Positions 1-64,000 are shown, numbered from the stretch's first letter. The stretch: DNA of 64,000 bases from Shewanella frigidimarina (GCF_003797125.1 NZ_RKKE01000003.1:124001-188000); one strand, 5' to 3'. Numbers and translations are program-made. The notes: generated by a model from the sequence alone, not told the origin.

Positions 1-2
1 CT

Positions 3-116
3 TGCGCGTTGGCTATCGAAGTTTTCGATGTCATGAAAAATGGTTGCTCTTTTAACGAAATACGTTATGGCCAGCATTTGAATGCACTACCGAATATGGA
101 TTGGATGGAAGATTAA
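3..116 (+). CDS. 3' end of an unidentified gene cut by the window edge
   Basis: An open frame enters from the left edge and ends at a TAA, giving the last 37 residues of a protein. The tail ends in NALPNMDWMED and contains one cysteine pair widely spaced; I do not recognise a family. A short stem-loop follows about 30 bases later, consistent with the end of a transcription unit. Because only the tail is visible no function is proposed. Confidence 0.5.
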   Translation, partial: CALAIEVFDVMKNGCSFNEIRYGQHLNALPNMDWMED

Positions 117-146
117 TAGCAGCTCATAAATTCGTGTTTTGTTAAT

Positions 147-168
147 CCCGATAAGTGACATTATCGGG
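147..168 (+). terminator. Stem-loop after the left-edge gene
   Basis: CCCGATAA and TTATCGGG form an 8-bp stem with a 6-base loop, flanked by TTAA-type bases. There is no long T-run, so a weak or Rho-independent-like terminator is only likely. It is the only obvious structure between the edge gene and the GNAT gene. Confidence 0.4.
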
Positions 169-348
169 GGTTAATTGAAAAGTCTAAAGTAAGATGTTGG
201 ATTTGCACCTTCGATGAGTAGTGTTGGAGCCTGTTTAGAACTCGTAATCGCAAACTTAGTCTTTATTATGCTGTTCGCTCTCTACTTATATAAAAGTAAG
301 TTCACAGGTCAATGTTAACTAACTTACGAAGATTCACAGGGTTTATTA

Positions 349-909
349 ATGCTTAGATTCGAACACTGTAATGTCAAAACGTGTACTAATGAATTACTCG
401 CCTTGGGTCAGGCCGACATGAAAATGTGGTACATTTTTGAGTGGTTAGATAAGCACGAGGAATTACAAAATGGGACTCAAGCAGAAATAATTAAACTTTA
501 TGTAAATGATAAATTGGTAGGGTACAGTCTTTTTGAAAACTTTGAAGCCCGTGCAGACAAAGTCACTTGTCATCAAGGTGTGAACTATAAAGAATTGGGT
601 ATTATTCATTTTGTAACAGTCATAGAGCATCGTAATAAAGGTTATGCTACGTTGTTGGCTAATGCGTTGCTTAAAAATATTATTGAACCTATGTTGGCAC
701 GTTATAATGATTTTAATGTTTACGTCATTGCGACTGGTCGAGCGGTCCCATTAATGGAACGGACTGATATCCCTTCAAAATACCTAATCAAGCAATTCTA
801 TTCTGATATATCGTTTAAAGAGAAAGTAGTAAATTACCTAAGAAAACAAGAACAAAATGCATTGAATGCAGTTGCTTGTGAAATTTCAAATAAACAGCTA
901 ACAAGTTAA
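349..909 (+). CDS. GNAT-family N-acetyltransferase-like protein
   Basis: 186 residues. The middle of the protein carries HFVTVIEHRNKGYATLLANA, which has the strand-turn-helix form of GNAT motif A (V-x5-R-x-x-G-x-A), where the pyrophosphate of acetyl-CoA normally binds. Upstream, a strand with KLYVNDKLVGYSLFEN resembles the preceding beta strands of the fold. The substrate cannot be told; the N-terminal 50 residues and the charged C-terminus match nothing I know. It stands alone, with about 230 bases upstream and about 480 downstream free of genes. No strong ribosome binding site is visible before the ATG. An acetyltransferase fold is likely; the role (metabolic, antibiotic-modifying or toxin-like) is open. 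Confidence 0.7.
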   Translation: MLRFEHCNVKTCTNELLALGQADMKMWYIFEWLDKHEELQNGTQAEIIKLYVNDKLVGYSLFENFEARADKVTCHQGVNYKELGIIHFVTVIEHRNKGYATLLANALLKNIIEPMLARYNDFNVYVIATGRAVPLMERTDIPSKYLIKQFYSDISFKEKVVNYLRKQEQNALNAVACEISNKQLTS

Positions 910-1385
910 TCTAAAGCATACTTATGATTGTTCTAATTGTGAGTGTTAGAGCTCAGACACCAACACAATTTGGTCTAGAAGTGGGTTATCAAGCGTAACA
1001 GGACTCATCAACATTGATATCCACTCGGTTAATGGAGCGATAATTATATCGTCCCCAATAAGAACTCGCTCTAGATACCTATCATCGAATAGGCAATATT
1101 ATCCAACAACGTATCAGTTCATACGCCAATCTCAAAGTCGGATTAACTTTCGACCAAACAATAAAAGTACTATTGAAGTCTTTTTATTAACAACCGCTAT
1201 AGCATTTAATTCCAAACCTATTTATAAGTATGTTGCTTATATTTATAGCAAGCAGTCTATATAAAAGCTTATAATAATCAATGTGTTATTTTTAATGTTA
1301 AATTTCAATAATTAACAATGATACGACACAAGTTGTCGTGTTATTCGGTATAATAATAACCAACAAGAAGTTAATCGAGGTTTTT
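910..1385. other. AT-rich non-coding stretch before the unknown paralog pair
   Basis: No credible gene, RNA or strong repeat is seen here. The last 150 bases are very AT-rich, with TATAAT-like words near 1259-1264 and 1348-1353, so the promoter of the downstream module probably lies in this part. An open frame beginning with GTG at 1338 extends into this stretch, but the better start of the next gene is at 1386. Confidence 0.4.
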
Positions 1386-2318
1386 ATGGATGGTTTGGTA
1401 ACAGAGTCTGTCAATTTACTTACTTTTCTAGAGTTAGGGAAAGTACCAGATTATGAGCAATTAAAGCCTGAAGATATGGCGCGACTATTTCCAGAGCAAT
1501 GGTTAACCTTAACCGATGATTGGAACGGATTATATTATCATGCACAGCAAACCGCTGAGGGGTGGTACGATCATTTACTAGTTGCTCGAGTATTGCAAGA
1601 TGAAGCTTCACAAGCTCCGAATTCCGATATATTAGCTATTAAACAGTTAATCGTTTCACGTAATACTTATGAGGCTTATCAAGACTATCCTGCCTTATCG
1701 CAAGTGTTGGATATCTTTTATCGCAATGAAGACGGTTTTAAACGTAATTTTAGTGCGATTGCTGATGTAAATAGTTTCTTAATTGAAGAAGCTGAATCAT
1801 TACTCCAGTCGTTATTAGTGGCGTTTTCTGTGCAACAACCAAATATTGAATCACTCGATTGGGAAAATTATCAGCAAATGGCCGAAGCGATAAAGGATAA
1901 TTGTGAATTATTTTTTTCGAGTTACTTTAATCATTTGATCCTTGCCGCTGAATTACTTATACAGTTAAAACCTAATAGCGCTGTACTCAAGCAGGTTGCA
2001 CTTTGTTGGCCACCCTATGTATTGAGCTCAAGTACAGGAGAATTATTTTTTATCCGTAAGTTGCTAGCACATTGTTATAAAAACGAAGGCGTTGAATTTC
2101 TACTCGCTAATGTTGAGCACATAATGCCGGAGCATTTATTGTTTTTATTGGCTCAATCGTCAGCTTCTGACTGCATCATTATGAAAAAGGCCTTTACTGA
2201 TACATTTTCTGCACAAGGTTATTACCCTGGCGCCAATTGTTCTCTCCAAGTTTACGATGACTTTTTTACGTTAATCATTAACCGAAAATCTAAGAGGCTG
2301 ATAAATGATCATCTTTAA
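1386..2318 (+). CDS. Unknown protein A of a paralogous pair (possible defence module)
   Basis: 310 residues from the ATG at 1386, chosen because GAGG sits five bases upstream; a GTG at 1338 in the same frame lacks such a site. The protein is acidic and mostly helical by appearance, with no signal peptide, membrane segment or motif that I recognise. Its last third (QLKPNSAVLKQVAL, then FFIRKLLAHC, MPEHLLFLLAQ) lines up with the same part of the next gene product, so the two are diverged paralogs. The reading frame overlaps the next start by 14 bases, indicating translational coupling, and a WYL regulator follows in the same direction. Function unknown; location in a defence-rich island makes a phage-defence role an inference only. 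Confidence 0.75.
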   Translation: MDGLVTESVNLLTFLELGKVPDYEQLKPEDMARLFPEQWLTLTDDWNGLYYHAQQTAEGWYDHLLVARVLQDEASQAPNSDILAIKQLIVSRNTYEAYQDYPALSQVLDIFYRNEDGFKRNFSAIADVNSFLIEEAESLLQSLLVAFSVQQPNIESLDWENYQQMAEAIKDNCELFFSSYFNHLILAAELLIQLKPNSAVLKQVALCWPPYVLSSSTGELFFIRKLLAHCYKNEGVEFLLANVEHIMPEHLLFLLAQSSASDCIIMKKAFTDTFSAQGYYPGANCSLQVYDDFFTLIINRKSKRLINDHL

Positions 2319-3294
2319 ATTATTTAAAAAAGAAACTGAATCGTTATTGTCTCTCCTTGATGATGAGAATAAATTTGGCATTGGTTATTCAGAGCGTCCA
2401 AGTCTGACAGCGCGCGTATGGATCCAAGAATCTCAGGAGTTTGATTGGATTGATAATTTTCTGAGAGATGACGACAACAACCCGTGGGCCGAAGAATATG
2501 ATATGACATTATTGGTTCGTCTCGCATTAGATTGCTGGGAAAGTAAGCTTCCAAACCCAGCTAGAAATGTAAAAGCCCTTTGCGGTTCGCGCTCAGGAAA
2601 ATTCGCCATGGAAGAAGATTCACCTTTTTACAGCTTATGGACACTATTTCTCAATAGAAATGAATCATTGATGGATTTAATGTCAAAAAGCAGCGATCCC
2701 GCTTTGCAACCGAGTGTCTTACTCGAACAAGCAGAATTATTACTTGATGCGCATTATCTGACGATTCAAAGGTTAAATCGTTGCTATGGCGGAGATCCCC
2801 GCAGTTGTACTGAACATAAATGGTTTAAATCAAAATTACCCTTGCCGGTAGGGAAGAGTAAAACAAAGGCAAGTAGGTCAAATAAAGCCTTCAATCGGGA
2901 TTTTGTGCCTATAATGCTGGCGGCAAAAATAGTCATGCATTTTCATCCCCAAAGTAGCTTACTGCAAGCCTTAGCGCTTGCGCCAGAACATTACTCAGTT
3001 GGAGAATGGGGCTATGAATACTGGTTTCGCAGAACCTTGCAAAAACACTGTGCCATGCAGCAAGGTTGGTTATTTCTGTTGATGAACATGCCAAGGTTCG
3101 CACCTGAGGAATTAATGTATTTAATGAGCCGAGTCCCCGTTAGCGCCAATGAATGTGACACACTAATCGACGTATTTGAAGAATATTATGATGAAGATAC
3201 TCAAGAAAGAACAAAATATTGGTACCGAGATAAATCAGAATATATGGATTACTTTGAGAAATATTTTCAGGTAGGTTATCTGCTTAATCACTAA
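2305..3294 (+). CDS. Unknown protein B of a paralogous pair (possible defence module)
   Basis: 329 residues, starting inside the end of the previous gene (14-base overlap). The C-terminal third (MHFHPQSSLLQALALAP, YWFRRTLQKHC, FAPEELMYLMSRVP) parallels the corresponding part of protein A, with conserved spacing of leucines and of the PEEL/PEHL turn. The N-terminal part has a distinctive WAEEYDMTLLVRLALDCW stretch and a basic linker near residues 180-195 (KSKTKASRSNKAFN). No catalytic motif, signal peptide or membrane helix is seen. It is probably a structural or sensor partner of protein A. The WYL regulator begins 43 bases after its stop, so all three are likely one operon. Confidence 0.75.
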   Translation: MIIFKLFKKETESLLSLLDDENKFGIGYSERPSLTARVWIQESQEFDWIDNFLRDDDNNPWAEEYDMTLLVRLALDCWESKLPNPARNVKALCGSRSGKFAMEEDSPFYSLWTLFLNRNESLMDLMSKSSDPALQPSVLLEQAELLLDAHYLTIQRLNRCYGGDPRSCTEHKWFKSKLPLPVGKSKTKASRSNKAFNRDFVPIMLAAKIVMHFHPQSSLLQALALAPEHYSVGEWGYEYWFRRTLQKHCAMQQGWLFLLMNMPRFAPEELMYLMSRVPVSANECDTLIDVFEEYYDEDTQERTKYWYRDKSEYMDYFEKYFQVGYLLNH

Positions 3295-3337
3295 GTCTTT
3301 GTCGTGTCATGGTTCATCATTAGATTAAAGGTCTACT

Positions 3338-4363
3338 ATGTCTAAGAATAAAAATGCTAATACGCTTCTAAGGCAGCAAACATTACTTAAATTTATTCCT
3401 GCTAATGCGGGAATAAAAAGTGCTGATCTGCTCAACAAGCTTAAAAGTGAAGGGTTTGAGGTCACTCAACGCACATTGCAGAGAGATCTCGAAGTGCTGT
3501 CGCAGTACTTTTCTATTTATTCAGAAACAGACACAAAACCCTATCTATGGCGTTGGTCTGGTCTTGGTATCAATAGAACACATATCGACAGCATAAGTTT
3601 AACGGATGCATTGTCGTTAATGTTGGTAGAAAAGTCGCTACAGCAACTATTGCCTCCGGCGATGCAACGCCATTTACAACATAATTTTGAGCATTCGCGG
3701 CAGCTGTTAAACACCTTAAAAGATGATGATAATGCCCAATGGTTTGAAAAAGTTGCCAGTGTAATGCCAGATATTGGTTTTAAACCGCCATCAATCGATG
3801 AGAGTTTATTAACTGACATACAGGAAGCATTATTAAAAGACCAAACCATTGTAGTTAGTTATCTTGCAGCAAAAAACACAACAGCAGCTGAATATTTGCT
3901 TATGCCACTGGCCTTAGTGCAGCGAGGCCACGTGCTTTATGTTATTGCTCAAGATATCACTAAGGGTGCAACTACCGCACAAATCAAACGATTTGCCATG
4001 CACCGTTTTCAAACGGTAACCCGCATTCACGAACAAGGGATCCGTCCGCAAAATTTTAATCTTCAACAATATTTACAAGATGGTGCAATGCAATTTGGCA
4101 ATGGTGACAAATTCGCACTCAAAGCAAAAGTGACCGAAGAACTGGCCTTTATTTTGAACGAAAGCCCTATGTCAGATGATATGAAGATTATCCAATCAGA
4201 GGATGAAACATATCAACTCAGTGCCACAGTCAATAATGGTTGGCAACTAAACTGGTGGCTAAGGGGGCAAGGCGCAAACATTGAGGTACTAGAGCCACAA
4301 GAGCTTCGAGCTCGAATGCGTGACAATTTACGTAAAACGATGGAAATTTACGGGCCTTCATAA
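3338..4363 (+). CDS. WYL-domain transcriptional regulator
   Basis: 341 residues. Residues about 8-60 form a DeoR-like winged helix-turn-helix (LLKFIPANAGIKSADLLNKL, then TQRTLQRDLEVLSQYF). The middle (about 160-240) fits a WYL ligand-sensing domain, with a beta-rich YLLMPLALVQRGHVLYVIAQ followed by KRFAMHRFQTVTRI. The remainder is the WCX-type C-terminal extension. Proteins of this build (BrxR/CapW type) commonly repress defence operons and are thought to sense nucleic-acid or nucleotide signals. It lies 43 bases after the paralog pair and 166 bases before the JAB gene, all on the plus strand. The order suggests that it controls this module. The family call is firm; target and ligand are inferred. 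Confidence 0.88.
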   Translation: MSKNKNANTLLRQQTLLKFIPANAGIKSADLLNKLKSEGFEVTQRTLQRDLEVLSQYFSIYSETDTKPYLWRWSGLGINRTHIDSISLTDALSLMLVEKSLQQLLPPAMQRHLQHNFEHSRQLLNTLKDDDNAQWFEKVASVMPDIGFKPPSIDESLLTDIQEALLKDQTIVVSYLAAKNTTAAEYLLMPLALVQRGHVLYVIAQDITKGATTAQIKRFAMHRFQTVTRIHEQGIRPQNFNLQQYLQDGAMQFGNGDKFALKAKVTEELAFILNESPMSDDMKIIQSEDETYQLSATVNNGWQLNWWLRGQGANIEVLEPQELRARMRDNLRKTMEIYGPS

Positions 4364-4529
4364 AATTAGTGATCTTAGTATTACTCCAAATACTCATTTG
4401 TATCTAATGAATGGTTAGATGCGGACATATCAGAATTTCCCTAAATTTGTGTCAAAAAATTAGGGCATAAAAGTGACTTAAGTTATTCTTAACAAGGTTT
4501 ATATTTTTATATGTATAACAAGGAGATAG

Positions 4530-5243
4530 TTGATTAAAAATTATACTGCAAGCAATCCAATTAGAATTATTGTCGAAGATCAAGTTCTTCCTGTACTCAT
4601 GTCATCAGCTATCGAAGCTTTTGATCATGAGCATAAAACGCCTAGAGGGAAAGCCTCTTCTGGGCTTGAAACATATGGATTACTTTGGGGTTACGTTATT
4701 CCCTCAAAAAGTGAAGATAGCGCGAGCAAAATTATTGTCACAACTGCGACAATTGAGACTTCTGCTGTTCGTCATCAGGATTGGGTCCAGCCAAATTTAG
4801 AAAGTGTTGAAGCAAAAAAAGAGCTAATTGAACAGTATTGGCCTCATCTAGAATTAGTCGGTACCTTTCATTCACATCCTTATGAATCACTTAATGATGT
4901 AAAAGAAGTCAAAGGATGGCGAGCTTCTGAAGGCGATCGAGAACATTGGCCTCATATTCATGAGCAAATTGTTTCAAAACAACCGCTGATGGCTCACTTA
5001 ATTTTTACCGTTACCGAATTGAAAAAGAGCGGCTGGGCCTTTCCAACAGAAATTGAGGGCAAAAATCACAGTGGACTATCTTTCACCGCAGGTAAAAAGA
5101 AACTTTGGTTAAACTCATATACCAGCGTTTGTATTAAACACGAAAGTGAAGACGGTGAAATTGAATCTAAATTTACGATGCATGAAGGCCCTATAAAACT
5201 TGATGCTCCAGCATTATCCCGCCGTATGTTAGACAATAACTAA
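4530..5243 (+). CDS. JAB/MPN (JAMM) domain metalloprotease-like protein
   Basis: 237 residues from a TTG start at 4530, which follows AGGAG at 4521-4525; no ATG is better placed. The JAMM zinc-protease signature is complete: an upstream glutamate in GLETYGLLWGYV near residue 46, then GTFHSHP near 112-118, followed by S-x-x-D in ASEGDRE near 130-134. Such enzymes cleave isopeptide or peptide bonds; bacterial members act with ubiquitin-like or E1/E2-like partners, as in type II CBASS. No E1, E2 or ubiquitin-like gene is present here, so this is an orphan. It may belong to the WYL-regulated module upstream or stand alone behind its own promoter in the 166-base gap. Confidence 0.85.
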   Translation: MIKNYTASNPIRIIVEDQVLPVLMSSAIEAFDHEHKTPRGKASSGLETYGLLWGYVIPSKSEDSASKIIVTTATIETSAVRHQDWVQPNLESVEAKKELIEQYWPHLELVGTFHSHPYESLNDVKEVKGWRASEGDREHWPHIHEQIVSKQPLMAHLIFTVTELKKSGWAFPTEIEGKNHSGLSFTAGKKKLWLNSYTSVCIKHESEDGEIESKFTMHEGPIKLDAPALSRRMLDNN

Positions 5244-5567
5244 ACTATGTTCATCTCTAATTAATAGATAACAACAATGTACCATTAGGGTATCCCTGTT
5301 CTACCACATGCCAGCACCTTGGTTTTGACGGCTAGTTTGTCCTATTGGGTTACCATGATCCAATAGGACGTTAACAGACCTGAATATTTTGATCAGACTG
5401 TATTTACTAATTGATTGTAATGGTTAAGTTTATAAGATGCTGTTCATAAAGTAAATGCCGCAAAGCGGCTTCGTTCAATACAATAATAAACAGATATATC
5501 GACCAAGCTATTATTAATCAATGCTTATATTGATATACCTAACACCAACTCATTGCGATAAAAAACC
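5244..5567. other. Intergenic stretch after the JAB gene
   Basis: About 320 bases without a credible gene. A near-palindromic arrangement of CCTATTGGGTTACC and the words CCAATAGGACG occurs around 5339-5372 and could form a stem-loop, possibly ending JAB transcription. The remainder is AT-rich spacer leading into the short open frame at 5568. Confidence 0.35.
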
Positions 5568-5636
5568 ATGACCAATCTAGCTGCAAAACTTGCATTTCAA
5601 AACGACATTATCGCTCAAAGAAGGTTTTTAAAATGA
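5568..5636 (+). pseudogene. 22-codon fragment resembling the start of hsdR
   Basis: A small open frame reads MTNLAAKLAFQNDIIAQ followed by RRFLK and a stop that overlaps the next ATG by four bases (ATGA). The LAFQNDIIAQ segment closely matches LTFQNDIITQ at the start of the hsdR remnant at 8255, in bases as well as residues. I read it as the first codons of a former type I restriction subunit, or a leader peptide derived from one, now coupled to the DUF6361 gene. The alternative is a real short upstream peptide providing the AGAAGG site for the next gene. Confidence 0.45.
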
Positions 5637-6286
5637 GTCAATTAGGATGGGTCGATTTTTCATCGGATGAACGCAATAAAGTCAAGTTGGTCTTAGCCGC
5701 TTTGAATGAGCCTGGTACGCTGGATGAGTTGGGTATTGGGCAGATCCGTGATGCTTTTGCTAATCGTCTATTTCCAGGCCTTTCAACCATTCAAACACGG
5801 GCAAAATATTTTATTACTATTGCTCGATTACTGCGTGACATCCAAAACGGTAAAGCCAAGAAGCCCAGAAACCCGCACCTCTGGTTGGAGCAGCAGGAGC
5901 ATTTGCTTGCCGAGGCCTTGGTCAGAATTCACGGTGGCGTAGAGAACGGGATTATTGGTGCCGAAAGTATTGCAAATGGAGGTGTTGGTCGGCGGCCATC
6001 GAGTATTTATTGGAATGGCTTAAAAACTTTTGGCATTGTTAAATCCACATTGTCATTGCATGAATTTTGCACTGCGTTGGCCAAAAACGAACATATGCCT
6101 TATATCGCAAACTCAGACCATCAAGAAGGCAAAGATGATGATGATGATGTTCATTTGACCAAGCGGTGGATAGAGTTGCCTGATCAGATTGATAACTGGC
6201 AGGCCGATGACAACTTAAAAATTTCGATGGCTATGAAGCTGTTTTTACAACGATCAAGGGCGTTTGTGATCATAGTTTTTCGGTAA
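5633..6286 (+). pseudogene. DUF6361-like protein, 3' truncated by deletion
   Basis: The start MSQLGWVDFSSDERNKV, followed by DELGIGQIRDAFANRLFPG and STIQTRAKYF, is the pattern I associate with DUF6361 proteins, which I recall beside helicase and phospholipase D-like genes in presumed defence loci. About 200 residues are intact, then the frame runs into a short out-of-family tail (FLQRSRAFVIIVFR). At the same place a different frame continues as the middle of a helicase, so the expected C-terminal part of this protein and the front of the helicase gene appear to have been lost in one deletion around 6205-6215. The truncated product may still be made. Confidence 0.65.
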
Positions 6287-8247
6287 AAGATATTCATGCT
6301 TTTAAGGCAATGGATACTGTTGGTACAGCATTACAAGAAATCAGCAAAGGGCACTATCGGGGCCAGTTGATGGAGTTTTATAAGGCGACGCCTTGGGCCC
6401 TTTCTTTTTTAAGCGGCTATCAATTTAAAAAACAATTAGATTATCACGGACAAGATCTAATTGTCAGAAAAGCGCTCAGAGGTTCTTCTGCTGCTTGGTT
6501 GTCTAGAAAAGCCATCTCGGACTACAGCCTTAAACTTAGCGATGCACCCCATGCCAAAATTAAAGCGCTCACAGAGCGTTTGTTTAATACAAAAAGTGAG
6601 CAATTGCTATGGGTGCCGCCATCGTTAACGCATTACTCATTGCAGGGTTGTTTTGAAGGCCAAGAACGGTTTAGTAAAACGCTACTGTTTTCATCTTGGG
6701 CTGTGGTACCTCGTGCGTTAAGTGGACTAATTTCATACGAGGCCGAGCGTCGACTTGCAATGCAAACTAGAAAGGCTAAGCGCGATTATTATCGGACTCA
6801 CTCACCAAAAATTAAATTTGATCAGTCGGGAAGCTTATCCGGCTGGTCGTTAATTTATCCAGCTCAGACCTTAATTAAATTTGACCTCAACTATGTAGAA
6901 AAGTCTAAGCAACAATCGCTGCCAGCTATTTTAAAGACTCAAAGCCAGTACTTTACAGAACAATTAAAAATGCTGACTGTTTTTGCTGACGGTCGAAGTA
7001 GCGGAGATCGATGGTATGCCCTTGCTCCCATGTTACTTGATCGCGAAAATGGATTTGATGGCGTATTAAAAACATGGCTTGAGAAACTTCCAAATGAAGG
7101 TAGTGTCCATTCTGGCAGCGCCCAGGGCGTAGAAATAATCCGTTATTTAGATATGGGCCATGATTTAAAGTTAGGCCCTATGCCAGCAGATCTGCCTGAG
7201 TATCTTGCTTATTTATCAGTAGCAGGACCTGCAATTTGCATTGCACGTAGCTGGAAAAGGCTTTGGCCAGAAGCTGACGAACAAGATATTTTACAAGCAT
7301 CTACCAAGGCCTCCGTATCGGCTATCTCGCTTTTTAATAAAGCAGAATCTGAAGCTATTCTTCATTCGCTTTATGGAAAAAGGAAATACTTTAGTGCTGT
7401 TGCCCACTACTGCGCGGAAGGTGATTTTCAGGCTGTAGTAGATGAGTACGGGCACATGCTCGCTGAACTTGAAATTGGTATAGCGACCAATAAGCTAGCC
7501 AGTGTGTTGGGATTTAGTACAACACAAATTAATTGCCAGTTTGAAGAAGATAAGTTGAAGGACGGTACTAAAACATCCGGCAATCAGAAACAAACAGCTA
7601 GACATAGCCTGCGCTGTCACTATGCCGTCCCCTTGGGTAATCAAGCTCTAACTAATGAGGATGGACTAAGTCGTATTAGCGATGTACGTGATGCCTTTAA
7701 CTCACCTTTTAGGCCCTTCATGTTGAATTCCACCTCTATTGGCCAAGAAGGGCTGGATTTTCATTGGTATTGCAGGCAAATCGTGCACTGGAATTTACCC
7801 AGTAATCCGATTGACATCGAGCAACGCGAAGGGCGAGTGAATAGATACAAATCACTTGTCGTCCGTAATCGAATTGCTCAAGCGTATGGCCATCAAACTC
7901 TTACGGCATCTAGTGATCCTTGGAGTGAGCTATTTGAAACTGCAGATAATGAAACGAAGAGAGGGCGACAAAGTGACTTAGTTCCTTACTGGCACTACCC
8001 CGACGGTGACTCAACCATCGAGCGCTATGTACCTATGATGCCGATGAGTAAGGAGGTCGCTAAACTTGAAAATGCATTAAAAGTGCTCGTTCATTATCGG
8101 CTTGCTTTTGGCCAACCAAGGCAGGAAGAGTTGCTGAACAATGTGTTGCACCGTGAATTTAATGATGAGCAAATAAATTTAATAAAAGAAGCTTTGGTGA
8201 TCAATTTGTCACCACTAATGCATCAAGTAAACGAGACAATTTCTTAG
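6211..8247 (+). pseudogene. Superfamily 2 / SNF2-like helicase lacking its N-terminal ATPase half
   Basis: The frame is open from 6211 (after a TGA at 6208) to 8247; the first ATG, at 6310, would give 645 residues. The C-terminal helicase half is present: FSSWAVVPRALSG resembles the motif IV region, FMLNSTSIGQEGLDFHWYC and QIVHWNLPSNP motif V, and DIEQREGRVNRYKS motif VI with both arginines. Walker A (motif I) and the DEAD/DEAH motif II are absent, so ATP-driven activity is not expected from this piece. The bases between 6211 and 6310 encode matching helicase sequence (GYEAVFTTIKGVCDH) in frame, which shows that the present ATG is not the original start. It is the other side of the deletion that truncated the DUF6361 gene. 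C-terminal residues after 560 are of unknown role. Confidence 0.8.
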
Positions 8248-8254
8248 AGTATGT

Positions 8255-8450
8255 ATGTCTGATAAAGCAAACGAGTTAACTTTTCAAAACGATATCATCA
8301 CCCAGCTGATTGTGCACGGTTGGCCGCTCAGTCAAACCTATCACTACAATCACGAGTTGGCGGTCTACCCTGTGAATATGTTTGGTTTTGTGCGCGAGAC
8401 GTAGGATGGCGAGTGGCAGAAGTTTTGCGCATTGAAAGTCAGGACATCCA
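8255..8450 (+). pseudogene. hsdR: 5' remnant of a type I restriction subunit gene (hsdR)
   Basis: From the ATG at 8255 the frame reads LTFQNDIITQLIVHGW, then YNHELAVYPVNMFGFVRET, matching the N-terminus of HsdR proteins (the YDrELALYPEDllGfvreT region). A TAG at 8402 interrupts it, but translation through the stop continues as DGEWQKFCAL, the usual HsdR continuation, so the TAG is likely a former CAG (glutamine). The match stops at 8450, where a group II intron-like 5' end begins. The nuclease motif and all helicase motifs are missing. Its start lies 7 bases after the helicase remnant stop, so the two had been packed as one operon. Confidence 0.75.
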
Positions 8451-8640
8451 GTGCGCCGAGATAAATCGGTAGAAGATTGGAGGTGACAGTCCTCTGCTTG
8501 GTAATGCCTAGCAGGCAGCTAAGATCCCGAGTCATGGGCTTTGCATCGTAAGTTGTCGAGTTAGCGTTGACAGGGGAGCCCATAGGCCGAGTATTGAGAT
8601 CCGAAATCAAAACTTAAGAGTCCTGACCTTGTTGGGTGAA
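8451..8640 (+). mobile_element. 5' fragment of a probable group II intron
   Basis: The junction with hsdR begins GTGCGCCGAGAT, the GUGYG type of 5' end that group II introns carry, and is followed by a run of short GC-rich stem-forming segments (GGAGGTGACAGTCCTC, GCCTAGCAGGC, GGGCTTTGCATCG, GGGGAGCCCATAGGCC) typical of intron domain I. No reverse transcriptase gene and no domain V/VI are found downstream, so only the 5' part remains. The right end is set approximately, where the composition changes. The call rests on pattern recognition; covariance-model folding would decide it. Confidence 0.55.
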
Positions 8641-8653
8641 GGGGAGGGCAATA

Positions 8654-8746
8654 TTAGCCAATCACACGACGGATTGTAGGGATACGGTTAGCGGCATAAA
8701 CCATTAACGCACTAATGGCGAGTATAGGAAGGTATTTTTTAAGCAT
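8654..8746 (-). CDS. 30-residue single-span membrane microprotein
   Basis: On the minus strand an ATG preceded by AAGGGG reads MLKKYLPILAISALMVYAAN and ends RIPTIRRVIG. It has a basic start, one hydrophobic span of about 16 residues and a basic tail: a typical shape for a small inner-membrane protein of phage or toxin origin. It sits between the intron fragment and the HEPN gene. The clean ribosome binding site and sensible layout support a real gene, but the length is so small that chance is not excluded. I have a vague memory of similar microproteins in marine tailless-phage genomes but cannot confirm it. Confidence 0.5.
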   Translation of the reverse strand: MLKKYLPILAISALMVYAANRIPTIRRVIG

Positions 8747-8836
8747 GGAATTCCCCTTGGGGCTGTATTGCCTCACGGCAAAAAAGATTGCGCTTATAGG
8801 TATATGGGGATTTGTTGCGGAGGGAAAGCGTACCCG

Positions 8837-9565
8837 TTAACGGGTACCGTTATCGGTTATGCAGGATTCAAAATGTTGCACGAAATTTTTTACAATTTCT
8901 ATTGTGTTAATAACACCTTCACGAGTTGGAGTGGAGTTGTCACCCCGCGTGCTTACACCATTTCGATGCACTATGTCATGCCTTATCTTAAAAACTTTAT
9001 CTAGTGCTTTAAAGTCATATTTAAACGGCTTACTAAAAATGTCACGGTATGTTTTTTGTATACTTTCTCTACTATGGAATGAAATATTAGCTATTGAAAA
9101 TGTAACTAAATCTTTCACTGGATTTTCGTGACGCTCCATTTGTTTCAAAGTGAAGTGTTTTGGGTTATTTCTATCCGAATAAACAGTTATGATATTCGAT
9201 AGATACTGCTTATTATTTGATATTAAAGCAATAAAACTACTGGCCAGAAAAGATTCTAGAAGAGTCACTATGTGTGCGTGGGTCATTTTAAATATCATTG
9301 GTTCAGTATGAGCCGATGTTTCTAATTTTAATATTTCTTGTATTTTTTCAATGTCCAACATGAAGTGAGAATATAATTCTGAAGTGTTTTGAGACTCATA
9401 CCAACTTATTTCTTCAAAATGCTCCTGTTGATTATGCCACTCCTCCACAAATTCATACCATTCATCACTAGTTTCATCTATGTTAGCACTATCACATTGT
9501 TCATAAATCCATTCCCTCATTTTTTCCTCTTGAACATCCAAGTATAGTTCGCTCATTGATCCCAT
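8837..9565 (-). CDS. HEPN-domain protein (putative RNase)
   Basis: 242 residues. The C-terminal region has KVFKIRHDIVHRNG near 200-213, which contains the R-x4-H (RHDIVH) motif of the HEPN nuclease superfamily; the upstream helices (HIVTLLESFLASSFIALI) fit the helical bundle. The N-terminal 90 residues are highly acidic (repeated E and W). GGAG lies seven bases before the ATG. HEPN proteins cut RNA in toxin-antitoxin, abortive-infection and RES-type systems, but many lone HEPN proteins of this size are uncharacterised. No nucleotidyltransferase (MNT) partner is adjacent. It is transcribed against the surrounding remnants and appears intact, unlike them. Confidence 0.75.
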   Translation of the reverse strand: MGSMSELYLDVQEEKMREWIYEQCDSANIDETSDEWYEFVEEWHNQQEHFEEISWYESQNTSELYSHFMLDIEKIQEILKLETSAHTEPMIFKMTHAHIVTLLESFLASSFIALISNNKQYLSNIITVYSDRNNPKHFTLKQMERHENPVKDLVTFSIANISFHSRESIQKTYRDIFSKPFKYDFKALDKVFKIRHDIVHRNGVSTRGDNSTPTREGVINTIEIVKNFVQHFESCITDNGTR

Positions 9566-9750
9566 TTTATAGCTCCACTTATGAAAGTTGTAAAACTTTA
9601 GCAGAGTAAGGGTAAGAACGCCTATAAATTAAGTGCAAGTGATTTGGTTATATTGTGAGTAGCATTACTTTTCAAAACCATATTGGTATTCATATCAATC
9701 ATCTCAAACCTTATGAGTTTTAGCCTGAATTATTGAGGGAAACCCACTGA

Positions 9751-10125
9751 TTAGGCTAGCGTTTCGACTTGTTCAATTTTACGTTTGGTCAGATTTCCAC
9801 GCCTGACTTCATTAGTTGCCATGTTGCGCTCGACAAAATCTAGCGGCAATAAACTCGTCAAAATCCTGTGGTCAATGTCTAATTCCCTTGCCATCATCTT
9901 GCGGTCAGCATCCCTTGCCATGCGACCAACTCTAATCAATGTAGCGTTACCTATGTCGGTTTTATCAGATTCGGCGGGGCGCTGGGTTAGTGGAAAAATG
10001 GCACCAAGCCTCTGGCGCGGCCGCGGCGTATCAACGGCCCCCAGTTTGGTGGGGCTTTGCTTGGGCTCGCTACGTCTGCGGTTTCTTCCGCCACTACGGC
10101 GGCATTTGTCCATGCAAAGGCGCAT
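9751..10125 (-). CDS. Unrecognised open frame, possibly a composite remnant
   Basis: A 124-codon frame whose last 70 residues look coding: a basic helical TDIGNATLIRVGRMARDAD, then DFVERNMATNEVRRGNL. The first 50 residues are arginine- and proline-rich and coincide with a short GC-rich patch (9975-10100), so the frame is probably a fusion of an old gene tail with unrelated sequence. I do not recognise the family. It lies between the HEPN gene and the IS91 remnant. Confidence 0.3.
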   Translation of the reverse strand: MRLCMDKCRRSGGRNRRRSEPKQSPTKLGAVDTPRPRQRLGAIFPLTQRPAESDKTDIGNATLIRVGRMARDADRKMMARELDIDHRILTSLLPLDFVERNMATNEVRRGNLTKRKIEQVETLA

Positions 10126-10129
10126 TTAG

Positions 10130-10560
10130 CCCAAAACTCAAACATTTCTTTACCAGCTGACACTAAGCGCAGCTTTAAAAACCAAAGGGACGAGCAGGAA
10201 AAACAGCTCTACAGCGCCCTATTTGAAGCGGTGTGGTTGACGTTAAGTCAATTCGGCATGAGCCGCAAACACTTACAATGCCAATGGTGTGGTGTCAAAT
10301 CAGACTATTTATTTCCTGTAAAAGCAGTATCAACCGTATTTAAAGCAAATATGTTGGCGGTACTGCGTCACCGTGAACTGACTATCCCTAGTGGATATCC
10401 TGATGAAAAAGGCCTGGTGTGTCTACAGCAAACCCTGTTTGTACTAGGCCGAAACCGTAGTTGAATACCTCGGCACTTTGGTTTTTTAGCCAACAGTTGT
10501 CGGAGTAAAAAGTTAATTCAAATCCGTGAGCAGTTGACCACACAAGCAGCAAAATAAACA
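10130..10560 (+). mobile_element. IS91-family transposase remnant with internal deletions
   Basis: Pieces of an IS91-type (Y2, rolling-circle) transposase occur in the right order. LYSALFEAVWLTLSQFG comes first, then DYLFPVKAVSTVFKANML, then AETVVEYLG, and after a frame change RHFGFLANSCRSKKLIQIR, which is the C-terminal signature. The HxH and HUH-type catalytic parts between the first two pieces are missing, as is the stretch between YLG and RHFG, so the enzyme is dead. Termini were not located. The element sits directly before the truncated darG gene and may have caused that truncation. Confidence 0.7.
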
Positions 10561-10675
10561 ACATTGGCAGAGTCATTCACGGGCGGTTAGTGTTCATGGG
10601 ATTAGTGCCATTACTGAAGACATTAGCACGTGAAGGGCAGTTGAGATTATCGGGTTAAGCAGAGGGCAGCCATAC

Positions 10676-11080
10676 TTGTACTGTTGGAAACCTATAAAAG
10701 TGTTAAATGCCGATGCATTAAGGAATGCACTAGAGCGTATGGATGGTCATTTTATTCAAGGTGTCGGTGATGGTGTTGTTGAAGCTGAAATTAAGCCCGA
10801 TGAAGAAGCGCTGCAACAAGCAAAGCAATTTCTACAACATGCTGACTCAGCAATCAATTCACATATTCAGCGGGTTGCTAATTTAATTGATGGCTATCAA
10901 TCTCCCTATGGTGTTGAGTTACTGTCAACTGTGCATTGGGTTATTAAAAATGAAGGTGCGCAAACACCAGAGCAAGCATTCTATTTGATCCAGCAGTGGA
11001 ATGAGCGTAAAAAACAATTGATGACACAGCAACATGTAAATGCCGCTTGGGTTCAATTAGCACAACAAAATTGGATTTAA
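10676..11080 (+). pseudogene. darG: 3' part of darG (DNA ADP-ribosylglycohydrolase antitoxin)
   Basis: The frame reads ALRNALERMDGHFIQGVGDG, then LIDGYQSPYGVELLSTVHWV and IQQWNERKKQLMTQQHVNAA, which match the C-terminal domain of DarG-type macrodomain antitoxins. The catalytic macrodomain (first ~160 residues) and the connecting segment are absent; recognisable sequence starts around residue 10 of this frame and no credible start codon or ribosome binding site precedes it. The darT toxin gene, normally upstream, is also missing. I infer a lost DarTG system truncated next to the IS91 remnant. Confidence 0.7.
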
Positions 11081-11509
11081 TTGATAACGCCTAGTCGTAT
11101 TTAATAGCGAATAATTCTCGGTTAGTAACTAACGTAACCACGTCGCTATGTGAATACTTGGCTAGCAGTAGCGGCAATAATCAAAAGCATGAGCGTAGCG
11201 CACGATATCAACTGGCTTGTTTATTTTTTAATGCAATACATGGCCGTTTGGAAGATGACAGGCATCAATAGGCGCAAGCAAAGATGTGGTGGTAAGGTGC
11301 CGTAATCTAGATGTTCTTTAATAAGACTCTCAAACTCTATTTAACATAATATACATTGTGCGCATATATATGCGTACATTAGACGTTATGTTCAATACTA
11401 AGTCTTTGTAGGCATTGATTGCTCATTAACAGCCTAATGTAGCTTTATGTGCTTTTTATCATCGTGCTGAGATTGCATGCTTTAACTATTTACGGCTTGT
11501 GCCTGCCAA
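11081..11509. other. Gene-free stretch between darG remnant and integrase gene
   Basis: No supported gene. It holds an AT-rich block with a perfect palindrome (CGCATATATATGCG, annotated separately) about 135 bases from the 3' end of the recombinase gene. Being next to the recombinase, this is a plausible place for an attachment site or an excisionase/operator region, but no direct repeat partner was found in the window. Confidence 0.35.
11361..11374. repeat. 14-bp perfect palindrome near the recombinase gene
   Basis: CGCATATATATGCG is perfectly self-complementary and sits in an AT-rich region downstream of the recombinase gene. It could be an operator or a recombination core; chance is also possible because the centre is a simple AT repeat. 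Confidence 0.4.
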
Positions 11510-12817
11510 TTATTTAATCTCAGCAAGATGATTTAACGGTTTATTGAATGCGCTTTGATGTCGTTCAGTTTGTGTGGTGTGTAAATACTGTGATGTTGTG
11601 TCGATGCTCTCATGACCGGCATCGGCCTGGACATGTGACAATGGTCGACGATTGATATTGATGTCATGCGTGATCCCAGTGTGGCGAATATTATGCGCAC
11701 TGAGTTTTCGCATAAGTTGGCTGTCGTGTTCAAAACCATCTTTAGCTGCATTGTCTGCAGCTAAGTTAATCAGTTTGTCTATTTCGTCACGTATGTGTCG
11801 AATACCAAGATTGGCATTGATGACTCCAGATTCACGTCCATGGGCTGCTGCTTTGTGACGGACAAATATAGGATGTTGATCGTTGATGTTGGGTAAATCA
11901 CTGAGACGCAGATAACGTCGATAATCAACTAGTCCAGCCAGCAATGCTTTTGATATGGCAATATTACGTGCTTTGCCGCTTTTAGAAAATGGCACGTGAA
12001 AATACCAGACACCAGAATGTGGATCTTGTCTAAACTGGCTCATGATGGGCGCGTAACCTGCACGTGCACTGATCTCGGAGATTCGTAAGTAACAGCTATA
12101 TAATAGTGTAATGAGGAATAAACTGCGTTGATGCTGCTCTGGTTGAGTGTCTGCAAGCTGGCTTACGGTGCTTATAACATAAGACCATTGTAACTCTGTA
12201 AAGGCATGATGGTTGTTGTCTTCGTCGATGGTAAATTTACGTTTAATAGCAAAACGACTGTGTTTTAACCATAACTGAGCCGGGTTACGCTCGGTATATT
12301 CTTCACTAATTAGGTAGCCATAAAATGATGATAATATTGCTATTTTAGTCTTCAGCGCATTATCACTCAGTTGATATGGTAGGCATTTCCCCAGGTGCTT
12401 TTTACCAATAAATGGCCGCCATTGTGGGTTTGGTGAACGCTCCCCAGTGGCTTTATTGAGTTTGAATTGCGCTACATTGAAATAGCCTATTAGTGTTTGT
12501 GGCGGCGATTGGCAGTAATCAATGTATTTGGCGATGTCTTTACGCGTTACCGCAATTGGCGATAATGCGACTACGTCAAAACACCAATGCAGAAATGTGG
12601 TTAACTCACTGCGGTAGGCTTTATAGTTGTTTTCTGACTGCTTTTGCTCAAATAACCAATCGGCACAGTGCTCTATAATGAGTCCTGCATCGGCAACTTT
12701 ATCTATTGAAATTCGGGTAATGTACTGATTAACGGACGCATTACCTTGTAATACATACTCTGCAGCATCAAATAGTGGTAATACTGGTGGCAGTTCATCA
12801 GTGATATTTTTGGTCAT
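11510..12817 (-). CDS. Tyrosine recombinase / phage-type integrase
   Basis: 435 residues. The catalytic set is complete: arginine I in SCYLRISEISA near residue 240, the HxxR box in AHNIRHTGI near 373-381, then GHESIDTTSQYLHTT with the second histidine and the tyrosine nucleophile near 400-411. The N-terminal half (EQKQSENNYKAYRSELTTFL) is the core-binding domain. It is longer than XerC/D (about 300) and close to large integrases of genomic islands and integrating elements. The gene points back toward the defence island, as expected for an integrase at an island edge. The stop is 'TAA' at 11510-11512. Which element it mobilises and whether it is still active cannot be told. Confidence 0.93.
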   Translation of the reverse strand: MTKNITDELPPVLPLFDAAEYVLQGNASVNQYITRISIDKVADAGLIIEHCADWLFEQKQSENNYKAYRSELTTFLHWCFDVVALSPIAVTRKDIAKYIDYCQSPPQTLIGYFNVAQFKLNKATGERSPNPQWRPFIGKKHLGKCLPYQLSDNALKTKIAILSSFYGYLISEEYTERNPAQLWLKHSRFAIKRKFTIDEDNNHHAFTELQWSYVISTVSQLADTQPEQHQRSLFLITLLYSCYLRISEISARAGYAPIMSQFRQDPHSGVWYFHVPFSKSGKARNIAISKALLAGLVDYRRYLRLSDLPNINDQHPIFVRHKAAAHGRESGVINANLGIRHIRDEIDKLINLAADNAAKDGFEHDSQLMRKLSAHNIRHTGITHDININRRPLSHVQADAGHESIDTTSQYLHTTQTERHQSAFNKPLNHLAEIK

Positions 12818-12870
12818 ATGATTAAATATAGGTTATTGATTGTATTACCTTATTATACTATTTTTTGCCT

Positions 12871-12898
12871 GATGCCGATAATGTTATTTATCGGCATC
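12871..12898. terminator. Inverted repeat overlapping the stop of the Cys-rich gene
   Basis: GATGCCGATA and TATCGGCATC form a 10-bp perfect stem around an 8-base loop. It overlaps the stop codon of the minus-strand cysteine-rich gene and lies between it and the recombinase start. No clean T-run follows on the minus strand, so it may act as an attenuating hairpin rather than a strong terminator. Confidence 0.5.
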
Positions 12899-13184
12899 AA
12901 TCGTACTGATTCTTAACGATGAGTTTTGGATATGTTGATACTGCAATATCTTTGTCTGTTATCAATTGTTGCATGCAAAGCTCTACTGCAGTTGATGGCA
13001 TACATGCTTGCTGACACTGCTTATTGTGACATGTCGACCTTTTTTGGCAGCTCCATAAACACAATTGCCAAACGGTTTGCTTGCTTGCCCTGTCTATGCA
13101 TTGTAAGTCTGCAGCACATAAATGACCTGCTTTAATTAATTGGGCCACTTTATCTGCATCGATAGACACATTTATTCTGTTCAT
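12897..13184 (-). CDS. Small cysteine-rich protein of unknown function
   Basis: 95 residues with eight cysteines (HLCAADLQCID, then QLCLWSCQKRSTC and QQACM), no signal peptide and no membrane segment. The regular N-terminal part (NRINVSIDADKVAQLIKAGH) looks like a folded strand-helix unit. The cysteine pattern suggests a metal site or redox role in the cytosol, but no family function is known to me. A GGAGCACAC-type site precedes the ATG. It is upstream of the recombinase gene on the same strand, separated by about 80 bases. Confidence 0.65.
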   Translation of the reverse strand: MNRINVSIDADKVAQLIKAGHLCAADLQCIDRASKQTVWQLCLWSCQKRSTCHNKQCQQACMPSTAVELCMQQLITDKDIAVSTYPKLIVKNQYD

Positions 13185-13625
13185 GTGTGCTCCTTATTTC
13201 ACGCTACTCTTTTTCATAACGTTATTGCTCTATTCCCTACTCACCCTGGAAAGATGAATGCTGTAGCTTAATAATACATTAATGAGAATAGTTATCAATT
13301 GCATTATGACTGTTCTAACCACTTCTGTGCTGTTGATCATATATAAGCGCATATAAAGGCTCACTTGAAATGTTTAATCGACAAGTGCTGATAACCGTTA
13401 ATGCAATATGATGCCAGTACTAGACATAAGATTCGATGTGAAATGAGAAATGAACTGTAAGAGTGAAGTTTTTGACGGGATGAAACTGAAACTAACCATA
13501 ATGACAATAAAATAGGCCTATTGAAGACCTTTGCTATAGTGAAATGAAATGCCTATAGCGATTAAATTACCTCTGCCCTAGCCCACAAAGGTATAGTCAT
13601 CTGCATATATAAGTTAGCGATAACG
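13185..13625. other. Gene-free boundary between island and core genome
   Basis: No gene, RNA or element recognised. The sequence just before the next gene (about 13617-13643) contains CGATAACG and CGTTATCG, which could form a stem ending minus-strand transcription of the lipoprotein gene. This stretch marks the change from accessory genes to the conserved respiratory cluster. Confidence 0.4.
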
Positions 13626-14078
13626 TTAGTTGTTATCGTTATCGGCTAAGAAGTCGTACATTAATGTCCGTGGCTGTTGTTGGTAATCAAATGAAACAAA
13701 TACTCGCCATACCATATAATCACTGCTGCATGAGCCAAAAATCAATGGTCCTTGATAGACATTATCTTTTATTTCGGACAATGAAACTGGGATAATACCC
13801 ATGAACATGTCGCGCCCTTCAATTCTAATTGAAATGTTAGTGATCGCTTGATTGCTGCTAAGCGTAACTATTAATGGTTTTTCGCTGGGGGTATTGACGG
13901 GATTAATCAATAAACCGACTTGCAAGTCGGCTACCTTTTTGTAACATTCTCCAACAGAAAACTGACATAACGTTTTATCGATGGCTAAATTAGCGTGTTC
14001 TTGTGTTTGTGGGTTGTCACAGGCCACTAAAAACATTAACAAAAAATTTAAAATGATAATTCGGACAAGTTTATGCAC
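13626..14078 (-). CDS. Putative lipoprotein next to the cbb3 oxidase cluster
   Basis: 150 residues. The N-terminus is a lipoprotein signal: basic start, hydrophobic IIILNFLLMFLVAC with the lipobox ending in the modified cysteine near residue 20. The mature part is small and beta-rich, with two further cysteines in LCQFSVGECYKK and one in IFGSCSSDYM. It is divergent from ccoN with an FNR box between them, so it may share anaerobic control. Similar small lipoproteins lie beside cco genes in related genomes, to my recollection, but no function is established. Confidence 0.75.
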   Translation of the reverse strand: MHKLVRIIILNFLLMFLVACDNPQTQEHANLAIDKTLCQFSVGECYKKVADLQVGLLINPVNTPSEKPLIVTLSSNQAITNISIRIEGRDMFMGIIPVSLSEIKDNVYQGPLIFGSCSSDYMVWRVFVSFDYQQQPRTLMYDFLADNDNN

Positions 14079-14124
14079 AATTATTAACCTTTATGGTTGA
14101 GTGAGTAACATTATCTTTCACAGA

Positions 14125-14138
14125 TTGATCTAGATCAA
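14125..14138. promoter_or_regulatory. Perfect FNR/EtrA box
   Basis: TTGATCTAGATCAA matches the FNR consensus TTGAT-N4-ATCAA in all ten defined positions and is a perfect palindrome. It lies in the divergent region, 47 bases before the lipoprotein start and 211 bases before ccoN. EtrA, the FNR homologue encoded at 21958, is the obvious ligand. Activation of ccoNOQP at low oxygen is inferred from the family and position. Confidence 0.9.
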
Positions 14139-14348
14139 CTTTGATACCTTTTGCTAAGTATCTTTTTTGACTTAGCTCAAGTATCATTACACCGCCTCAT
14201 GCTAGAGAGAATTAACATGAGGTAACACCTTGACAAATGGCATTAAAAACAGCATTAATTAGTTTGTTTTATGACCACTTGTTAATCTAACTGGTAAAGC
14301 TCGCTTTACTAAATATTAAAAGTATAAGTAATAAGCCGTGGAAGCATT

Positions 14349-15776
14349 ATGATGAACCATTCCCAGTCTACAGGCGCTGATTACAACTACACTATTGTCC
14401 GCCAATTCGCACTAACCACAGTTTTGTGGGGAATCGTTGGTATGTCAGTGGGTGTATTGATTGCGGCTCAGTTAATCTGGCCACAACTGAACTTCGACAC
14501 TCCTTGGTTAACGTATAGTCGTTTACGACCATTACACACCAATGCGGTGATATTCGCGTTCGGAACATCAGCTCTTTTCGCTACATCCTACTATGTTGTG
14601 CAACGCACTTGTCAAATCCGTCTCTTTGCGCCCAAATTGGCCGCATTTACGTTCTGGGGTTGGCAAGCCGTTATTATTGCAGCTGCTATCACTTTACCAA
14701 TGGGATTTACCCAAGGCAAAGAATATGCAGAATTAGAATGGCCTATCGATATCGCGATTGCGATTATTTGGGTTAGCTATGCAATTGTATTCTTTGGCAC
14801 AATCGCTAAACGAACGACGTCCCACATTTATGTGGCAAACTGGTTCTTTGGTGCCTTTATCATTACTGTTGCAGTACTTCACATTGTTAACTCAATGGCA
14901 GTACCAGTAAGCTTGTTTAAGTCTTACTCTCTGTACTCCGGTGCAGTCGATGCGATGGTTCAGTGGTGGTACGGTCATAATGCGGTAGGCTTCTTACTTA
15001 CTGCTGGTTTCTTGGGGATGATGTATTACTTCGTGCCTAAGCAAGCTGGTCGTCCAGTGTATTCATACCGTTTATCAATTGTCCATTTTTGGGCGTTGAT
15101 TGCGTTATACATTTGGGCCGGTCCTCACCACTTACATTACACTGCCCTTCCTGACTGGACTCAGTCATTAGGCATGGTAATGTCATTAATTCTATTCGCA
15201 CCTTCTTGGGGCGGTATGATTAACGGTATTATGACCTTGTCTGGTGCGTGGCATAAGCTTCGTACAGACCCTGTATTACGTTTCTTAGTTGTTTCATTGT
15301 CTTTCTACGGTATGTCTACCTTCGAAGGCCCAATGATGGCAATCAAAACAGTTAATGCTTTATCTCATTATACTGACTGGACTATTGGTCACGTTCACTC
15401 TGGCGCGCTAGGCTGGGTTGCAATGGTGTCTATTGGTTCTTTATATCACTTGATTCCAGTGCTATTTGGTCATGGTCGTATGTACAGCATGAAGCTGGTT
15501 AATGTCCATTTCTGGTTAGCGACTATCGGTACTGTTTTATATATCGTGAGTATGTGGATTTCTGGTGTTATGCAAGGTCTTATGTGGCGTGCGGTTAACT
15601 CTGATGGAACACTAACGTATAGTTTCGTTGAGAGTTTAGAAGCCTCGTACCCATTCTACTTTGTACGCTTTATTGGTGGTTGTTTCTTCTTAACCGGTAT
15701 GTTTATTATGGCCTATAACGTTATCAAAACCGTTAAAGCGTCTAAAGATTCATTACCTGCTATTGCAGAAGCTTAA
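14349..15776 (+). CDS. ccoN: cbb3-type cytochrome c oxidase subunit I
   Basis: 475 residues, the usual length for CcoN. It is a membrane protein of about 12 helices that holds the low-spin heme b and the heme b3-CuB site where oxygen is reduced. Visible conserved parts include [20 protein letters not shown] (heme b ligand histidine), [13 protein letters not shown] with the CuB histidine, [13 protein letters not shown] with the paired histidines, and [13 protein letters not shown] with heme ligands. It is the first gene of ccoNOQP, with ccoO 12 bases on. An FNR box lies upstream. Confidence 0.99.
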
Positions 15777-15788
15777 GGAGCAGATTCG

Positions 15789-16415
15789 ATGAAATTTAAT
15801 CATGAATTAATTGAAAAGAATGTCGGCCTGCTTGCTATCTTCACTGTTATCGCCATTAGTTTTGGTGGTTTGGTGCAGATTACTCCACTGATATTTCAGA
15901 AGGACACTACCGAAGCTGTTGAAGGTCTTATTCCTTATACTGCTTTACAGATTGAAGGTCGTGACATTTATGTTCGTGAAGGTTGTTACAACTGTCACAG
16001 CCAAATGATCCGTCCTTTACGTGCTGAAACAGAACGTTATGGTCATTATTCTGTTGCTGGCGAGTCTGTTTGGGACCACCCTTTCCAATGGGGTTCTAAG
16101 CGTACTGGTCCTGATTTAGCCCGTGTTGGTGGACGTTACAGTGATAAGTGGCACGAAGTGCATTTAATTAATCCTCGTGACGTTGTACCACAGTCAAACA
16201 TGCCTGGTTTCCCTTGGTTAGCTGAAAATAAGCTAGACGGCGAACTCACTGGTGACAAGATGACTATTCTGCGTAACCTGCATAAAGGCGGTTACAAAGG
16301 TAATGATCTTTACACTGATGAAGAAGTTGCTGGCGCTAAAAAAGCGGTTGAAGGCAAGACAGAAATGCAGGCGCTGATCGCTTATTTGCAATCTTTGGGT
16401 CACGCACTCAAATAG
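15789..16415 (+). CDS. ccoO: cbb3-type cytochrome c oxidase subunit II (mono-heme)
   Basis: 208 residues. One N-terminal membrane anchor (residues about 12-35) precedes a periplasmic cytochrome c domain with the heme motif CYNCH at 66-70, followed by SQMIRPL; a distal methionine in [10 protein letters not shown] is the likely axial ligand. The protein passes electrons toward CcoN. It lies between ccoN (12-base gap, AAGGAG site) and ccoQ (9-base gap). Confidence 0.99.
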
Positions 16416-16424
16416 GAGGCAATA

Positions 16425-16601
16425 ATGGATTATGGTACTTTTCAAGGTATTTTAACCATAGTTGTTATGGTGACCTTTGTAGGCATTTTCTTTTGGGCAT
16501 ACAGTAAGCATAGCAAGTCAAAATTTGACGAAGCGGCTAACTTGGTGTTTACAGAAGATGAACTTGCAAAAATGTCAAAAGACTCGGGAGATCAGAAGTA
16601 A
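16425..16601 (+). CDS. ccoQ: cbb3-type oxidase small subunit CcoQ
   Basis: 58 residues: one membrane helix (ILTIVVMVTFVGIFFWAYS) followed by a charged tail ending in acidic residues (FTEDELAKMSKD). CcoQ stabilises the oxidase complex. AGGAGG lies seven bases before the ATG. Its TAA overlaps the ATG of ccoP by one base, giving tight coupling. The gene is easily missed because of its size; position between ccoO and ccoP secures the call. Confidence 0.97.
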   Translation: MDYGTFQGILTIVVMVTFVGIFFWAYSKHSKSKFDEAANLVFTEDELAKMSKDSGDQK

Positions 16602-17575
16602 TGATTATGAGTAACTTCTGGAGCATTTGGATTTCTGTACTGACGATTGTGGTCATTGCTGGTTGTTTTATCCTTCTAAAACTGGTTAATAATAATTACA
16701 CCGGTGTTGAAGAAGGTAAATCAATGGGCCACAGTTTTGATGGTATTGAAGAACTGAACAACCCACTACCAAAGTGGTGGGCGTACATGTTCTATTTAAC
16801 CATCGTATTCGGTGTGATCTATTTAGCTCTATATCCAGGCCTAGGTAACTACAAAGGTCTGTTTGGTTGGACAAGTTCGAACCAAAGTATTGGTACTGAA
16901 AAAGGCATTAAAGCTGACTCAGCTGCAGCGCTTGAAGCAGCAAAAGCTGAAAACCGTTTATCTCAATATGACCGCGAAGTGGCCCATGCTGACGAAAAAT
17001 ACGGTCCAATTTTTGCGGCATATTTAGCGACACCGTTAGAAGAGCTAGTAAAAGACCCTGAAGCATTAAAAGTGGGCGGTCGTTTGTTTTTACAAAACTG
17101 TTCACAATGTCATGGTTCTGATGCTCGTGGCTCTAAGGGCTTCCCTAACCTTACCGACAGTGATTGGTTATATGGCGGCGAACTAGCCACTATTAAAACC
17201 ACTATCATGAACGGTCGCAACGGCATGATGCCGCCAAAAGGTGGTTTACCTATCGAAGACAGCGAGATTAAAGGTCTTGCTGAATACGTAGTTAAACTTT
17301 CTGGTGGTGAACATGACGAAGCGTTAGCCGCTCAAGGTCAAGGTTCATTTATGAAAGGTTGTTTTGCGTGTCATGGTATGGATGCAAAAGGCAACAAATT
17401 CATGGGTTCGCCTAACCTAACTGATAACGTATGGTTGTATGGCGGTAGCCGTGGTGTGATTGCAGAATCTATCACTAATGGCCGCGCAGGCGTCATGCCA
17501 GCATGGAAAGACATTCTTGGTGAAGAGAAAGTCCATGTCGTAGCTGCTTATGTTTATAGCTTATCAAACAAATAG
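16601..17575 (+). CDS. ccoP: cbb3-type cytochrome c oxidase subunit III (di-heme)
   Basis: 324 residues (322 if the second ATG at 16607 is used). Two N-terminal membrane helices (around 8-25 and 60-80) are followed by two cytochrome c domains with heme motifs CSQCH near 167 and CFACH near 252. The conserved PLPKWWAYMF between the helices is typical of CcoP. It receives electrons from soluble cytochrome c and hands them to CcoO/CcoN. A strong terminator follows 19 bases after the stop, ending the structural operon. Confidence 0.99.
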   Translation: MIMSNFWSIWISVLTIVVIAGCFILLKLVNNNYTGVEEGKSMGHSFDGIEELNNPLPKWWAYMFYLTIVFGVIYLALYPGLGNYKGLFGWTSSNQSIGTEKGIKADSAAALEAAKAENRLSQYDREVAHADEKYGPIFAAYLATPLEELVKDPEALKVGGRLFLQNCSQCHGSDARGSKGFPNLTDSDWLYGGELATIKTTIMNGRNGMMPPKGGLPIEDSEIKGLAEYVVKLSGGEHDEALAAQGQGSFMKGCFACHGMDAKGNKFMGSPNLTDNVWLYGGSRGVIAESITNGRAGVMPAWKDILGEEKVHVVAAYVYSLSNK

Positions 17576-17593
17576 TTACATATGAGTAACAAC

Positions 17594-17624
17594 AAGGCCT
17601 CGAGATTATCGAGGCCTTTTTTTT
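17594..17624 (+). terminator. Rho-independent terminator after ccoP
   Basis: AAGGCCTCGA and TCGAGGCCTT form a 10-bp perfect stem with a 5-base loop, followed by a run of eight T. A textbook terminator that separates ccoNOQP from the assembly genes. Confidence 0.95.
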
Positions 17625-17691
17625 AAGTGATTATTAAGCCATTACGGGGTAAAATAGCCCCCGAATTATTAACACCATTTTAGGACGTATT

Positions 17692-18171
17692 ATGTTGGAT
17701 CAACTCCCTTGGTATAAGCAGTTTTGGCCTTGGTTTTTAATCATCTTGCCAATGTGTGCCGTTATTGCCAGTTTAACCACACTAAAAATTGCTCTAGATA
17801 ATTCTGATTCATTAGTTGCCGAAGATTATTATAAGCAAGGCAAAGCGATTAACATGGATTTGCGCAAAATTAAGTATGCTCAGCAGATTGGAATGAAATT
17901 TTTAGTGACTGTCGATGATCAAGAGTTAACTATCACTCAACACGGTGGCCCTGAATATCGCGCTGCGCTGAATGTACGTTTTTATCATCCGACTATTGAA
18001 GCTAAAGATTTCAGCCTCAATGCAACGGCCGATGCTAATTATGTTTATCACATCCCATTAGATGCTGCGATTACCGGCCCTTGGGAAGTGCGCATAGAAG
18101 GATTTGATGCTAAGTGGCGTATACAACAACGTATTGATATTAAAGATGACGTTGAATATTGGCTAAATTAA
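17692..18171 (+). CDS. FixH family protein (cbb3 oxidase maturation)
   Basis: 159 residues with one N-terminal membrane helix (FWPWFLIILPMCAVIASLTT) and a periplasmic domain rich in beta strands; SLVAEDYYKQGKAINMDLRK is the signature of the FixH/CcoH family. These proteins help assemble or stabilise the cbb3 complex. It opens the second unit of the cluster, 58 bases before ccoI. A good promoter is not obvious in the 70 bases after the terminator. Confidence 0.93.
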   Translation: MLDQLPWYKQFWPWFLIILPMCAVIASLTTLKIALDNSDSLVAEDYYKQGKAINMDLRKIKYAQQIGMKFLVTVDDQELTITQHGGPEYRAALNVRFYHPTIEAKDFSLNATADANYVYHIPLDAAITGPWEVRIEGFDAKWRIQQRIDIKDDVEYWLN

Positions 18172-18228
18172 TAGTAAATCGATTAAGTCTTTGAATGATG
18201 ACATATTTAATTAAGCTGGTATAAATAG

Positions 18229-20622
18229 ATGACATCTTGCTTTCATTGCAATGAGCCGGTGCTAACGGGTGAACAGTTTACAACCGTGATTAATGGGCAA
18301 CCACAACCTATGTGCTGCCCAGGTTGCCAAGCGGTTTCGCAAGCGATTATGGATGCTGGCTTAAGCAGCTATTATCAATTTCGTAGTGAGCCGGGCAATC
18401 GTCAAACTGCTTTGATACCTGAGCAATTGTCGCAATACAGTGCTTATGATCTACCTGAAGTACAGCAAGACTTTGTACATAAACAAGGGGCTATTGATTC
18501 GACCTCTTTGTCTATCGACGGCATTACCTGCGCCGCTTGTGCATGGTTAATTGAGCATAAACTAAAACCCATTGCTGGTGTCACCAATGTATTGGTTAAC
18601 TCAACTACACAACGCGCATTGGTAAGTTGGGATAGTCAAATTATTCAGCTCAGTGAAATTTTGCAGATTATCAGTAAAATTGGCTATCAAGCAGCACCTT
18701 ATCAAGTTGATGAACAAGAAAAACAATCAAAAGCAGACAGTCGTAAATTTTTACTTCGTTTAGGACTTGCAGGCTTTGCCACCATGCAGGTGATGATGTT
18801 TGCCCTCGCCTTATATACTGGATACTTTACCGACCTAGATGTCGAGTTTCGCGATTATTTCCGCTGGGTGAGTTTAATTTTTGCAGCTCCAGTGGTGTTG
18901 TATTCTGCTCAACCCTTTTATTTCAGTGCGCTTCGTAGTTTATTAAGTGGCAAGCTTAATATGGATGTCTCTGTCTCCATCGCTATTTTAGGTGCTTATA
19001 TCGCCAGTTGTGTCGCGACGATTCAAGCCAATGGCGAAGTGTATTTTGAATCTGTTTCCATGTTTACCTTCTTCTTATTACTTGGTCGCTATTTTGAGCA
19101 AACAGCCAGACAAAAAGCCTCTGTTAGTTCGAGTAATTTACATAAACTGGTTCCTTTAACCGCACATTTATACAGTGACGGCGAGATTACTGAGATTGCT
19201 GCTAAACAACTCGTCATTGGCGATATTATTTTGGTCAAACCAGGTGAAGTCATTGCAGCAGATGCTGAGGTGGTTAATGGCTTATCAAGTGTCAATGAAG
19301 CCATGCTAACCGGCGAACAAATGCCAATAGGTAAACAGATTAATGATACCGTTTATGCTGGAACCATTAATGTCGAACAACCTCTGCAAGTTAAAGTCAC
19401 TGCGTTAGGCCAAGATCAACTCGTGGCTGAAATTATTCGCTTACAAGAACTTGCATCAAACAACAAACCGGCTATTGCTTTGGTGGCTGACCGTTTAGCA
19501 CGTTATTTTTCCGCAACCATATTATCGATTGCAGCGCTAACCTATATTGTTTGGTTGTTTATTTCTCCCGATGATGCTTTTTGGATTACCTTGTCGGTAT
19601 TAGTTGCCACTTGTCCATGTGCCCTCGCCCTTGCTACGCCGACAGCTGTGACATGTGCAACGGCAATTTTTACCAAGTTAGGCGTTATTCCGCGCAAAGC
19701 CGGCATTTTTGAGAAACTGACTAAAATTGATCATGTGGTGTTTGATAAAACAGGAACCTTAACCTGCGGTCAATTATCGATTGGTGAAGTGCAAACCTTT
19801 GGCGAATACTCATCAGAGCAAGTGTTATCGTTGGCCGCAGCAATTGAGCAAGGCTCTTTACATCCCATCGCACTAGCATTTAAACCTTTTTATGATAATA
19901 AACACCTTGTCGAAAATGTTGATCATCATATAGGTTTAGGTATTCGCGCGAGTATCGGTCAACGGCAAGTTTGTATTGGTACGGCTCAATTTGTTACCCC
20001 AGACGCAAATGTAGCGGCTTCACAGGCAATTGAAACCCAGTGGATATATCTGTCTGTCGATAACAAATTAATCGCTAAAATTGAAATGCTTGATGAGTTA
20101 AGAGTCGACAGTTTAGCCACCGTGAATGCGTTAAAGGCGGCCAATATAAAACTCAGTATTGCCAGTGGTGATAATTCGGGACATGTTGAGTTTTTGGCAA
20201 GTAAACTCGGTATTTCAGATGTACATTCAGGTTTATCGCCGCAAGATAAGTTAGCGTTAGTGAATCAATTACAACAACAAGCCAATGTGGCTATGTTTGG
20301 AGATGGCATTAATGATGCGCCAGTACTTGCCGGAGCAAACTTGTCTGTTGCTATGGGAAGCGGCAGTGCTATTGCCAAAAATAGTGCTGACCTAATATTA
20401 CTAGGCGATCACTTGTCACGTTTTAATGATGCTATTGATGTCGCTAAGCAAACACAGCGCATTATTCATCAAAATTTGTTATGGGCTTTTGCTTATAATA
20501 TGGTTATTTTGCCATTAGCAGTTACCGGACATGTAGCCCCGTATATTGCCGCGATTGGCATGTCGGTTAGTTCACTGATTGTGGTGAGCAATAGTTTACG
20601 CCTTCTTAGGATAAAATTATGA
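18229..20622 (+). CDS. ccoI: Copper-transporting P-type ATPase for cbb3 assembly
   Basis: 797 residues. The N-terminus has a CFHC and CCPGC cysteine cluster typical of FixI/CcoI, then a heavy-metal domain with GITCAACAWLIE near 103-114. The membrane CPC motif is in VATCPCALALATPTA near 463. The phosphorylation site is DKTGTLTCG near 506 and the hinge GDGINDAPVLAG near 695. CcoI-type pumps supply copper to the CuB site of the oxidase. Its stop overlaps ccoS by four bases (ATGA). Confidence 0.98.
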   Translation: MTSCFHCNEPVLTGEQFTTVINGQPQPMCCPGCQAVSQAIMDAGLSSYYQFRSEPGNRQTALIPEQLSQYSAYDLPEVQQDFVHKQGAIDSTSLSIDGITCAACAWLIEHKLKPIAGVTNVLVNSTTQRALVSWDSQIIQLSEILQIISKIGYQAAPYQVDEQEKQSKADSRKFLLRLGLAGFATMQVMMFALALYTGYFTDLDVEFRDYFRWVSLIFAAPVVLYSAQPFYFSALRSLLSGKLNMDVSVSIAILGAYIASCVATIQANGEVYFESVSMFTFFLLLGRYFEQTARQKASVSSSNLHKLVPLTAHLYSDGEITEIAAKQLVIGDIILVKPGEVIAADAEVVNGLSSVNEAMLTGEQMPIGKQINDTVYAGTINVEQPLQVKVTALGQDQLVAEIIRLQELASNNKPAIALVADRLARYFSATILSIAALTYIVWLFISPDDAFWITLSVLVATCPCALALATPTAVTCATAIFTKLGVIPRKAGIFEKLTKIDHVVFDKTGTLTCGQLSIGEVQTFGEYSSEQVLSLAAAIEQGSLHPIALAFKPFYDNKHLVENVDHHIGLGIRASIGQRQVCIGTAQFVTPDANVAASQAIETQWIYLSVDNKLIAKIEMLDELRVDSLATVNALKAANIKLSIASGDNSGHVEFLASKLGISDVHSGLSPQDKLALVNQLQQQANVAMFGDGINDAPVLAGANLSVAMGSGSAIAKNSADLILLGDHLSRFNDAIDVAKQTQRIIHQNLLWAFAYNMVILPLAVTGHVAPYIAAIGMSVSSLIVVSNSLRLLRIKL

Positions 20623-20933
20623 GTATCATTTACGTATTAATACCTATTGCGATGTTGTTTGTATTGATAGCAGTCTCTATTTTCTTTTGGGCAGTAAAGT
20701 CTGAGCAATTTGATGATTTAGATAGACAAAGCGTGTCTATTTTATTCGATGAAGACGAAAACAGCATGAACAAAAACAGCAGTGCTAATGCCGACTCTTC
20801 CAACGACAGCTCTGCAACTAATGATTTTCCAACTAACAGCTCTCCAATTAACCGTTCTGCTACTACCGATGTTGCCCAACAAAATACAGTTGGTTCTGCT
20901 GCTTCATCTACTACTCACACTAAACCAGAGTAA
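20619..20933 (+). CDS. ccoS: cbb3 oxidase assembly protein CcoS with an unusual long tail
   Basis: 104 residues. The first 50 are a standard CcoS: one helix (IYVLIPIAMLFVLIAVSIFF) and the WAVKSEQFDDLDRQ motif, ending in ILFDEDE. CcoS is needed for heme and copper insertion. The usual protein stops near here (50-70 residues); this one has an added low-complexity tail of about 50 residues rich in S, N, T and D. The tail may be disordered and recently grown by repeat slippage. Translation is coupled to ccoI by a four-base overlap, and the next gene starts six bases on. Confidence 0.96.
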   Translation: MSIIYVLIPIAMLFVLIAVSIFFWAVKSEQFDDLDRQSVSILFDEDENSMNKNSSANADSSNDSSATNDFPTNSSPINRSATTDVAQQNTVGSAASSTTHTKPE

Positions 20934-20938
20934 ACCCA

Positions 20939-21628
20939 GTGATTGAATATAATGTTGGTGGTGCATTTATTGTTGGTTTAATGGGCGCTGCACATTGTTT
21001 TGGCATGTGTGGCGGATTAATTGGGGCTTTTTCGGCAAACATACCCACCAATGGACAGACACGTTTAGGCACGCAACTGACATTTCTGTGTGGCTACAAT
21101 TTTGGACGTATCTTTAGTTACACGGTGGCTGGGGCCATTGTCGGTGGTAGTGTCTCCGCTCTTGGTCATTTATTTGATGTTGATGGTTATTTAATTTTTC
21201 TTCGCATTTTTGCGGGCACCATGATGATTCTTACCGGCCTTTATATTGCTCAGATATGGTTTGGAATCGTTCATATTGAAAAAGTTGGCAAAGTGTTGTG
21301 GCGATACTTACAACCTTTAACGCGTAAATTTATCCCCATTACTCATCCATTCCAAGCCGTTATGGCGGGTATGGTATGGGGCTGGCTCCCCTGCGGCCTG
21401 GTGTACAGTACATTAACTTGGTCTGTTGCATCTGGTAGTGCATTACAAGGTGGCTTGATTATGTTCGCTTTTGGTTTAGGAACTTTACCCGCTTTATTTG
21501 CGGCGGGATTAGCAGCTAAAACCTTGGCCCAATGGGTACAAAAACGAGCAGTGAGATTATTCAGTGGCGGACTTTTGGTGTTGTTTGGATTGCAAACGCT
21601 TTACATTGCTTTGAATCAACTCACCTAG
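20939..21628 (+). CDS. TauE/SafE (DsbD-like) family membrane protein
   Basis: 229 residues from a GTG start five bases after the ccoS stop. About six membrane helices; GAAHCFGMCGGLIGAFS near residues 16-32 has a paired cysteine motif that is seen in members coded beside cco genes, and WGWLPCGLVYSTLTW near 147 a further one. Such proteins are thought to move copper, sulfite or reducing equivalents; next to ccoS a role in oxidase copper supply is most likely. It ends the assembly operon. Confidence 0.88.
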   Translation: MIEYNVGGAFIVGLMGAAHCFGMCGGLIGAFSANIPTNGQTRLGTQLTFLCGYNFGRIFSYTVAGAIVGGSVSALGHLFDVDGYLIFLRIFAGTMMILTGLYIAQIWFGIVHIEKVGKVLWRYLQPLTRKFIPITHPFQAVMAGMVWGWLPCGLVYSTLTWSVASGSALQGGLIMFAFGLGTLPALFAAGLAAKTLAQWVQKRAVRLFSGGLLVLFGLQTLYIALNQLT

Positions 21629-21957
21629 TCAATTACTTTTAAATATGCCTATATTAATTTTAAGCTAGAGCAGATTTAAAACTACCTTACACAGGTTTTT
21701 ATTAATGAATTTTATCATTAAAATCAATGCTTATGAGTTAAGCCGTTAAGTATGTAGAATGTTTTTTAGATAGGTATTAGTTATAAGCAATTATATCTGC
21801 AATGCGTCGAAGCGAAGCGAGTTACAATTGCGCTTTAAAATGTCATTATTACAGTGTCTGTTCTCTTTATTTAGTAGGTAAGACTCTGGTGTCGAAGAGT
21901 ACCTTATTAAGGCAAAATGGTATAACATGATAACGTCTTCATAAATTGAGAATGGGT
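21629..21957. other. Intergenic region before etrA
   Basis: About 330 bases with no gene. TTAATGA and TCATTAA near 21702-21722 can pair, possibly ending the preceding operon. The promoter of etrA should lie in the second half; TATAAT-like and TATAAC words occur near 21919-21925. No perfect FNR box is seen, so autoregulation by EtrA is not shown by the sequence. Confidence 0.4.
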
Positions 21958-22710
21958 ATGTCTTCAGATTTGATTAAACCTCGTCGTCCATCAACTAGCG
22001 GTTGCGCCATTCATTGTCACGACTGCAGTATGGAAGCCCTGTGTATCCCTTTCACGTTAAACAATGATGAGCTTGATAAACTCGACAGCATTATTGAACG
22101 TAAAAAACCCATTCAAAAAGGTGACCTTATCTTTAAGTCTGGTGACGTGCTTAAGTCCCTCTATGCAATTCGCTCCGGTACAATCAAAAGCTATACCATC
22201 ACTGAGCAAGGTGATGAGCAAATTACTGGATTCCATTTGGCCGGTGACGTCATTGGTTTTGATGGTATTCATGCACAACGCCATCAAAGCTTTGCCCAAG
22301 CGCTAGAAACCTCAATGGTCTGTGAAATCCCCTATGACACATTAGATGATTTATCTGGATCGATGCCTAAGCTGCGCCAGCAAATTATGCGTTTAATGAG
22401 TAATGAAATTATGAGTGATCAAGAGATGATCCTCCTGCTTTCAAAGAAAAATGCCGAAGAACGTTTAGCTGCATTTATCAATAACCTGGCTAATCGCTTT
22501 GGTAATAGAGGTTTCTCGCCTCATGAATTCCGTCTGACAATGACTCGTGGTGATATCGGCAACTATTTAGGCCTAACAGTTGAGACTATTAGCCGCTTAT
22601 TAGGGCGGTTTCAAAAATCAGGTTTAATTGAGGTCAAAGGTAAGTATATTTCTATTATCGATCACTCGGCATTAAGTACCCTTGCAGGAAATGCTCGCAT
22701 CGCCACTTAA
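21958..22710 (+). CDS. etrA: FNR-type oxygen-sensing regulator EtrA
   Basis: 250 residues from the ATG at 21958; in-frame TTG (21946) and ATG (21952) lie just upstream and are also possible. The N-terminal cluster [15 protein letters not shown] supplies three iron-sulfur ligands, with the fourth in [10 protein letters not shown] near residue 121. A cyclic-nucleotide-binding-like beta roll follows, and the C-terminal helix-turn-helix contains [15 protein letters not shown], the FNR recognition helix (E-x-x-S-R) for TTGAT half sites. With an intact 4Fe-4S cluster it dimerises without oxygen and binds DNA. The box before ccoN fits it exactly. Confidence 0.98.
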
Positions 22711-22721
22711 ATTTGATATAT

Positions 22722-22735
22722 ATGATCTATCTCAA
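22722..22735. promoter_or_regulatory. Degenerate FNR-like box before uspE
   Basis: ATGATCTATCTCAA matches TTGAT-N4-ATCAA at 8 of 10 defined positions, 74 bases before the uspE start and right after etrA. Plausible for EtrA control of uspE but weak on its own. Confidence 0.3.
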
Positions 22736-22808
22736 AGTTTATTTATTAGCAAACGGTAATACTATCAACAGGTAATGTAAATAAAAACTCAACAGCTTTG
22801 GAGGTTAT

Positions 22809-23738
22809 ATGAAGGATTATAAAAAGATATTAGTGGTGATTAATCCTACAACGGATCATCAACCCGCATTGGCACGTGCTGTTGAATTAGCGTCAAAAAG
22901 TCAGGCAGAGATAACTGCATTTTTATCTATTTTTGACTTCTCTTATGAAATGACCTCAATTTTGTCTAGTCAAGAACGTGAAGCAATGCGCCAAGGTGTT
23001 ATTGATCAACGAGTCGCTTGGTTAGAAAATGCCATTGATGGTTTCAGTAAACTCAATATAAAAATTAATACCGAAGTTGTTTGGCATAACCGCCCTTTCG
23101 AAAGTGTGATTAACCATGCGATGAAAGGCAATTATGATTTAATTGTTAAAAGCACCCACGTACATGACAAATTAAAAGCCGTTATTTTTACACCGACTGA
23201 TTGGCATTTAATGCGTAAATCTCCTGTTCCTGTTTTATTAGTCAAAGAACACGATTGGCCAGTGGCTGGAAAAATTATTTGTGCGGTTAATGTAGTGACT
23301 GAAGATGAAGATCATCAAACTCTTAATGGCAAAATTATTAATCACGCTCTCGATTTGGCCAAAAAATTCTCTGCCAGTGTTCACTTAGTTAATGGATACC
23401 CTGGTACGCCAGTCAATTTGGCTATTGAACTGCCCGACTTTGATGCCAATGTGTATAACAACACAGTGCGGATGCAACATGAACAACGAGTACAATATTT
23501 AGCGCAAGCATATAATATTCCACTTGAAAATTGTCATGTTGAAGAAGGTTTGCCTGAAGATGTGATTCCAGAAATGGCGGCGAAATTAGATGCCGAACTA
23601 GTGGTACTGGGTACAGTTGGTCGCACTGGTTTTTCAGCTGCATTAATTGGTAATACTGCTGAACATGTCATCGACAGCATTAATTGTGATTTGTTAGCGA
23701 TTAAACCTGATGGCTATAAATCACCTTTAGAAGATTAG
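22809..23738 (+). CDS. uspE: Tandem universal stress protein E
   Basis: 309 residues made of two Usp domains (about 1-145 and 155-305). The first has VVINPTTDHQPALARAVELA; the second ends in ELVVLGTVGRTGFSAALIG with the nucleotide-binding G-x2-G-x9-G(S/T)-type turn. UspE aids survival under stress and in stationary phase. A strong GGAGG lies seven bases before the ATG. The place next to etrA/fnr is conserved in enterobacteria and Shewanella, which supports the name. Cytoplasmic. Confidence 0.97.
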   Translation: MKDYKKILVVINPTTDHQPALARAVELASKSQAEITAFLSIFDFSYEMTSILSSQEREAMRQGVIDQRVAWLENAIDGFSKLNIKINTEVVWHNRPFESVINHAMKGNYDLIVKSTHVHDKLKAVIFTPTDWHLMRKSPVPVLLVKEHDWPVAGKIICAVNVVTEDEDHQTLNGKIINHALDLAKKFSASVHLVNGYPGTPVNLAIELPDFDANVYNNTVRMQHEQRVQYLAQAYNIPLENCHVEEGLPEDVIPEMAAKLDAELVVLGTVGRTGFSAALIGNTAEHVIDSINCDLLAIKPDGYKSPLED

Positions 23739-23828
23739 TCTCCAATAGAATAGGTTAACTACTTTACCCTGACCTCGAATACTGGAATAATACGCGCCCT
23801 GAAACACTTGGTTACTGGGCGCATTTTT

Positions 23829-24767
23829 ATGTCTGAAGTTGATACAATCGCTAAACAAAATATTACTCGTATGAATAAACTGCAAAAGCGTCTACGACAT
23901 GAAGTCGGTTCAGCCATTGCAGACTACAATATGATCGAAGACGGTGATCGTGTTATGTGCTGCCTTTCCGGCGGCAAAGACAGCTACACCATGCTGGATA
24001 TTTTATTAACCCTTCAACAACGTGCCCCAATCAAATTTGAAATTGTGGCTGTTAACCTAGACCAAAAGCAACCAGGTTTTCCTGAGCACGTTTTACCTGC
24101 TTATTTAGATAAGTTAGGCGTGGCTTATCATATTCTCGAAAAAGATACGTATTCTATCGTTAAAGAAAAGATCCCTGAAGGCAAAACGACATGTTCACTT
24201 TGCTCTCGCTTACGTCGCGGCACTCTTTATGGATTTGCCCAACATATTGGCGCAACAAAAATTGCTTTAGGTCATCATCGTGACGATATTATTGAAACCA
24301 TGTTTTTGAATATGTTCTACGCTGGCAAACAAAAAGCAATGCCGCCTAAACTATTGTCTGATGACGGCGCTAATATGGTCATTCGTCCATTGGCCTATTG
24401 CCGTGAAAAAGATATTGAAGAATATTCAACTCTAAAATCATTTCCTATTATTCCTTGCAACTTATGCGGCTCACAAGAAAACTTAAAACGTGGCGCAGTT
24501 AAAGACATGTTACAAATGTGGGATAAGCAACACCCTGGTCGTATTGAAACTATTTTTACTGCAATGCAGAACACCTCACCTTCACAAGGTGTTGATCGCG
24601 ATAATTTTGATTTTATATCATTAAAGCGTAATCCCGATGCTGTTAACACCGGTGATGTAGCCGACGCTGACTTACCTGCTTTTGATTTTGTTGATATCAG
24701 TAATAATGGTCATATCAATTTAGACATTATTAATAGAATCGATGTGGTAGCAACGTTTAAGCCATAA
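23829..24767 (+). CDS. ttcA: tRNA 2-thiocytidine(32) synthetase TtcA
   Basis: 312 residues from the ATG at 23829; an in-frame TTG at 23808 is less likely. The PP-loop ATP-binding motif is [13 protein letters not shown] near 50, and two CxxC pairs, [10 protein letters not shown] near 124 and [10 protein letters not shown] near 215, hold the iron-sulfur cluster used to thiolate C32 of certain tRNAs. Length and motifs fit TtcA. A bidirectional terminator follows 30 bases after the stop. Confidence 0.98.
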
Positions 24768-24796
24768 TCAATATATTAGATGTTAATAGATAAACA

Positions 24797-24822
24797 AAAG
24801 GCGTTGATATCAACGCCTTTTT
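24797..24822. terminator. Bidirectional terminator between ttcA and the DUF2987 gene
   Basis: AAAGGCGTTG and CAACGCCTTT form a 10-bp stem with loop ATAT, with A-run before and T-run after, so it can serve both converging genes. Confidence 0.93.
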
Positions 24823-24846
24823 ACTATTATTTATCCCGAGTTTAGG

Positions 24847-25500
24847 TTACTGAGAAACGAAAGGACTGACAACACTGGGTTTGTGAGTAAATGAAATGTT
24901 TTTCAGCTGAGTGATTTGTTCGAGTGTTAAAGTGAATTTCTCGTTAACAATTGATTCAACATCATCTATAACAACTTTAATTGTTTTGTCATCAGCTTGT
25001 ATTTCAGCAAACTCAAACGTGAGTCCATTAATCGGTTTTCTAAAATACTTCATTGGAAAACCCTGTAAGCCATCAAGCAGTTTATTCATATCGTTAGTTA
25101 ATGCTAATAGTTCTGTTTGAGTGAAACTTTGTTTAGTTTCTTTAGCGCGAACTTGCATGGCAATTCCACATTGAGCAGCATCACCCACCACATTAATATT
25201 CACCAAGCCGCGGTCAGATTTAAGCTGTGGATCGTAAGGAATAAATAAACGTTGTTGCTTGGTATATGTTAACGGAAACTGTTCTTTTTCGGTGGTAATA
25301 CTGCCTGATACTATGGTGCAATCAGGTGTTATAGGAACACTAAAAGCTAGCTCAACTAGTGGATAGTTTTGCTTGTTGACTTGCTTTAATCGATCATAAA
25401 AGCCGTTGTACTCTAAAGAAACAGTTTCAGCAAAACTGCTATTCACTATAAAAATAGTCGATATAAAAATAAATCCGTTAAGTAGCGTACGATTACGCAT
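24847..25500 (-). CDS. DUF2987-type secreted/periplasmic protein
   Basis: 217 residues from the ATG at 25500; an open frame runs further upstream but would lie inside the preceding gene, and the start chosen has an AAGGGAAC site. The N-terminus is a signal peptide (LLNGFIFISTIFIVNSSFA, cleavage after SFA). The mature part has paired cysteines (TPDCTIVSG, DAAQCGIAM) and a VSLEYNGFYDRLK start that I associate with the DUF2987 family. Function unknown. It overlaps the Bax-like gene by eight bases, so the two are an operon. Confidence 0.8.
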   Translation of the reverse strand: MRNRTLLNGFIFISTIFIVNSSFAETVSLEYNGFYDRLKQVNKQNYPLVELAFSVPITPDCTIVSGSITTEKEQFPLTYTKQQRLFIPYDPQLKSDRGLVNINVVGDAAQCGIAMQVRAKETKQSFTQTELLALTNDMNKLLDGLQGFPMKYFRKPINGLTFEFAEIQADDKTIKVVIDDVESIVNEKFTLTLEQITQLKNISFTHKPSVVSPFVSQ

Positions 25501-26329
25501 TAGCTTTGTTCCCTTGTAAATAAGGCTTATTGTGTTTAAGCATTTCGAGGAGTTCATCAATGTACTCATCTTTTCGTTCTGAATAATTCATTAACCCATA
25601 AACCAATTTCTCGGCTGTTGGTTTAACTTTTTGAGCCCGTAAATCGGCACGAATAGAACGAAATAAACGATACGCGGAATTGGTGTTTAAATTGATCATG
25701 TAAGCAATAATGGAATCTTTGGGTGAATCGAATACTGCAACTTCATGGATTTTGCCATCAGCTCTTGCTAATGGCACTAAACCACAGCCCTCAATAAAAC
25801 ACCACTGGCCAAAAAAGTTAAACCCGTCGACAGCAAAACGTGAACTGCCCCAACCGCTTTCATTGGCCGCTTGTACTAATACCATATCTACTGGAATAAT
25901 ATCGATACGCTTTAATAATGGCGTTAACGTTATGCGAGTAAATGCTTGAACATCATATTGATATTTAGCAATAATAGATGTCAATCTATCATTGTCATGT
26001 TCACTTAACCCTAAACCATTATCAATTTGCTCAATAACGGCCAGTAAAAATTGACGATCGTGAATAATTATCTGATTTTGTGCTTCAATGGCAGGACGTA
26101 AAAAATCAAAAAATGTTTGTTTTTTAGTGGCAACATCTTCTATTTCAGCAAACATTGGCACTTTACCTAGGTCAATATTATTCAGCTGACGCGCACCAGA
26201 TGATACTGATACTTGACTAGTATTAGGAAAAATGAACAGTCGCATCGCTAACAAAGCAACAACGGCTAAACCTAATGCAAATGTCACCTGACCTACATTG
26301 CCTATCTTCAATATTACCTGCCTTATCAA
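25493..26329 (-). CDS. Bax-like glucosaminidase-domain protein
   Basis: 278 residues. One membrane span near the N-terminus (VTFALGLAVVALLAMRLFIF) anchors a periplasmic glucosaminidase domain with VLVQAANESGWGSSRFA (catalytic glutamate) and NFFGQWCFIEGCGL, the pattern of Bax / FlgJ-type N-acetylglucosaminidases that cut cell-wall glycan. The role is probably in peptidoglycan turnover. First gene of a two-gene unit with the DUF2987 gene. Confidence 0.88.
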   Translation of the reverse strand: MIRQVILKIGNVGQVTFALGLAVVALLAMRLFIFPNTSQVSVSSGARQLNNIDLGKVPMFAEIEDVATKKQTFFDFLRPAIEAQNQIIIHDRQFLLAVIEQIDNGLGLSEHDNDRLTSIIAKYQYDVQAFTRITLTPLLKRIDIIPVDMVLVQAANESGWGSSRFAVDGFNFFGQWCFIEGCGLVPLARADGKIHEVAVFDSPKDSIIAYMINLNTNSAYRLFRSIRADLRAQKVKPTAEKLVYGLMNYSERKDEYIDELLEMLKHNKPYLQGNKANA

Positions 26330-26580
26330 AAATTGATTTTCAACTTATTAATCTTACTAATTATAACCTTAAAAAACGATGGGATACAGTAAACCCCTTT
26401 TGTAGATTGCGTACTTACCCGTAATGGATCACGCTATGTTAAGTCATCATCCACAAAAACAAAAATTAATTACACTTTAAAGACTATATCCAGTTAAAAT
26501 TGATTATATGTGATTACGGTGCGGTCTTGTATTGGCTGCTTATCGTCTTATTCAACAACTCAAGGACTTGAGCACAGATT

Positions 26581-27537
26581 ATGTTGAATCATAAACTCAA
26601 TAATTATCACCATGTGGTAGCCATCGGTGGCGGACATGGGTTGGGCAGAATTCTTGCTTCATTATCTTTTTTAGGCCCAAGATTAACGGGCATTGTTGCA
26701 ACTACGGATAATGGCGGTTCTACCGGTCGACTTAGGCAAGATCAGCAAACTATTGCATGGGGGGATTTACGTAATTGTCTTTCTCATCTTGCACATCGAC
26801 CATCGTTAGGTTCAATGTTATTTGATCATCGTTTTACCGGTGATAATGAACTTTCTGGGCATAATTTAGGTAATGTCGTATTACACGCACTTGATCAACT
26901 TTGTGTAAGACCACTTGAAGCGGTTAATCTAATTCGTGGCTTACTTAAAATTGAAACACAAATTATTCCGATGTCAGAGGCTTCGACTCATCTTGTAGCA
27001 CTTACCCACTGTGGTAATAAAGTGTTTGGTGAACTCAATGTTGATGGCATGAAGGAAGCACCGATCGCGTTATCTTTGGAACCTGAAGTTGAGGCGACAT
27101 CAGAGGCATGCGATGCATTAGCAAAAGCTGATTTGATTATTATCGGTCCGGGCAGTTTTTTAACCAGCATACTGCCACCTTTATTACTGCCACAAATTGC
27201 CAAGAGCATTCGTGACTCAAACGTACATGTCATGTTAATTGATAACTTAACGGCTGAGTACTCCCCTGCAAGCACTTTTAGTATTGAAGATAAAATTGCT
27301 TGGTTTAACCAGGTAATAGGCAAAGAAGTTATTGCTGATGTTATTCAGCATGCAGATGAAATTAAGCTGTCTTACTCCAACATTAATGGTGTTCGTTTTA
27401 ATCACTTTCCATTAGTCAGTCAACACCATCCGGGATTACATGATAAAACCGCATTAGCAGATGCGATTAGCCAAGTTTGTGACTTATACCACACGCCAAT
27501 TGATATGGCACAATACCGTCATTGCAATATTAAATAA
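26581..27537 (+). CDS. YvcK/CofD-like protein (gluconeogenesis factor type)
   Basis: 318 residues. The N-terminal nucleotide-binding turn is VAIGGGHGLGRILASLS and the family hallmark TTDNGGSTGRLRQ follows near 40; DLRNCLSHLA and LSGHNLGNVVLHAL are also characteristic. Homologues bind UDP-sugars and affect cell shape and growth on gluconeogenic carbon. Short for the family at the C-terminus but with all motifs. Stand-alone gene with an upstream gap of about 250 bases. Confidence 0.9.
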   Translation: MLNHKLNNYHHVVAIGGGHGLGRILASLSFLGPRLTGIVATTDNGGSTGRLRQDQQTIAWGDLRNCLSHLAHRPSLGSMLFDHRFTGDNELSGHNLGNVVLHALDQLCVRPLEAVNLIRGLLKIETQIIPMSEASTHLVALTHCGNKVFGELNVDGMKEAPIALSLEPEVEATSEACDALAKADLIIIGPGSFLTSILPPLLLPQIAKSIRDSNVHVMLIDNLTAEYSPASTFSIEDKIAWFNQVIGKEVIADVIQHADEIKLSYSNINGVRFNHFPLVSQHHPGLHDKTALADAISQVCDLYHTPIDMAQYRHCNIK

Positions 27538-27690
27538 GTTTATCGATGTTGGGTTATATCGACGCTCAAAGCGTTTAACATTCGTTATTGATTTGGTTTA
27601 TAGACAGACTGCTCACTGAAATGATTTTTGATTTGATGAACACTTGGCTATCGTTGTGATTTCTTAGGTGTGAATATTGAAATGGCAAAC

Positions 27691-27719
27691 AAAAATGGCT
27701 GCATATTGCAGCCATTTTT
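27691..27719. terminator. Bidirectional terminator between yvcK-like and aminotransferase genes
   Basis: AAAAATGGCTGCA and TGCAGCCATTTTT form a 13-bp perfect stem with a 3-base loop. The A- and T-runs on either side serve both converging genes. Confidence 0.94.
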
Positions 27720-27736
27720 GTATCACAATAGTAAAA

Positions 27737-28930
27737 CTAAATCACTTGAGCTATAGCTTTACAAACCGCTGGAATATTATTTTTCGTTAAGCCTGCAACG
27801 CTAATACGACCCGAGCCGACAATATAAATTGCGAACTCATCTTTTAAACGTGCAACTTGGCTTTTGTTCAAACCAGAAAAGCTGAACATACCATTTTGAC
27901 GAGAGATAAAACTGAAATCTTGTTCAACACCTTCAGCTTTTAGGCTTTCAACAAATAAACTGCGCATCTCAGCAATACGTTCTCGCATTAGTGTTAATTC
28001 TGTTTCCCATTCTTGACGCAGTGTAGCATCAGCTAAAATGGTACTAACAATTAATCCACCATGTGCCGGAGGATTGGAATAGTTTGCGCGAATAGTTTTT
28101 TTAATTTGGCTAAAGCTTTTTACTGCATCATCTTGATTTTCAGCGACGATGGTTACCGCACCAATACGTTCGTTGTATAAACCAAAGTTTTTAGAAAATG
28201 AATTTGCAATCAATAACTCTGGTACCAAAGCTGCAACCGCTCGTAAACCTTGCGCATCTTCATCAATGCCGGCACCAAAACCTTGGTAAGCAAAATCAAA
28301 TAATGGCAACAATGATTTTTCCGAACAAACCTTGGCAACTAATTTCCATTGTTCAATCGATAAATCAATACCCGTTGGGTTATGACTGCAGCCATGAAGT
28401 AAAACAACATCACCGGCATTCGCATTGGCTAAATCAACCAACATTGAATCGAAATCCATGTCATGTGTTTCAGCTTTGTAGTAGCGGTATTCTTTAACGG
28501 TTAATCCTGCTGTTTCAAAAATATTCTGGTGATTGGCCCAAGTAGGATTACTAACCCAAATAGTTGTTGATTTAGTATTTCGGACGAGAAACTCTGACGC
28601 TACCCGTAATGCACCCGTTCCGCCGGGTGCTTGCGCTGTTACCGCTCGTTTATCCGATATAATTTGGCTATCAGCGCCAAAGAGTAATTCTTGAACCACT
28701 TGGTTGTAAGCTTGTACACCTTCAATACCGAGGTAATTTTTGGTCTTTTCGGTTTCAAGTAAAATAGCTTCAGCTTTTTTTACTGAAGATAATACCGGCG
28801 TTTGCCCAGCTTCATCTTTATAAATGCCAACACCTAAGTTGACTTTGTGAGAGCGAGTATCTGCTTTGAAAGCATCTGTTAAGCCTAAGATGGGATCTGC
28901 TGGAGCAAGTGTTACTTGAGAAAAGATCAT
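27737..28930 (-). CDS. aspC: Aspartate/aromatic amino acid aminotransferase
   Basis: 397 residues, class I fold. The PLP lysine is in [17 protein letters not shown] near 246-250; [10 protein letters not shown] near 190 is the cofactor-contact segment, and the closing arginine region is at QNGMFSFSG. It swaps amino groups between aspartate or aromatic amino acids and 2-oxoglutarate. Length and motifs do not separate AspC from TyrB securely. A single gene, with an upstream gap of about 500 bases on its own promoter. Confidence 0.95.
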
Positions 28931-29433
28931 TACAACTATCCTAAGTGAGGTGAATAGACAAATTTTGCTTAGTTATACCACTCTATGTCCCTTGTGAGTA
29001 GTGAGTTTTTTGATTGTTGAGATAAAAATACAAAATTGATAAAAACAACGCAAAATATTTTAATGTTCTGGGCATTCTTATGGTCAAAATACATTTGAAT
29101 AAACAGATTACTTGTACTAAGTGTGCCGAATTGGGTAACACCTAATCATTAATAATCTTTCAAAAAATGATATGTCGTTTAGTTGCACTATTCAGTGCTA
29201 CGTTCATAGCTTCATTCAACTGCATTGCCGCTTACTCGTATTGAATGTTTATATCATAAACTCAGTCTTGTATAACATTGGCAACCACAGCAACGTTTAT
29301 CTTTAAAGATAAACAGGCCCTAATCATCATCAATATTTTGAACACAGTGAAAGTGCTCAAATGAAGACAGTTTATTGGGAGTAAACAGGATAACTCAATT
29401 TATTAATAATACAGGTGGTATAAAAAATAAGTA
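28931..29433. other. Intergenic region between aminotransferase and rplT terminator
   Basis: About 500 bases without a gene. The right-hand promoter of the minus-strand aminotransferase gene should be near 28940-29060, which is AT-rich. Nothing else recognised. Confidence 0.4.
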
Positions 29434-29458
29434 TAAAAAAAGGAACCCGAAGGTTCCT
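29434..29458 (-). terminator. Rho-independent terminator of the thrS-infC-rpmI-rplT operon
   Basis: AGGAACC and GGTTCCT pair around CGAA with an A-run on the plus strand (T-run on the minus strand), 22 bases past the rplT stop. It ends the minus-strand operon. Confidence 0.93.
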
Positions 29459-29479
29459 CTTTTTAAAGCGACAAACTAA

Positions 29480-29839
29480 TTACTTAGTTAACGCTTCTTT
29501 TGCTTTCTCAACTAAAGTTGCAAAAACAACTTTGTCGAAAACAGCGATGTCAGCCAAAATCTTACGATCGATTTCAATAGACGCCTTTTTCAAGCCGTTA
29601 ATGAAACGGCTGTAAGACAGACCATTTTGACGAGACGCTGCATTAATACGTGCAATCCATAACTGACGGAATTGACGTTTTTTCTGACGACGGTCACGGT
29701 AAGCATATTGACCAGCTTTAGTTACTGCCTGAACAGCAACACGGTAAGTACGGCTACGAGCGCCATAATAACCTTTAGCTAATTTTAAAACTTTCTTGTG
29801 ACGAGCACGTGCGGTTACACCACGCTTAACTCTTGGCAT
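29480..29839 (-). CDS. rplT: 50S ribosomal protein L20
   Basis: 119 residues, starting [20 protein letters not shown], the invariant L20 N-terminus; basic and helical. Binds 23S rRNA early in assembly and, in related bacteria, represses translation of rpmI-rplT by binding the leader. Last gene of the operon, 16 bases after rpmI. Confidence 0.99.
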
Positions 29840-29855
29840 TTTCTAAACTCCTAAA

Positions 29856-30050
29856 TTAAGCGTATGGTAGTTGACGCGCGATTGCTGGAACGTCAGATTT
29901 AGCAACTAAACATTTAGCACGTAAGTGACGCTTACGCTTAGTGCTTTTCTTGGTCAAAATGTGACGTAAGTGTGCTTGCTTGCGCTTGAAACCATTAGCG
30001 GTTTTCTTAAAACGCTTCGCTACACCCTTGTCTGTTTTCATTTTAGGCAT
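29856..30050 (-). CDS. rpmI: 50S ribosomal protein L35
   Basis: 64 residues from the ATG at 30050, which has GGAG upstream; a longer frame exists but is not used. [20 protein letters not shown] is the standard L35 start. Between infC and rplT as usual. Very basic; binds rRNA. Confidence 0.99.
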
Positions 30051-30133
30051 TTCTAAAACTCCGCATTGGGACGTTAATAAACGTAAGGCGAGCAAAAGCC
30101 TCAAGAGACTTTTGCTACTTTAGGGTTGCCCTA

Positions 30134-30676
30134 CTATTTCTTTTTAGGTGCTAGCACCATAATTGCTTGTCGACCTTCCATTTTCGGGAAAGATTCAACA
30201 ACCGCATACTCTTCCAAATCAGCCTTGATACGGTTCAAAAGATCCATACCTAGGTTTTGGTGTGCCATTTCGCGACCACGGAAACGCAGCGTAATTTTCG
30301 CTTTGTCCCCATCTTCTAGAAAACGAATCAGGTTGCGTAGTTTTACCTGATAGTCGTTTTCATCAGTGCCAGGACGGAATTTAATTTCCTTAACCTGGAC
30401 CTGTTTCTGCTTCTTCTTTTGTTCTTTTTGAGCTTTCGCTTTATCAAAAAGGAACTTACCGTAGTCCATTATGCGACAGACAGGAGGCTCAGCATTGGGA
30501 CTGATCTCTACAAGATCAACTCCGGCTTCATCTGCAACGTTCTGAGCTTCTTTTATACTTAATATACCAATTGGCTCACCATCTAAACCTGATAAACGGA
30601 CTTCAGGTACACCAGTGATTTCATCATTGATTCTATTAGGGGCTGGCTGTCGCCCTGCTGTTCTTTTGATCTTTAT
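30134..30676 (-). CDS. infC: Translation initiation factor IF-3 with an AUA start
   Basis: 180 residues, the same length as E. coli IF-3, if translation begins at ATA (30676), seven bases after GGAGGA. The next codons read [19 protein letters not shown], the IF-3 N-domain; [20 protein letters not shown] leads to the basic linker and C-domain. The first in-frame ATG would lose the first 69 residues and so is excluded. IF-3 blocks starts at non-AUG codons, so the rare start makes infC self-repressing, as AUU does in E. coli. The ATC two codons on is the alternative. Confidence 0.97.
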
Positions 30677-30679
30677 GAC

Positions 30680-32608
30680 CTATTCCTCCAACAATTTGAG
30701 ACTACGGAGCGAAATCTGTTGACGTATCATCGCGGCGAAATCTTCTAGTTTTAACTTGCCTAAATCGATACCGTCACGTGTACGCACCGCTACTTCCTTA
30801 TTTTCCATTTCTTGATCACCAACGACCAATAAATAAGGCACACGTCTTAGGGTGTGTTCGCGTATTTTAAAGCCTATTTTCTCATTCCTCAAGTCAAAAG
30901 ATGCTCGAATACCCTGTTCTTTGAAGAATTTAACGATTTCTTCAACATAATCAGCTTGTTTGTCGGTAATGTTCATTACAACTACTTGCATTGGAGCAAG
31001 CCAAGTTGGGAATTTACCGGCGTATTCTTCTATCAATATACCTATGAAACGTTCTAAAGAACCTAAAATAGCACGATGGATCATTACTGGCGTCTGGCGA
31101 CTGTTGTCTTCTGCGACATAAGTGGCACCCAAACGAGTCGGTAATGCATAATCGAGTTGTACTGTACCACATTGCCATGCACGATCTAAACAGTCATGCA
31201 AAGTAAATTCGATTTTTGGACCATAAAACGCGCCTTCACCCGGTAATATTTCATATTTAATATTATTATTGGCAAGAGCTTGCTTTAAAGCGTCTTCAGC
31301 TCGGTCCCACATATCGTCGTCGCCAATACGCTTTTCAGGACGAGTTGACAGCTTAACCACGATATTATCGAAACCAAATGTAGCGTATGTGTCATATACC
31401 ATTTGGATACATGCACTGACTTCTTCTTGTACTTGATCATCAGTACAGAAAACATGAGCGTCGTCTTGAGTAAAACCACGTACGCGCATTAAACCGTGAA
31501 GTGAACCAGATGGTTCGTTACGATGACAACAACCAAACTCTGCCATACGTAATGGTAAGTCACGATAAGATTTTAACCCTTGGTTGAAAATCTGTACATG
31601 ACCAGGACAGTTCATTGGCTTGATCGCGTATTCACGGTTTTCGCTATTAGTAGTGAACATGGCTTCTGCGTATTTATCCCAGTGACCAGAACGTTCCCAT
31701 AACACGCGATCCATCATTAGTGGGCCTTTCACTTCTTGATAAGTGTATTGACCTAGCTTTTGACGAATGAATTTCTCAAGTTCTAAAAATATGCTCCAAC
31801 CATCGTTATGCCAAAACACCATTCCTGGTGCTTCTTCTTGCATATGGTACAAATCTAATTGTTTACCAATTTTACGGTGATCACGCTTAGCCGCTTCTTC
31901 TAAACGCACTAAATGAGTTTTAAGGGCTTTTTTATCGGCCCATGCTGTTCCGTATACACGTTGCAGCATTTTGTTATCAGAGTTACCGCGCCAATATGCA
32001 CCAGCAACGCTCATTAACTTAAAGTTCTGACAAAAACGCATGTTTGGCACATGAGGACCACGACACATATCGATGTATTCTTCGTGGTGATAAAGCGCTG
32101 GTGTTGCGTCTTTACTGATGTTTTCATCTAAAATAGCAATTTTGTATTCTTCACCACGACCATCAAATGCATCGCGGGCCTCTTGCCAAGATACAACCTT
32201 TTTAACCACATCGTAGTTAGTTTTGGCTAATGCAAGCATACGCTTTTCTAGGGCTTCGATGTCTTCATGCGTCAGCTTATGGTCTAAGTCGATGTCGTAA
32301 TAAAAACCGTTGTCGATAACCGGGCCGATTGCCATTTTGGTTTCTGGCCACATTTGCTTGATCGCGTGACCTAATAAATGCGCACAAGAATGGCGAAGGA
32401 TTTTAACACCCTCTTCGTCTTTGGCCGTGATGATAGCTAATTCTGAGTCTGCAGTGATTAAGTCAGTTGCATCTTTTAATTCACCGTTTACACGGCCAGC
32501 AATACACGCTTTTGCTAAACCAGGGCCGATGTCTAATGCAACATCAAGAGTCGATACAGGATTGGCAAACTCACGTTTGCTGCCATCAGGCAATGTAATA
32601 ATAGGCAT
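30680..32608 (-). CDS. thrS: Threonyl-tRNA synthetase
   Basis: 642 residues from the ATG at 32608 ([14 protein letters not shown]); longer in-frame starts are rejected. TGS domain 1-60, editing domain with [12 protein letters not shown] near 70, catalytic class II core with [17 protein letters not shown] and the motif 3 arginine in [13 protein letters not shown], anticodon-binding domain from about 540. Joins threonine to its tRNA and removes serine errors. Its stop (TAG at 30680-30682) lies three bases before the infC start codon, and the infC ribosome site is in the thrS end. Confidence 0.99.
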
Positions 32609-33101
32609 GAAATTTCCTTTTCCAGTGGTGACCCACACGTAGGGCCACATGGTAATTAAGTATGTTCTTTTTGAACGAGAGCACGTTAATGAAATCAAGA
32701 CAGTACAGGAGTCTTAGTTACCCAAAAACGTAAGTCTCTATTCTATGTGATAAGCGGATTATTGCGCAACCATCATGCGGTCAATAACTGCCAGAAATAG
32801 CATGTTTAAGTCAAATTAATCACGTGAGTTGACTGTATTAGTGAGTGATGATTTTAGGCGGAGACTGTATTGACAATGCTATGTAGGTTCTAACGATTTT
32901 GATTTAACGATACCAGTTTCATTGAATGATTTAAACAATCAAGTTAAGGCGTTGATTAATATTGATAAACTTAAAAATCGTTACGCATTAACTTTTTTGA
33001 GTGAATTATATTCGCCACAAATAGAATCATTCTTAGGGATGATCCAAAATATAAAATGCTCACTATACTTATTTAAAAGGAGTCAGTGAGGAGTATTAGC
33101 T
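32609..33101. other. Intergenic region upstream of thrS and before the CPXCG gene
   Basis: About 490 bases. The leader of thrS should occupy the first 150 bases. Between about 32905 and 33092 an open frame on the plus strand reads NDLNNQVKALINIDKLKNR then ALTFLSELYSPQIESFLG and ends in TGA just before the next gene; it has no ATG start and may be the tail of a lost gene or chance. AGGAG before 33102 serves the CPXCG gene. Confidence 0.35.
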
Positions 33102-33302
33102 ATGAGATTACTTTCGCGTGCCATTTATTGCCCACATTGCGGACATCATCAATACGTCACTTTAGATGCAAGTTCTGGAGATCAAGAGTATTACGACGAC
33201 TGTCGTATTTGTTGCAATCCGATACACATTAGAATGCACCTAGATGATAACCGACGTACAATTGAACTTCATATCGGTTCTGACGACGAACAAATTTATT
33301 AA
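33102..33302 (+). CDS. CPXCG-motif cysteine-rich small protein
   Basis: 66 residues. The N-terminus has YCPHCGHHQYVTLDASSG and the middle DDCRICCNPIHIRMHLD: two CxxC-type knuckles that form a likely zinc ribbon of the CPXCG family. No signal peptide. Function unknown; such proteins are common in gammaproteobacteria. GGAGT and GAGGAG sites lie upstream. Confidence 0.9.
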   Translation: MRLLSRAIYCPHCGHHQYVTLDASSGDQEYYDDCRICCNPIHIRMHLDDNRRTIELHIGSDDEQIY

Positions 33303-33365
33303 TTTCTAGCTCGCCTGCTTAAAATTCAAAGCAGGCAAGTTAATAATCAATATTCAGTTGGGTGA

Positions 33366-33980
33366 TTAGGCGAGCTGCTTTTTAGCTAAAATTCGCTCAA
33401 CAGTATCAACGATCACTTGTGTTTGACTGTCTATTTCGATATTAATTTTGTCACCAACACTGTAATGATTCAAATTGGTCAACTTCAAGGTTTCAGGTAT
33501 TAAATGCAGCAAAAAACCACTGTCACTGACTTTTCCTACTGTTAAGCTGCAACCGTTTATTCCCACAAATCCTTTATAAAAGATGTAGTTCATCCACTGT
33601 GGCTCAACCTGCAGTTCTATATTGTAATGTTCGTTGGTGTCACTGACGGCCTTAACAGTTGCCAGAGTATGTACATGACCAGATAATATATGCCCACCAA
33701 TCTCAGTCCCAAACGTTAATGAACGCTCAATATTGACCTTGTCGCCGACACTGGTATTACCTAGGTTAGTTACGGCTAATGTTTCTTCCATTACATCAAA
33801 AAAAACCTTATCATTTAGTATCTTGGTTACGGTAAGACAAACGCCATTATTGGCTACGCTAGCGCCAGTCACTAATCCTTGTGTTAACTCTGGCGTCATT
33901 GCGACTTCAAAGGTTTTAAGACCAGCTGCATTGTTAATCGATACCACTTCACACGTGGCTTGGACTATACCAGTAAACAT
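33366..33980 (-). CDS. ribE: Riboflavin synthase alpha subunit
   Basis: 204 residues built as two repeated lumazine-binding domains. MFTGIVQATCEVVSI opens the first; NNGVCLTVTKI and IGGHILSGHVHTLA in it are echoed by INGCSLTVGKV in the second. Converts two 6,7-dimethyl-8-ribityllumazine molecules into riboflavin and the pyrimidine. It is divergent from the MATE gene, with 29 bases between the starts, an arrangement known in Shewanella and Vibrio. Confidence 0.98.
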   Translation of the reverse strand: MFTGIVQATCEVVSINNAAGLKTFEVAMTPELTQGLVTGASVANNGVCLTVTKILNDKVFFDVMEETLAVTNLGNTSVGDKVNIERSLTFGTEIGGHILSGHVHTLATVKAVSDTNEHYNIELQVEPQWMNYIFYKGFVGINGCSLTVGKVSDSGFLLHLIPETLKLTNLNHYSVGDKINIEIDSQTQVIVDTVERILAKKQLA

Positions 33981-34009
33981 ATTTCTCTCGTTCCATTATA
34001 GGTTTTTTA

Positions 34010-35380
34010 ATGAATAATACAGGTTTTCAGATTTCACGCTTGATAAAATTGGCGCTTCCAGTGCTGATAGCGCAAGTGACACAAACCATGATGGGTTTTA
34101 TTGACACTGTGATGGCTGGCCGTGTGAGTGCAGTGGATATGGCAGCCGTCGCCGTTGGGACCAGTTTGTGGCTACCTGCTATATTATTTGTTCAAGGCTT
34201 ATTAATGTCCTTTACCCCGGTGTTTTCGCAACATCACGGGGCGAATAATCAACAAATCATTCCATCACTCATTTTTCAGGCGGGTTATATTGCCATAATT
34301 GGCGGTATTGGGGTGATGTTGTTTCTCGCATCTTCAACATATTTACTCGACTTTATGCATTTAGAACCAAAACTGCATGCATTAACCGTGGGTTATATAG
34401 ATGCAATCTTGTGGGGAGCACCAGCTTTCGTTTTGTATCAGGTATTACGCGGTTGCAGTGAAGGGATTTCTTATACCATGCCGACAATGGTCATTGGATT
34501 TATCGGGTTAGCCGTCAACATACCCGCCAATTACGTGTTTATTTATGGTGGTTTTGGTATTCCCGCTATGGGCGGTGCTGGTTGTGGTGTTGCAACTGCA
34601 TTAGTGTTTTGGGCTATGTTAGCCGCCATGATTATATACATGTTAGTGGATAAAACATTTAAAGAGCTCGCGCCATTCAAACAGTTTTTTCGTCCTCATT
34701 TAGCCAGTATGTGGTCCATGACCAAATTGGGTATGCCGATTGCGATGGCATTATTTTTTGAGGTAAGCCTGTTTGCTGTCATCGCATTATTTTTAGCGCC
34801 ATTAGGTGCTAACGTCGTTGCAAGCCATCAGATCGCCCTCAACTTCTCATCAATTATATTTATGTTGCCCTTATCAATTGGTATAGCAGTATCGATCCGA
34901 ATTGGTTACTACCTTGGCCGTGGGCAACCAGAAATATCGGCCTTAGTTGCAAAAGTAGGTTTAGGGTTATCATTAACGCTAGCCATTTTTACCGCGATAC
35001 TAACCGTCACCTTTAAGCACCAAATCGCACTGCTATATAATGACAACCCTGAAGTGGTTGCATTAGCTGGCAGCCTAATGATGTTAGCTGCGTTCTATCA
35101 GATATCAGATTCTATTCAAGTTGTCGCTGCTGGTGCATTACGCGGCTATAAAGATACTCGTAGTGCATTTTACATTACCTTGTTCTCGTATTGGGTGATC
35201 GGCATGACAACGGGTTATATTTTAGGGTATACGAATTTACTTGTTGAACCTATGGGCGCACACGGTTTTTGGATTGGCTTAATTGCAGGTTTAACCTCTG
35301 CAGCAATTTTGTTTGCTATTAGATTGAGATACATTCAAAAGAAAGGATTTGAGTTTCAACAGATTGGCTATTCTAATTGA
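34010..35380 (+). CDS. MATE-family multidrug efflux transporter (NorM-like)
   Basis: 456 residues and about 12 membrane helices, the family norm. The start ISRLIKLALPVLIAQVTQTM and the internal repeats (FIDTVMAGRVSAVDMAAVAV; MPIAMALFFEVSLFAVIALF) are typical of NorM. Exports cationic drugs in exchange for sodium ions or protons. Divergent from ribE. Confidence 0.96.
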   Translation: MNNTGFQISRLIKLALPVLIAQVTQTMMGFIDTVMAGRVSAVDMAAVAVGTSLWLPAILFVQGLLMSFTPVFSQHHGANNQQIIPSLIFQAGYIAIIGGIGVMLFLASSTYLLDFMHLEPKLHALTVGYIDAILWGAPAFVLYQVLRGCSEGISYTMPTMVIGFIGLAVNIPANYVFIYGGFGIPAMGGAGCGVATALVFWAMLAAMIIYMLVDKTFKELAPFKQFFRPHLASMWSMTKLGMPIAMALFFEVSLFAVIALFLAPLGANVVASHQIALNFSSIIFMLPLSIGIAVSIRIGYYLGRGQPEISALVAKVGLGLSLTLAIFTAILTVTFKHQIALLYNDNPEVVALAGSLMMLAAFYQISDSIQVVAAGALRGYKDTRSAFYITLFSYWVIGMTTGYILGYTNLLVEPMGAHGFWIGLIAGLTSAAILFAIRLRYIQKKGFEFQQIGYSN

Positions 35381-35470
35381 TTTTTTACAAGCTTAAGCGA
35401 CTCACATTGCTTAAGCTTGAATCAAGTTGCACAGCAAATCACCGTTTAGTCATAAAAATGTTTTTTTTGC

Positions 35471-35500
35471 TTGCATGCAATAGCCTATCCCCCTTAAGAT
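35471..35500 (+). promoter_or_regulatory. Promoter of the tRNA-Val pair
   Basis: TTGCAT (-35) and TAAGAT (-10) with 18-base spacing, followed by a GC-rich AGCGTCCGC discriminator typical of stable RNA promoters under stringent control. 46 bases before the first tRNA. Confidence 0.7.
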
Positions 35501-35545
35501 AGCGTCCGCTTTGAAGCAAAAGTATTTAAAGCAAGCGTTAACAAT

Positions 35546-35622
35546 ACACCCGTAGCTCAGCTGGTTAGAGCACTACCTTGACATGGTAGGGGTCGGTGGT
35601 TCGAGTCCACTCGGGTGTACCA
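35546..35622 (+). tRNA. tRNA-Val(GAC), first copy
   Basis: 77 bases with a seven-base acceptor stem (ACACCCG with CGGGTGT), discriminator A and encoded CCA. The anticodon loop reads TTGACAT: anticodon GAC, decoding GUC and GUU. TTCGAGTCC is the T loop. Identical to the next copy. Confidence 0.98.
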
Positions 35623-35671
35623 CTCTTCTCAAAGAGTTTAAATATTGAGATTTTATTAAAAAGTAAACAAT

Positions 35672-35748
35672 ACACCCGTAGCTCAGCTGGTTAGAGCACT
35701 ACCTTGACATGGTAGGGGTCGGTGGTTCGAGTCCACTCGGGTGTACCA
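35672..35748 (+). tRNA. tRNA-Val(GAC), second copy
   Basis: Same 77 bases as the copy 49 bases upstream, including encoded CCA and anticodon GAC. Probably one transcript. The 3' half and CCA are a common integration target; a decayed restriction locus lies just downstream. Confidence 0.98.
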
Positions 35749-36199
35749 TTTTTTGCTGTAACCCCTCGTTTTAAAAGCCTTTTTGTATTGCCAAATTCTC
35801 TACAGTAAAAATTTATCTGCGCCAAATCGTATTAACCTCGTGCTAACCAGTTATTTTTCGAATCTATAAGTCATACAATTTTATTCTTGTTAAAATCAGT
35901 TTATAAAATAAATAAAACTCACAAAAATAGACAAAAAACACCAAAAAGGCGTTTTGTGCCCATTTAGTGTCAAACATGTTGGCACAAGTGATTTTTGAAC
36001 CTCAAAAGTATGACCACCATACTTGCTGGCCCGAAGGATGAATTTAAACCGAAAAATCTAATTTACGTTAATACTATATTCAATTAATAGGATTAAAGAA
36101 TTATTTTTGAGCTACTGACTTTCTTAAATCTCGTGATATGTTATCTGTGTATTTGTATGGTTTAATCTGCTTAACTTAATGACCAATGCTAGCTTAAAC
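35749..36199. other. AT-rich region after the tRNA genes
   Basis: About 450 bases with no gene. CCAAAAAGGCGTTTTG at 35940-35955 can form a short stem, and TGTGCCC...GGCACA near 35956-35985 gives a looser one. There is no copy of the tRNA 3' end here that would show a right attachment site. Likely scar from an integration that brought the restriction remnants. Confidence 0.4.
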
Positions 36200-36498
36200 T
36201 CACACTAGAACCATGTTTATTCGATAACTCCAATCTTCATACGTTAATGGCAAACTGTTCAATAAGCTGCGTCTTTCTCTCCAATTAGGAAGATTCTTAT
36301 CCATAATACATTTGAACTGCTCATTATGATGACGTTCAATTAAATGCACGAATTCATGGACTAGAATAAACGCTATGCATTCCGCTGATTTTTTGCTAAC
36401 TCCAAAATAATCCATAGGCTTTTTTCTTCAATATTGCAGCTGCCCCATTTGGTTTTCATTTTCTCAATATCTACTGATGATAATTCAACATTAAGCCT
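36200..36498 (-). pseudogene. YgjP/DUF45-type metallopeptidase, truncated and frameshifted
   Basis: Two frames make up the C-terminal part of a YgjP-like zinc peptidase. The first reads VDIEKMKTKWGSCNIE and SLWIILELAK; after a one-base loss in a run of six A (36389-36394 on the plus strand) the second continues CIAFILVHEFVHLIERHHN with the HExxH zinc motif and LPNWRERRSLLN. The N-terminal half is absent, with a TAG ahead of the first piece. This family is often coded next to type I restriction genes, which agrees with the hsdR remnant just upstream. Non-functional as it stands. Confidence 0.8.
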
Positions 36499-36535
36499 CT
36501 ATTGCCAACTATATTAATGACCTCAGTAGATAACA

Positions 36536-37063
36536 TTAATAGCATTCGATTTGTGCCTTAATAAGCGCCATAACCGTTTCTATAGCTACATCATAACCAG
36601 CAGTTTCTTGTCTAACCGCATTAGCGATTTCACGTTCATTAAATCTATCATCTAACCATTCTGCTTTTTTTGTCTCGCGGATAACGCTATCAATTTCGGC
36701 GGTAAGCGTTTCATCAATACCAAGATTATCATAAAGCGCCTGTTTCGCAGTAGAATCAACGGAACTTGAATACGTTGAACTTCTGTTATTACTTGGGTTA
36801 ACCACTTTTTGGCTAATAGGTAAATAGTGCGAGTACTTGTTGGTATCCAATGTTAAATAGCGCGCCATTAGCCGAGCTGATATCGATATGTTCAACCAAT
36901 CGATTAGCTTATAATCTATTAACTGCCATTTCGATATCGCTGGAATTTTGGCTTTAGCCATGCCAACTGGAGCAAAGCCTTGAGTGTAAATGAGCGTTTT
37001 AAAGTCACTGATATCAATGATGATCAGTTCGTATACGCTAAGCATGACAATTAAACCCGACAA
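36536..37063 (-). pseudogene. hsdR: Chimeric frame with the 3' end of hsdR
   Basis: The 175-codon frame has two parts. Residues from about 103 to the end (TAKQALYDNLGIDETLTAEI, KKAEWLDDRFNEREIANAVR, VMALIKAQIE) match the C-terminal end of type I restriction HsdR proteins. The first 100 residues do not; they read IIIDISDFKTLIYTQGFAP and belong to an unrecognised protein. I infer a deletion that fused a foreign gene start to the hsdR tail. No hsdM or hsdS remains here. Together with the metallopeptidase remnant it is what is left of a restriction locus next to tRNA-Val. Confidence 0.7.
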
Positions 37064-37302
37064 GGTATCAAATAGCAGTTGATAGCTGATATGAAACGCA
37101 TCGATAAGCCTTACTTTACAACACAGAACTTTAGATAATATTTTTATTCAATTAGTTACAGCAATTTCCAAAAGAAAAAAATGAAATTGTTAACTTAGAT
37201 TGATTATATTTGCATATTGAAATAGGTAACTAACTCCAAGAACACATTTTAAACAAACAACGTAAACTCGACAGCCAAACACCTCATAGAGAGGTAATAA
37301 TG

Positions 37303-38088
37303 TTATCCATCATTATGGCCATAATGAGTATTCAGATTTTGCTCATGTTCAAGATCGAAAGGCTCTGATGGATCGTACGTGGGTGCATCTTTCACTTGCT
37401 GCTGCGTCATATCAACATAAATTTTAGAGGTAGGCCAACTCACCTCTTTAATCCATTTGGGCGCAATCAAAACCAGATGACCCAACCACCAATTACTGGT
37501 GTTAATAATCAAATAACGAATAGCCCAAGTGTCGATATCTATCAACATACCGTGCAAATGACCCAATTCACCGTCTATGGCATCAAGGTGATAACCCGCC
37601 ACGGCATGACTGCTGCGTAGATGATGATCATTATCCCGTGATACTGCAGCCTCAATGTCTGCGGACATCTCTGGGTTTTCTACGTTATCTGGCTTTGGCG
37701 CGACACTATAATAACCAGGTGCCATCATGTTAGGACTGGGCTCACTTCCCCAAATACCAGTGTTACCCCAGTATTGTGAGTAACCATAATATTCCATATG
37801 ATCGACCTCATGCTGTCTAGAGACTGGTTTTTCGCTATCGATGTCAGGGCTGTTTTTTACCTGTTCTCTTGAGATTGTGACAGTAAGCGTCTTATGCTCC
37901 TGATTAAACTCTTTGATTGATATGGGTGAAAGCAATATTTTTTTGCTTGATAACCAAGATCCCGTTTCGACTACCAAATATCGGATCACCCAATGCTTAT
38001 CATCAAAATAAAAATCTTTGGTTAATCCAATATCGCCATCAGAGGCGTGAATGGCTAAACTTTTTAAATCCTTCAGTGTATATAACAT
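37303..38088 (-). CDS. Double PRC-barrel domain protein
   Basis: 261 residues from the ATG at 38088, which has GGAG ten bases upstream. Two PRC-barrel domains: residues about 1-75 (LKSLAIHASDGDIGLTKDFY, then WVIRYLVVETGSWL) and about 165-240 (GYHLDAIDGELGHLHGMLID, then WAIRYLIINTSNWWLG). The domain occurs in RNA maturation and stress proteins; stand-alone pairs of this kind are common in stress-tolerance clusters. No signal peptide, so cytoplasmic. A short relative occurs at 49255. Confidence 0.9.
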   Translation of the reverse strand: MLYTLKDLKSLAIHASDGDIGLTKDFYFDDKHWVIRYLVVETGSWLSSKKILLSPISIKEFNQEHKTLTVTISREQVKNSPDIDSEKPVSRQHEVDHMEYYGYSQYWGNTGIWGSEPSPNMMAPGYYSVAPKPDNVENPEMSADIEAAVSRDNDHHLRSSHAVAGYHLDAIDGELGHLHGMLIDIDTWAIRYLIINTSNWWLGHLVLIAPKWIKEVSWPTSKIYVDMTQQQVKDAPTYDPSEPFDLEHEQNLNTHYGHNDG

Positions 38089-38260
38089 AATGTATTTGCT
38101 CCAGATTAAAGATGGCAAACAATAAATCATTGCTTGCTAATAGAGTGAATATCTATCAGCTTGCACCAAATTTTCTATTCAATCTGTTCGGTGTCGCACC
38201 GATGGAGCATGAATACTAGCCTAATCTAGAGTTATCTATAAATTTTTAAGGTGAACTAGC

Positions 38261-38446
38261 ATGACTGACATAGAAAAATTAGAGTTAGCGGCCCATCGCA
38301 GCGATATCATCGAAGACGTCAACAATTTGATTGAGAAATATCGCGCTATTTTTGGATGGGATGTACCCGATATCGATGAAAAAGTGGCAAACAGATTAAT
38401 TTTGAATGAAGTTCGTCAGGCGCTTGATGATATTCAAAATGAATAA
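38261..38446 (+). CDS. Small acidic protein of unknown function
   Basis: 61 residues: helical, acidic, MTDIEKLELAAHRSDIIEDV then IEKYRAIFGWDVPDIDEKVA. No family known to me. AAGGTG lies eight bases before the ATG and codon use is normal, so it is probably real. It is divergent from the PRC-barrel gene, 172 bases apart. Confidence 0.6.
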   Translation: MTDIEKLELAAHRSDIIEDVNNLIEKYRAIFGWDVPDIDEKVANRLILNEVRQALDDIQNE

Positions 38447-39029
38447 ATTGTAAATATCAGTCAAAGCGCTTCAACATGTGAGTTTAGGTCAACGAAAAAT
38501 CAGATGTTAAATGCATCTTGCATCAGACTGCACATAATCTTAAAGCACATAAACTTAACTAACTCCAGCGGCAAAAGCCGAATGTATAGCCACTAGAAAA
38601 ATGGCTTTTGCAATCACTTTGCTGCTCTGCCCTTTTATGCCATTCATCTTCACAAAACAGCAGCCTTAGTAGCTGACTTGCTGCCTAAACGTAATCGCTG
38701 TAGGCCGTTGTTTAGTCTCTTTCCTATGAGCGAAACGCAGCTTTGCAAAGGTCTTTTTTACTATCTCCTCCCCCCAACTAAATATCCTGTCGATGAGTTA
38801 AATACTACTCAACATGCAATGCCTTTTGAACGAAAAATAATGGTTCCACTCGCCTGCTGTGATCGCAAATCACGCTAAACAAGTCATTTTAACCCTCTCG
38901 ATTCAACAAACTCTGTTATATTGATAACAAGATTACTTAAGTATTATGTGATATTGAATAAAATCAATAACATAAGAAAGATCATAGCTAGTAGTGAATG
39001 TCTCACTTTAATATATTGAAAGGTTATCA
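38447..39029. other. Intergenic region before the Crp/Fnr gene
   Basis: About 580 bases with no gene I can support. It has several short GGCTTTTG/CAAAAGCC-like words near 38568-38612 that could pair, and an FNR/CRP-like box at 38954. Confidence 0.4.
38954..38967. promoter_or_regulatory. FNR-like box before the Crp/Fnr regulator gene
   Basis: TTGAATAAAATCAA matches TTGAT-N4-ATCAA at nine of ten defined positions, 62 bases before the start of a Crp/Fnr gene. It could bind EtrA or the regulator's own product. Confidence 0.45.
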
Positions 39030-39728
39030 ATGATTGACCCAAATGAGAACGCATTACTTAAAGCATTACCTGAAGCAACAAAACTGCGCTTATTTCCACA
39101 GTTAAAGATAATAAAACTGCCCTTAGGTAAAGTTATTTATGAAGCTGGTCAAAACCTTGAAAATGTCTATTTTCCCATTGATAGTATTGTCTCTTTACTG
39201 AATGTTCTCGAAGATGGCGCATCGGCAGAAATATCTGTTGTCGGCAATGAAGGTTTAGTGGGCATTGCCGTGTTTATGGGGGGAGAAAGCACCATAAATC
39301 GCGCCATAGTACAAAGCGCAGGCCGAGCCTATAAATTGTCCGCGTCGATATTGTTCGATGAATTTAATGACAATCAAAGCCTTCGCGAACTGTTATTACG
39401 TTACACTCAAGCACTGATGGCACAAATGGCGCAGACGGCAATATGTAACAGGCATCATTCTATCGACCAGCAACTTTGTCGTTGGCTGCTGCTGTCGCTT
39501 GATAGACTGGCTAGCAACAATCTCACAATGACCCAAGAGTTGATCGCCAACATGTTAGGCGTCAGACGAGAAGGCGTAACTGAAGCCGCCGGTAAACTGC
39601 AAAAACTTGGGGTAATCAACTATAAGCGCGGTCAAATTACCGTGACCAACAGACAAAAACTCGAAACGCTGTGCTGCGAATGTTATGCAGTGGTAAAAGC
39701 TGAAACCGATAGACTAGAAACCTATTAA
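39030..39728 (+). CDS. Crp/Fnr-family regulator without iron-sulfur cysteines
   Basis: 232 residues. Residues 10-120 make a cNMP-binding-like beta roll (LGKVIYEAGQNLENVYFPID, SVVGNEGLVGIAVF); the C-terminal winged helix (LTMTQELIANMLGVRREGVT) binds DNA. The N-terminus lacks the FNR cysteine cluster, so it is not a direct oxygen sensor of that kind. The two cysteines in ETLCCECYAV near the end are unusual. The family is common beside stress and nitrosative genes. Targets unknown; probable autoregulation through the box upstream. Confidence 0.92.
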   Translation: MIDPNENALLKALPEATKLRLFPQLKIIKLPLGKVIYEAGQNLENVYFPIDSIVSLLNVLEDGASAEISVVGNEGLVGIAVFMGGESTINRAIVQSAGRAYKLSASILFDEFNDNQSLRELLLRYTQALMAQMAQTAICNRHHSIDQQLCRWLLLSLDRLASNNLTMTQELIANMLGVRREGVTEAAGKLQKLGVINYKRGQITVTNRQKLETLCCECYAVVKAETDRLETY

Positions 39729-39759
39729 CTAAAATATCTATTAACTAAATTATCTATGC

Positions 39760-39784
39760 CAAGCTACCCCTCATTGGTAGCTTG
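39760..39784. terminator. Stem-loop after the Crp/Fnr gene
   Basis: CAAGCTACC and GGTAGCTTG form a 9-bp stem with a 7-base loop, 31 bases past the stop. No T-run; probable weak terminator. Confidence 0.5.
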
Positions 39785-40105
39785 CCATGGTATCTGTGGC
39801 TATCTTGTCGTTTATAACAAATCATCCCAAACATTAAAAACAATAACGTCATGCCCTTTCTATATCCTCCCGAGCAAGATTAATCGGCTTCACAGCTAGA
39901 CGCTTAAGGTGAAATGAATTGATTTCATTCAAACTCAGTGTTGTGAAACCACAGCCACCTAACCCATCGATTTAGTTAAACTCTCGATAACTATGTCGCT
40001 ATCTTAGATAACTATGCTCCTTCGCCATGTTATGTCATTGCCATATAAGGTATTGCTTGTGAAATATTACTTTTATCAGCTTGCTAGCCCCTAGCTGTGC
40101 AACCG

Positions 40106-41488
40106 TTACACCGGTGCTGCCATCGAAATGATGCGAACCAGCTTCTTATTAACGAACTGCTGAATGCCCATTTCGCCGAGTTCGCGGCCATAACCGGAAT
40201 CTTTGACGCCGCCGAATGGAAGCGCTGCATCGGTCCAATCAATATTGTTCATGAACATCATACCGGTATCAATCTGACTGGCGACGCGTTTGCCACGAGC
40301 GGCATCTTCGGTAAACACAGATCCACCAAGTCCGAAGTCAGAATCGTTGGCAAGCGCTATGGCCGCGGCTTCGTCCTTAACCCGAAAAATCAACGCAACT
40401 GGGCCGAAGAACTCAGTGCGATAAGCAGGGTTGCCTGGCTCAATGTTGGTCAGTATCGTGGTCTGCATGAAAGAGCCCGGGCAGTCGATACGCTTGCCGC
40501 CCATTAACACCTTAGCACCATGGGCTACAGCATCATCGACCTGCTTCAAAATATTAACCAGAGCGGCTTCTTGCGACATCGGTCCCTTGGTGGTTTTTTC
40601 ATCCATCGGATCGCCAGGTTGCTGAAGTTCAAGCGCGGTTTGAAACTTTTCGATGAATTTGTCAGCAATCGAATCGAGCACAATAAAGCGTTTAGCAGCA
40701 CAGCAGGTTTGTCCCTGGTTGTACATACGCCCCCAAACAGCCCAAGGAATCGTGTTGACGAGATCAGCGTCATCAAGCACGATAAAGGCATCACTGCCAC
40801 CGAGCTCCATCGACGAGGGTTTGAGGTTTTGCCCTGCTCGGGCGGCAACGCTTCTGCCAGCGGCTAAACCACCGGTCAGTGCCACGCCCTTGACGCGCGG
40901 GTCGTCGATAATCTGGTTAGACTGTTGGTGCGAAACCAGCAGATTGGTGTACAAACCTTCTGGTGCGCCCGCATCAATCAGCAACTGCTCAAAGGCAATA
41001 GCACACTGGGGCACATTGCTGGCATGTTTCACCACCAAAACATTGCCCGCCATCAGTTGCGGGCCTGCGACACGAGCAAGTTGATAAAAGGGAAAGTTCC
41101 ATGGCTCGACGCAGAAAATCACGCCTATCGGGCTGCTTTCCATATGGGCTTCGCCATTTTCCGGGTCAAGTTTCTCTGGAGCTAAAAACGCTTCCGCGTG
41201 CTCTGCATAATAGCTGAGGATTTTGCCACTGAAATTCACTTCGCCACGGGCTTCATCAATTCGCTTCCCCATCTCTAGTGTTGCCAGCTTGGGATAGTCA
41301 TCAGTATGCGCATGCAGAAGTTCCGCAGCCTTGGCCATAATAGCGGCGCGTTGCTTATAGCTGGTATTTTTCCATGTTTGGTAACAGGCATGCGCAGCGG
41401 CAAGCTTGATCTCAAGCTGTTCATCACTGATTTCATCAAAGGTCTTCAAGATTGTTCCGTTATTGGGATTAATGCTTTTGTAGGTCAT
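40106..41488 (-). CDS. NAD(P)-dependent aldehyde dehydrogenase (succinate-semialdehyde type)
   Basis: 460 residues. Catalytic cysteine in GQTCCAAKRF near 259; general-base glutamate in MELGGSDAFIV near 226; cofactor-binding segment PWNFPFYQLARVAGPQLMAG near 128; the C-terminal PFGGVKDSGYGRELG near 425 is typical of succinate-semialdehyde dehydrogenases of the GabD/Sad group. Oxidises an aldehyde to an acid. GC-rich relative to its surroundings, a sign of import. The OYE gene lies 81 bases upstream on the same strand, so they may be one detoxification operon. Confidence 0.94.
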   Translation of the reverse strand: MTYKSINPNNGTILKTFDEISDEQLEIKLAAAHACYQTWKNTSYKQRAAIMAKAAELLHAHTDDYPKLATLEMGKRIDEARGEVNFSGKILSYYAEHAEAFLAPEKLDPENGEAHMESSPIGVIFCVEPWNFPFYQLARVAGPQLMAGNVLVVKHASNVPQCAIAFEQLLIDAGAPEGLYTNLLVSHQQSNQIIDDPRVKGVALTGGLAAGRSVAARAGQNLKPSSMELGGSDAFIVLDDADLVNTIPWAVWGRMYNQGQTCCAAKRFIVLDSIADKFIEKFQTALELQQPGDPMDEKTTKGPMSQEAALVNILKQVDDAVAHGAKVLMGGKRIDCPGSFMQTTILTNIEPGNPAYRTEFFGPVALIFRVKDEAAAIALANDSDFGLGGSVFTEDAARGKRVASQIDTGMMFMNNIDWTDAALPFGGVKDSGYGRELGEMGIQQFVNKKLVRIISMAAPV

Positions 41489-41569
41489 AGTGAAATCCTG
41501 TTTTAATTTGGTCTTATGGACGCCGCAAGCTTCTACTGAATTGTGCTACCTCGGCGATGACTTTTGGCG

Positions 41570-42658
41570 TTAACGCTCTTGTGACGTCGCCAGAGTTGGA
41601 TAGTCGGTATAGCCCTTGGCGCTAGGTACGTAAAAAGTCGCTTCGTCTGGAGTGTTGAGCTCGGCATCTTGGCTCATCCGAGCGACGAGATCAGGGTTAG
41701 CAAAAAACGGACGGCCAAAGGCGACCAGGTCGCCATGTTTATCGCGTAACGCCTGTTCAGCGCTTTGATGATCAAACCCTCCGGACAGAATGAACAGACC
41801 ATCGAAACCAGCGCGCAGCTTAAGCTTAAAGTCTGCGGGTACCGTTGGTGCCCCCATGGATGAATGATCAACCAAGTGGATGTAGAGAAGCCCCTGTGAG
41901 GAAAGTGCCTTAGTCAATGCCAGGTACTGCGTCTCTATGTCGGGGAATGCGCCGGTGCCATTGAACACACCGTAAGGAGAGAGCCGGATACCAACCCGAT
42001 CGTTGCCGATGGCTGCCACTGTCGCACGCACAATCTCCAGCGCGAGTCGGTTGCGGCCTTCAATGCTGCCGCCGTAACCGTCAGTGCGCAGGTTGATCAG
42101 CGGATTCAAAAACTGCTCGATTAAGTAGCCGTTGGCGCCGTGTATTTCGACACCGTCGAAACCAGCCTCCAGCGCGAGCTTCGCTGACGTCTCATACTCT
42201 TTTACCACATGAGCGATGTCGGCCTCGGTCATTTTGCGGGGCGTACTGTGGGGCTGCATCCCTAGGGTGTCGGTATACATCTCGCCGGGGCATATCGCTG
42301 CATCTGGCCCGAGTATTTCGGCACCTGTTGGCAAGTTGTCGACATGCGCGACTCGACCGCAGTGCATCAACTGTAAGAAGATTTTACCGCCTTTGGCGTG
42401 TACCGCTGATGTGCTTGCCTTCCATGCATTCATCTGCGTGCTATCGAAAAGACCGGGGATGCGTGGGTAGCCCAGTCCGTTGGGGCTGGGCGAAGTGCCC
42501 TCGGTAATAATCAGTCCAGCCGTCGCACGTTGGCCGTAGTACGTTGCCATCAGCGCATTAGGCGTGTGCTCAGGCGTAGCCCGACTGCGTGTTAACGGCG
42601 CCATTACCATGCGATTGGATAGCTGCAGCGAGCGATTAGAAAACGTTTCGAAAAGCAT
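41570..42658 (-). CDS. Old Yellow Enzyme family alkene reductase (NemA-like)
   Basis: 362 residues. FMN-binding barrel with VMAPLTRSRATPEHTPN near 19-35, the paired substrate histidine-asparagine in GVEIHGANGYLIEQFLNP near 180, the TEGTSPSPNGLGYPRIPG segment and FGRPFFANPDLVARM near 325. Reduces carbon-carbon double bonds of enones and nitro compounds with NADPH; role in quinone or electrophile detoxification. Also GC-rich, and likely cotranscribed with the aldehyde dehydrogenase. Confidence 0.95.
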   Translation of the reverse strand: MLFETFSNRSLQLSNRMVMAPLTRSRATPEHTPNALMATYYGQRATAGLIITEGTSPSPNGLGYPRIPGLFDSTQMNAWKASTSAVHAKGGKIFLQLMHCGRVAHVDNLPTGAEILGPDAAICPGEMYTDTLGMQPHSTPRKMTEADIAHVVKEYETSAKLALEAGFDGVEIHGANGYLIEQFLNPLINLRTDGYGGSIEGRNRLALEIVRATVAAIGNDRVGIRLSPYGVFNGTGAFPDIETQYLALTKALSSQGLLYIHLVDHSSMGAPTVPADFKLKLRAGFDGLFILSGGFDHQSAEQALRDKHGDLVAFGRPFFANPDLVARMSQDAELNTPDEATFYVPSAKGYTDYPTLATSQER

Positions 42659-43011
42659 AAGCTAGATATCCTGTTATGTATGATGAGGATGAATCCTGCC
42701 GAACCCGAAGAAAAGATCATTGCGGCAAGTCCTGAGAACTACAGCTTGCGCGCTGGCATTTAGCTGGTCTGTTCGTTAGAACACATACCCACAAATGACG
42801 CCTACAGATCTAATAGGGTCATTGGCTGGCAGAAAGTTCGCTAGCGAACAGATGAAATATCGTCAATTGCATATTGTATGTGTGATGCTTACTCGTCAGA
42901 CATGAGAGCCAAGATGATTTATGAAGGAGTTTCACTGAATGCTGCGACTTCTGTATTTGGATCTGGCTTGGCCTGCTTGTTCGCCCCCCTACTACTGAGC
43001 GGAGGAATACT
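42659..43011. other. Intergenic region between OYE gene and thioredoxin-like gene
   Basis: About 350 bases, divergent promoters expected. No repeat, RNA or gene recognised. GGAGG lies at 43001, seven bases before the next start. Confidence 0.4.
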
Positions 43012-43578
43012 ATGCTAACCAGACCAATGATACCGACAACACTCTGGGGCTCAACATCCCGACGCGTTACTGAGCTGACCCTACTTGCCATACTAACCCT
43101 ATGTGGGCCGTCTGCTATCGCAGGCGATGGACCATGGCCGTCATTTACAGCGACGGCGCTTAGCGGCGAAAAAGTTGACAGTAACAAACTGATAGGTCAA
43201 CCGACACTGCTCATACTTACGCCGTCTCGCAATGCCGCAATATCCACTCGGGAGTGGGTTAACACATTGCGCTCAGAGATAGATCATAGTAAATATCGGG
43301 TTCGCGACGTACTGGCTGTCAATTTACCCTTCTTTATGTCGGAAGAAGATGTCATTGGCCGAGCCAAAGAACAAGTGCCGCAGCGCTATCACGATCAAAC
43401 CTGGATTCTCAACTCACAGATCATGGAAAGCGCGTTGGGTGTGCCCTCCGATAGCGAAGAGGCCGTCATTGTTGTTTTGGATAAGAACGGTAATCTGATA
43501 TCGCAGGTTCATGGTAAAGTCACGGCGGCGCGGATGAGTGAGGTCACCAATGCCTTGCAGAGCCTGACTAGTGACTAA
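43012..43578 (+). CDS. Secreted thioredoxin-like protein without the active-site cysteines
   Basis: 188 residues. Signal peptide near 20-38 (LTLLAILTLCGPSAIA). The mature part begins with WPSFTATALSGEKVDSNKL then LIGQPTLLILTPSRNAA, the order seen in TlpA/AhpC-like thioredoxin folds, but where CxxC would lie it reads PSRN, so no disulfide chemistry is expected. AVIVVLDKNGNLISQVHG matches the late strand of the fold. Function unknown. The gene stands alone; GC-rich like the genes upstream. Confidence 0.65.
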   Translation: MLTRPMIPTTLWGSTSRRVTELTLLAILTLCGPSAIAGDGPWPSFTATALSGEKVDSNKLIGQPTLLILTPSRNAAISTREWVNTLRSEIDHSKYRVRDVLAVNLPFFMSEEDVIGRAKEQVPQRYHDQTWILNSQIMESALGVPSDSEEAVIVVLDKNGNLISQVHGKVTAARMSEVTNALQSLTSD

Positions 43579-43801
43579 CCGCCTCCGTCGCCGTCAATTA
43601 TCACTGTAATATCGCTTTGCCAATATCATATTGGTCGGGCTTCTATGTATCGTTATCGAGTTTTGAAAGAATGTTTTGCGTTTGCGGATAGCAAAATTAT
43701 ACGAGTTATAGTGAACGATGAGGTTGTGAATAGGGTGCGTTGAATATACACCCAGGAAAAGCTAGCGAATTGGTCAACAAAAAAATGAATGTTGTATGCT
43801 C

Positions 43802-43975
43802 GGGTCTGTTGATCTTTGCTGGTTAAATTTCGTTCAAGATAAAAACGTTTTAATCGAGGCGAGTGGATTGCTGCCTAGCAATCTAAGCACTACTCGCTTA
43901 ATAAAGATTCGCTCAACAAAGAGTAAAACGTTTTTAGCCGAACCCTTCGGGCAGCGTTGAAAGATCAACAGACCC
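43802..43975. mobile_element. MITE-like element with 16-bp terminal inverted repeats
   Basis: 174 bases bounded by GGGTCTGTTGATCTTT and its exact complement AAAGATCAACAGACCC. Inside are a second arm pair (AAAAACGTTTTA with TAAAACGTTTTT) and a hairpin (GATTGCT with AGCAATC), so the whole can fold on itself. It has no coding frame and fits a non-autonomous element moved by a related transposase. It lies in the 420-base gap between the thioredoxin-like gene and the DUF2254 gene. Target-site duplication is not clear (flanks TGCTC and TAGTA). Confidence 0.75.
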
Positions 43976-44000
43976 TAGTATCCGTCTAATTTGCATAAAA

Positions 44001-45353
44001 CTAATCTTTCCCAACTAATGCGCGCAATGCAGACTGACCGTCCAACGATTCACGCACCTTGGACTGCCGCATTTCAAGCTGCGCGCGATCATGACTAGAT
44101 TCAAAACAACGAGCGGTCAACTCTTCAATCCACTGAAGCTGTTGGTCGAGTGCTCTCAAGCGGTTCGGGCAGGTAGTTAGACTTCCGATGGTCTCAATGG
44201 CACCAAGCATGCGTACTAGTATCGCAAGATTCTCCTCTGCGCAACTTCGGATCTGGTCGAAAGCATCGGCCAATAGACCCTCAAAGCTCGGAACAATCGC
44301 TACCATCCGCAGAGTGTCTTCCTCAAAACGATACAATGGCGGAAATTGCCGACTGGCCAATCGAGCCATAATCGAGGTTAAATAGTCCACGCACATCACT
44401 GCAGTTGAAGTGTCATTAACCCCGGGGGACAGCGCTTTTATGGCCATATCCACAATCTGTCGAATACCGAAAGCAGGGTCCTGATCCACTGTGCGATGGC
44501 GGCCAATACTGTAAGCAGCATTCAAAGCATCAATTAGTTTCTGCTCTGGCGGATAAGTAAGAGCTAGCGACACCAGAGCCGTATCTTGGACAATAAACGA
44601 GCCGATGCCCTGCTCCATCCGTACTATAGTTCTGTGGTCGCTCGCCAAACATATTAGTCTTTTGTTATTTACGCCTAAAACGTAACCACTGCGAGCTGCA
44701 GGCACTGGATACCAGACCCGCTCATCCAGAGACTTTAGTATCGGGTGTCGCATTTCATCTTCATCAAGTTCCTCATCCGGTTTTATCGGCAGCAACCTAT
44801 CTATGGCAGCATTGGTTTCCTGAGCGACCGAAGCGATGATACTTGATGCCTGGATTGACAAGGCAATATGATGAATAAAATAGATAAGGACCCCCACTCC
44901 ACCAAGCGACATCACAAAGGCAAAAAACACTGCTAGACTGGGCACAAATTCATCACCAACACCGCTACCACGAATGGTGCGTAATACGATAAGACAGTAA
45001 GCGAAAATGCTCGCAAAAACCCCCAGTGTTGCTTGCGTGACACTGTTACGCATAAAGTTCCTCAAAATGCGAGAGGTGTACTGGCCCGATGCTAGCACCA
45101 GGGCCAGCAGTGTCATGGAGAAAGTGATCCCCATGACAGTCATCATCGAACCTGCCAAGGTGGACAACATTTGGCGAGCGCCTTCTGCACCGACCCCAAA
45201 CAGTCGTGGCCACTGAATTAGCCATTGGTTTAAACCGGCAGACTCTACTTCGATCAACACAACCGCTAAGGTCATACTGACAGCGACCATCAGTGAAGGC
45301 ATGAACCAAAAGCTCGATTGCAGATTCCCCCAAAACTGTCTTAACTTAATCAT
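44001..45353 (-). CDS. DUF2254 membrane protein
   Basis: 450 residues from the ATG at 45353 with AGGAG seven bases upstream. Four predicted membrane helices in the N-terminal 200 residues (FMPSLMVAVSMTLAVVLIEV; MSLGGVGVLIYFIHHIALSI), then a soluble C-terminal region with DPAFGIRQIVDMAIKALSPG. The family is widespread and of unknown function, probably in the inner membrane. It begins a run of stress-type genes on the minus strand, 50 bases after the GlsB gene. Confidence 0.85.
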   Translation of the reverse strand: MIKLRQFWGNLQSSFWFMPSLMVAVSMTLAVVLIEVESAGLNQWLIQWPRLFGVGAEGARQMLSTLAGSMMTVMGITFSMTLLALVLASGQYTSRILRNFMRNSVTQATLGVFASIFAYCLIVLRTIRGSGVGDEFVPSLAVFFAFVMSLGGVGVLIYFIHHIALSIQASSIIASVAQETNAAIDRLLPIKPDEELDEDEMRHPILKSLDERVWYPVPAARSGYVLGVNNKRLICLASDHRTIVRMEQGIGSFIVQDTALVSLALTYPPEQKLIDALNAAYSIGRHRTVDQDPAFGIRQIVDMAIKALSPGVNDTSTAVMCVDYLTSIMARLASRQFPPLYRFEEDTLRMVAIVPSFEGLLADAFDQIRSCAEENLAILVRMLGAIETIGSLTTCPNRLRALDQQLQWIEELTARCFESSHDRAQLEMRQSKVRESLDGQSALRALVGKD

Positions 45354-45403
45354 GTGGCCACTCCTAATTTGAATTTTCAACATGTATCGTCGTGTTTAAG
45401 GAA

Positions 45404-45658
45404 CTAGGCTTTCTTCTTAACCAAACTAATTATGAATAACAAAATAACAGCGCCTATAGTAGCCATAATGATAGAGCCTAATAAACCGCCTGTTGATATG
45501 CCGAGTAAGCTAAATATAAAACCACCTACTACAGCACCAACAACTCCTACAATAATATTGCCTATGACACCAAATCCTCCGCCCTTTATTATGTTGCCTG
45601 CAAGCCACCCTGCCAAGGCGCCTATTCCCAAAAATATGAGTAAACTAATAATGTCCAT
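45404..45658 (-). CDS. GlsB/YeaQ/YmgE family stress membrane protein
   Basis: 84 residues, three hydrophobic glycine-rich segments (LLIFLGIGALAGWLAGNIIK; GVIGNIIVGVVGAVVGGFIF; IIMATIGAVILLFIISLV). This is the transglycosylase-associated family induced by general stress. AGGAGTGC before the start. Small inner-membrane protein of unknown mechanism. Confidence 0.93.
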   Translation of the reverse strand: MDIISLLIFLGIGALAGWLAGNIIKGGGFGVIGNIIVGVVGAVVGGFIFSLLGISTGGLLGSIIMATIGAVILLFIISLVKKKA

Positions 45659-45713
45659 GTTGCACTCCTGTGCTAATTTATAGTGCGCCTATTTGGCGCA
45701 ATGACCATGCTGT

Positions 45714-46001
45714 TTATTTGAATCTGGAGGTAGCCAACTTCAGCGAATTGCCAAGCGAGTTCCACGCACCATCCATACCTGCTTTGAGCTCCTCCCATGC
45801 ACCGTCACTGGATTCCTTAAGTTCGGTAAGTTTGCTGTTGGCCGATTTTTGCATCGTTCGCAGTTCCTCGATTTGTTTGTAGTACTCAATTTGTGCATCG
45901 GCCTCCGCGTGATCAGCTTTGGCCTTGAGCTTATCGATCTCTGCGCTCCACTGGTCTAATTGTGCCTGTAGTTTTTTTTGGTAAGCTTCTTTCTTGTTCA
46001 T
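45714..46001 (-). CDS. Coiled-coil protein of the sll1863 stress type
   Basis: 95 residues, helical throughout, with heptads from residue 5 to 65 (LQAQLDQWSAEIDKLKAKAD) and an amphipathic AWEELKAGMDGAWNSLGNSL. The length and pattern match sll1863-like stress proteins. AAAGGAG precedes the start. Role unknown. Adjacent to GlsB in the same direction. Confidence 0.8.
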   Translation of the reverse strand: MNKKEAYQKKLQAQLDQWSAEIDKLKAKADHAEADAQIEYYKQIEELRTMQKSANSKLTELKESSDGAWEELKAGMDGAWNSLGNSLKLATSRFK

Positions 46002-46110
46002 GGTTAAACTCCTTTGTCGTTGTGAGACCTATTAGGGCCGATATTGATGTTATGGCACTTTTAATGTCGCTCATCCCTTCTGGATAGCGCTAAGATCAAT
46101 CAAGATATGA

Positions 46111-47754
46111 TCAGATCAAAAACCACAAAATAAGCAATAAAACGATACATAAAACCACAGAATCTAGAAGCTGCGGTGCTTTAATTAGATACAAGATGTC
46201 ATCGATTTTCGATAACAATTTAATCCATCTAGGTCGATATTGATCCAATACGTTAACTCGTTTATCTATCGCTTTGGCCGCTCTTCTGCCACTTTCAACA
46301 GCACCTTCAATACTCCAGACTTGAGCCTGAGTCTTAGTGTGGGCTCCGGCCAAGAATAGATTAAAAACTGGAGTTTTTTGAGATGGCATAAATGCTTGAG
46401 TGTTGGTGGTGTTTACCCACTTTGGCTGTAGCGGCGTTATTCCATCACGGGAAAAGTGCCATTCATGCCACACTTCAACTTTTTCAATTGTAAAATCTTT
46501 CAACTCTTTGCCGTCATTCGCTTGTTTAATCAATTGATTTAGTGCGCCGCAACTCAAGATTTGAGCCTTCACTTCTTCGATAAATTCTTCTTTGGTGCAG
46601 AGACTGACGGGCTTATGGAATATCCTCCCAGGGAAGCCGCCAATACAAGACGTGCCAGTCCAAAGAGATTTGATGTTTTGCCCCAAATCCACTTCCTTGT
46701 CCCAAACTTGTTCTTCGGCGAACACGGTCAAATTAAATTCTGAATCACTGATCACCGCTGCAGTCCGCTTTCGAGGAAGTTTGATTTCGTCTGAAAATGC
46801 TAACCGAAAAGAGACTTGAGTGTGTGGGCCGTCTTGAACAAGCGGTGTAAACAATTTTAATTCTTCTTGACGCTCAAGCGCGGGAGTTTTACTTAAAATA
46901 TCAACCATCAAGTAAGGATTGATGGCCACAACATAAATATCGCCTTTGATCTCCTCATTACCGACAAAAGCGGAGACTATTTTGCTGCCGTCGAACACTA
47001 ATTTGGTGAGCGGTTTCTGCCAATAGAATTTCACGCCCTTGTGTTCAAGGTATTTAACCCAGGGATTGAACCAGTATTCACTACTGGGCCCTTTTAGGAG
47101 CAGCCAACCGTCTCCGGCACCTTGCTGCCATGCGGGTCCATCTTGATCAGATTTATGCTGGTGCGCGGGCTTTGTCGTAAATTGCTTTCTAAAAAAATCC
47201 CCTGCGGTGTGCAGTGACACGTTGGACCAATCAGAGCCAATCCAAGGACCGAAACAAGAACGCCACGCGTTATAACTTTGCACGCTAAGCATAGGTTTCC
47301 AAGCTTGAGCCGCATTCACCTTGGCATATACCACATGGCTTCGATGATTTGAGGTCCAAGTCTTTAACATTAAATAGCACGCTCTGGTAAACTCCCAATT
47401 GCTCATGCCAAACATCTTGTTAATACTTTTAAATCCCTCATCGTAAAATTGCGCCTGACCAGCATCAGGGAATATGCCAAAATCAATGGGCCGAGACAGG
47501 GCCAAATCATAAACGCTGCCCTCTTCATTGAATGGAATTTTTTTCATCAAATCAAAAACATTATGGTACCAAGGTCCCATGCCATGCCAAGAATACTCGG
47601 TCGGTATATTGTCGTGACTAAGGCGTGAACTTCTGAAGAATCCCCCCGGCTCATCAGCCGTTTCATAAACTGAAACAAGATACCCCAGTTCGGCCAGCTC
47701 ATGTGCGGCGCTTAATCCGGCAATGCCAGCCCCAAATATAACGACAGATTTCAT
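46111..47754 (-). CDS. FAD-dependent amine-oxidase-fold oxidoreductase with a C-terminal membrane anchor
   Basis: 547 residues. Residues 1-35 are a Rossmann FAD-binding unit (VVIFGAGIAGLSAAHELAEL and YETADEPGG). The C-terminus ends in one hydrophobic helix (SVVLCIVLLLILWFLI), so the protein is probably attached to the membrane. FLAGAHTKTQAQVWSIEGAV near 480 is the second FAD contact. It resembles phytoene-desaturase and hydroxysqualene-dehydroxylase relatives; substrate unknown. It lies 105 bases after the permease gene. Confidence 0.85.
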   Translation of the reverse strand: MKSVVIFGAGIAGLSAAHELAELGYLVSVYETADEPGGFFRSSRLSHDNIPTEYSWHGMGPWYHNVFDLMKKIPFNEEGSVYDLALSRPIDFGIFPDAGQAQFYDEGFKSINKMFGMSNWEFTRACYLMLKTWTSNHRSHVVYAKVNAAQAWKPMLSVQSYNAWRSCFGPWIGSDWSNVSLHTAGDFFRKQFTTKPAHQHKSDQDGPAWQQGAGDGWLLLKGPSSEYWFNPWVKYLEHKGVKFYWQKPLTKLVFDGSKIVSAFVGNEEIKGDIYVVAINPYLMVDILSKTPALERQEELKLFTPLVQDGPHTQVSFRLAFSDEIKLPRKRTAAVISDSEFNLTVFAEEQVWDKEVDLGQNIKSLWTGTSCIGGFPGRIFHKPVSLCTKEEFIEEVKAQILSCGALNQLIKQANDGKELKDFTIEKVEVWHEWHFSRDGITPLQPKWVNTTNTQAFMPSQKTPVFNLFLAGAHTKTQAQVWSIEGAVESGRRAAKAIDKRVNVLDQYRPRWIKLLSKIDDILYLIKAPQLLDSVVLCIVLLLILWFLI

Positions 47755-47859
47755 TTATTTATCTCCATGATTAAAGTTCGTCCTAGGGAGTGAGCCCCTA
47801 CACAGGTGCATTCAGGCTGTCTCGGGCAGTTAGCACTAGAAGGTAGTATTTGGTTATTT

Positions 47860-49209
47860 TCATCCGTGGTTGTGGTTTTTTGGCTCGATAGGGTTATGTC
47901 GTAAAAATAGGATCTCAACAAGCAGAATAACCAACATGACAACACCAGCGACACCTACCACCAATGGATCGCTGTTTATCTTGATCCAGACAAAACCAGC
48001 TAGAACGATCAAGTCAAGAATAATCGCGACCATAGGGAATGCGCTTTTAGCACCCACTTCGTCTCGCAGGTGACGTAAAACCCCCCAGTGGATCGCCATG
48101 TCCATAATCAAATAAAAGATGATGCCCATGGCCGCAATCCGCGTCAGGTCAAAAAATATTGTCAACAGCAAACCTAAAATGACGGTATAAACCAGGGTGT
48201 GCTTTTGGATGCTACCGGGCATGCCAAAATGGCTGTGGGGAACGAGTTTCATATCAGTCAGCATTGCCAACATCCGCGAAACCGCAAATATACTGGCAAT
48301 AACACCGCCTGCTGTTGCTATCATGGCCAAAACAACCGTAAACCAGACAGCGTATTCGCCCAGTGCAGGCCTTGCGGCTGCAGCCAACGAGTAATTTCTT
48401 GTTTCGATGATTTGCTCGAGTGATAAGTTACTTGCGACCCCAAAACCGACTAGCGTATAAATTACAACACAAAGACCGATGGAGATCATGATAGCTCGGC
48501 CCACATTTCTGTGAGGGTCAGTAAGCTCTGAACCACTATTGGTAATGGTGGTAAAGCCCTTAAAGGCCAAAATACCCAGCGCGGTTGCACCAATAAAACC
48601 AGCTATTGTTGCACCAGAAGTTGAGGCGTCTGGACTGACTGTTGAGAAATCGACTTCCACCGTGCCAGCTACCATTACACCAACGATACCGAACAAAACG
48701 ATACCGCCAATCTTAATAAAGCCGAGCACCGACGCGACACCTTCGATCATCTTGTTGGCGGATAAATTGATCAGAAACGCCATCAGCAATAATCCAGCAC
48801 CCAGTGTCGGCACTAACACGCTGCTATCATCGATACCAAACAGCTGTAATGTATAAGTCCCAAAGGTACGCGCCAGAAAACTCTGGGCAATCACCATAGA
48901 AAAATACATCAACAGGGAATGAAAGGCGGTTGTCACCGTGCTGCCATAGGCCTTTTTTAGGTACATGGCAATCCCACCGGCGGAAGGATAAGCATTGGAC
49001 AATTTGACGTAAGAGTATGCGCTGAATAACACAACCACCGCAGCCGAAAGAAAGGCCAGCGGGAAAAGACTTCCGGTCATCTGGGCCATTTGCCCTGTCA
49101 AAGCAAATATGCCAGCACCAATCATAACGCCGGTGCCAAGCGCAACCGCACCAACTAATGTCAGACTATCTTTTTGATAATGTGACTTTTTATCTTCATG
49201 GTCATGCAT
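47860..49209 (-). CDS. APC superfamily amino acid permease
   Basis: 449 residues and about 12 membrane helices. The start LVGAVALGTGVMIGAGIFAL is the APC helix 1 substrate-site signature; YSYVKLSNAYPSAGGIAMYL (helix 2) and AFKGFTTITNSGSELTDPHR (helix 6 area) follow. Uptake of an amino acid or amine by proton or sodium symport is expected; the substrate cannot be told. GGAGG precedes the ATG. Confidence 0.93.
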   Translation of the reverse strand: MHDHEDKKSHYQKDSLTLVGAVALGTGVMIGAGIFALTGQMAQMTGSLFPLAFLSAAVVVLFSAYSYVKLSNAYPSAGGIAMYLKKAYGSTVTTAFHSLLMYFSMVIAQSFLARTFGTYTLQLFGIDDSSVLVPTLGAGLLLMAFLINLSANKMIEGVASVLGFIKIGGIVLFGIVGVMVAGTVEVDFSTVSPDASTSGATIAGFIGATALGILAFKGFTTITNSGSELTDPHRNVGRAIMISIGLCVVIYTLVGFGVASNLSLEQIIETRNYSLAAAARPALGEYAVWFTVVLAMIATAGGVIASIFAVSRMLAMLTDMKLVPHSHFGMPGSIQKHTLVYTVILGLLLTIFFDLTRIAAMGIIFYLIMDMAIHWGVLRHLRDEVGAKSAFPMVAIILDLIVLAGFVWIKINSDPLVVGVAGVVMLVILLVEILFLRHNPIEPKNHNHG

Positions 49210-49254
49210 ACGCCCTCCGTGATTTTTCTTTTATATAAGCAACTTTTTATCCTG

Positions 49255-49395
49255 CTATCCTAAAGTGCCTGTTTCAACAACGAGAAAGCGAACACACCAA
49301 GTTTCATCATCGAAATAAACGTCTTTGATATGACCAATATTGCCATCTGTAGCACTGATGACATAATCCTCTATATTGTTAACGGTGCGTAACAT
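49255..49395 (-). pseudogene. Truncated PRC-barrel protein
   Basis: 46 residues: MLRTVNNIEDYVISATDGNI then VYFDDETWCVRFLVVETGTL, clearly related to the first domain of the protein coded at 37303 (SDGDIGLTKDFYFDD, YLVVETGSW). It stops where the partner continues with the last strands of the barrel. AAGGAG before the start is intact. It is either a recent truncation or a very small domain still made. Confidence 0.75.
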
Positions 49396-49769
49396 AGGTA
49401 CCGTCTCCTTCGAATGTTAAATGTCCCAACATAGAGTGATACGGAACTATTAAAAGGTAAAAGCGGCAACGCTGTCTGTACGTTATCAAACGTTGGTGTC
49501 ATTTTCATGCGATTGACGAACGGCTCTGTGTCTATGTATCCGAGTTAGTTGCCAAATCAGGACTATTGATGAATGTGTTAACGCACGGACACCAGACCGA
49601 AAGCTATTCACCGTAGAAGAATCGTCGGCGATCTTGCCGACGGTTAGAAAAATGCTGGAAGAGGATATGAATACAGCCATTAAACCTTAGTTTTAGCGTT
49701 CGGTCTGACTTTGGCGTTGCTGCCGCGTAGTGGAATGGCGTGGGCTGACAGCGTGTCTCAGGAGATGAC
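49396..49769. other. Intergenic stretch between PRC fragment and OsmC gene
   Basis: About 370 bases. No gene is supported; short frames in it have no ribosome site or family match. Promoter of the PRC fragment lies to the left end of it. Confidence 0.35.
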
Positions 49770-50204
49770 CTATTTCAGTGTCGCTTGCAGGGTAATATCC
49801 TCAACACCGGCAAGAGCCTTCGATACCGGGCAGTCACACTTTGCCGCAGCCGCAATCTCCTGAAATTTCGCCTCGTCGATGCCCGCAACCTCTGCGCTCA
49901 TCGTCAACGCGATGCGGTCTATAACAAAACCTTCGCCTTGTTTAGCTAGACGTACGCTGGCCTTAGTGTCGATATTGGCGGTGGCAAACCCTGCCTTATC
50001 ACAGGCGAATGAAAACGCCATAGTAAAACACGCGGCATGGGCTGCGGCTAGTATCTCTTCAGGGTTAGTGCCACTTCGGTCATCCTCGAAGCGACTACCG
50101 AAGCCGTAAGGATATTGCTTCAGTGCACCTGTCTCGGTACTTATTTTACCTTGGCCTTTCTTACCTTGACCTTGCCACTGGATAGTTGCTATTTTTTCAA
50201 TCAT
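49770..50204 (-). CDS. OsmC-family peroxiredoxin
   Basis: 144 residues from the ATG at 50204, with AGGAGACAG upstream. The two thiol sites of OsmC/Ohr proteins are present: AAHAACFTMAFSFAC near 52-60 and AAAKCDCPVSKAL near 118. YGFGSRFEDDRSGTNPEEIL is the family signature of the OsmC group. Destroys organic hydroperoxides. Cytoplasmic; stress-induced in many bacteria. Confidence 0.95.
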   Translation of the reverse strand: MIEKIATIQWQGQGKKGQGKISTETGALKQYPYGFGSRFEDDRSGTNPEEILAAAHAACFTMAFSFACDKAGFATANIDTKASVRLAKQGEGFVIDRIALTMSAEVAGIDEAKFQEIAAAAKCDCPVSKALAGVEDITLQATLK

Positions 50205-50556
50205 GGTCTGTCTCCTAAATATCAAATTTCTCAAGAAGGGTCACTTTTTGACAGTAGTGGTAATTATTCCCTTGTTATTAAAGCATTTATAGCTTATCTG
50301 ATTACTATAAGCCGGTTGTCACAAACAGATGTAAGCTGGTCAGTTCCGGCGCTAAGGATTGGGTAAACTGAGACGACTTATACTTTCAATGTATGTCAGT
50401 CTGGACTTGACCATAGGTATCCGTCTGTGCGATATCCAACAGATGTGACGGCTCGAAGGCACTAATCTGATTACGTGAAATAGCGCTGGGGCGTTGCAGA
50501 ACCTCATGTTCCAATCGAAGACATGCTTCTCAACTTCACCTCTGTACACTTTCGTT
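50205..50556. other. Intergenic stretch between OsmC and DsbA-like genes
   Basis: About 350 bases. One short minus-strand frame (50352-50576) overlaps the next gene's end and has no homology that I see. No repeat or RNA recognised. Confidence 0.35.
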
Positions 50557-51228
50557 TCAGCACCAACTTGCCTCATCTGTTGGATGCTTCAAAAGCTCTT
50601 CAATATTAGCAAGAATTACGCCGAAACCTATGTTGCCATACAATGTTTGACGCCCACCATCAAGGACATATGAAGGACTACCGTTAATGCCTTGACTCTT
50701 TGATTTTTGATAATCACCCATTAAAGATGCCATAGCAGAGCCATCACCAATGCTGGTATTGATGGTGTTTAGGTCTAGTCCATTGGCGTTAACTAAATCA
50801 CAGAGGACTTCAAGGTTGCCTATATCCAAGCCATCAACAAAAAATGCGGTTCGAAATGTTAGCGCCATATCGATACTTGTCTTTTTATCATAAGTAATCT
50901 CTACCGCTTTAAGCATCAAATGCGCATTGGCTGAAGTGGTGGGTCTAACTTGCGTCCATACTTTTGGGTTTATATAAGCATAATCAAAGGCAGATGCTGA
51001 CTGTTGTATGTGCTCAGCAAAGCCAATAAACCCGCCTTTTGATTGCCATTGAGTGTTTATTTTTGTCGGTACATCACCAAAAACGTCAACGTAGTAACAT
51101 TTAAGTTCGATTTTGTGTCCCAATTTTTTATTAAGTTCATCAACACGTTTCTGAGCAATCCAAGCCCAGACACAAAGAATGTCAGTGTAATAATCTATGA
51201 TTAAGGTTTTATCCATTTGGCATGTCAC
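50557..51228 (-). CDS. DsbA/FrnE-type thioredoxin-fold protein with one active-site cysteine
   Basis: 223 residues (a second in-frame ATG would give 218). LIIDYYTDILCVWAWIAQKR is the site where FrnE-like DsbA proteins carry CxxC; here the second cysteine is alanine (CVWA), so it may act as a glutathione-transferase or isomerase type enzyme, not an oxidase. The cis-proline loop is in INGSPSYVLDGGRQTLYGNI. No signal peptide, so cytoplasmic. AAGGAG lies just before the start. Function unknown. Confidence 0.85.
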   Translation of the reverse strand: MTCQMDKTLIIDYYTDILCVWAWIAQKRVDELNKKLGHKIELKCYYVDVFGDVPTKINTQWQSKGGFIGFAEHIQQSASAFDYAYINPKVWTQVRPTTSANAHLMLKAVEITYDKKTSIDMALTFRTAFFVDGLDIGNLEVLCDLVNANGLDLNTINTSIGDGSAMASLMGDYQKSKSQGINGSPSYVLDGGRQTLYGNIGFGVILANIEELLKHPTDEASWC

Positions 51229-51822
51229 TCCTTCATCTGAGGATCTTTAATCGCACGGTACGATAACATCAGAACTTCAAATCATGTCATCAGCCAATCT
51301 GACTGTCTGTGCGACTGCGTACATATACTTATTTACAGGCATTTCTACGCCATTGTATGTACACAGGCATGTAGACATAGTGCTGAAAAGGAAGTGTTTT
51401 TGTCGTGACTGTCGATAAACTTGTTAGCAAGTTCAACCAAACGAATACAACTATGTTTGTCCTTACAGGCATCAATACTCGAAGTATCAACCGCCGTAAA
51501 ACCAATGAGGTGGTAAACAGCAAACAAAGTGAGCGATGCCCTCGATTAGTGCGATTAGCAACGAAGTTAACGGGCGGAGAGCATAAAAAAGCCATTCAAT
51601 GGCTTAATAAATCAGCGATTTCCCTAGCGGTAAAACGCCGTTTTATTGGTGTTTTCATAGCGATATTGGCTGCCGTAATCATAATTAATAGATTGTGCCA
51701 TGTTATCGTGATGTTATTACACCCAACCGTTCATGTAGATACATACAAACTATGGTAAATTTATACTCACCTTGTATTGGCTAGTATCTTGTTGTTTTAA
51801 TTGGGTAACGCTATCACAACCT
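51229..51822. other. Region without supported genes before the zeta-toxin remnant
   Basis: About 590 bases. Overlapping short frames on both strands (plus 51405-51758; minus 51345-51527) have no recognisable family and could be decayed mobile DNA; the minus frame reads SIDACKDKHSCIRLVELANK. No terminal repeats are found. Confidence 0.35.
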
Positions 51823-52140
51823 ATGACAGAGCAAAAAACTGAAATTGAAACCAAGGCATCATTTATGCGAAAGCAAATCGCACTCAGATAGCACGTGAAC
51901 AGACCAATTTAAACACGTTTCCTACGGATCTACAGTCGGTGTCTATTTTTATGTACGGATCGCCTGGGGCCGGCAAAACAAAAGCTTCAAAAACGTTTAT
52001 TGACATGTTTGATGATACGGGAACTATTAGGCTGGCCCCAGATCAGCTAAGGTTCTTTTTTCAAGAGTACACTGGTGAAAATTCATGCCTATTTCAGAAA
52101 GCTGCCAGCTTTATTATTGAGCGACCCCTAGTTTGCCACG
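51823..52140 (+). pseudogene. 5' part of a zeta-toxin-family kinase gene
   Basis: From the ATG at 51823 the frame reads EQKTEIETKASF, then a lost T near 51864 shifts the frame; the rest follows as YAKANRTQIAREQTNLN, PTDLQSVSIFMYGSPGAGKT (Walker A) and RLAPDQLRFFFQEYTGENS. These are the N-terminal motifs of zeta-toxin-like P-loop kinases that phosphorylate UDP-GlcNAc. The homology stops near 52125, where GC-rich sequence linked to the uvrA2 gene begins. No antitoxin partner was found. Dead gene. Confidence 0.75.
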
Positions 52141-52152
52141 ACAGGCAGTCGC

Positions 52153-54699
52153 TCAGGTGGTAGAGATGCACTGGGCCAAGTAAGGCGCCGTTCGGCTCGC
52201 CGGGTGGGCGGCCACTGCATGGGGCGTGCCAGCGACCACTATACAGCCTCCCTTATCACCGCCTTCAGGGCCGATGTCAATAACCCAGTCGGCGGCAGCA
52301 ACCACGTCCATGTCGTGTTCGACCACGATCACGGTATTGCCGGCATCGACGAGCCGGTTGAGCTGGGCGAGCAGCAATAGCACGTCGGCAGGATGCAACC
52401 CTGTTGTGGGCTCGTCGAGAATGTACAGCGTATGGCCGCGGCGTGCCCGCTGCAGCTCGGTCGCGAGTTTGATGCGTTGCGCCTCTCCTCCGGAAAGCTC
52501 GGTGGCGGGTTGGCCGAGTCGTAGGTAGCCGAGCCCCACCTCACTAAGGGTTTTAAGGCTGCGCAATGCCGAGGGTACATCGGCGAGAAACACCATTGCC
52601 GCATCCACTGTAAGCCCAAGCACCTCGGCTATATTCTTGTTACAGTATGTCACTTCGAGGGTCTCAGGGTTGTACCGCGTGCCATCGCAGTCGGGACAGG
52701 GCGAGTAACTGCCAGGTAAAAAAAGCAGACCGACCGCCACAAATCCCTCGCCAAGGCAGGTCTCGCAGCGGCCACCCGGCACGTTGAACGAGAACCGGCT
52801 AGCGCCGAACTTTCGGCTCCGAGCCTCGGGGGTAGCGGCGAATGTGGTGCGCACGGCATCGAACAGGCCTGTATAGGTGGCGAGGTTAGATCTCGGTGTG
52901 CGACCGATTGGTTTCTGGTCAACGCGCACCAGTCGATCGATCAGATCCGCGCCGTTGATCGCTTCAACGGTGGTGATTTCGACGGGTTTAGGCTCGGGTT
53001 GTTCATCCTTCTCCCCGGCCACCGAGGCTGTGGATGCGTTCCCGTCACTGGGATCCAGATCAGGATGAAGGTGCAGGCCAACAGTCTCGGCAAGCACCTG
53101 GCTCACTAGAGTGGACTTGCCTGAGCCCGATACACCCGTGACCGCGGTCAGTATGCCGAGCGGAAACTCAGCGTCGAGTCCGCGTAGGTTATGGCGGGTG
53201 ATACCCGTCAGGCCAAGCCAACCGAGCGGTTGTCGCAGCTCGCGTGCAGCCGGGACTGGACGCTCGCTTGCAAAGAGAAATTTTCGCGTGATCGAGGCCG
53301 GTACATCTTTGAGTCCAGCCGTAGGTCCACTGTAGAGGACCACTCCGCCCTGCTCTCCCGCATGTGGGCCGACGTCGATGACCCAGTCGGCGCGGCGTAC
53401 CACGTCCATATTGTGTTCCACGATAAAAACTGAGTTACCACTAGATTTGAGCTCGTCGAGTACGGCTAGGAGCGGCTCGGCATCGGCCGGGTGAAGCCCA
53501 GCGGAAGGCTCGTCGAGTACGTAGATTACGCCAAAAAGCCCAGAGCGCAGCTGGGTGGCAATGCGCAGCCGCTGCATTTCACCAGGAGAGAGCGTGGGTG
53601 TTGCGCGGCCTAGACTTAGGTATCCGAGGCCGAGATCGAGCAACACGTCGAGGCGGCGAGTGAGATCCTTGGTGATAGTCGCACCCGGGGTATTGGCGGC
53701 CGCCGGACGGTCAAGCACGTGGCGGAGCTCAGTGAGCGACAAGCTGTTGAGCTCGGCTATGGTGCGGCCGTTAAAGGTAACGGCGAGTGCTTCGCTGCGC
53801 AGTCCGCTACCCGCGCATATTAGGCATGGCCCTGATTCAACATATTTCAGTACACGGTTACGCACCGAAGCGCTTTTTGAATCGGCGAGCGTGTGCATCA
53901 CATAACTCTGCGCGCTCCAGAACTTCCCCTTGTAAGGCCGGGGCCGTTCTCGCTCCGGCATGATGTCGACAACAGGTTGTTCCTCGGTGAACAAGATCCA
54001 ATCGCGATCGGCGCGGGACAGCTGTTCCCAAGGTATGTCCACATCATGGCCAAGCGCAGTGAGGATGTCGCGCAAGTTCTTACCCTGCCACGCCCCAGGC
54101 CAAGCCGTGACGGCGCCTTCGCGGATGCTCAGTGAAGGGTCGAGCACCAGCGATGCCTCGGTGACTGTGTGCGCGGTTCCGAGTCCCTGGCATTTAGGGC
54201 AAGCGCCCATGGCGGTGTTGGGTGAAAAGGAGTCCGACTCGAGGCGCAAAGCCCCATCAGGGTAAATACCTGTACGGGAATAAAGCATCCGCAGAGAATT
54301 CGAGAGAGTAGTGACTGTGCCTACACTTGAGCGTGAGTTGGGTGTACCTCGGCGCTGCTGGAGTGCGACGGCTGGCGGCAATCCAGTAATTTCGTCCACC
54401 TGAGGCGTATGGCCTTGCTGGATCAGACGCCGGGCGTACGGCGCAACGGACTCGAAGAAACGTCGCTGGGCCTCTGCGAAAATGGTGCCAAAAGCTAGCG
54501 AGGATTTGCCGGAGCCGGACACCCCTGTGAAGGCAACTATCGAGTCCCGGGGTAGATCCACGTCGACGTTCTGTAGGTTATTCTCTCGGGCGCCGCGCAC
54601 GCGCACGAACCCCTTGGGTATGGAGTGCGAAACTGATGTTGGTGTTGGGGAAGTGTCAACTGGCAAATCAAGACTGCCACTATTCTTTGCTTTATTCAT
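52153..54699 (-). CDS. UvrA2-type ABC ATPase (excinuclease A paralog)
   Basis: 848 residues, shorter than UvrA (about 940). Two ABC modules with Walker A GVSGSGKSSLAFGT near 59 and GVSGSGKSTLVSQ near 510; signature LSPGEMQRLRIATQL near 366 and LSGGEAQRIKLATEL near 758; zinc knuckles CPKCQGLG, CLICAGSG and CETCLGEG / CPDCDGTR. Lacks the UvrB-binding insertion length of UvrA1, as in class II UvrA used in DNA-intercalator and drug tolerance. Codon use and GC content are far above the neighbours, a strong sign of transfer. It abuts a broken toxin gene. Confidence 0.93.
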   Translation of the reverse strand: MNKAKNSGSLDLPVDTSPTPTSVSHSIPKGFVRVRGARENNLQNVDVDLPRDSIVAFTGVSGSGKSSLAFGTIFAEAQRRFFESVAPYARRLIQQGHTPQVDEITGLPPAVALQQRRGTPNSRSSVGTVTTLSNSLRMLYSRTGIYPDGALRLESDSFSPNTAMGACPKCQGLGTAHTVTEASLVLDPSLSIREGAVTAWPGAWQGKNLRDILTALGHDVDIPWEQLSRADRDWILFTEEQPVVDIMPERERPRPYKGKFWSAQSYVMHTLADSKSASVRNRVLKYVESGPCLICAGSGLRSEALAVTFNGRTIAELNSLSLTELRHVLDRPAAANTPGATITKDLTRRLDVLLDLGLGYLSLGRATPTLSPGEMQRLRIATQLRSGLFGVIYVLDEPSAGLHPADAEPLLAVLDELKSSGNSVFIVEHNMDVVRRADWVIDVGPHAGEQGGVVLYSGPTAGLKDVPASITRKFLFASERPVPAARELRQPLGWLGLTGITRHNLRGLDAEFPLGILTAVTGVSGSGKSTLVSQVLAETVGLHLHPDLDPSDGNASTASVAGEKDEQPEPKPVEITTVEAINGADLIDRLVRVDQKPIGRTPRSNLATYTGLFDAVRTTFAATPEARSRKFGASRFSFNVPGGRCETCLGEGFVAVGLLFLPGSYSPCPDCDGTRYNPETLEVTYCNKNIAEVLGLTVDAAMVFLADVPSALRSLKTLSEVGLGYLRLGQPATELSGGEAQRIKLATELQRARRGHTLYILDEPTTGLHPADVLLLLAQLNRLVDAGNTVIVVEHDMDVVAAADWVIDIGPEGGDKGGCIVVAGTPHAVAAHPASRTAPYLAQCISTT

Positions 54700-55189
54700 G
54701 CTTAAAGACCCCTTAGGTTAATTCTTGTCTAGATGTGCAGGATATGATGGGACTTGCAGAATATGATTGCTTCTACTGGCATTAATGCGGAATTCTCAGC
54801 CTATGTTGCCATTTATTTCATGGCACAATAATAACAATAATCAAGCCATAAATGGCTAGTTTACTCAGTCAGGATGAACAGAGTTCATGGTATGCTCTTA
54901 ACCAAGAGCATAAGATCACTATCTCAATTAAAATATGCCACCCATTTTTAAGATAACACATAACGCCTTTCGTTTTTGAGTTGCCAACACCTGCTATGTT
55001 TTCTTAACGTACAGATTCAACCGAGTGATTTGAAAAATGTTTACTCAATGGCCACAAAATGACTCATTAGTTAAAACCAAGGCAACCTATTTCGGCATAT
55101 TCACCTTGAGGATTATATATTTCTACTAGCCTGCACAACTCAGAAACTGAGGTAATAGCATTTTGGAATCTTTCCCACATATTTTTAAA
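54700..55189. other. Intergenic stretch between uvrA2 and poxB-like gene
   Basis: About 490 bases with no gene. ATGCTCTT and AAGAGCAT (54892-54911) form an 8-bp hairpin with loop AACC; AGCCATAAATGGCT near 54844 is a second short stem. Promoter of uvrA2 is expected near 54720-54840. Confidence 0.4.
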
Positions 55190-56884
55190 TCAGTCATTTG
55201 AATTTAAAAACTCCTTAGCTTTAGCAATCGAATAATTTACCGCTTGAGCCAATTCGAGCTTTGGCGGCATGACGAGTTCATTAGGATCGATATGGACATC
55301 GATCACACAGGCATTTTTGCTAGCAAATGCTTCTCCCAACGCTTTTACTAGCAGCTCAGGGCGATCTACACTCCAACCTTCACCACCGCATAAGCGAGCA
55401 AACTCTGAAAAGTCTGGATTTTTTAATGCTGTTTTATAATTAGGGTAACCGCTGCTTTCTTGCTCTAGTTGAATTAACCCTAGCTTGGCGTTGTTAAAAA
55501 TAATAACCTTTATGGGTAATGTTAGATTGACTGCAGTAATAAACTCTTGCATTAACATGCTAAAACCACCGTCACCAATAAGGACTACCACCTGCCGCTC
55601 AGGAAATTTCAATTGTGCGCCTATCGCACCAGCCATGCTAAATGCCATTGTGGCCAAGTTGCCTGATAGGGTAAATAATTGTTGTTCAGTAACGGGTAGA
55701 TGTCGTGCGACCCATGCGGTCACTGTACCCGTGTCACAGAGAAAAATGGCATCTTTGTTCGCAAGCTCGCCGACGGTTCGAGCCAGGCACTGGGGTTTTA
55801 TTGGCATATCTTGCGAGCTTTCTGCTTCGCTTTGCTCTTCTGACCAACTCCTTTTCTGACGCCGACATTCAGTAAGAAAGTTGTCGTTTTCTTTTTGAGG
55901 TAAATCAACGATTAATTGGTCTAGTACTTCACTTACATCTCCAACTATCGATACATCCACAGGGCAACGTCGACCAATATGTCGAATTTCTTTATCCACC
56001 TGAATAACTTTGGCTTTTCCTGGATAATATTCTTTGTAGGGAAAATCAGTACCCAGCATCACAAGTAAATCACAATTATTCATTGCATCAACAGATGGCC
56101 GCGTACCAAGTAGGCCAAGCCCTCCTAAGGAATATTCATGCTCATCCGGAAGTAGTACTTTGGCTTTTAGTGTTCTGATAAGTGGGGCGTTGCATTTTTT
56201 CAACAAAATAAGTACCTGTTGACGTGCTGGTATAGCCCCAACACCCGCTAGAACAACAATTTTTTCAGCTTGCTCAATTAAGCTAATTGCACTGTTTAAT
56301 GCTGATGCTAAAGGTTTAGTTGGTCCCGTTTCAGCGCCCGCTATTGGATGACCCGTAATGTCAGCTTCAACTTGCTCAGTGGCAACATCAGCAGGCAGTG
56401 CAATATGAGCAACCCCTTTTTCAATCAGCGCGCTATTACACGCTTGCTGAATAATCTCGGGAACACGATCTGAGGCAAATAAGGTTTGATTAAACACAGC
56501 CACATCAGAAAACAGAACTGATGAATTAATTTCTTGATGCGAGTGATTACCCATTTCACTGCGTGGTAACTGTCCGGTTATTGCAAGAACGGGGGCATGG
56601 TCGAGCTTAGCGTCATACAGACCATTGAGCAAATGTATGGCCCCACCTCCAGCAGTACCAACACAAACGGCAAGTTTACCGGTTAATTTTGCTTGGGCTG
56701 ATGCGGCGAATGCCCCGCTTTCTTCATGGCGAACTTGTATAAATTCGATTTCTCCATGGCGGCGTATGGCGTCCATCAAATCATTAATAGCATCCCCAGG
56801 AATACCAAAGACATGACGGACTCCGTATTGATAAATCGTCTCTACGATGTGATCGACCACTTTGCGTTTTTTTATTGCAGCCAT
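55190..56884 (-). CDS. poxB: Thiamine-diphosphate enzyme, pyruvate dehydrogenase (quinone) / PoxB type
   Basis: 564 residues from the ATG at 56884; GGAGAG lies upstream. N-terminal Pyr domain with the catalytic glutamate in QVRHEESGAFAASAQAKLTG near 47; TGQLPRSEMGNHSHQEINSS near 110; PP domain with the metal-binding GDGGFSMLMQEFITAVN near 435. Matches PoxB: converts pyruvate to acetate and CO2, passing electrons to ubiquinone from FAD. The C-terminal membrane-binding tail of PoxB is not clear here. Other relatives (acetolactate synthase) are possible. Alone on the minus strand. Confidence 0.87.
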   Translation of the reverse strand: MAAIKKRKVVDHIVETIYQYGVRHVFGIPGDAINDLMDAIRRHGEIEFIQVRHEESGAFAASAQAKLTGKLAVCVGTAGGGAIHLLNGLYDAKLDHAPVLAITGQLPRSEMGNHSHQEINSSVLFSDVAVFNQTLFASDRVPEIIQQACNSALIEKGVAHIALPADVATEQVEADITGHPIAGAETGPTKPLASALNSAISLIEQAEKIVVLAGVGAIPARQQVLILLKKCNAPLIRTLKAKVLLPDEHEYSLGGLGLLGTRPSVDAMNNCDLLVMLGTDFPYKEYYPGKAKVIQVDKEIRHIGRRCPVDVSIVGDVSEVLDQLIVDLPQKENDNFLTECRRQKRSWSEEQSEAESSQDMPIKPQCLARTVGELANKDAIFLCDTGTVTAWVARHLPVTEQQLFTLSGNLATMAFSMAGAIGAQLKFPERQVVVLIGDGGFSMLMQEFITAVNLTLPIKVIIFNNAKLGLIQLEQESSGYPNYKTALKNPDFSEFARLCGGEGWSVDRPELLVKALGEAFASKNACVIDVHIDPNELVMPPKLELAQAVNYSIAKAKEFLNSND

Positions 56885-57354
56885 AAATATCTCTCTCCGT
56901 TTAAAATAAGCTTTACGAAACACACTTAATTAAGCAAATTAATAGGTTACTGAATTTAATAGCATTATTTTAATAGCATTTTATTAATGGTTAACTATTT
57001 ATTTAAGATCCAATAACACATCATACTGTGCTATGAACTTTGACTCTGTGCGTCACCGTACCCTCTGGCTTTTGCTTTCTCACGAATGTTGACAAGTTAA
57101 ATACAATTGACCGTTTTTTAAAGTAACGTTATCTCAAATGATAAACCCTAGCAGAAAATAATTTAGCCTATTCGCCATGTCGCTCGATTTAACCATTCTT
57201 GAAAATTATCTCGCGTGCGCTGGCGAACAGACGCCGGGAACAGTTACGATTTATGCTTAGAGACATCTAATCGATTCGCGTAAGGCTGGGACGATATTCG
57301 ATCTTATCTGTAACTTAGCAGAGTGGCCCAGTGACTCGACAAAGGAGAAATACG
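56885..57354. other. Intergenic region, divergent promoters
   Basis: About 470 bases with no gene. Divergent promoters for the poxB-like and DUF2892 genes are expected. AAAGGAGAAATACG before 57355 is the ribosome site of the latter. Confidence 0.4.
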
Positions 57355-57549
57355 ATGAAGACGAATGAAGGTATGCTCGATCGCTCGCTCCGCGTTACCG
57401 CCGGGCTAGTTCTTATTGGACTTGCTGCCACCGACACAATTGGCATATGGGGCTATATTGGCGTTGTGCCGCTGCTTACAGGAGCGGTAGGCTTGTGTCC
57501 TCTATATTCGCTCCTAGGCATAAACTCCTGTTCGGTGAGTAAGCGCTGA
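57355..57549 (+). CDS. DUF2892 / YgaP-like inner membrane protein
   Basis: 64 residues from the ATG at 57355, with AAAGGAG upstream. NEGMLDRSLRVTAGLVLIG opens the family; two membrane helices follow, and PLLTGAVGLCPLYSLLGINS near 40-60 is the conserved GxCPLYxxLGI motif. Found alone or fused to rhodanese. Role unknown, perhaps linked to sulfur or stress. Confidence 0.93.
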   Translation: MKTNEGMLDRSLRVTAGLVLIGLAATDTIGIWGYIGVVPLLTGAVGLCPLYSLLGINSCSVSKR

Positions 57550-57785
57550 ATCTGATCCACAGCGAATGCCCTGCTATCGTGAAACACCATGTAAAAATCC
57601 TAACAGGACTCGCGTTCATGGTACGACTCTTCTGTTCGCGAGGTTAAGTTCTGTTCGCGCGGTTAAGTTAGCGATCTCGGAACTGTACTGCTTAAACACC
57701 CGAGGTCATTGTTACTGCCAACAGATATCTAATCGCAAGTTCTACGACGTTATTTTATTCAGCATTTTTTATAAAAAGGCCTGCT

Positions 57786-58756
57786 ATGAAAGTCATTGCA
57801 TCACCCCCCCCAATTAATCCTTGTGAAGAGTCATGTGTTAAAATGGCACTTATTGCAGAAGGTGGTGGGCAACGAGGAATATTCACAGCCGGTGTATTAG
57901 ATGCGTGGTTAGAGAATGATTTTGATCCTTTCGATTTATTTATAGGGGCGTCTGCAGGCTCACAAAATATTACAAGCTTTTTATCTCGTCAGAAAGGTTA
58001 GCCAAGAGATTAATTGGTGAATTAACACGTCGTAATAATTTTTACAAACTAGGCCGTGGATTAGCAGGTGGCAATGCTATTGATTTGGATTGGTACTTTG
58101 ATAAAACCATTCAAGGTAATTTTGCATTAGACTTTACGACAGCAACTAAATCATTGGGTCAACGAGAATTATTGTTCAGCGCAACGAATTCACGCGATAG
58201 ACAAGGCTATTTCTTAAGCCCAAACGGTCATACAAGTCACTGGCGCCAATTACTTAAAGCCTCGAGTGCATTTCCTTTTTTGTATAAACAAGGGGTCAAA
58301 CTCACACCTAGGCAGGCCTTTAGCTCAACAAATAAGGCCAAAGCAAACGTTGATGACCATAAAACAGACATCTACCTTGACGGTGGACTTGCTGAGCCTT
58401 TACCTGTGAGAGAATCCTATCGCCGTGGTGCTAAAAAAATTGTGGTTATTCGAACGGTGAATGCCGACTGTCATACTCAGGCTGCTTGGGTACGTAAACT
58501 TAAGTCATGGATTTACGTGTCCGGGTATTGCCCAAAAATGATTGATTATTTGGTACAGCATGAGCAAGCTTATCAAAAAGAACTCGCCTTTATCACTAAC
58601 CCTCCTGAAGATGTCGAAATTATTCAAATTTTTGCGGAAGACAATCTTCAAAGTAAATTGTTAGGGAGTACTGATATGGATTTACAACATGATTATCTTG
58701 CCGGTATCACTGCGGGTAATGTTTTTTTGGAGACTCAAAAACGTTTTGTGCTGTAA
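57786..58756 (+). pseudogene. Patatin-like phospholipase gene broken by a frameshift
   Basis: The first frame (57786-58001) has ALIAEGGGQRGIFTAGVLDA, the oxyanion-hole GGGxRG, and FIGASAGSQNITSFLSRQKG with the nucleophile GASAG. A stop comes next, but one base lost near 57999 (GGTTAGCC for GGTTA-GCC) restores the frame with KRLIGELTRRNNFYKLGRG, and the second piece continues to 58756 with the catalytic aspartate in DIYLDGGLAEPLPVRE. Patatin-type phospholipases cleave acyl esters of membrane lipids. A sequencing error could also explain the shift, in which case the gene is intact at 323 residues. Confidence 0.85.
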
Positions 58757-58982
58757 ACACTAAGCATAATCTAAGCATAATCAAATTAATTTATACCTGT
58801 TTTGTAAACCAGTAGAATGAATCTTACTAGGCAATAAAAAACATTTTTTAATGCCATAACAGCGATGCATTAAACTAAAAGTGTTAACCACTTCAAGTAC
58901 CACATAATACTCTTCTATTAACGTAAACGATGCTGCAATATCGGTGACATTCATGTTAACCGACTTGTGATGTCTCATTGAG

Positions 58983-60329
58983 TCATTTTTTTCGTTTGTT
59001 TGAACCAATGAATCTAAGATATAACGCCCCCAAAAATGCAGACATAACCGATGCGACCAAGATGGATGTTTTTGCGTTATGGAGATGTTCAGGTTGCCCG
59101 TCAAACCCCAGTGTCGCAATAAATGTGGACATGGTGAAGCCTATCCCGGCTATCAGTGAAGCACCAATAATGTGTTGAATATTAACTCCCTTGGGTAATT
59201 TACCTATTTTGTAGTGCAGGCCCAACCAGCACGCGCCGGAAATGCCAATAAATTTACCTACTACGAGGCCAAAAATAATCCCTAATCCAACTGGGTATTG
59301 GAGGCTGTCGATAAACGAACTAAAACTAAACACTACGCCAGCATTAGTCAACGCAAACAGCGGTAAGATGAAGAGTGCTACAGGTATATGCAGTACATCT
59401 TCCCAACGACGCAGAGGAGTCCCCGCATGTTCTGCTAAATCGCGCACTTCCAGTACCTGTTTATGGTCCTCCTGACTACCAAGAACGTCCACCTCTTCTA
59501 TTTCTTGCTGAAGAGAGCTGATTGTTGTTTTAGCCTTATCAAGCGATTGTGCCGGCGCCAACTTCGGCCGTGCTGGTACCGTCAATGCGATTGCAACGCC
59601 AGCAACAGTGGCATGAACACCAGACATGAGCATCATCCACCAGGTTGCAATTCCGATGATAATATAGAAAATTGGCTGTCTTACGCCCGCGTAGTTAGCT
59701 ACTGCCAAAAAAGTAATAAGTGAACATGCGCTAAACAGATATATTACGGATATTTCCTGGGTATAAAATAGTGCAATAACGAGTATAGCCCCAACATCAT
59801 CAACGATGGCGAGCCCAACTATGAAAGCCAAAAGACTGGCAGGTATGTATTTTCGCACAATGGTAAGTACACCTAGCGCAAACGCGGTATCAGTTGCCAT
59901 TGGGATACCCCAACCGATCTGTGAATCAAGTCCCCAATTGAACAAGGTATAGATCGTAGCCGGTAAAATCATTCCGCCTATGGCACAAATAATCAACATG
60001 CGTCGATTTTCCGGTTTAGCGAGGTCTCCGGCTAACACCTCGCGTTTGATTTCGAGACCAATCAATAAGAAAAATATCACCATTAAACCATCATTAATAA
60101 TGTGTTTAAGTGAAGATCGTAACTCAACATCACCCAAAAATATTCCAATCGGGGTGTGCACAAGATCTAAGTAGGTAGAAGAATAGGCTGAATTTGCCCA
60201 CCATAGGGCCAAGATTGTCGATAACAGAAGAAACAGACTGGAGGTAGTCTGAGCTCGAATAAAACCCGAAAATGGTTCGTGCATATATTCCAAACCACGC
60301 TGCAATATATTTTTAGATTCGTTTGCCAT
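58983..60329 (-). CDS. nhaA: Sodium/proton antiporter NhaA
   Basis: 448 residues from the ATG at 60329; AGGTGA is upstream. About 12 helices. Family motifs: MATDTAFALGVLTIVRKYIP near 145 with ion-site aspartates near VGLAIVDDVGAILVIALFYT, and GAGIGFTMSTFIATLGF-like ASLIAGIGFTMSTFIATLGF near 400. An insertion of about 60 residues after helix 8 (ISSLQQEIEEVDVLGSQEDH) is longer than in E. coli NhaA and lies in the cytosolic loop. Ejects Na+ in exchange for H+ at alkaline pH and high salt. Confidence 0.97.
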   Translation of the reverse strand: MANESKNILQRGLEYMHEPFSGFIRAQTTSSLFLLLSTILALWWANSAYSSTYLDLVHTPIGIFLGDVELRSSLKHIINDGLMVIFFLLIGLEIKREVLAGDLAKPENRRMLIICAIGGMILPATIYTLFNWGLDSQIGWGIPMATDTAFALGVLTIVRKYIPASLLAFIVGLAIVDDVGAILVIALFYTQEISVIYLFSACSLITFLAVANYAGVRQPIFYIIIGIATWWMMLMSGVHATVAGVAIALTVPARPKLAPAQSLDKAKTTISSLQQEIEEVDVLGSQEDHKQVLEVRDLAEHAGTPLRRWEDVLHIPVALFILPLFALTNAGVVFSFSSFIDSLQYPVGLGIIFGLVVGKFIGISGACWLGLHYKIGKLPKGVNIQHIIGASLIAGIGFTMSTFIATLGFDGQPEHLHNAKTSILVASVMSAFLGALYLRFIGSNKRKK

Positions 60330-60909
60330 ATTAATCACCTGTCATCATCTCGCCTAAGAAGTATATTTATCTTCAGAGTAGAAAATATTTTTAGGCTTTA
60401 GGAGTTCGAACAAATACTATAAATTGCGTTTGTTCGATTGTTTTATAACTACTTTATTGAACAAAAACGCTTTACGGAAAATAAAACTGCAAGACCCTGA
60501 ACTCATAGAGCCCGCATACATGAAAAATGCGTTATGGAGCCAAGCTACATTGCTGTAAACGTAGGGGCTGCGCCTATCAATACTGTAAACAGCATATTGA
60601 GCAGTAAAATAGACCACATTAAACCGTGCTGCGGTTTTCGCTATGCTTCTTGGCCATGAAGGACGGGGCATGTCGTCGCGGAGATCGGCCATTATCATGT
60701 AGGTGGCTGAATGCGAAACTCATTAGGCAAGTCTCCTGCTATTTTGAACGGCGCGAAAGCTGAAACTTGAACACTGTTTTTGATGTCTATCATTTTCACG
60801 TGAATTCTTGGAGAAAAATAAAAGGCGGGAAATAAAAACCGTGGTTCCCGCTCAAGTCTTAAGATGGCATGAGTAGAATGCCATCTTTGTTTAGCGCTAC
60901 AACAAGACT
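60330..60909. other. Region without supported genes
   Basis: About 580 bases between the NhaA start and the DUF2171 gene. Minus-strand frames at 60417-60698 and 60695-60946 have no ribosome site or family match. No RNA or repeat is seen. Confidence 0.35.
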
Positions 60910-61158
60910 TTAGTGTCCTGTACCTGTTGGCGGAGTTTGAGACCATTCCTGCATAGCTTGGTCTCCTGGACGATCAACTTTAACTTTATCGCCCTCAGTT
61001 GAGGTTACCCAGCTTAATGGAATGTAATGGTGTTGACCGCTCTTGTCTTTTTTAAGCTTGAGGGTATCAGTGCCCTCCATATGATCTACAGTAGCAAATT
61101 GACCATCTTCGGAGCAGACAACAGGCATATCAGGTTTAATTTGGTTGGTTTGAATCAT
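60910..61158 (-). CDS. DUF2171 protein
   Basis: 82 residues with a GAGGGGAAACT ribosome site. PDMPVVCSEDGQFATVDHME and then TDTLKLKKDKSGQHHYIPLS show a PRC-barrel-like beta fold; DUF2171 proteins are stress-linked and coded in general-stress clusters. Alone; function unknown. Confidence 0.87.
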   Translation of the reverse strand: MIQTNQIKPDMPVVCSEDGQFATVDHMEGTDTLKLKKDKSGQHHYIPLSWVTSTEGDKVKVDRPGDQAMQEWSQTPPTGTGH

Positions 61159-61313
61159 AGTTTCCCCTCAGAGCTCAGTACAAGCTCTTCTATTTATAAA
61201 TGAGCAATCAGTCATCTGACAAACTTCAGAAAGCGGAATTGTCTTGGACTTTAACTGAAATTGTTGGTTACTTAATGTTCCCAATCGCACAGTAAAATCA
61301 TACCCATAAAACT

Positions 61314-61349
61314 AAATGCAGTCTGTTCGGCAACGAACAGACTGCATTT
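61314..61349 (-). terminator. Rho-independent terminator of the RND pump operon
   Basis: AAATGCAGTCTGTTCG and CGAACAGACTGCATTT form a 16-bp perfect stem with loop GCAA; a T-rich tail follows on the minus strand. It lies 105 bases past the pump gene. Confidence 0.85.
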
Positions 61350-61454
61350 CCAAGTCCTCTTATACAATGTTTTTGAATCAATAAGATTAGCCAAATCTTG
61401 GGTGACTCGGCCAATCAATCAAAACTGAACGCTACGAAAATATGAGTACGACAA

Positions 61455-64000
61455 TCACATGTTCGTTGTTTTAGTCGGAGTTTGATCAGCGGTATTATCC
61501 TGCCCCTCAAGATCTGAAGTATCAATCTTCTTCGCCAGGACGATATAGAAAGCAGGCAACACATACATAGTTAACAAAGTACCGATACCGAGTCCTGTAG
61601 CAATGGTTATACCAATCGCAAAACGCGACTGTGCTCCGGGGCCCGCTGCAATTAACAGCGGGATCATGGCGACGATAAGCGCCAGCGAAGTCATGATAAT
61701 AGGGCGAAGTCGGATCGCTGCAGCTTCGATTACCGCATCGCGCTTGTTGCGTCCCCTTTCCTGAAGTGTGTTGGCAAATTCCACGATAAGAATACCGTTC
61801 TTCGCTACCACGCCAATCAATGTTATCAGACCAACCTGTGTGTAGATGTTCATCGACGCAAAACCAAGCATAATGAAGGCCATTGCCCCTGCAATTGACA
61901 TCGGCACCGATATTAAAATGATAAGAGGATCACGCCAGCTCTCAAATTGCGCAGCAAGCACCAGATAGATAACGAGTAGCGATAAAAAGATAGTCACGAT
62001 TAACGCACTGCCAGAATTTTCGAACTGTCTAGACTCGCCCTTAAAATCATAGCTGAAACCCCGAGGTAGTATATCGACCGCCTTGGTTTTCATGAAACTG
62101 ATGGCATCTCCCATCGACACTGATGGCGCTGGAATGCCTTCGATCGTGACCGAATTCAGCTGATTGAATTGTGTTCTGGATGAGGGTTCTACATCATGCT
62201 CGAAGCTAACGACCGAGCCGAGCGGAACTAAATCGCCAGAGTCGGCGCGGATGAAATAATCGTTGAGCGCCGTTGCTGTTTGGCGCGCGTAGCGCTCAAC
62301 CTGGGGAATAACCTCATACGAGCGCCCCTCCATGTTAAAACGACTAATAAACCCGCCGCCAAGCATACCGCCAAGCGCCTGACCGATTTCCTGCATCGAC
62401 AAACCGAGATCGGCTACGCGTTCGCGGTCGACCTTTACTCGGGTGACGGGCTTATCGATGTCGATCGATTTCTGCACGAATGTGAAGTTGCCGCTCTGCA
62501 TGGCAGCCCCTACGAATTCATCTGCTATTTGATCGAGTTGAGTAAAATCACTGCCCGAAGTTAACACAAACTGAAAGGGTAGACCGCCACTCGAGCCAGG
62601 CAAGGATGGAATTGGGAATAAAGCTGTTTTCAAACCAGTAATCCCTGCCACAGAAGACTGCAGTTGAGGCATGATATCAAACTGCGATATATCTCGTTCG
62701 CTCCAAGGCTTCATTTTAAAACCGCCAAACACCGCATTGGGACTCGTCATACCAACCAGCATGAACGTCTCGTCGTAGCCTGGTACCTGCTCGAAGGCTG
62801 TCTGCATTTCTGTGCCATACTTCTGCAGGTATTCGAGTGTGGCTGTCTGCGGTCCTTTACCCTGAAACAGAATGATGCCACGGTCCTCAGTCGGTGCAAG
62901 CTCTTTCTGGCTTAGCATCATCATAAAAAAGATCGACACTAGTACGACTAGCGCAAACATGATTACAGGCGAGACGGCCTTGACCATGATAGCCAGCGAG
63001 CGCTGATAAGTATTGGCGAGTCGGTCGAACAAACTTTCGATTGCACTCTCGAAGCGGGTCGACTCTCCATGTGGTTTGAGAACCTTACTGGCCAGCATAG
63101 GCGATAACGTCAAGGCAATGATGCCTGAAATGACGACGGCACCAGCGAGCGTGAAAGCAAACTCGGTAAAAAGCGAACCAACCAGCCCACCCATGAAGCC
63201 AATAGGCGCGTAGACTGCAACCAAGGTTATCGTCATGGCGATAACTGGATTGGCCATTTCTCGAGCACCGATCAGCGCCGCGTCCTTCTTTGATTTACCA
63301 TCAACGATATGCCGGTGTATGTTCTCGACAATGATGATAGCATCGTCGACAACCAAGCCTATAGCCAGCACAAGTGAGAGCAGCGTCAGCAAATTGAGCG
63401 AGAAACCCAGCACAAGCATGATGAAAGCTCCACCGATGAGCGAGAGCGGTACTGCTATTGAGGGAATGATTGCCGCTCGCAGAGATCCTAGGCATAGAAA
63501 TACGATGACAAGAACGATACCCACAGCCTCGATAAGCGTCTTGATCACCTCATTAATTGAATCATCAATAAATGCTGATGCATCGTAGGGGAGTTCAACC
63601 TGCAGACCCGAGGGCAGCTGGGACTTTATATCCGGCAGGAGTTCTTTAACACGTTCTGCCACAGACAGTGGATTAGATCCCGGAGATAGATTAATGGCTA
63701 CGTAGGTTGAAGGTTTACCCTTATACAGTGCTATGTTCTCGTAGGTTTGTGATCCGAGCTCTACCCTGGCGATATCCTTGAGACGAACGACAGTATCTTC
63801 GGTCGATTTAATTATCAGATTCTCGAACTGTTTGGTGTTTGCAACGTCAGTATTCGTAGTGAGATTGATCTTGATGAATTCATCTTTGGTTTGCCCAACC
63901 GCAGAAATATAGTTGTTCTGACGCAGGGTTTGAGCAATATCTGTCGAGGTGAGATTAACCGCTGCAAGTCTTTGAGGATCGAGCCAGACTCTCAGCGCAA
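61455..64000 (-). CDS. RND efflux transporter permease (AcrB/MexF type), cut by the window end
   Basis: The C-terminal 848 residues of a pump of about 1050 residues; the frame is open through the right edge, and the internal ATG at 63662 is not the start. Transmembrane sets around residues 30-250 and 590-720, with the proton-relay aspartate pair in VLAIGLVVDDAIIIVENIHR; periplasmic porter domains with SRTQFNQLNSVTIEGIPAPS, and MYVLPAFYIVLAKKIDTSD at the end. The inner-membrane component of a tripartite drug/solvent pump; the fusion protein gene should lie just beyond the window. Confidence 0.97.
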   Translation of the reverse strand, partial: ALRVWLDPQRLAAVNLTSTDIAQTLRQNNYISAVGQTKDEFIKINLTTNTDVANTKQFENLIIKSTEDTVVRLKDIARVELGSQTYENIALYKGKPSTYVAINLSPGSNPLSVAERVKELLPDIKSQLPSGLQVELPYDASAFIDDSINEVIKTLIEAVGIVLVIVFLCLGSLRAAIIPSIAVPLSLIGGAFIMLVLGFSLNLLTLLSLVLAIGLVVDDAIIIVENIHRHIVDGKSKKDAALIGAREMANPVIAMTITLVAVYAPIGFMGGLVGSLFTEFAFTLAGAVVISGIIALTLSPMLASKVLKPHGESTRFESAIESLFDRLANTYQRSLAIMVKAVSPVIMFALVVLVSIFFMMMLSQKELAPTEDRGIILFQGKGPQTATLEYLQKYGTEMQTAFEQVPGYDETFMLVGMTSPNAVFGGFKMKPWSERDISQFDIMPQLQSSVAGITGLKTALFPIPSLPGSSGGLPFQFVLTSGSDFTQLDQIADEFVGAAMQSGNFTFVQKSIDIDKPVTRVKVDRERVADLGLSMQEIGQALGGMLGGGFISRFNMEGRSYEVIPQVERYARQTATALNDYFIRADSGDLVPLGSVVSFEHDVEPSSRTQFNQLNSVTIEGIPAPSVSMGDAISFMKTKAVDILPRGFSYDFKGESRQFENSGSALIVTIFLSLLVIYLVLAAQFESWRDPLIILISVPMSIAGAMAFIMLGFASMNIYTQVGLITLIGVVAKNGILIVEFANTLQERGRNKRDAVIEAAAIRLRPIIMTSLALIVAMIPLLIAAGPGAQSRFAIGITIATGLGIGTLLTMYVLPAFYIVLAKKIDTSDLEGQDNTADQTPTKTTNM

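Follow-up and report, generated by a model that had tools for sequence, protein, structure and literature searches.

A compact Shewanella gene module of A/B proteins, a DriD/PafBC-type WYL regulator and an exchangeable predicted protease, with a possible role in defence

Four neighbouring genes in a 64-kb window (the whole stretch of DNA analysed here) raise the question of whether they act together as a defence module, and whether the predicted JAB protease at their end is a part of it. An earlier note had proposed such a module from two paralogous genes, a WYL regulator and a lone protease, and all four open reading frames are indeed intact. The features are as follows.

1323..1339, + strand: 17-bp palindrome ACGACACAAGTTGTCGT, predicted WYL operator
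1349..1354, + strand: predicted -10 box TATAAT, 9 nt 3' of the palindrome, without a -35 box at the expected place
1386..2318, + strand: gene A, ATG start, encoding a 310-residue helical protein, a paralogue of B
2305..3294, + strand: gene B, encoding a 329-residue predicted alpha-solenoid protein
3338..4363, + strand: WYL transcription regulator gene with HTH-WYL-WCX order, assigned to the DriD/PafBC type
4530..5243, + strand: predicted JAB/MPN+ (JAMM) metalloprotease gene, TTG start with AGGAG just 5', in the exchangeable slot

The coordinates confirm that A and B overlap by 14 bases and that the WYL gene, starting at 3338, follows B after 43 bases. From there to the JAB gene the gap is 167 bp. 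The module is compact, at about 4 kb, and has a visible promoter site. Among the surrounding genes, ZacA and ZacC were recovered as truncated remnants and DarG as a C-terminal remnant. The nearby putative broken transposase was confirmed weakly (Y2_Tnp match, E 0.017).

The relatedness of A and B goes beyond chance, as a profile built solely from B proteins finds A at an E value of about 8e-20. By sequence, the two are paralogues of one alpha-helical family. No family match was obtained for either protein in Pfam, NCBIfam or PADLOC, so that the pair is undescribed in these libraries, as had been supposed. The predicted model of B was built on 7 sequences and has a mean pLDDT of 70.5, with 80-95 in the core. 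A fold search with it returned generic helical-repeat matches and no informative fold; we therefore claim no known family, though the fold itself may be a known one. Across all data searched, B was found in five Shewanella species only. Homologues from outside the genus were sought in viral contigs, plasmids, phages and samples of the order and class, and by scanning 84,980 species with a short pattern, and none was found. One weak candidate (G407, E 1e-3) was rejected because it is an NTPase/repeat protein with unrelated surroundings. The A/B family thus appears to be novel and confined to Shewanella within the data searched.

Besides the window, B loci were found in S. hafniensis ATCC BAA-1207 (G029), S. 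fodinae (G037), S. decolorationis S12 (G045) and G024. These five loci from a single genus count effectively as four independent ones. Gene A is present in the window and in S. hafniensis, in two copies that are 50% identical; in the other three of the five loci B stands alone, and A is dispensable. In every locus B is followed directly by its own WYL gene, and the gene 3' of the WYL encodes a predicted protease, the kind of which varies. Homologues of A and B lying mostly without such neighbours had been named as the outcome that would speak against a module; what was found is a WYL and a protease in five of five. In 129 Shewanella genomes, the five WYLs of the B loci reach 569-639 bits against their own profile and the next WYL 195 bits; the five are the profile's own source sequences, and it is the gap to the next WYL that counts. 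Because of this gap, B and the WYL subfamily are regarded as strictly linked, and in these genomes the subfamily is exclusive to B loci. Distant WYLs of other families had no A/B-like neighbours among the matches listed, and the B profile found no match among the ORFs of their loci.

Which kind of WYL regulator is this? The protein has an ArgR-type HTH (residues 11-53), a Pfam WYL domain (157-228, 1.7e-8) and a WCX domain (261-334, 1.8e-12). Compared with the PDB, its profile matched 8tp8, which is DriD of C. crescentus (PMC11804915), at E 4e-5 and PafC at E 2e-4. Structures of BrxR and CapW reached E values of 0.16 (7tb5) and 0.31 (7qfz) only. As a positive control we used the second WYL of the G024 locus, a true BrxR, which gave E 2e-124, and 8e-29 with CapW; in G024 and G045 this BrxR homologue lies between the caspase-like gene described below and hsdM. 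The label BrxR/CapW-like, given to the module WYL in the earlier note, is therefore wrong. Judged by its domain order and structure matches, the module WYL is of the DriD/PafBC type.

The upstream region bears on the same assignment. The palindrome ACGACACAAGTTGTCGT is the sole match without mismatch within the window, and counterparts in the other loci (ACGACACAAGCTGTCGC, ACGACATCATTTGACGT and ACGACACCATTTGACGT) place such a palindrome 43-79 bp ahead of the first gene in five of five. Its chance occurrence was estimated at about 1e-4 per 400-bp region. When the 400-bp upstream regions of the window, S. hafniensis and S. fodinae were compared, no significant shared DNA was found besides the palindrome. 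By eye, the arrangement of palindrome, 9 nt and -10 box (TATAAT, TATTAT or CATCAT) recurs in all five loci, with no -35 box at the expected place 5' of it. Promoter consensus scans stayed at chance and terminator scans slightly above it; neither was used as evidence. As an activator, DriD recognises a pseudo-palindrome of 20 bp, which in one studied promoter lies near the -10 box (PMC12340889). The trait of a palindromic site close to a -10 box, known from DriD/PafBC, is present in all five loci. By analogy, the module WYL is predicted to bind the palindrome and to activate. That A, B and the WYL form a single operon is well supported.

The genes also carry traces of selection and exchange. 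Compared with S. hafniensis, the DNA of the window is a mosaic, in which B is 83-95%, A 46-71% and the WYL 54-87% identical. The dS values are 0.25 for B, 1.8 for A and 2.8 (saturated) for the WYL. From this mosaic and the low dS of B, we conclude that recombination has probably exchanged B, the exchanged segment having its limits close to the ends of the gene. The dN/dS values lie between 0.07 and 0.24 in every gene tested, and between 0.07 and 0.23 in A, B and the WYL. Being well below 1, they indicate genes under selection, which argues for a function.

The gene behind the WYL was analysed for each locus. In the window JAB the zinc site of the form E...HxHP...SxxD is complete (E47, H114, H116, S133 and D136), in agreement with the earlier note, and the E, H, H and D of the JAMM motif are invariant in 11 relatives. 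The Pfam JAB match has an E value of 0.0015, with a score of 18.7 that lies below the cut-off of 22.5. The slot in S. fodinae holds a different JAB, 25% identical to that of the window, with the same zinc-site residues. In S. hafniensis the slot is occupied by a C39/papain-like protein with the motifs GACGPYS, GGHWAV and LDPG (Cys/His/Asp); a plasmid protein of P. luteola, with 38% identity to it, has these motifs in substance as well. G024 and S. decolorationis encode a caspase-like protein. The slot proteases are thus predicted to represent three folds that are unrelated to each other, each with a conserved active site. As other proteases occupy the slot, the JAB was rejected as an obligatory partner of A/B.

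The caspase-like assignment was examined with a predicted model. H82 and C115 are invariant in seven relatives; H82 ends the strand 74-81 and C115 the strand 107-114, which is the layout of caspase/CHAT enzymes. The slot gene of G024 and G045 accordingly shows the clan CD trait, in which the His and Cys of the active site terminate adjacent core strands of a caspase-type sheet. Foldseek returned caspase-11 (E 3e-5) and SAVED-CHAT (E 1e-4). Rossmann-like receptor domains, which have a similar sheet, reach equal scores, and the caspase call therefore rests on the fold and the catalytic residues together. Sequence searches of the PDB with the JAB and caspase-like profiles gave nothing usable.

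Is the protease then a member of the module or a resident of the same islands? The main rival to membership holds that A/B and the WYL are complete by themselves, as a regulator with a helical sensor/effector, and that the protease is an independent neighbour. Defence islands gather proteases beside hsd and BREX genes anyway. The nearest relatives of the window JAB (60% identical in G015 and 56% in G125) lie directly 5' of hsdM without A, B or the WYL, and relatives of the caspase-like protein likewise occur without these genes, either next to hsd genes (G004 and G032) or immediately 5' of brxA of BREX (G039 and G160). In the two loci with both A and B, the WYL-protease gap is 167 bp (window) and about 250 bp (S. 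hafniensis), with no palindrome of its own for the protease; the latter could for these reasons be transcribed separately there. Yet a protease sits at the same position in four independent loci, and the spacing is tight and operon-like in two lineages, with 12 bp in S. fodinae and about 32 bp in G024 and S. decolorationis. As a background sample, 59 other Shewanella hsdM upstream regions were searched, and none held a slot protease, A/B or the module WYL, so that a protease at this place is a rare background. Sampled regions do hold cargo of various kinds, integrases and toxin-antitoxin-like genes among it, which speaks for an independent neighbour. Taken together, we think an independent protease possible but rather unlikely, and regard the JAB's functional membership of the module as probable. 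It is less than certain because of the 167-bp gap and the close relatives elsewhere without A, B or the WYL; to this extent the earlier reservation that the JAB may be independent stands.

The wider neighbourhood ties the module to restriction. Type I restriction-modification (RM) genes adjoin or follow it in all four B loci beyond the window. In the window genome, no type I methyltransferase (PF02384) match was found at 1e-20, and a strict dependence on type I RM therefore fails there. Among related proteases on plasmids, a JAB follows hsdR in Marinomonas, and JABs in Photobacterium and Thiodictyon have no hsd gene near. The tie between module and restriction is frequent, not obligatory. Given how many loci place slot-type proteases next to hsdM or hsdR, the protease might tune restriction by degrading HsdR, as ClpXP does in the restriction alleviation of EcoKI (PMC12707154). 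This we consider highly improbable: the window genome gave no methyltransferase match, caspase-like relatives also occur at BREX, which is without HsdR, and small proteases that are not ATPases are unlikely stand-ins for ClpXP.

In the window the module lies 5' of the remnants of a deleted Zac system. An intact ZacA-B-C in G131 has Wadjet-like genes ahead and neither JAB, A, B nor the WYL, and these genes were consequently rejected as parts of Zac (PADLOC ZacABC). Scans of the flanking proteins with Pfam, NCBIfam and PADLOC revealed no CBASS CD-NTase. E1/E2-like families, which would mark a Bil or other ubiquitin-like conjugation system, were also absent from the flanking proteins scanned, in line with the earlier statement that the JAB has no such partner.

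With a WYL regulator and a protease adjoining in five of five loci, the protease could itself be the regulator. In this CapP/CapH-like scheme, it would, once activated, cleave the WYL or B and thereby free expression of the module and of the downstream restriction genes. The same protease families, however, occur at hsd and BREX loci without such a WYL, and three unrelated folds would need one common regulator target. CapP, moreover, belongs to a different protease family. CapH and CapP do provide a precedent for a repressor-protease pair that governs an immune operon (PMC13373217). On this evidence a regulatory protease seems improbable to us, though less so than the degradation of HsdR.

We return to the reading that we prefer, in which the genes form a small inducible module of defence type whose protease can be exchanged, and which defence islands carry as cargo; for this function we see the evidence as evenly balanced. 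Of the four-gene module first proposed, the linkage of A/B and WYL, the protease and the defence setting hold, and a fixed JAB partner and an essential A do not. The WYL would bind the palindrome next to the -10 box in the -35-less promoter of the module itself and switch the operon on with single-stranded DNA, arising from phage replication or restriction damage. B, joined by A in some loci, may serve as an alpha-solenoid adaptor; it would detect a signal of infection and either hold the protease or activate it. The slot protease would then be the effector, cleaving host or phage proteins and stopping the infected cell. Most of the module's loci are type I restriction loci, and it may back restriction up. 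More tentatively, and with the doubts outweighing our confidence, it may represent a so far undescribed modular immune platform, in which A/B solenoid receptors and a dedicated ssDNA-type WYL switch serve at least three unrelated protease folds as interchangeable effectors. If this is true, the same sensor and switch can work with one effector or another, even when the protease folds are unrelated; bacteria would swap the weapon and keep the rest. WYL activators of the DNA-damage type would then be connected with immunity by proteolysis, and there would be a hint as to why restriction and BREX loci repeatedly harbour solitary JAB, C39 and caspase-like genes.

The gene set of the module has no description in the Pfam, NCBIfam and PADLOC libraries or in the open-licence literature, and several known systems share parts of its design. 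With DriD and PafBC, which gave the nearest matches among solved structures, the WYL has the order of HTH, WYL and WCX in common, and with DriD a palindromic site close to a -10 box (PMC12340889). In contrast to these, it is encoded in a defence-type operon beside a protease, and its response to ssDNA is presumed by analogy. CapH/CapP and CapW/BrxR of CBASS and BREX likewise place a regulator beside defence genes, with a protease in the case of CapH/CapP. The module WYL is outside the BrxR/CapW family, the module proteases are JAB, C39-like or caspase-like, and the window module is without a CD-NTase or BREX core genes.

PrrC/RloC and PARIS are accessory genes at type I RM loci that are thought to act when restriction fails (PMC12707154). 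Unlike these, the module consists of proteases and a solenoid protein instead of RNases, its guard role would be an analogy, and the window genome shows no type I RM by the PF02384 search at 1e-20. A peptidase gene within a type I RM island is already known from the RptR-type I RM-DarTG2-M48 island (PMC12255303), which resembles our loci in its dedicated regulator, type I RM, metallopeptidase and DarG, of which the window keeps a remnant. The regulator RptR, however, is a small repressor with no relation to WYL, the metallopeptidase there is an M48 enzyme and not a JAB, and the island has no A/B family. Exchangeable peptidases in one slot are likewise known, from the MoxR-vWA ternary systems, where unrelated caspase-like, trypsin-like and other peptidases replace one another (PMC7159879). 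The present module differs from those in having no MoxR ATPase, vWA or VMAP; its constant part is B together with the WYL.

Gene B, which encodes one of the two paralogous helical proteins of the module, was compared between the window and a diverged locus (L008). At window 2300-3340, the two loci share a sharply bounded block in which their DNA is about 90-95% identical. The block is confined to gene B, and the loci are otherwise diverged. This block is probably a recombination footprint.

A different rearrangement was found in S. decolorationis S12. Here, the module promoter (the 17-bp palindrome with its -10-like box) is present in two copies, each together with the first codons of B (5588-5852 and 9249-9514 of locus L011). 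The copies are 93% identical over 266 bp, and the duplicate lies about 3.7 kb upstream. A Sir2-like gene and a metallophosphoesterase-like gene are located between them. This arrangement of a duplicated promoter and B start enclosing two genes suggests either an insertion or a second copy that has now decayed.

Downstream of the module, the window carries the following features, with the RiboL-PSP-HEPN gene, the DarG remnant and the integrase all within 8837-12817:

5633-8247: remnant of a Zac system (ZacABC of PADLOC), in which an internal deletion has taken out the PLD-like zacB together with the end of zacA and the start of zacC
8837-9565, minus strand: RiboL-PSP-HEPN gene
10676-11080: C-terminal remnant of DarG (E 2e-27)
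11510-12817: phage-type integrase gene

JAB genes were also seen in other gene sets. In two Shewanella species, three unknown genes of about 160, 263 and 268-293 aa, the same in both, come after a JAB gene (L114, 6919-9937; L115, 4304-7307), possibly forming a separate four-gene cassette with it. On two plasmids, an FtsZ-like gene lies a few genes from the JAB gene (L089, 6974-12444; L087, 6992-11242), and a PcfJ-domain or Sir2 gene separates the two. This neighbourhood may represent another JAB-linked system.

Upstream of the type I RM gene hsdM, a repeated pair of an XRE-type 367-aa gene and a 164-aa gene was observed (L119, L120, L123 and L125). The pair is seen in several Shewanella genomes and is a further cargo that recurs at type I RM loci. 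At two further loci (L111, 7257-12837; L112, 7170-12750), a caspase-like gene is preceded by AAA-ATPase-like genes and directly followed by brxA-brxB-brxC. This caspase-like gene is possibly a BREX accessory protease.
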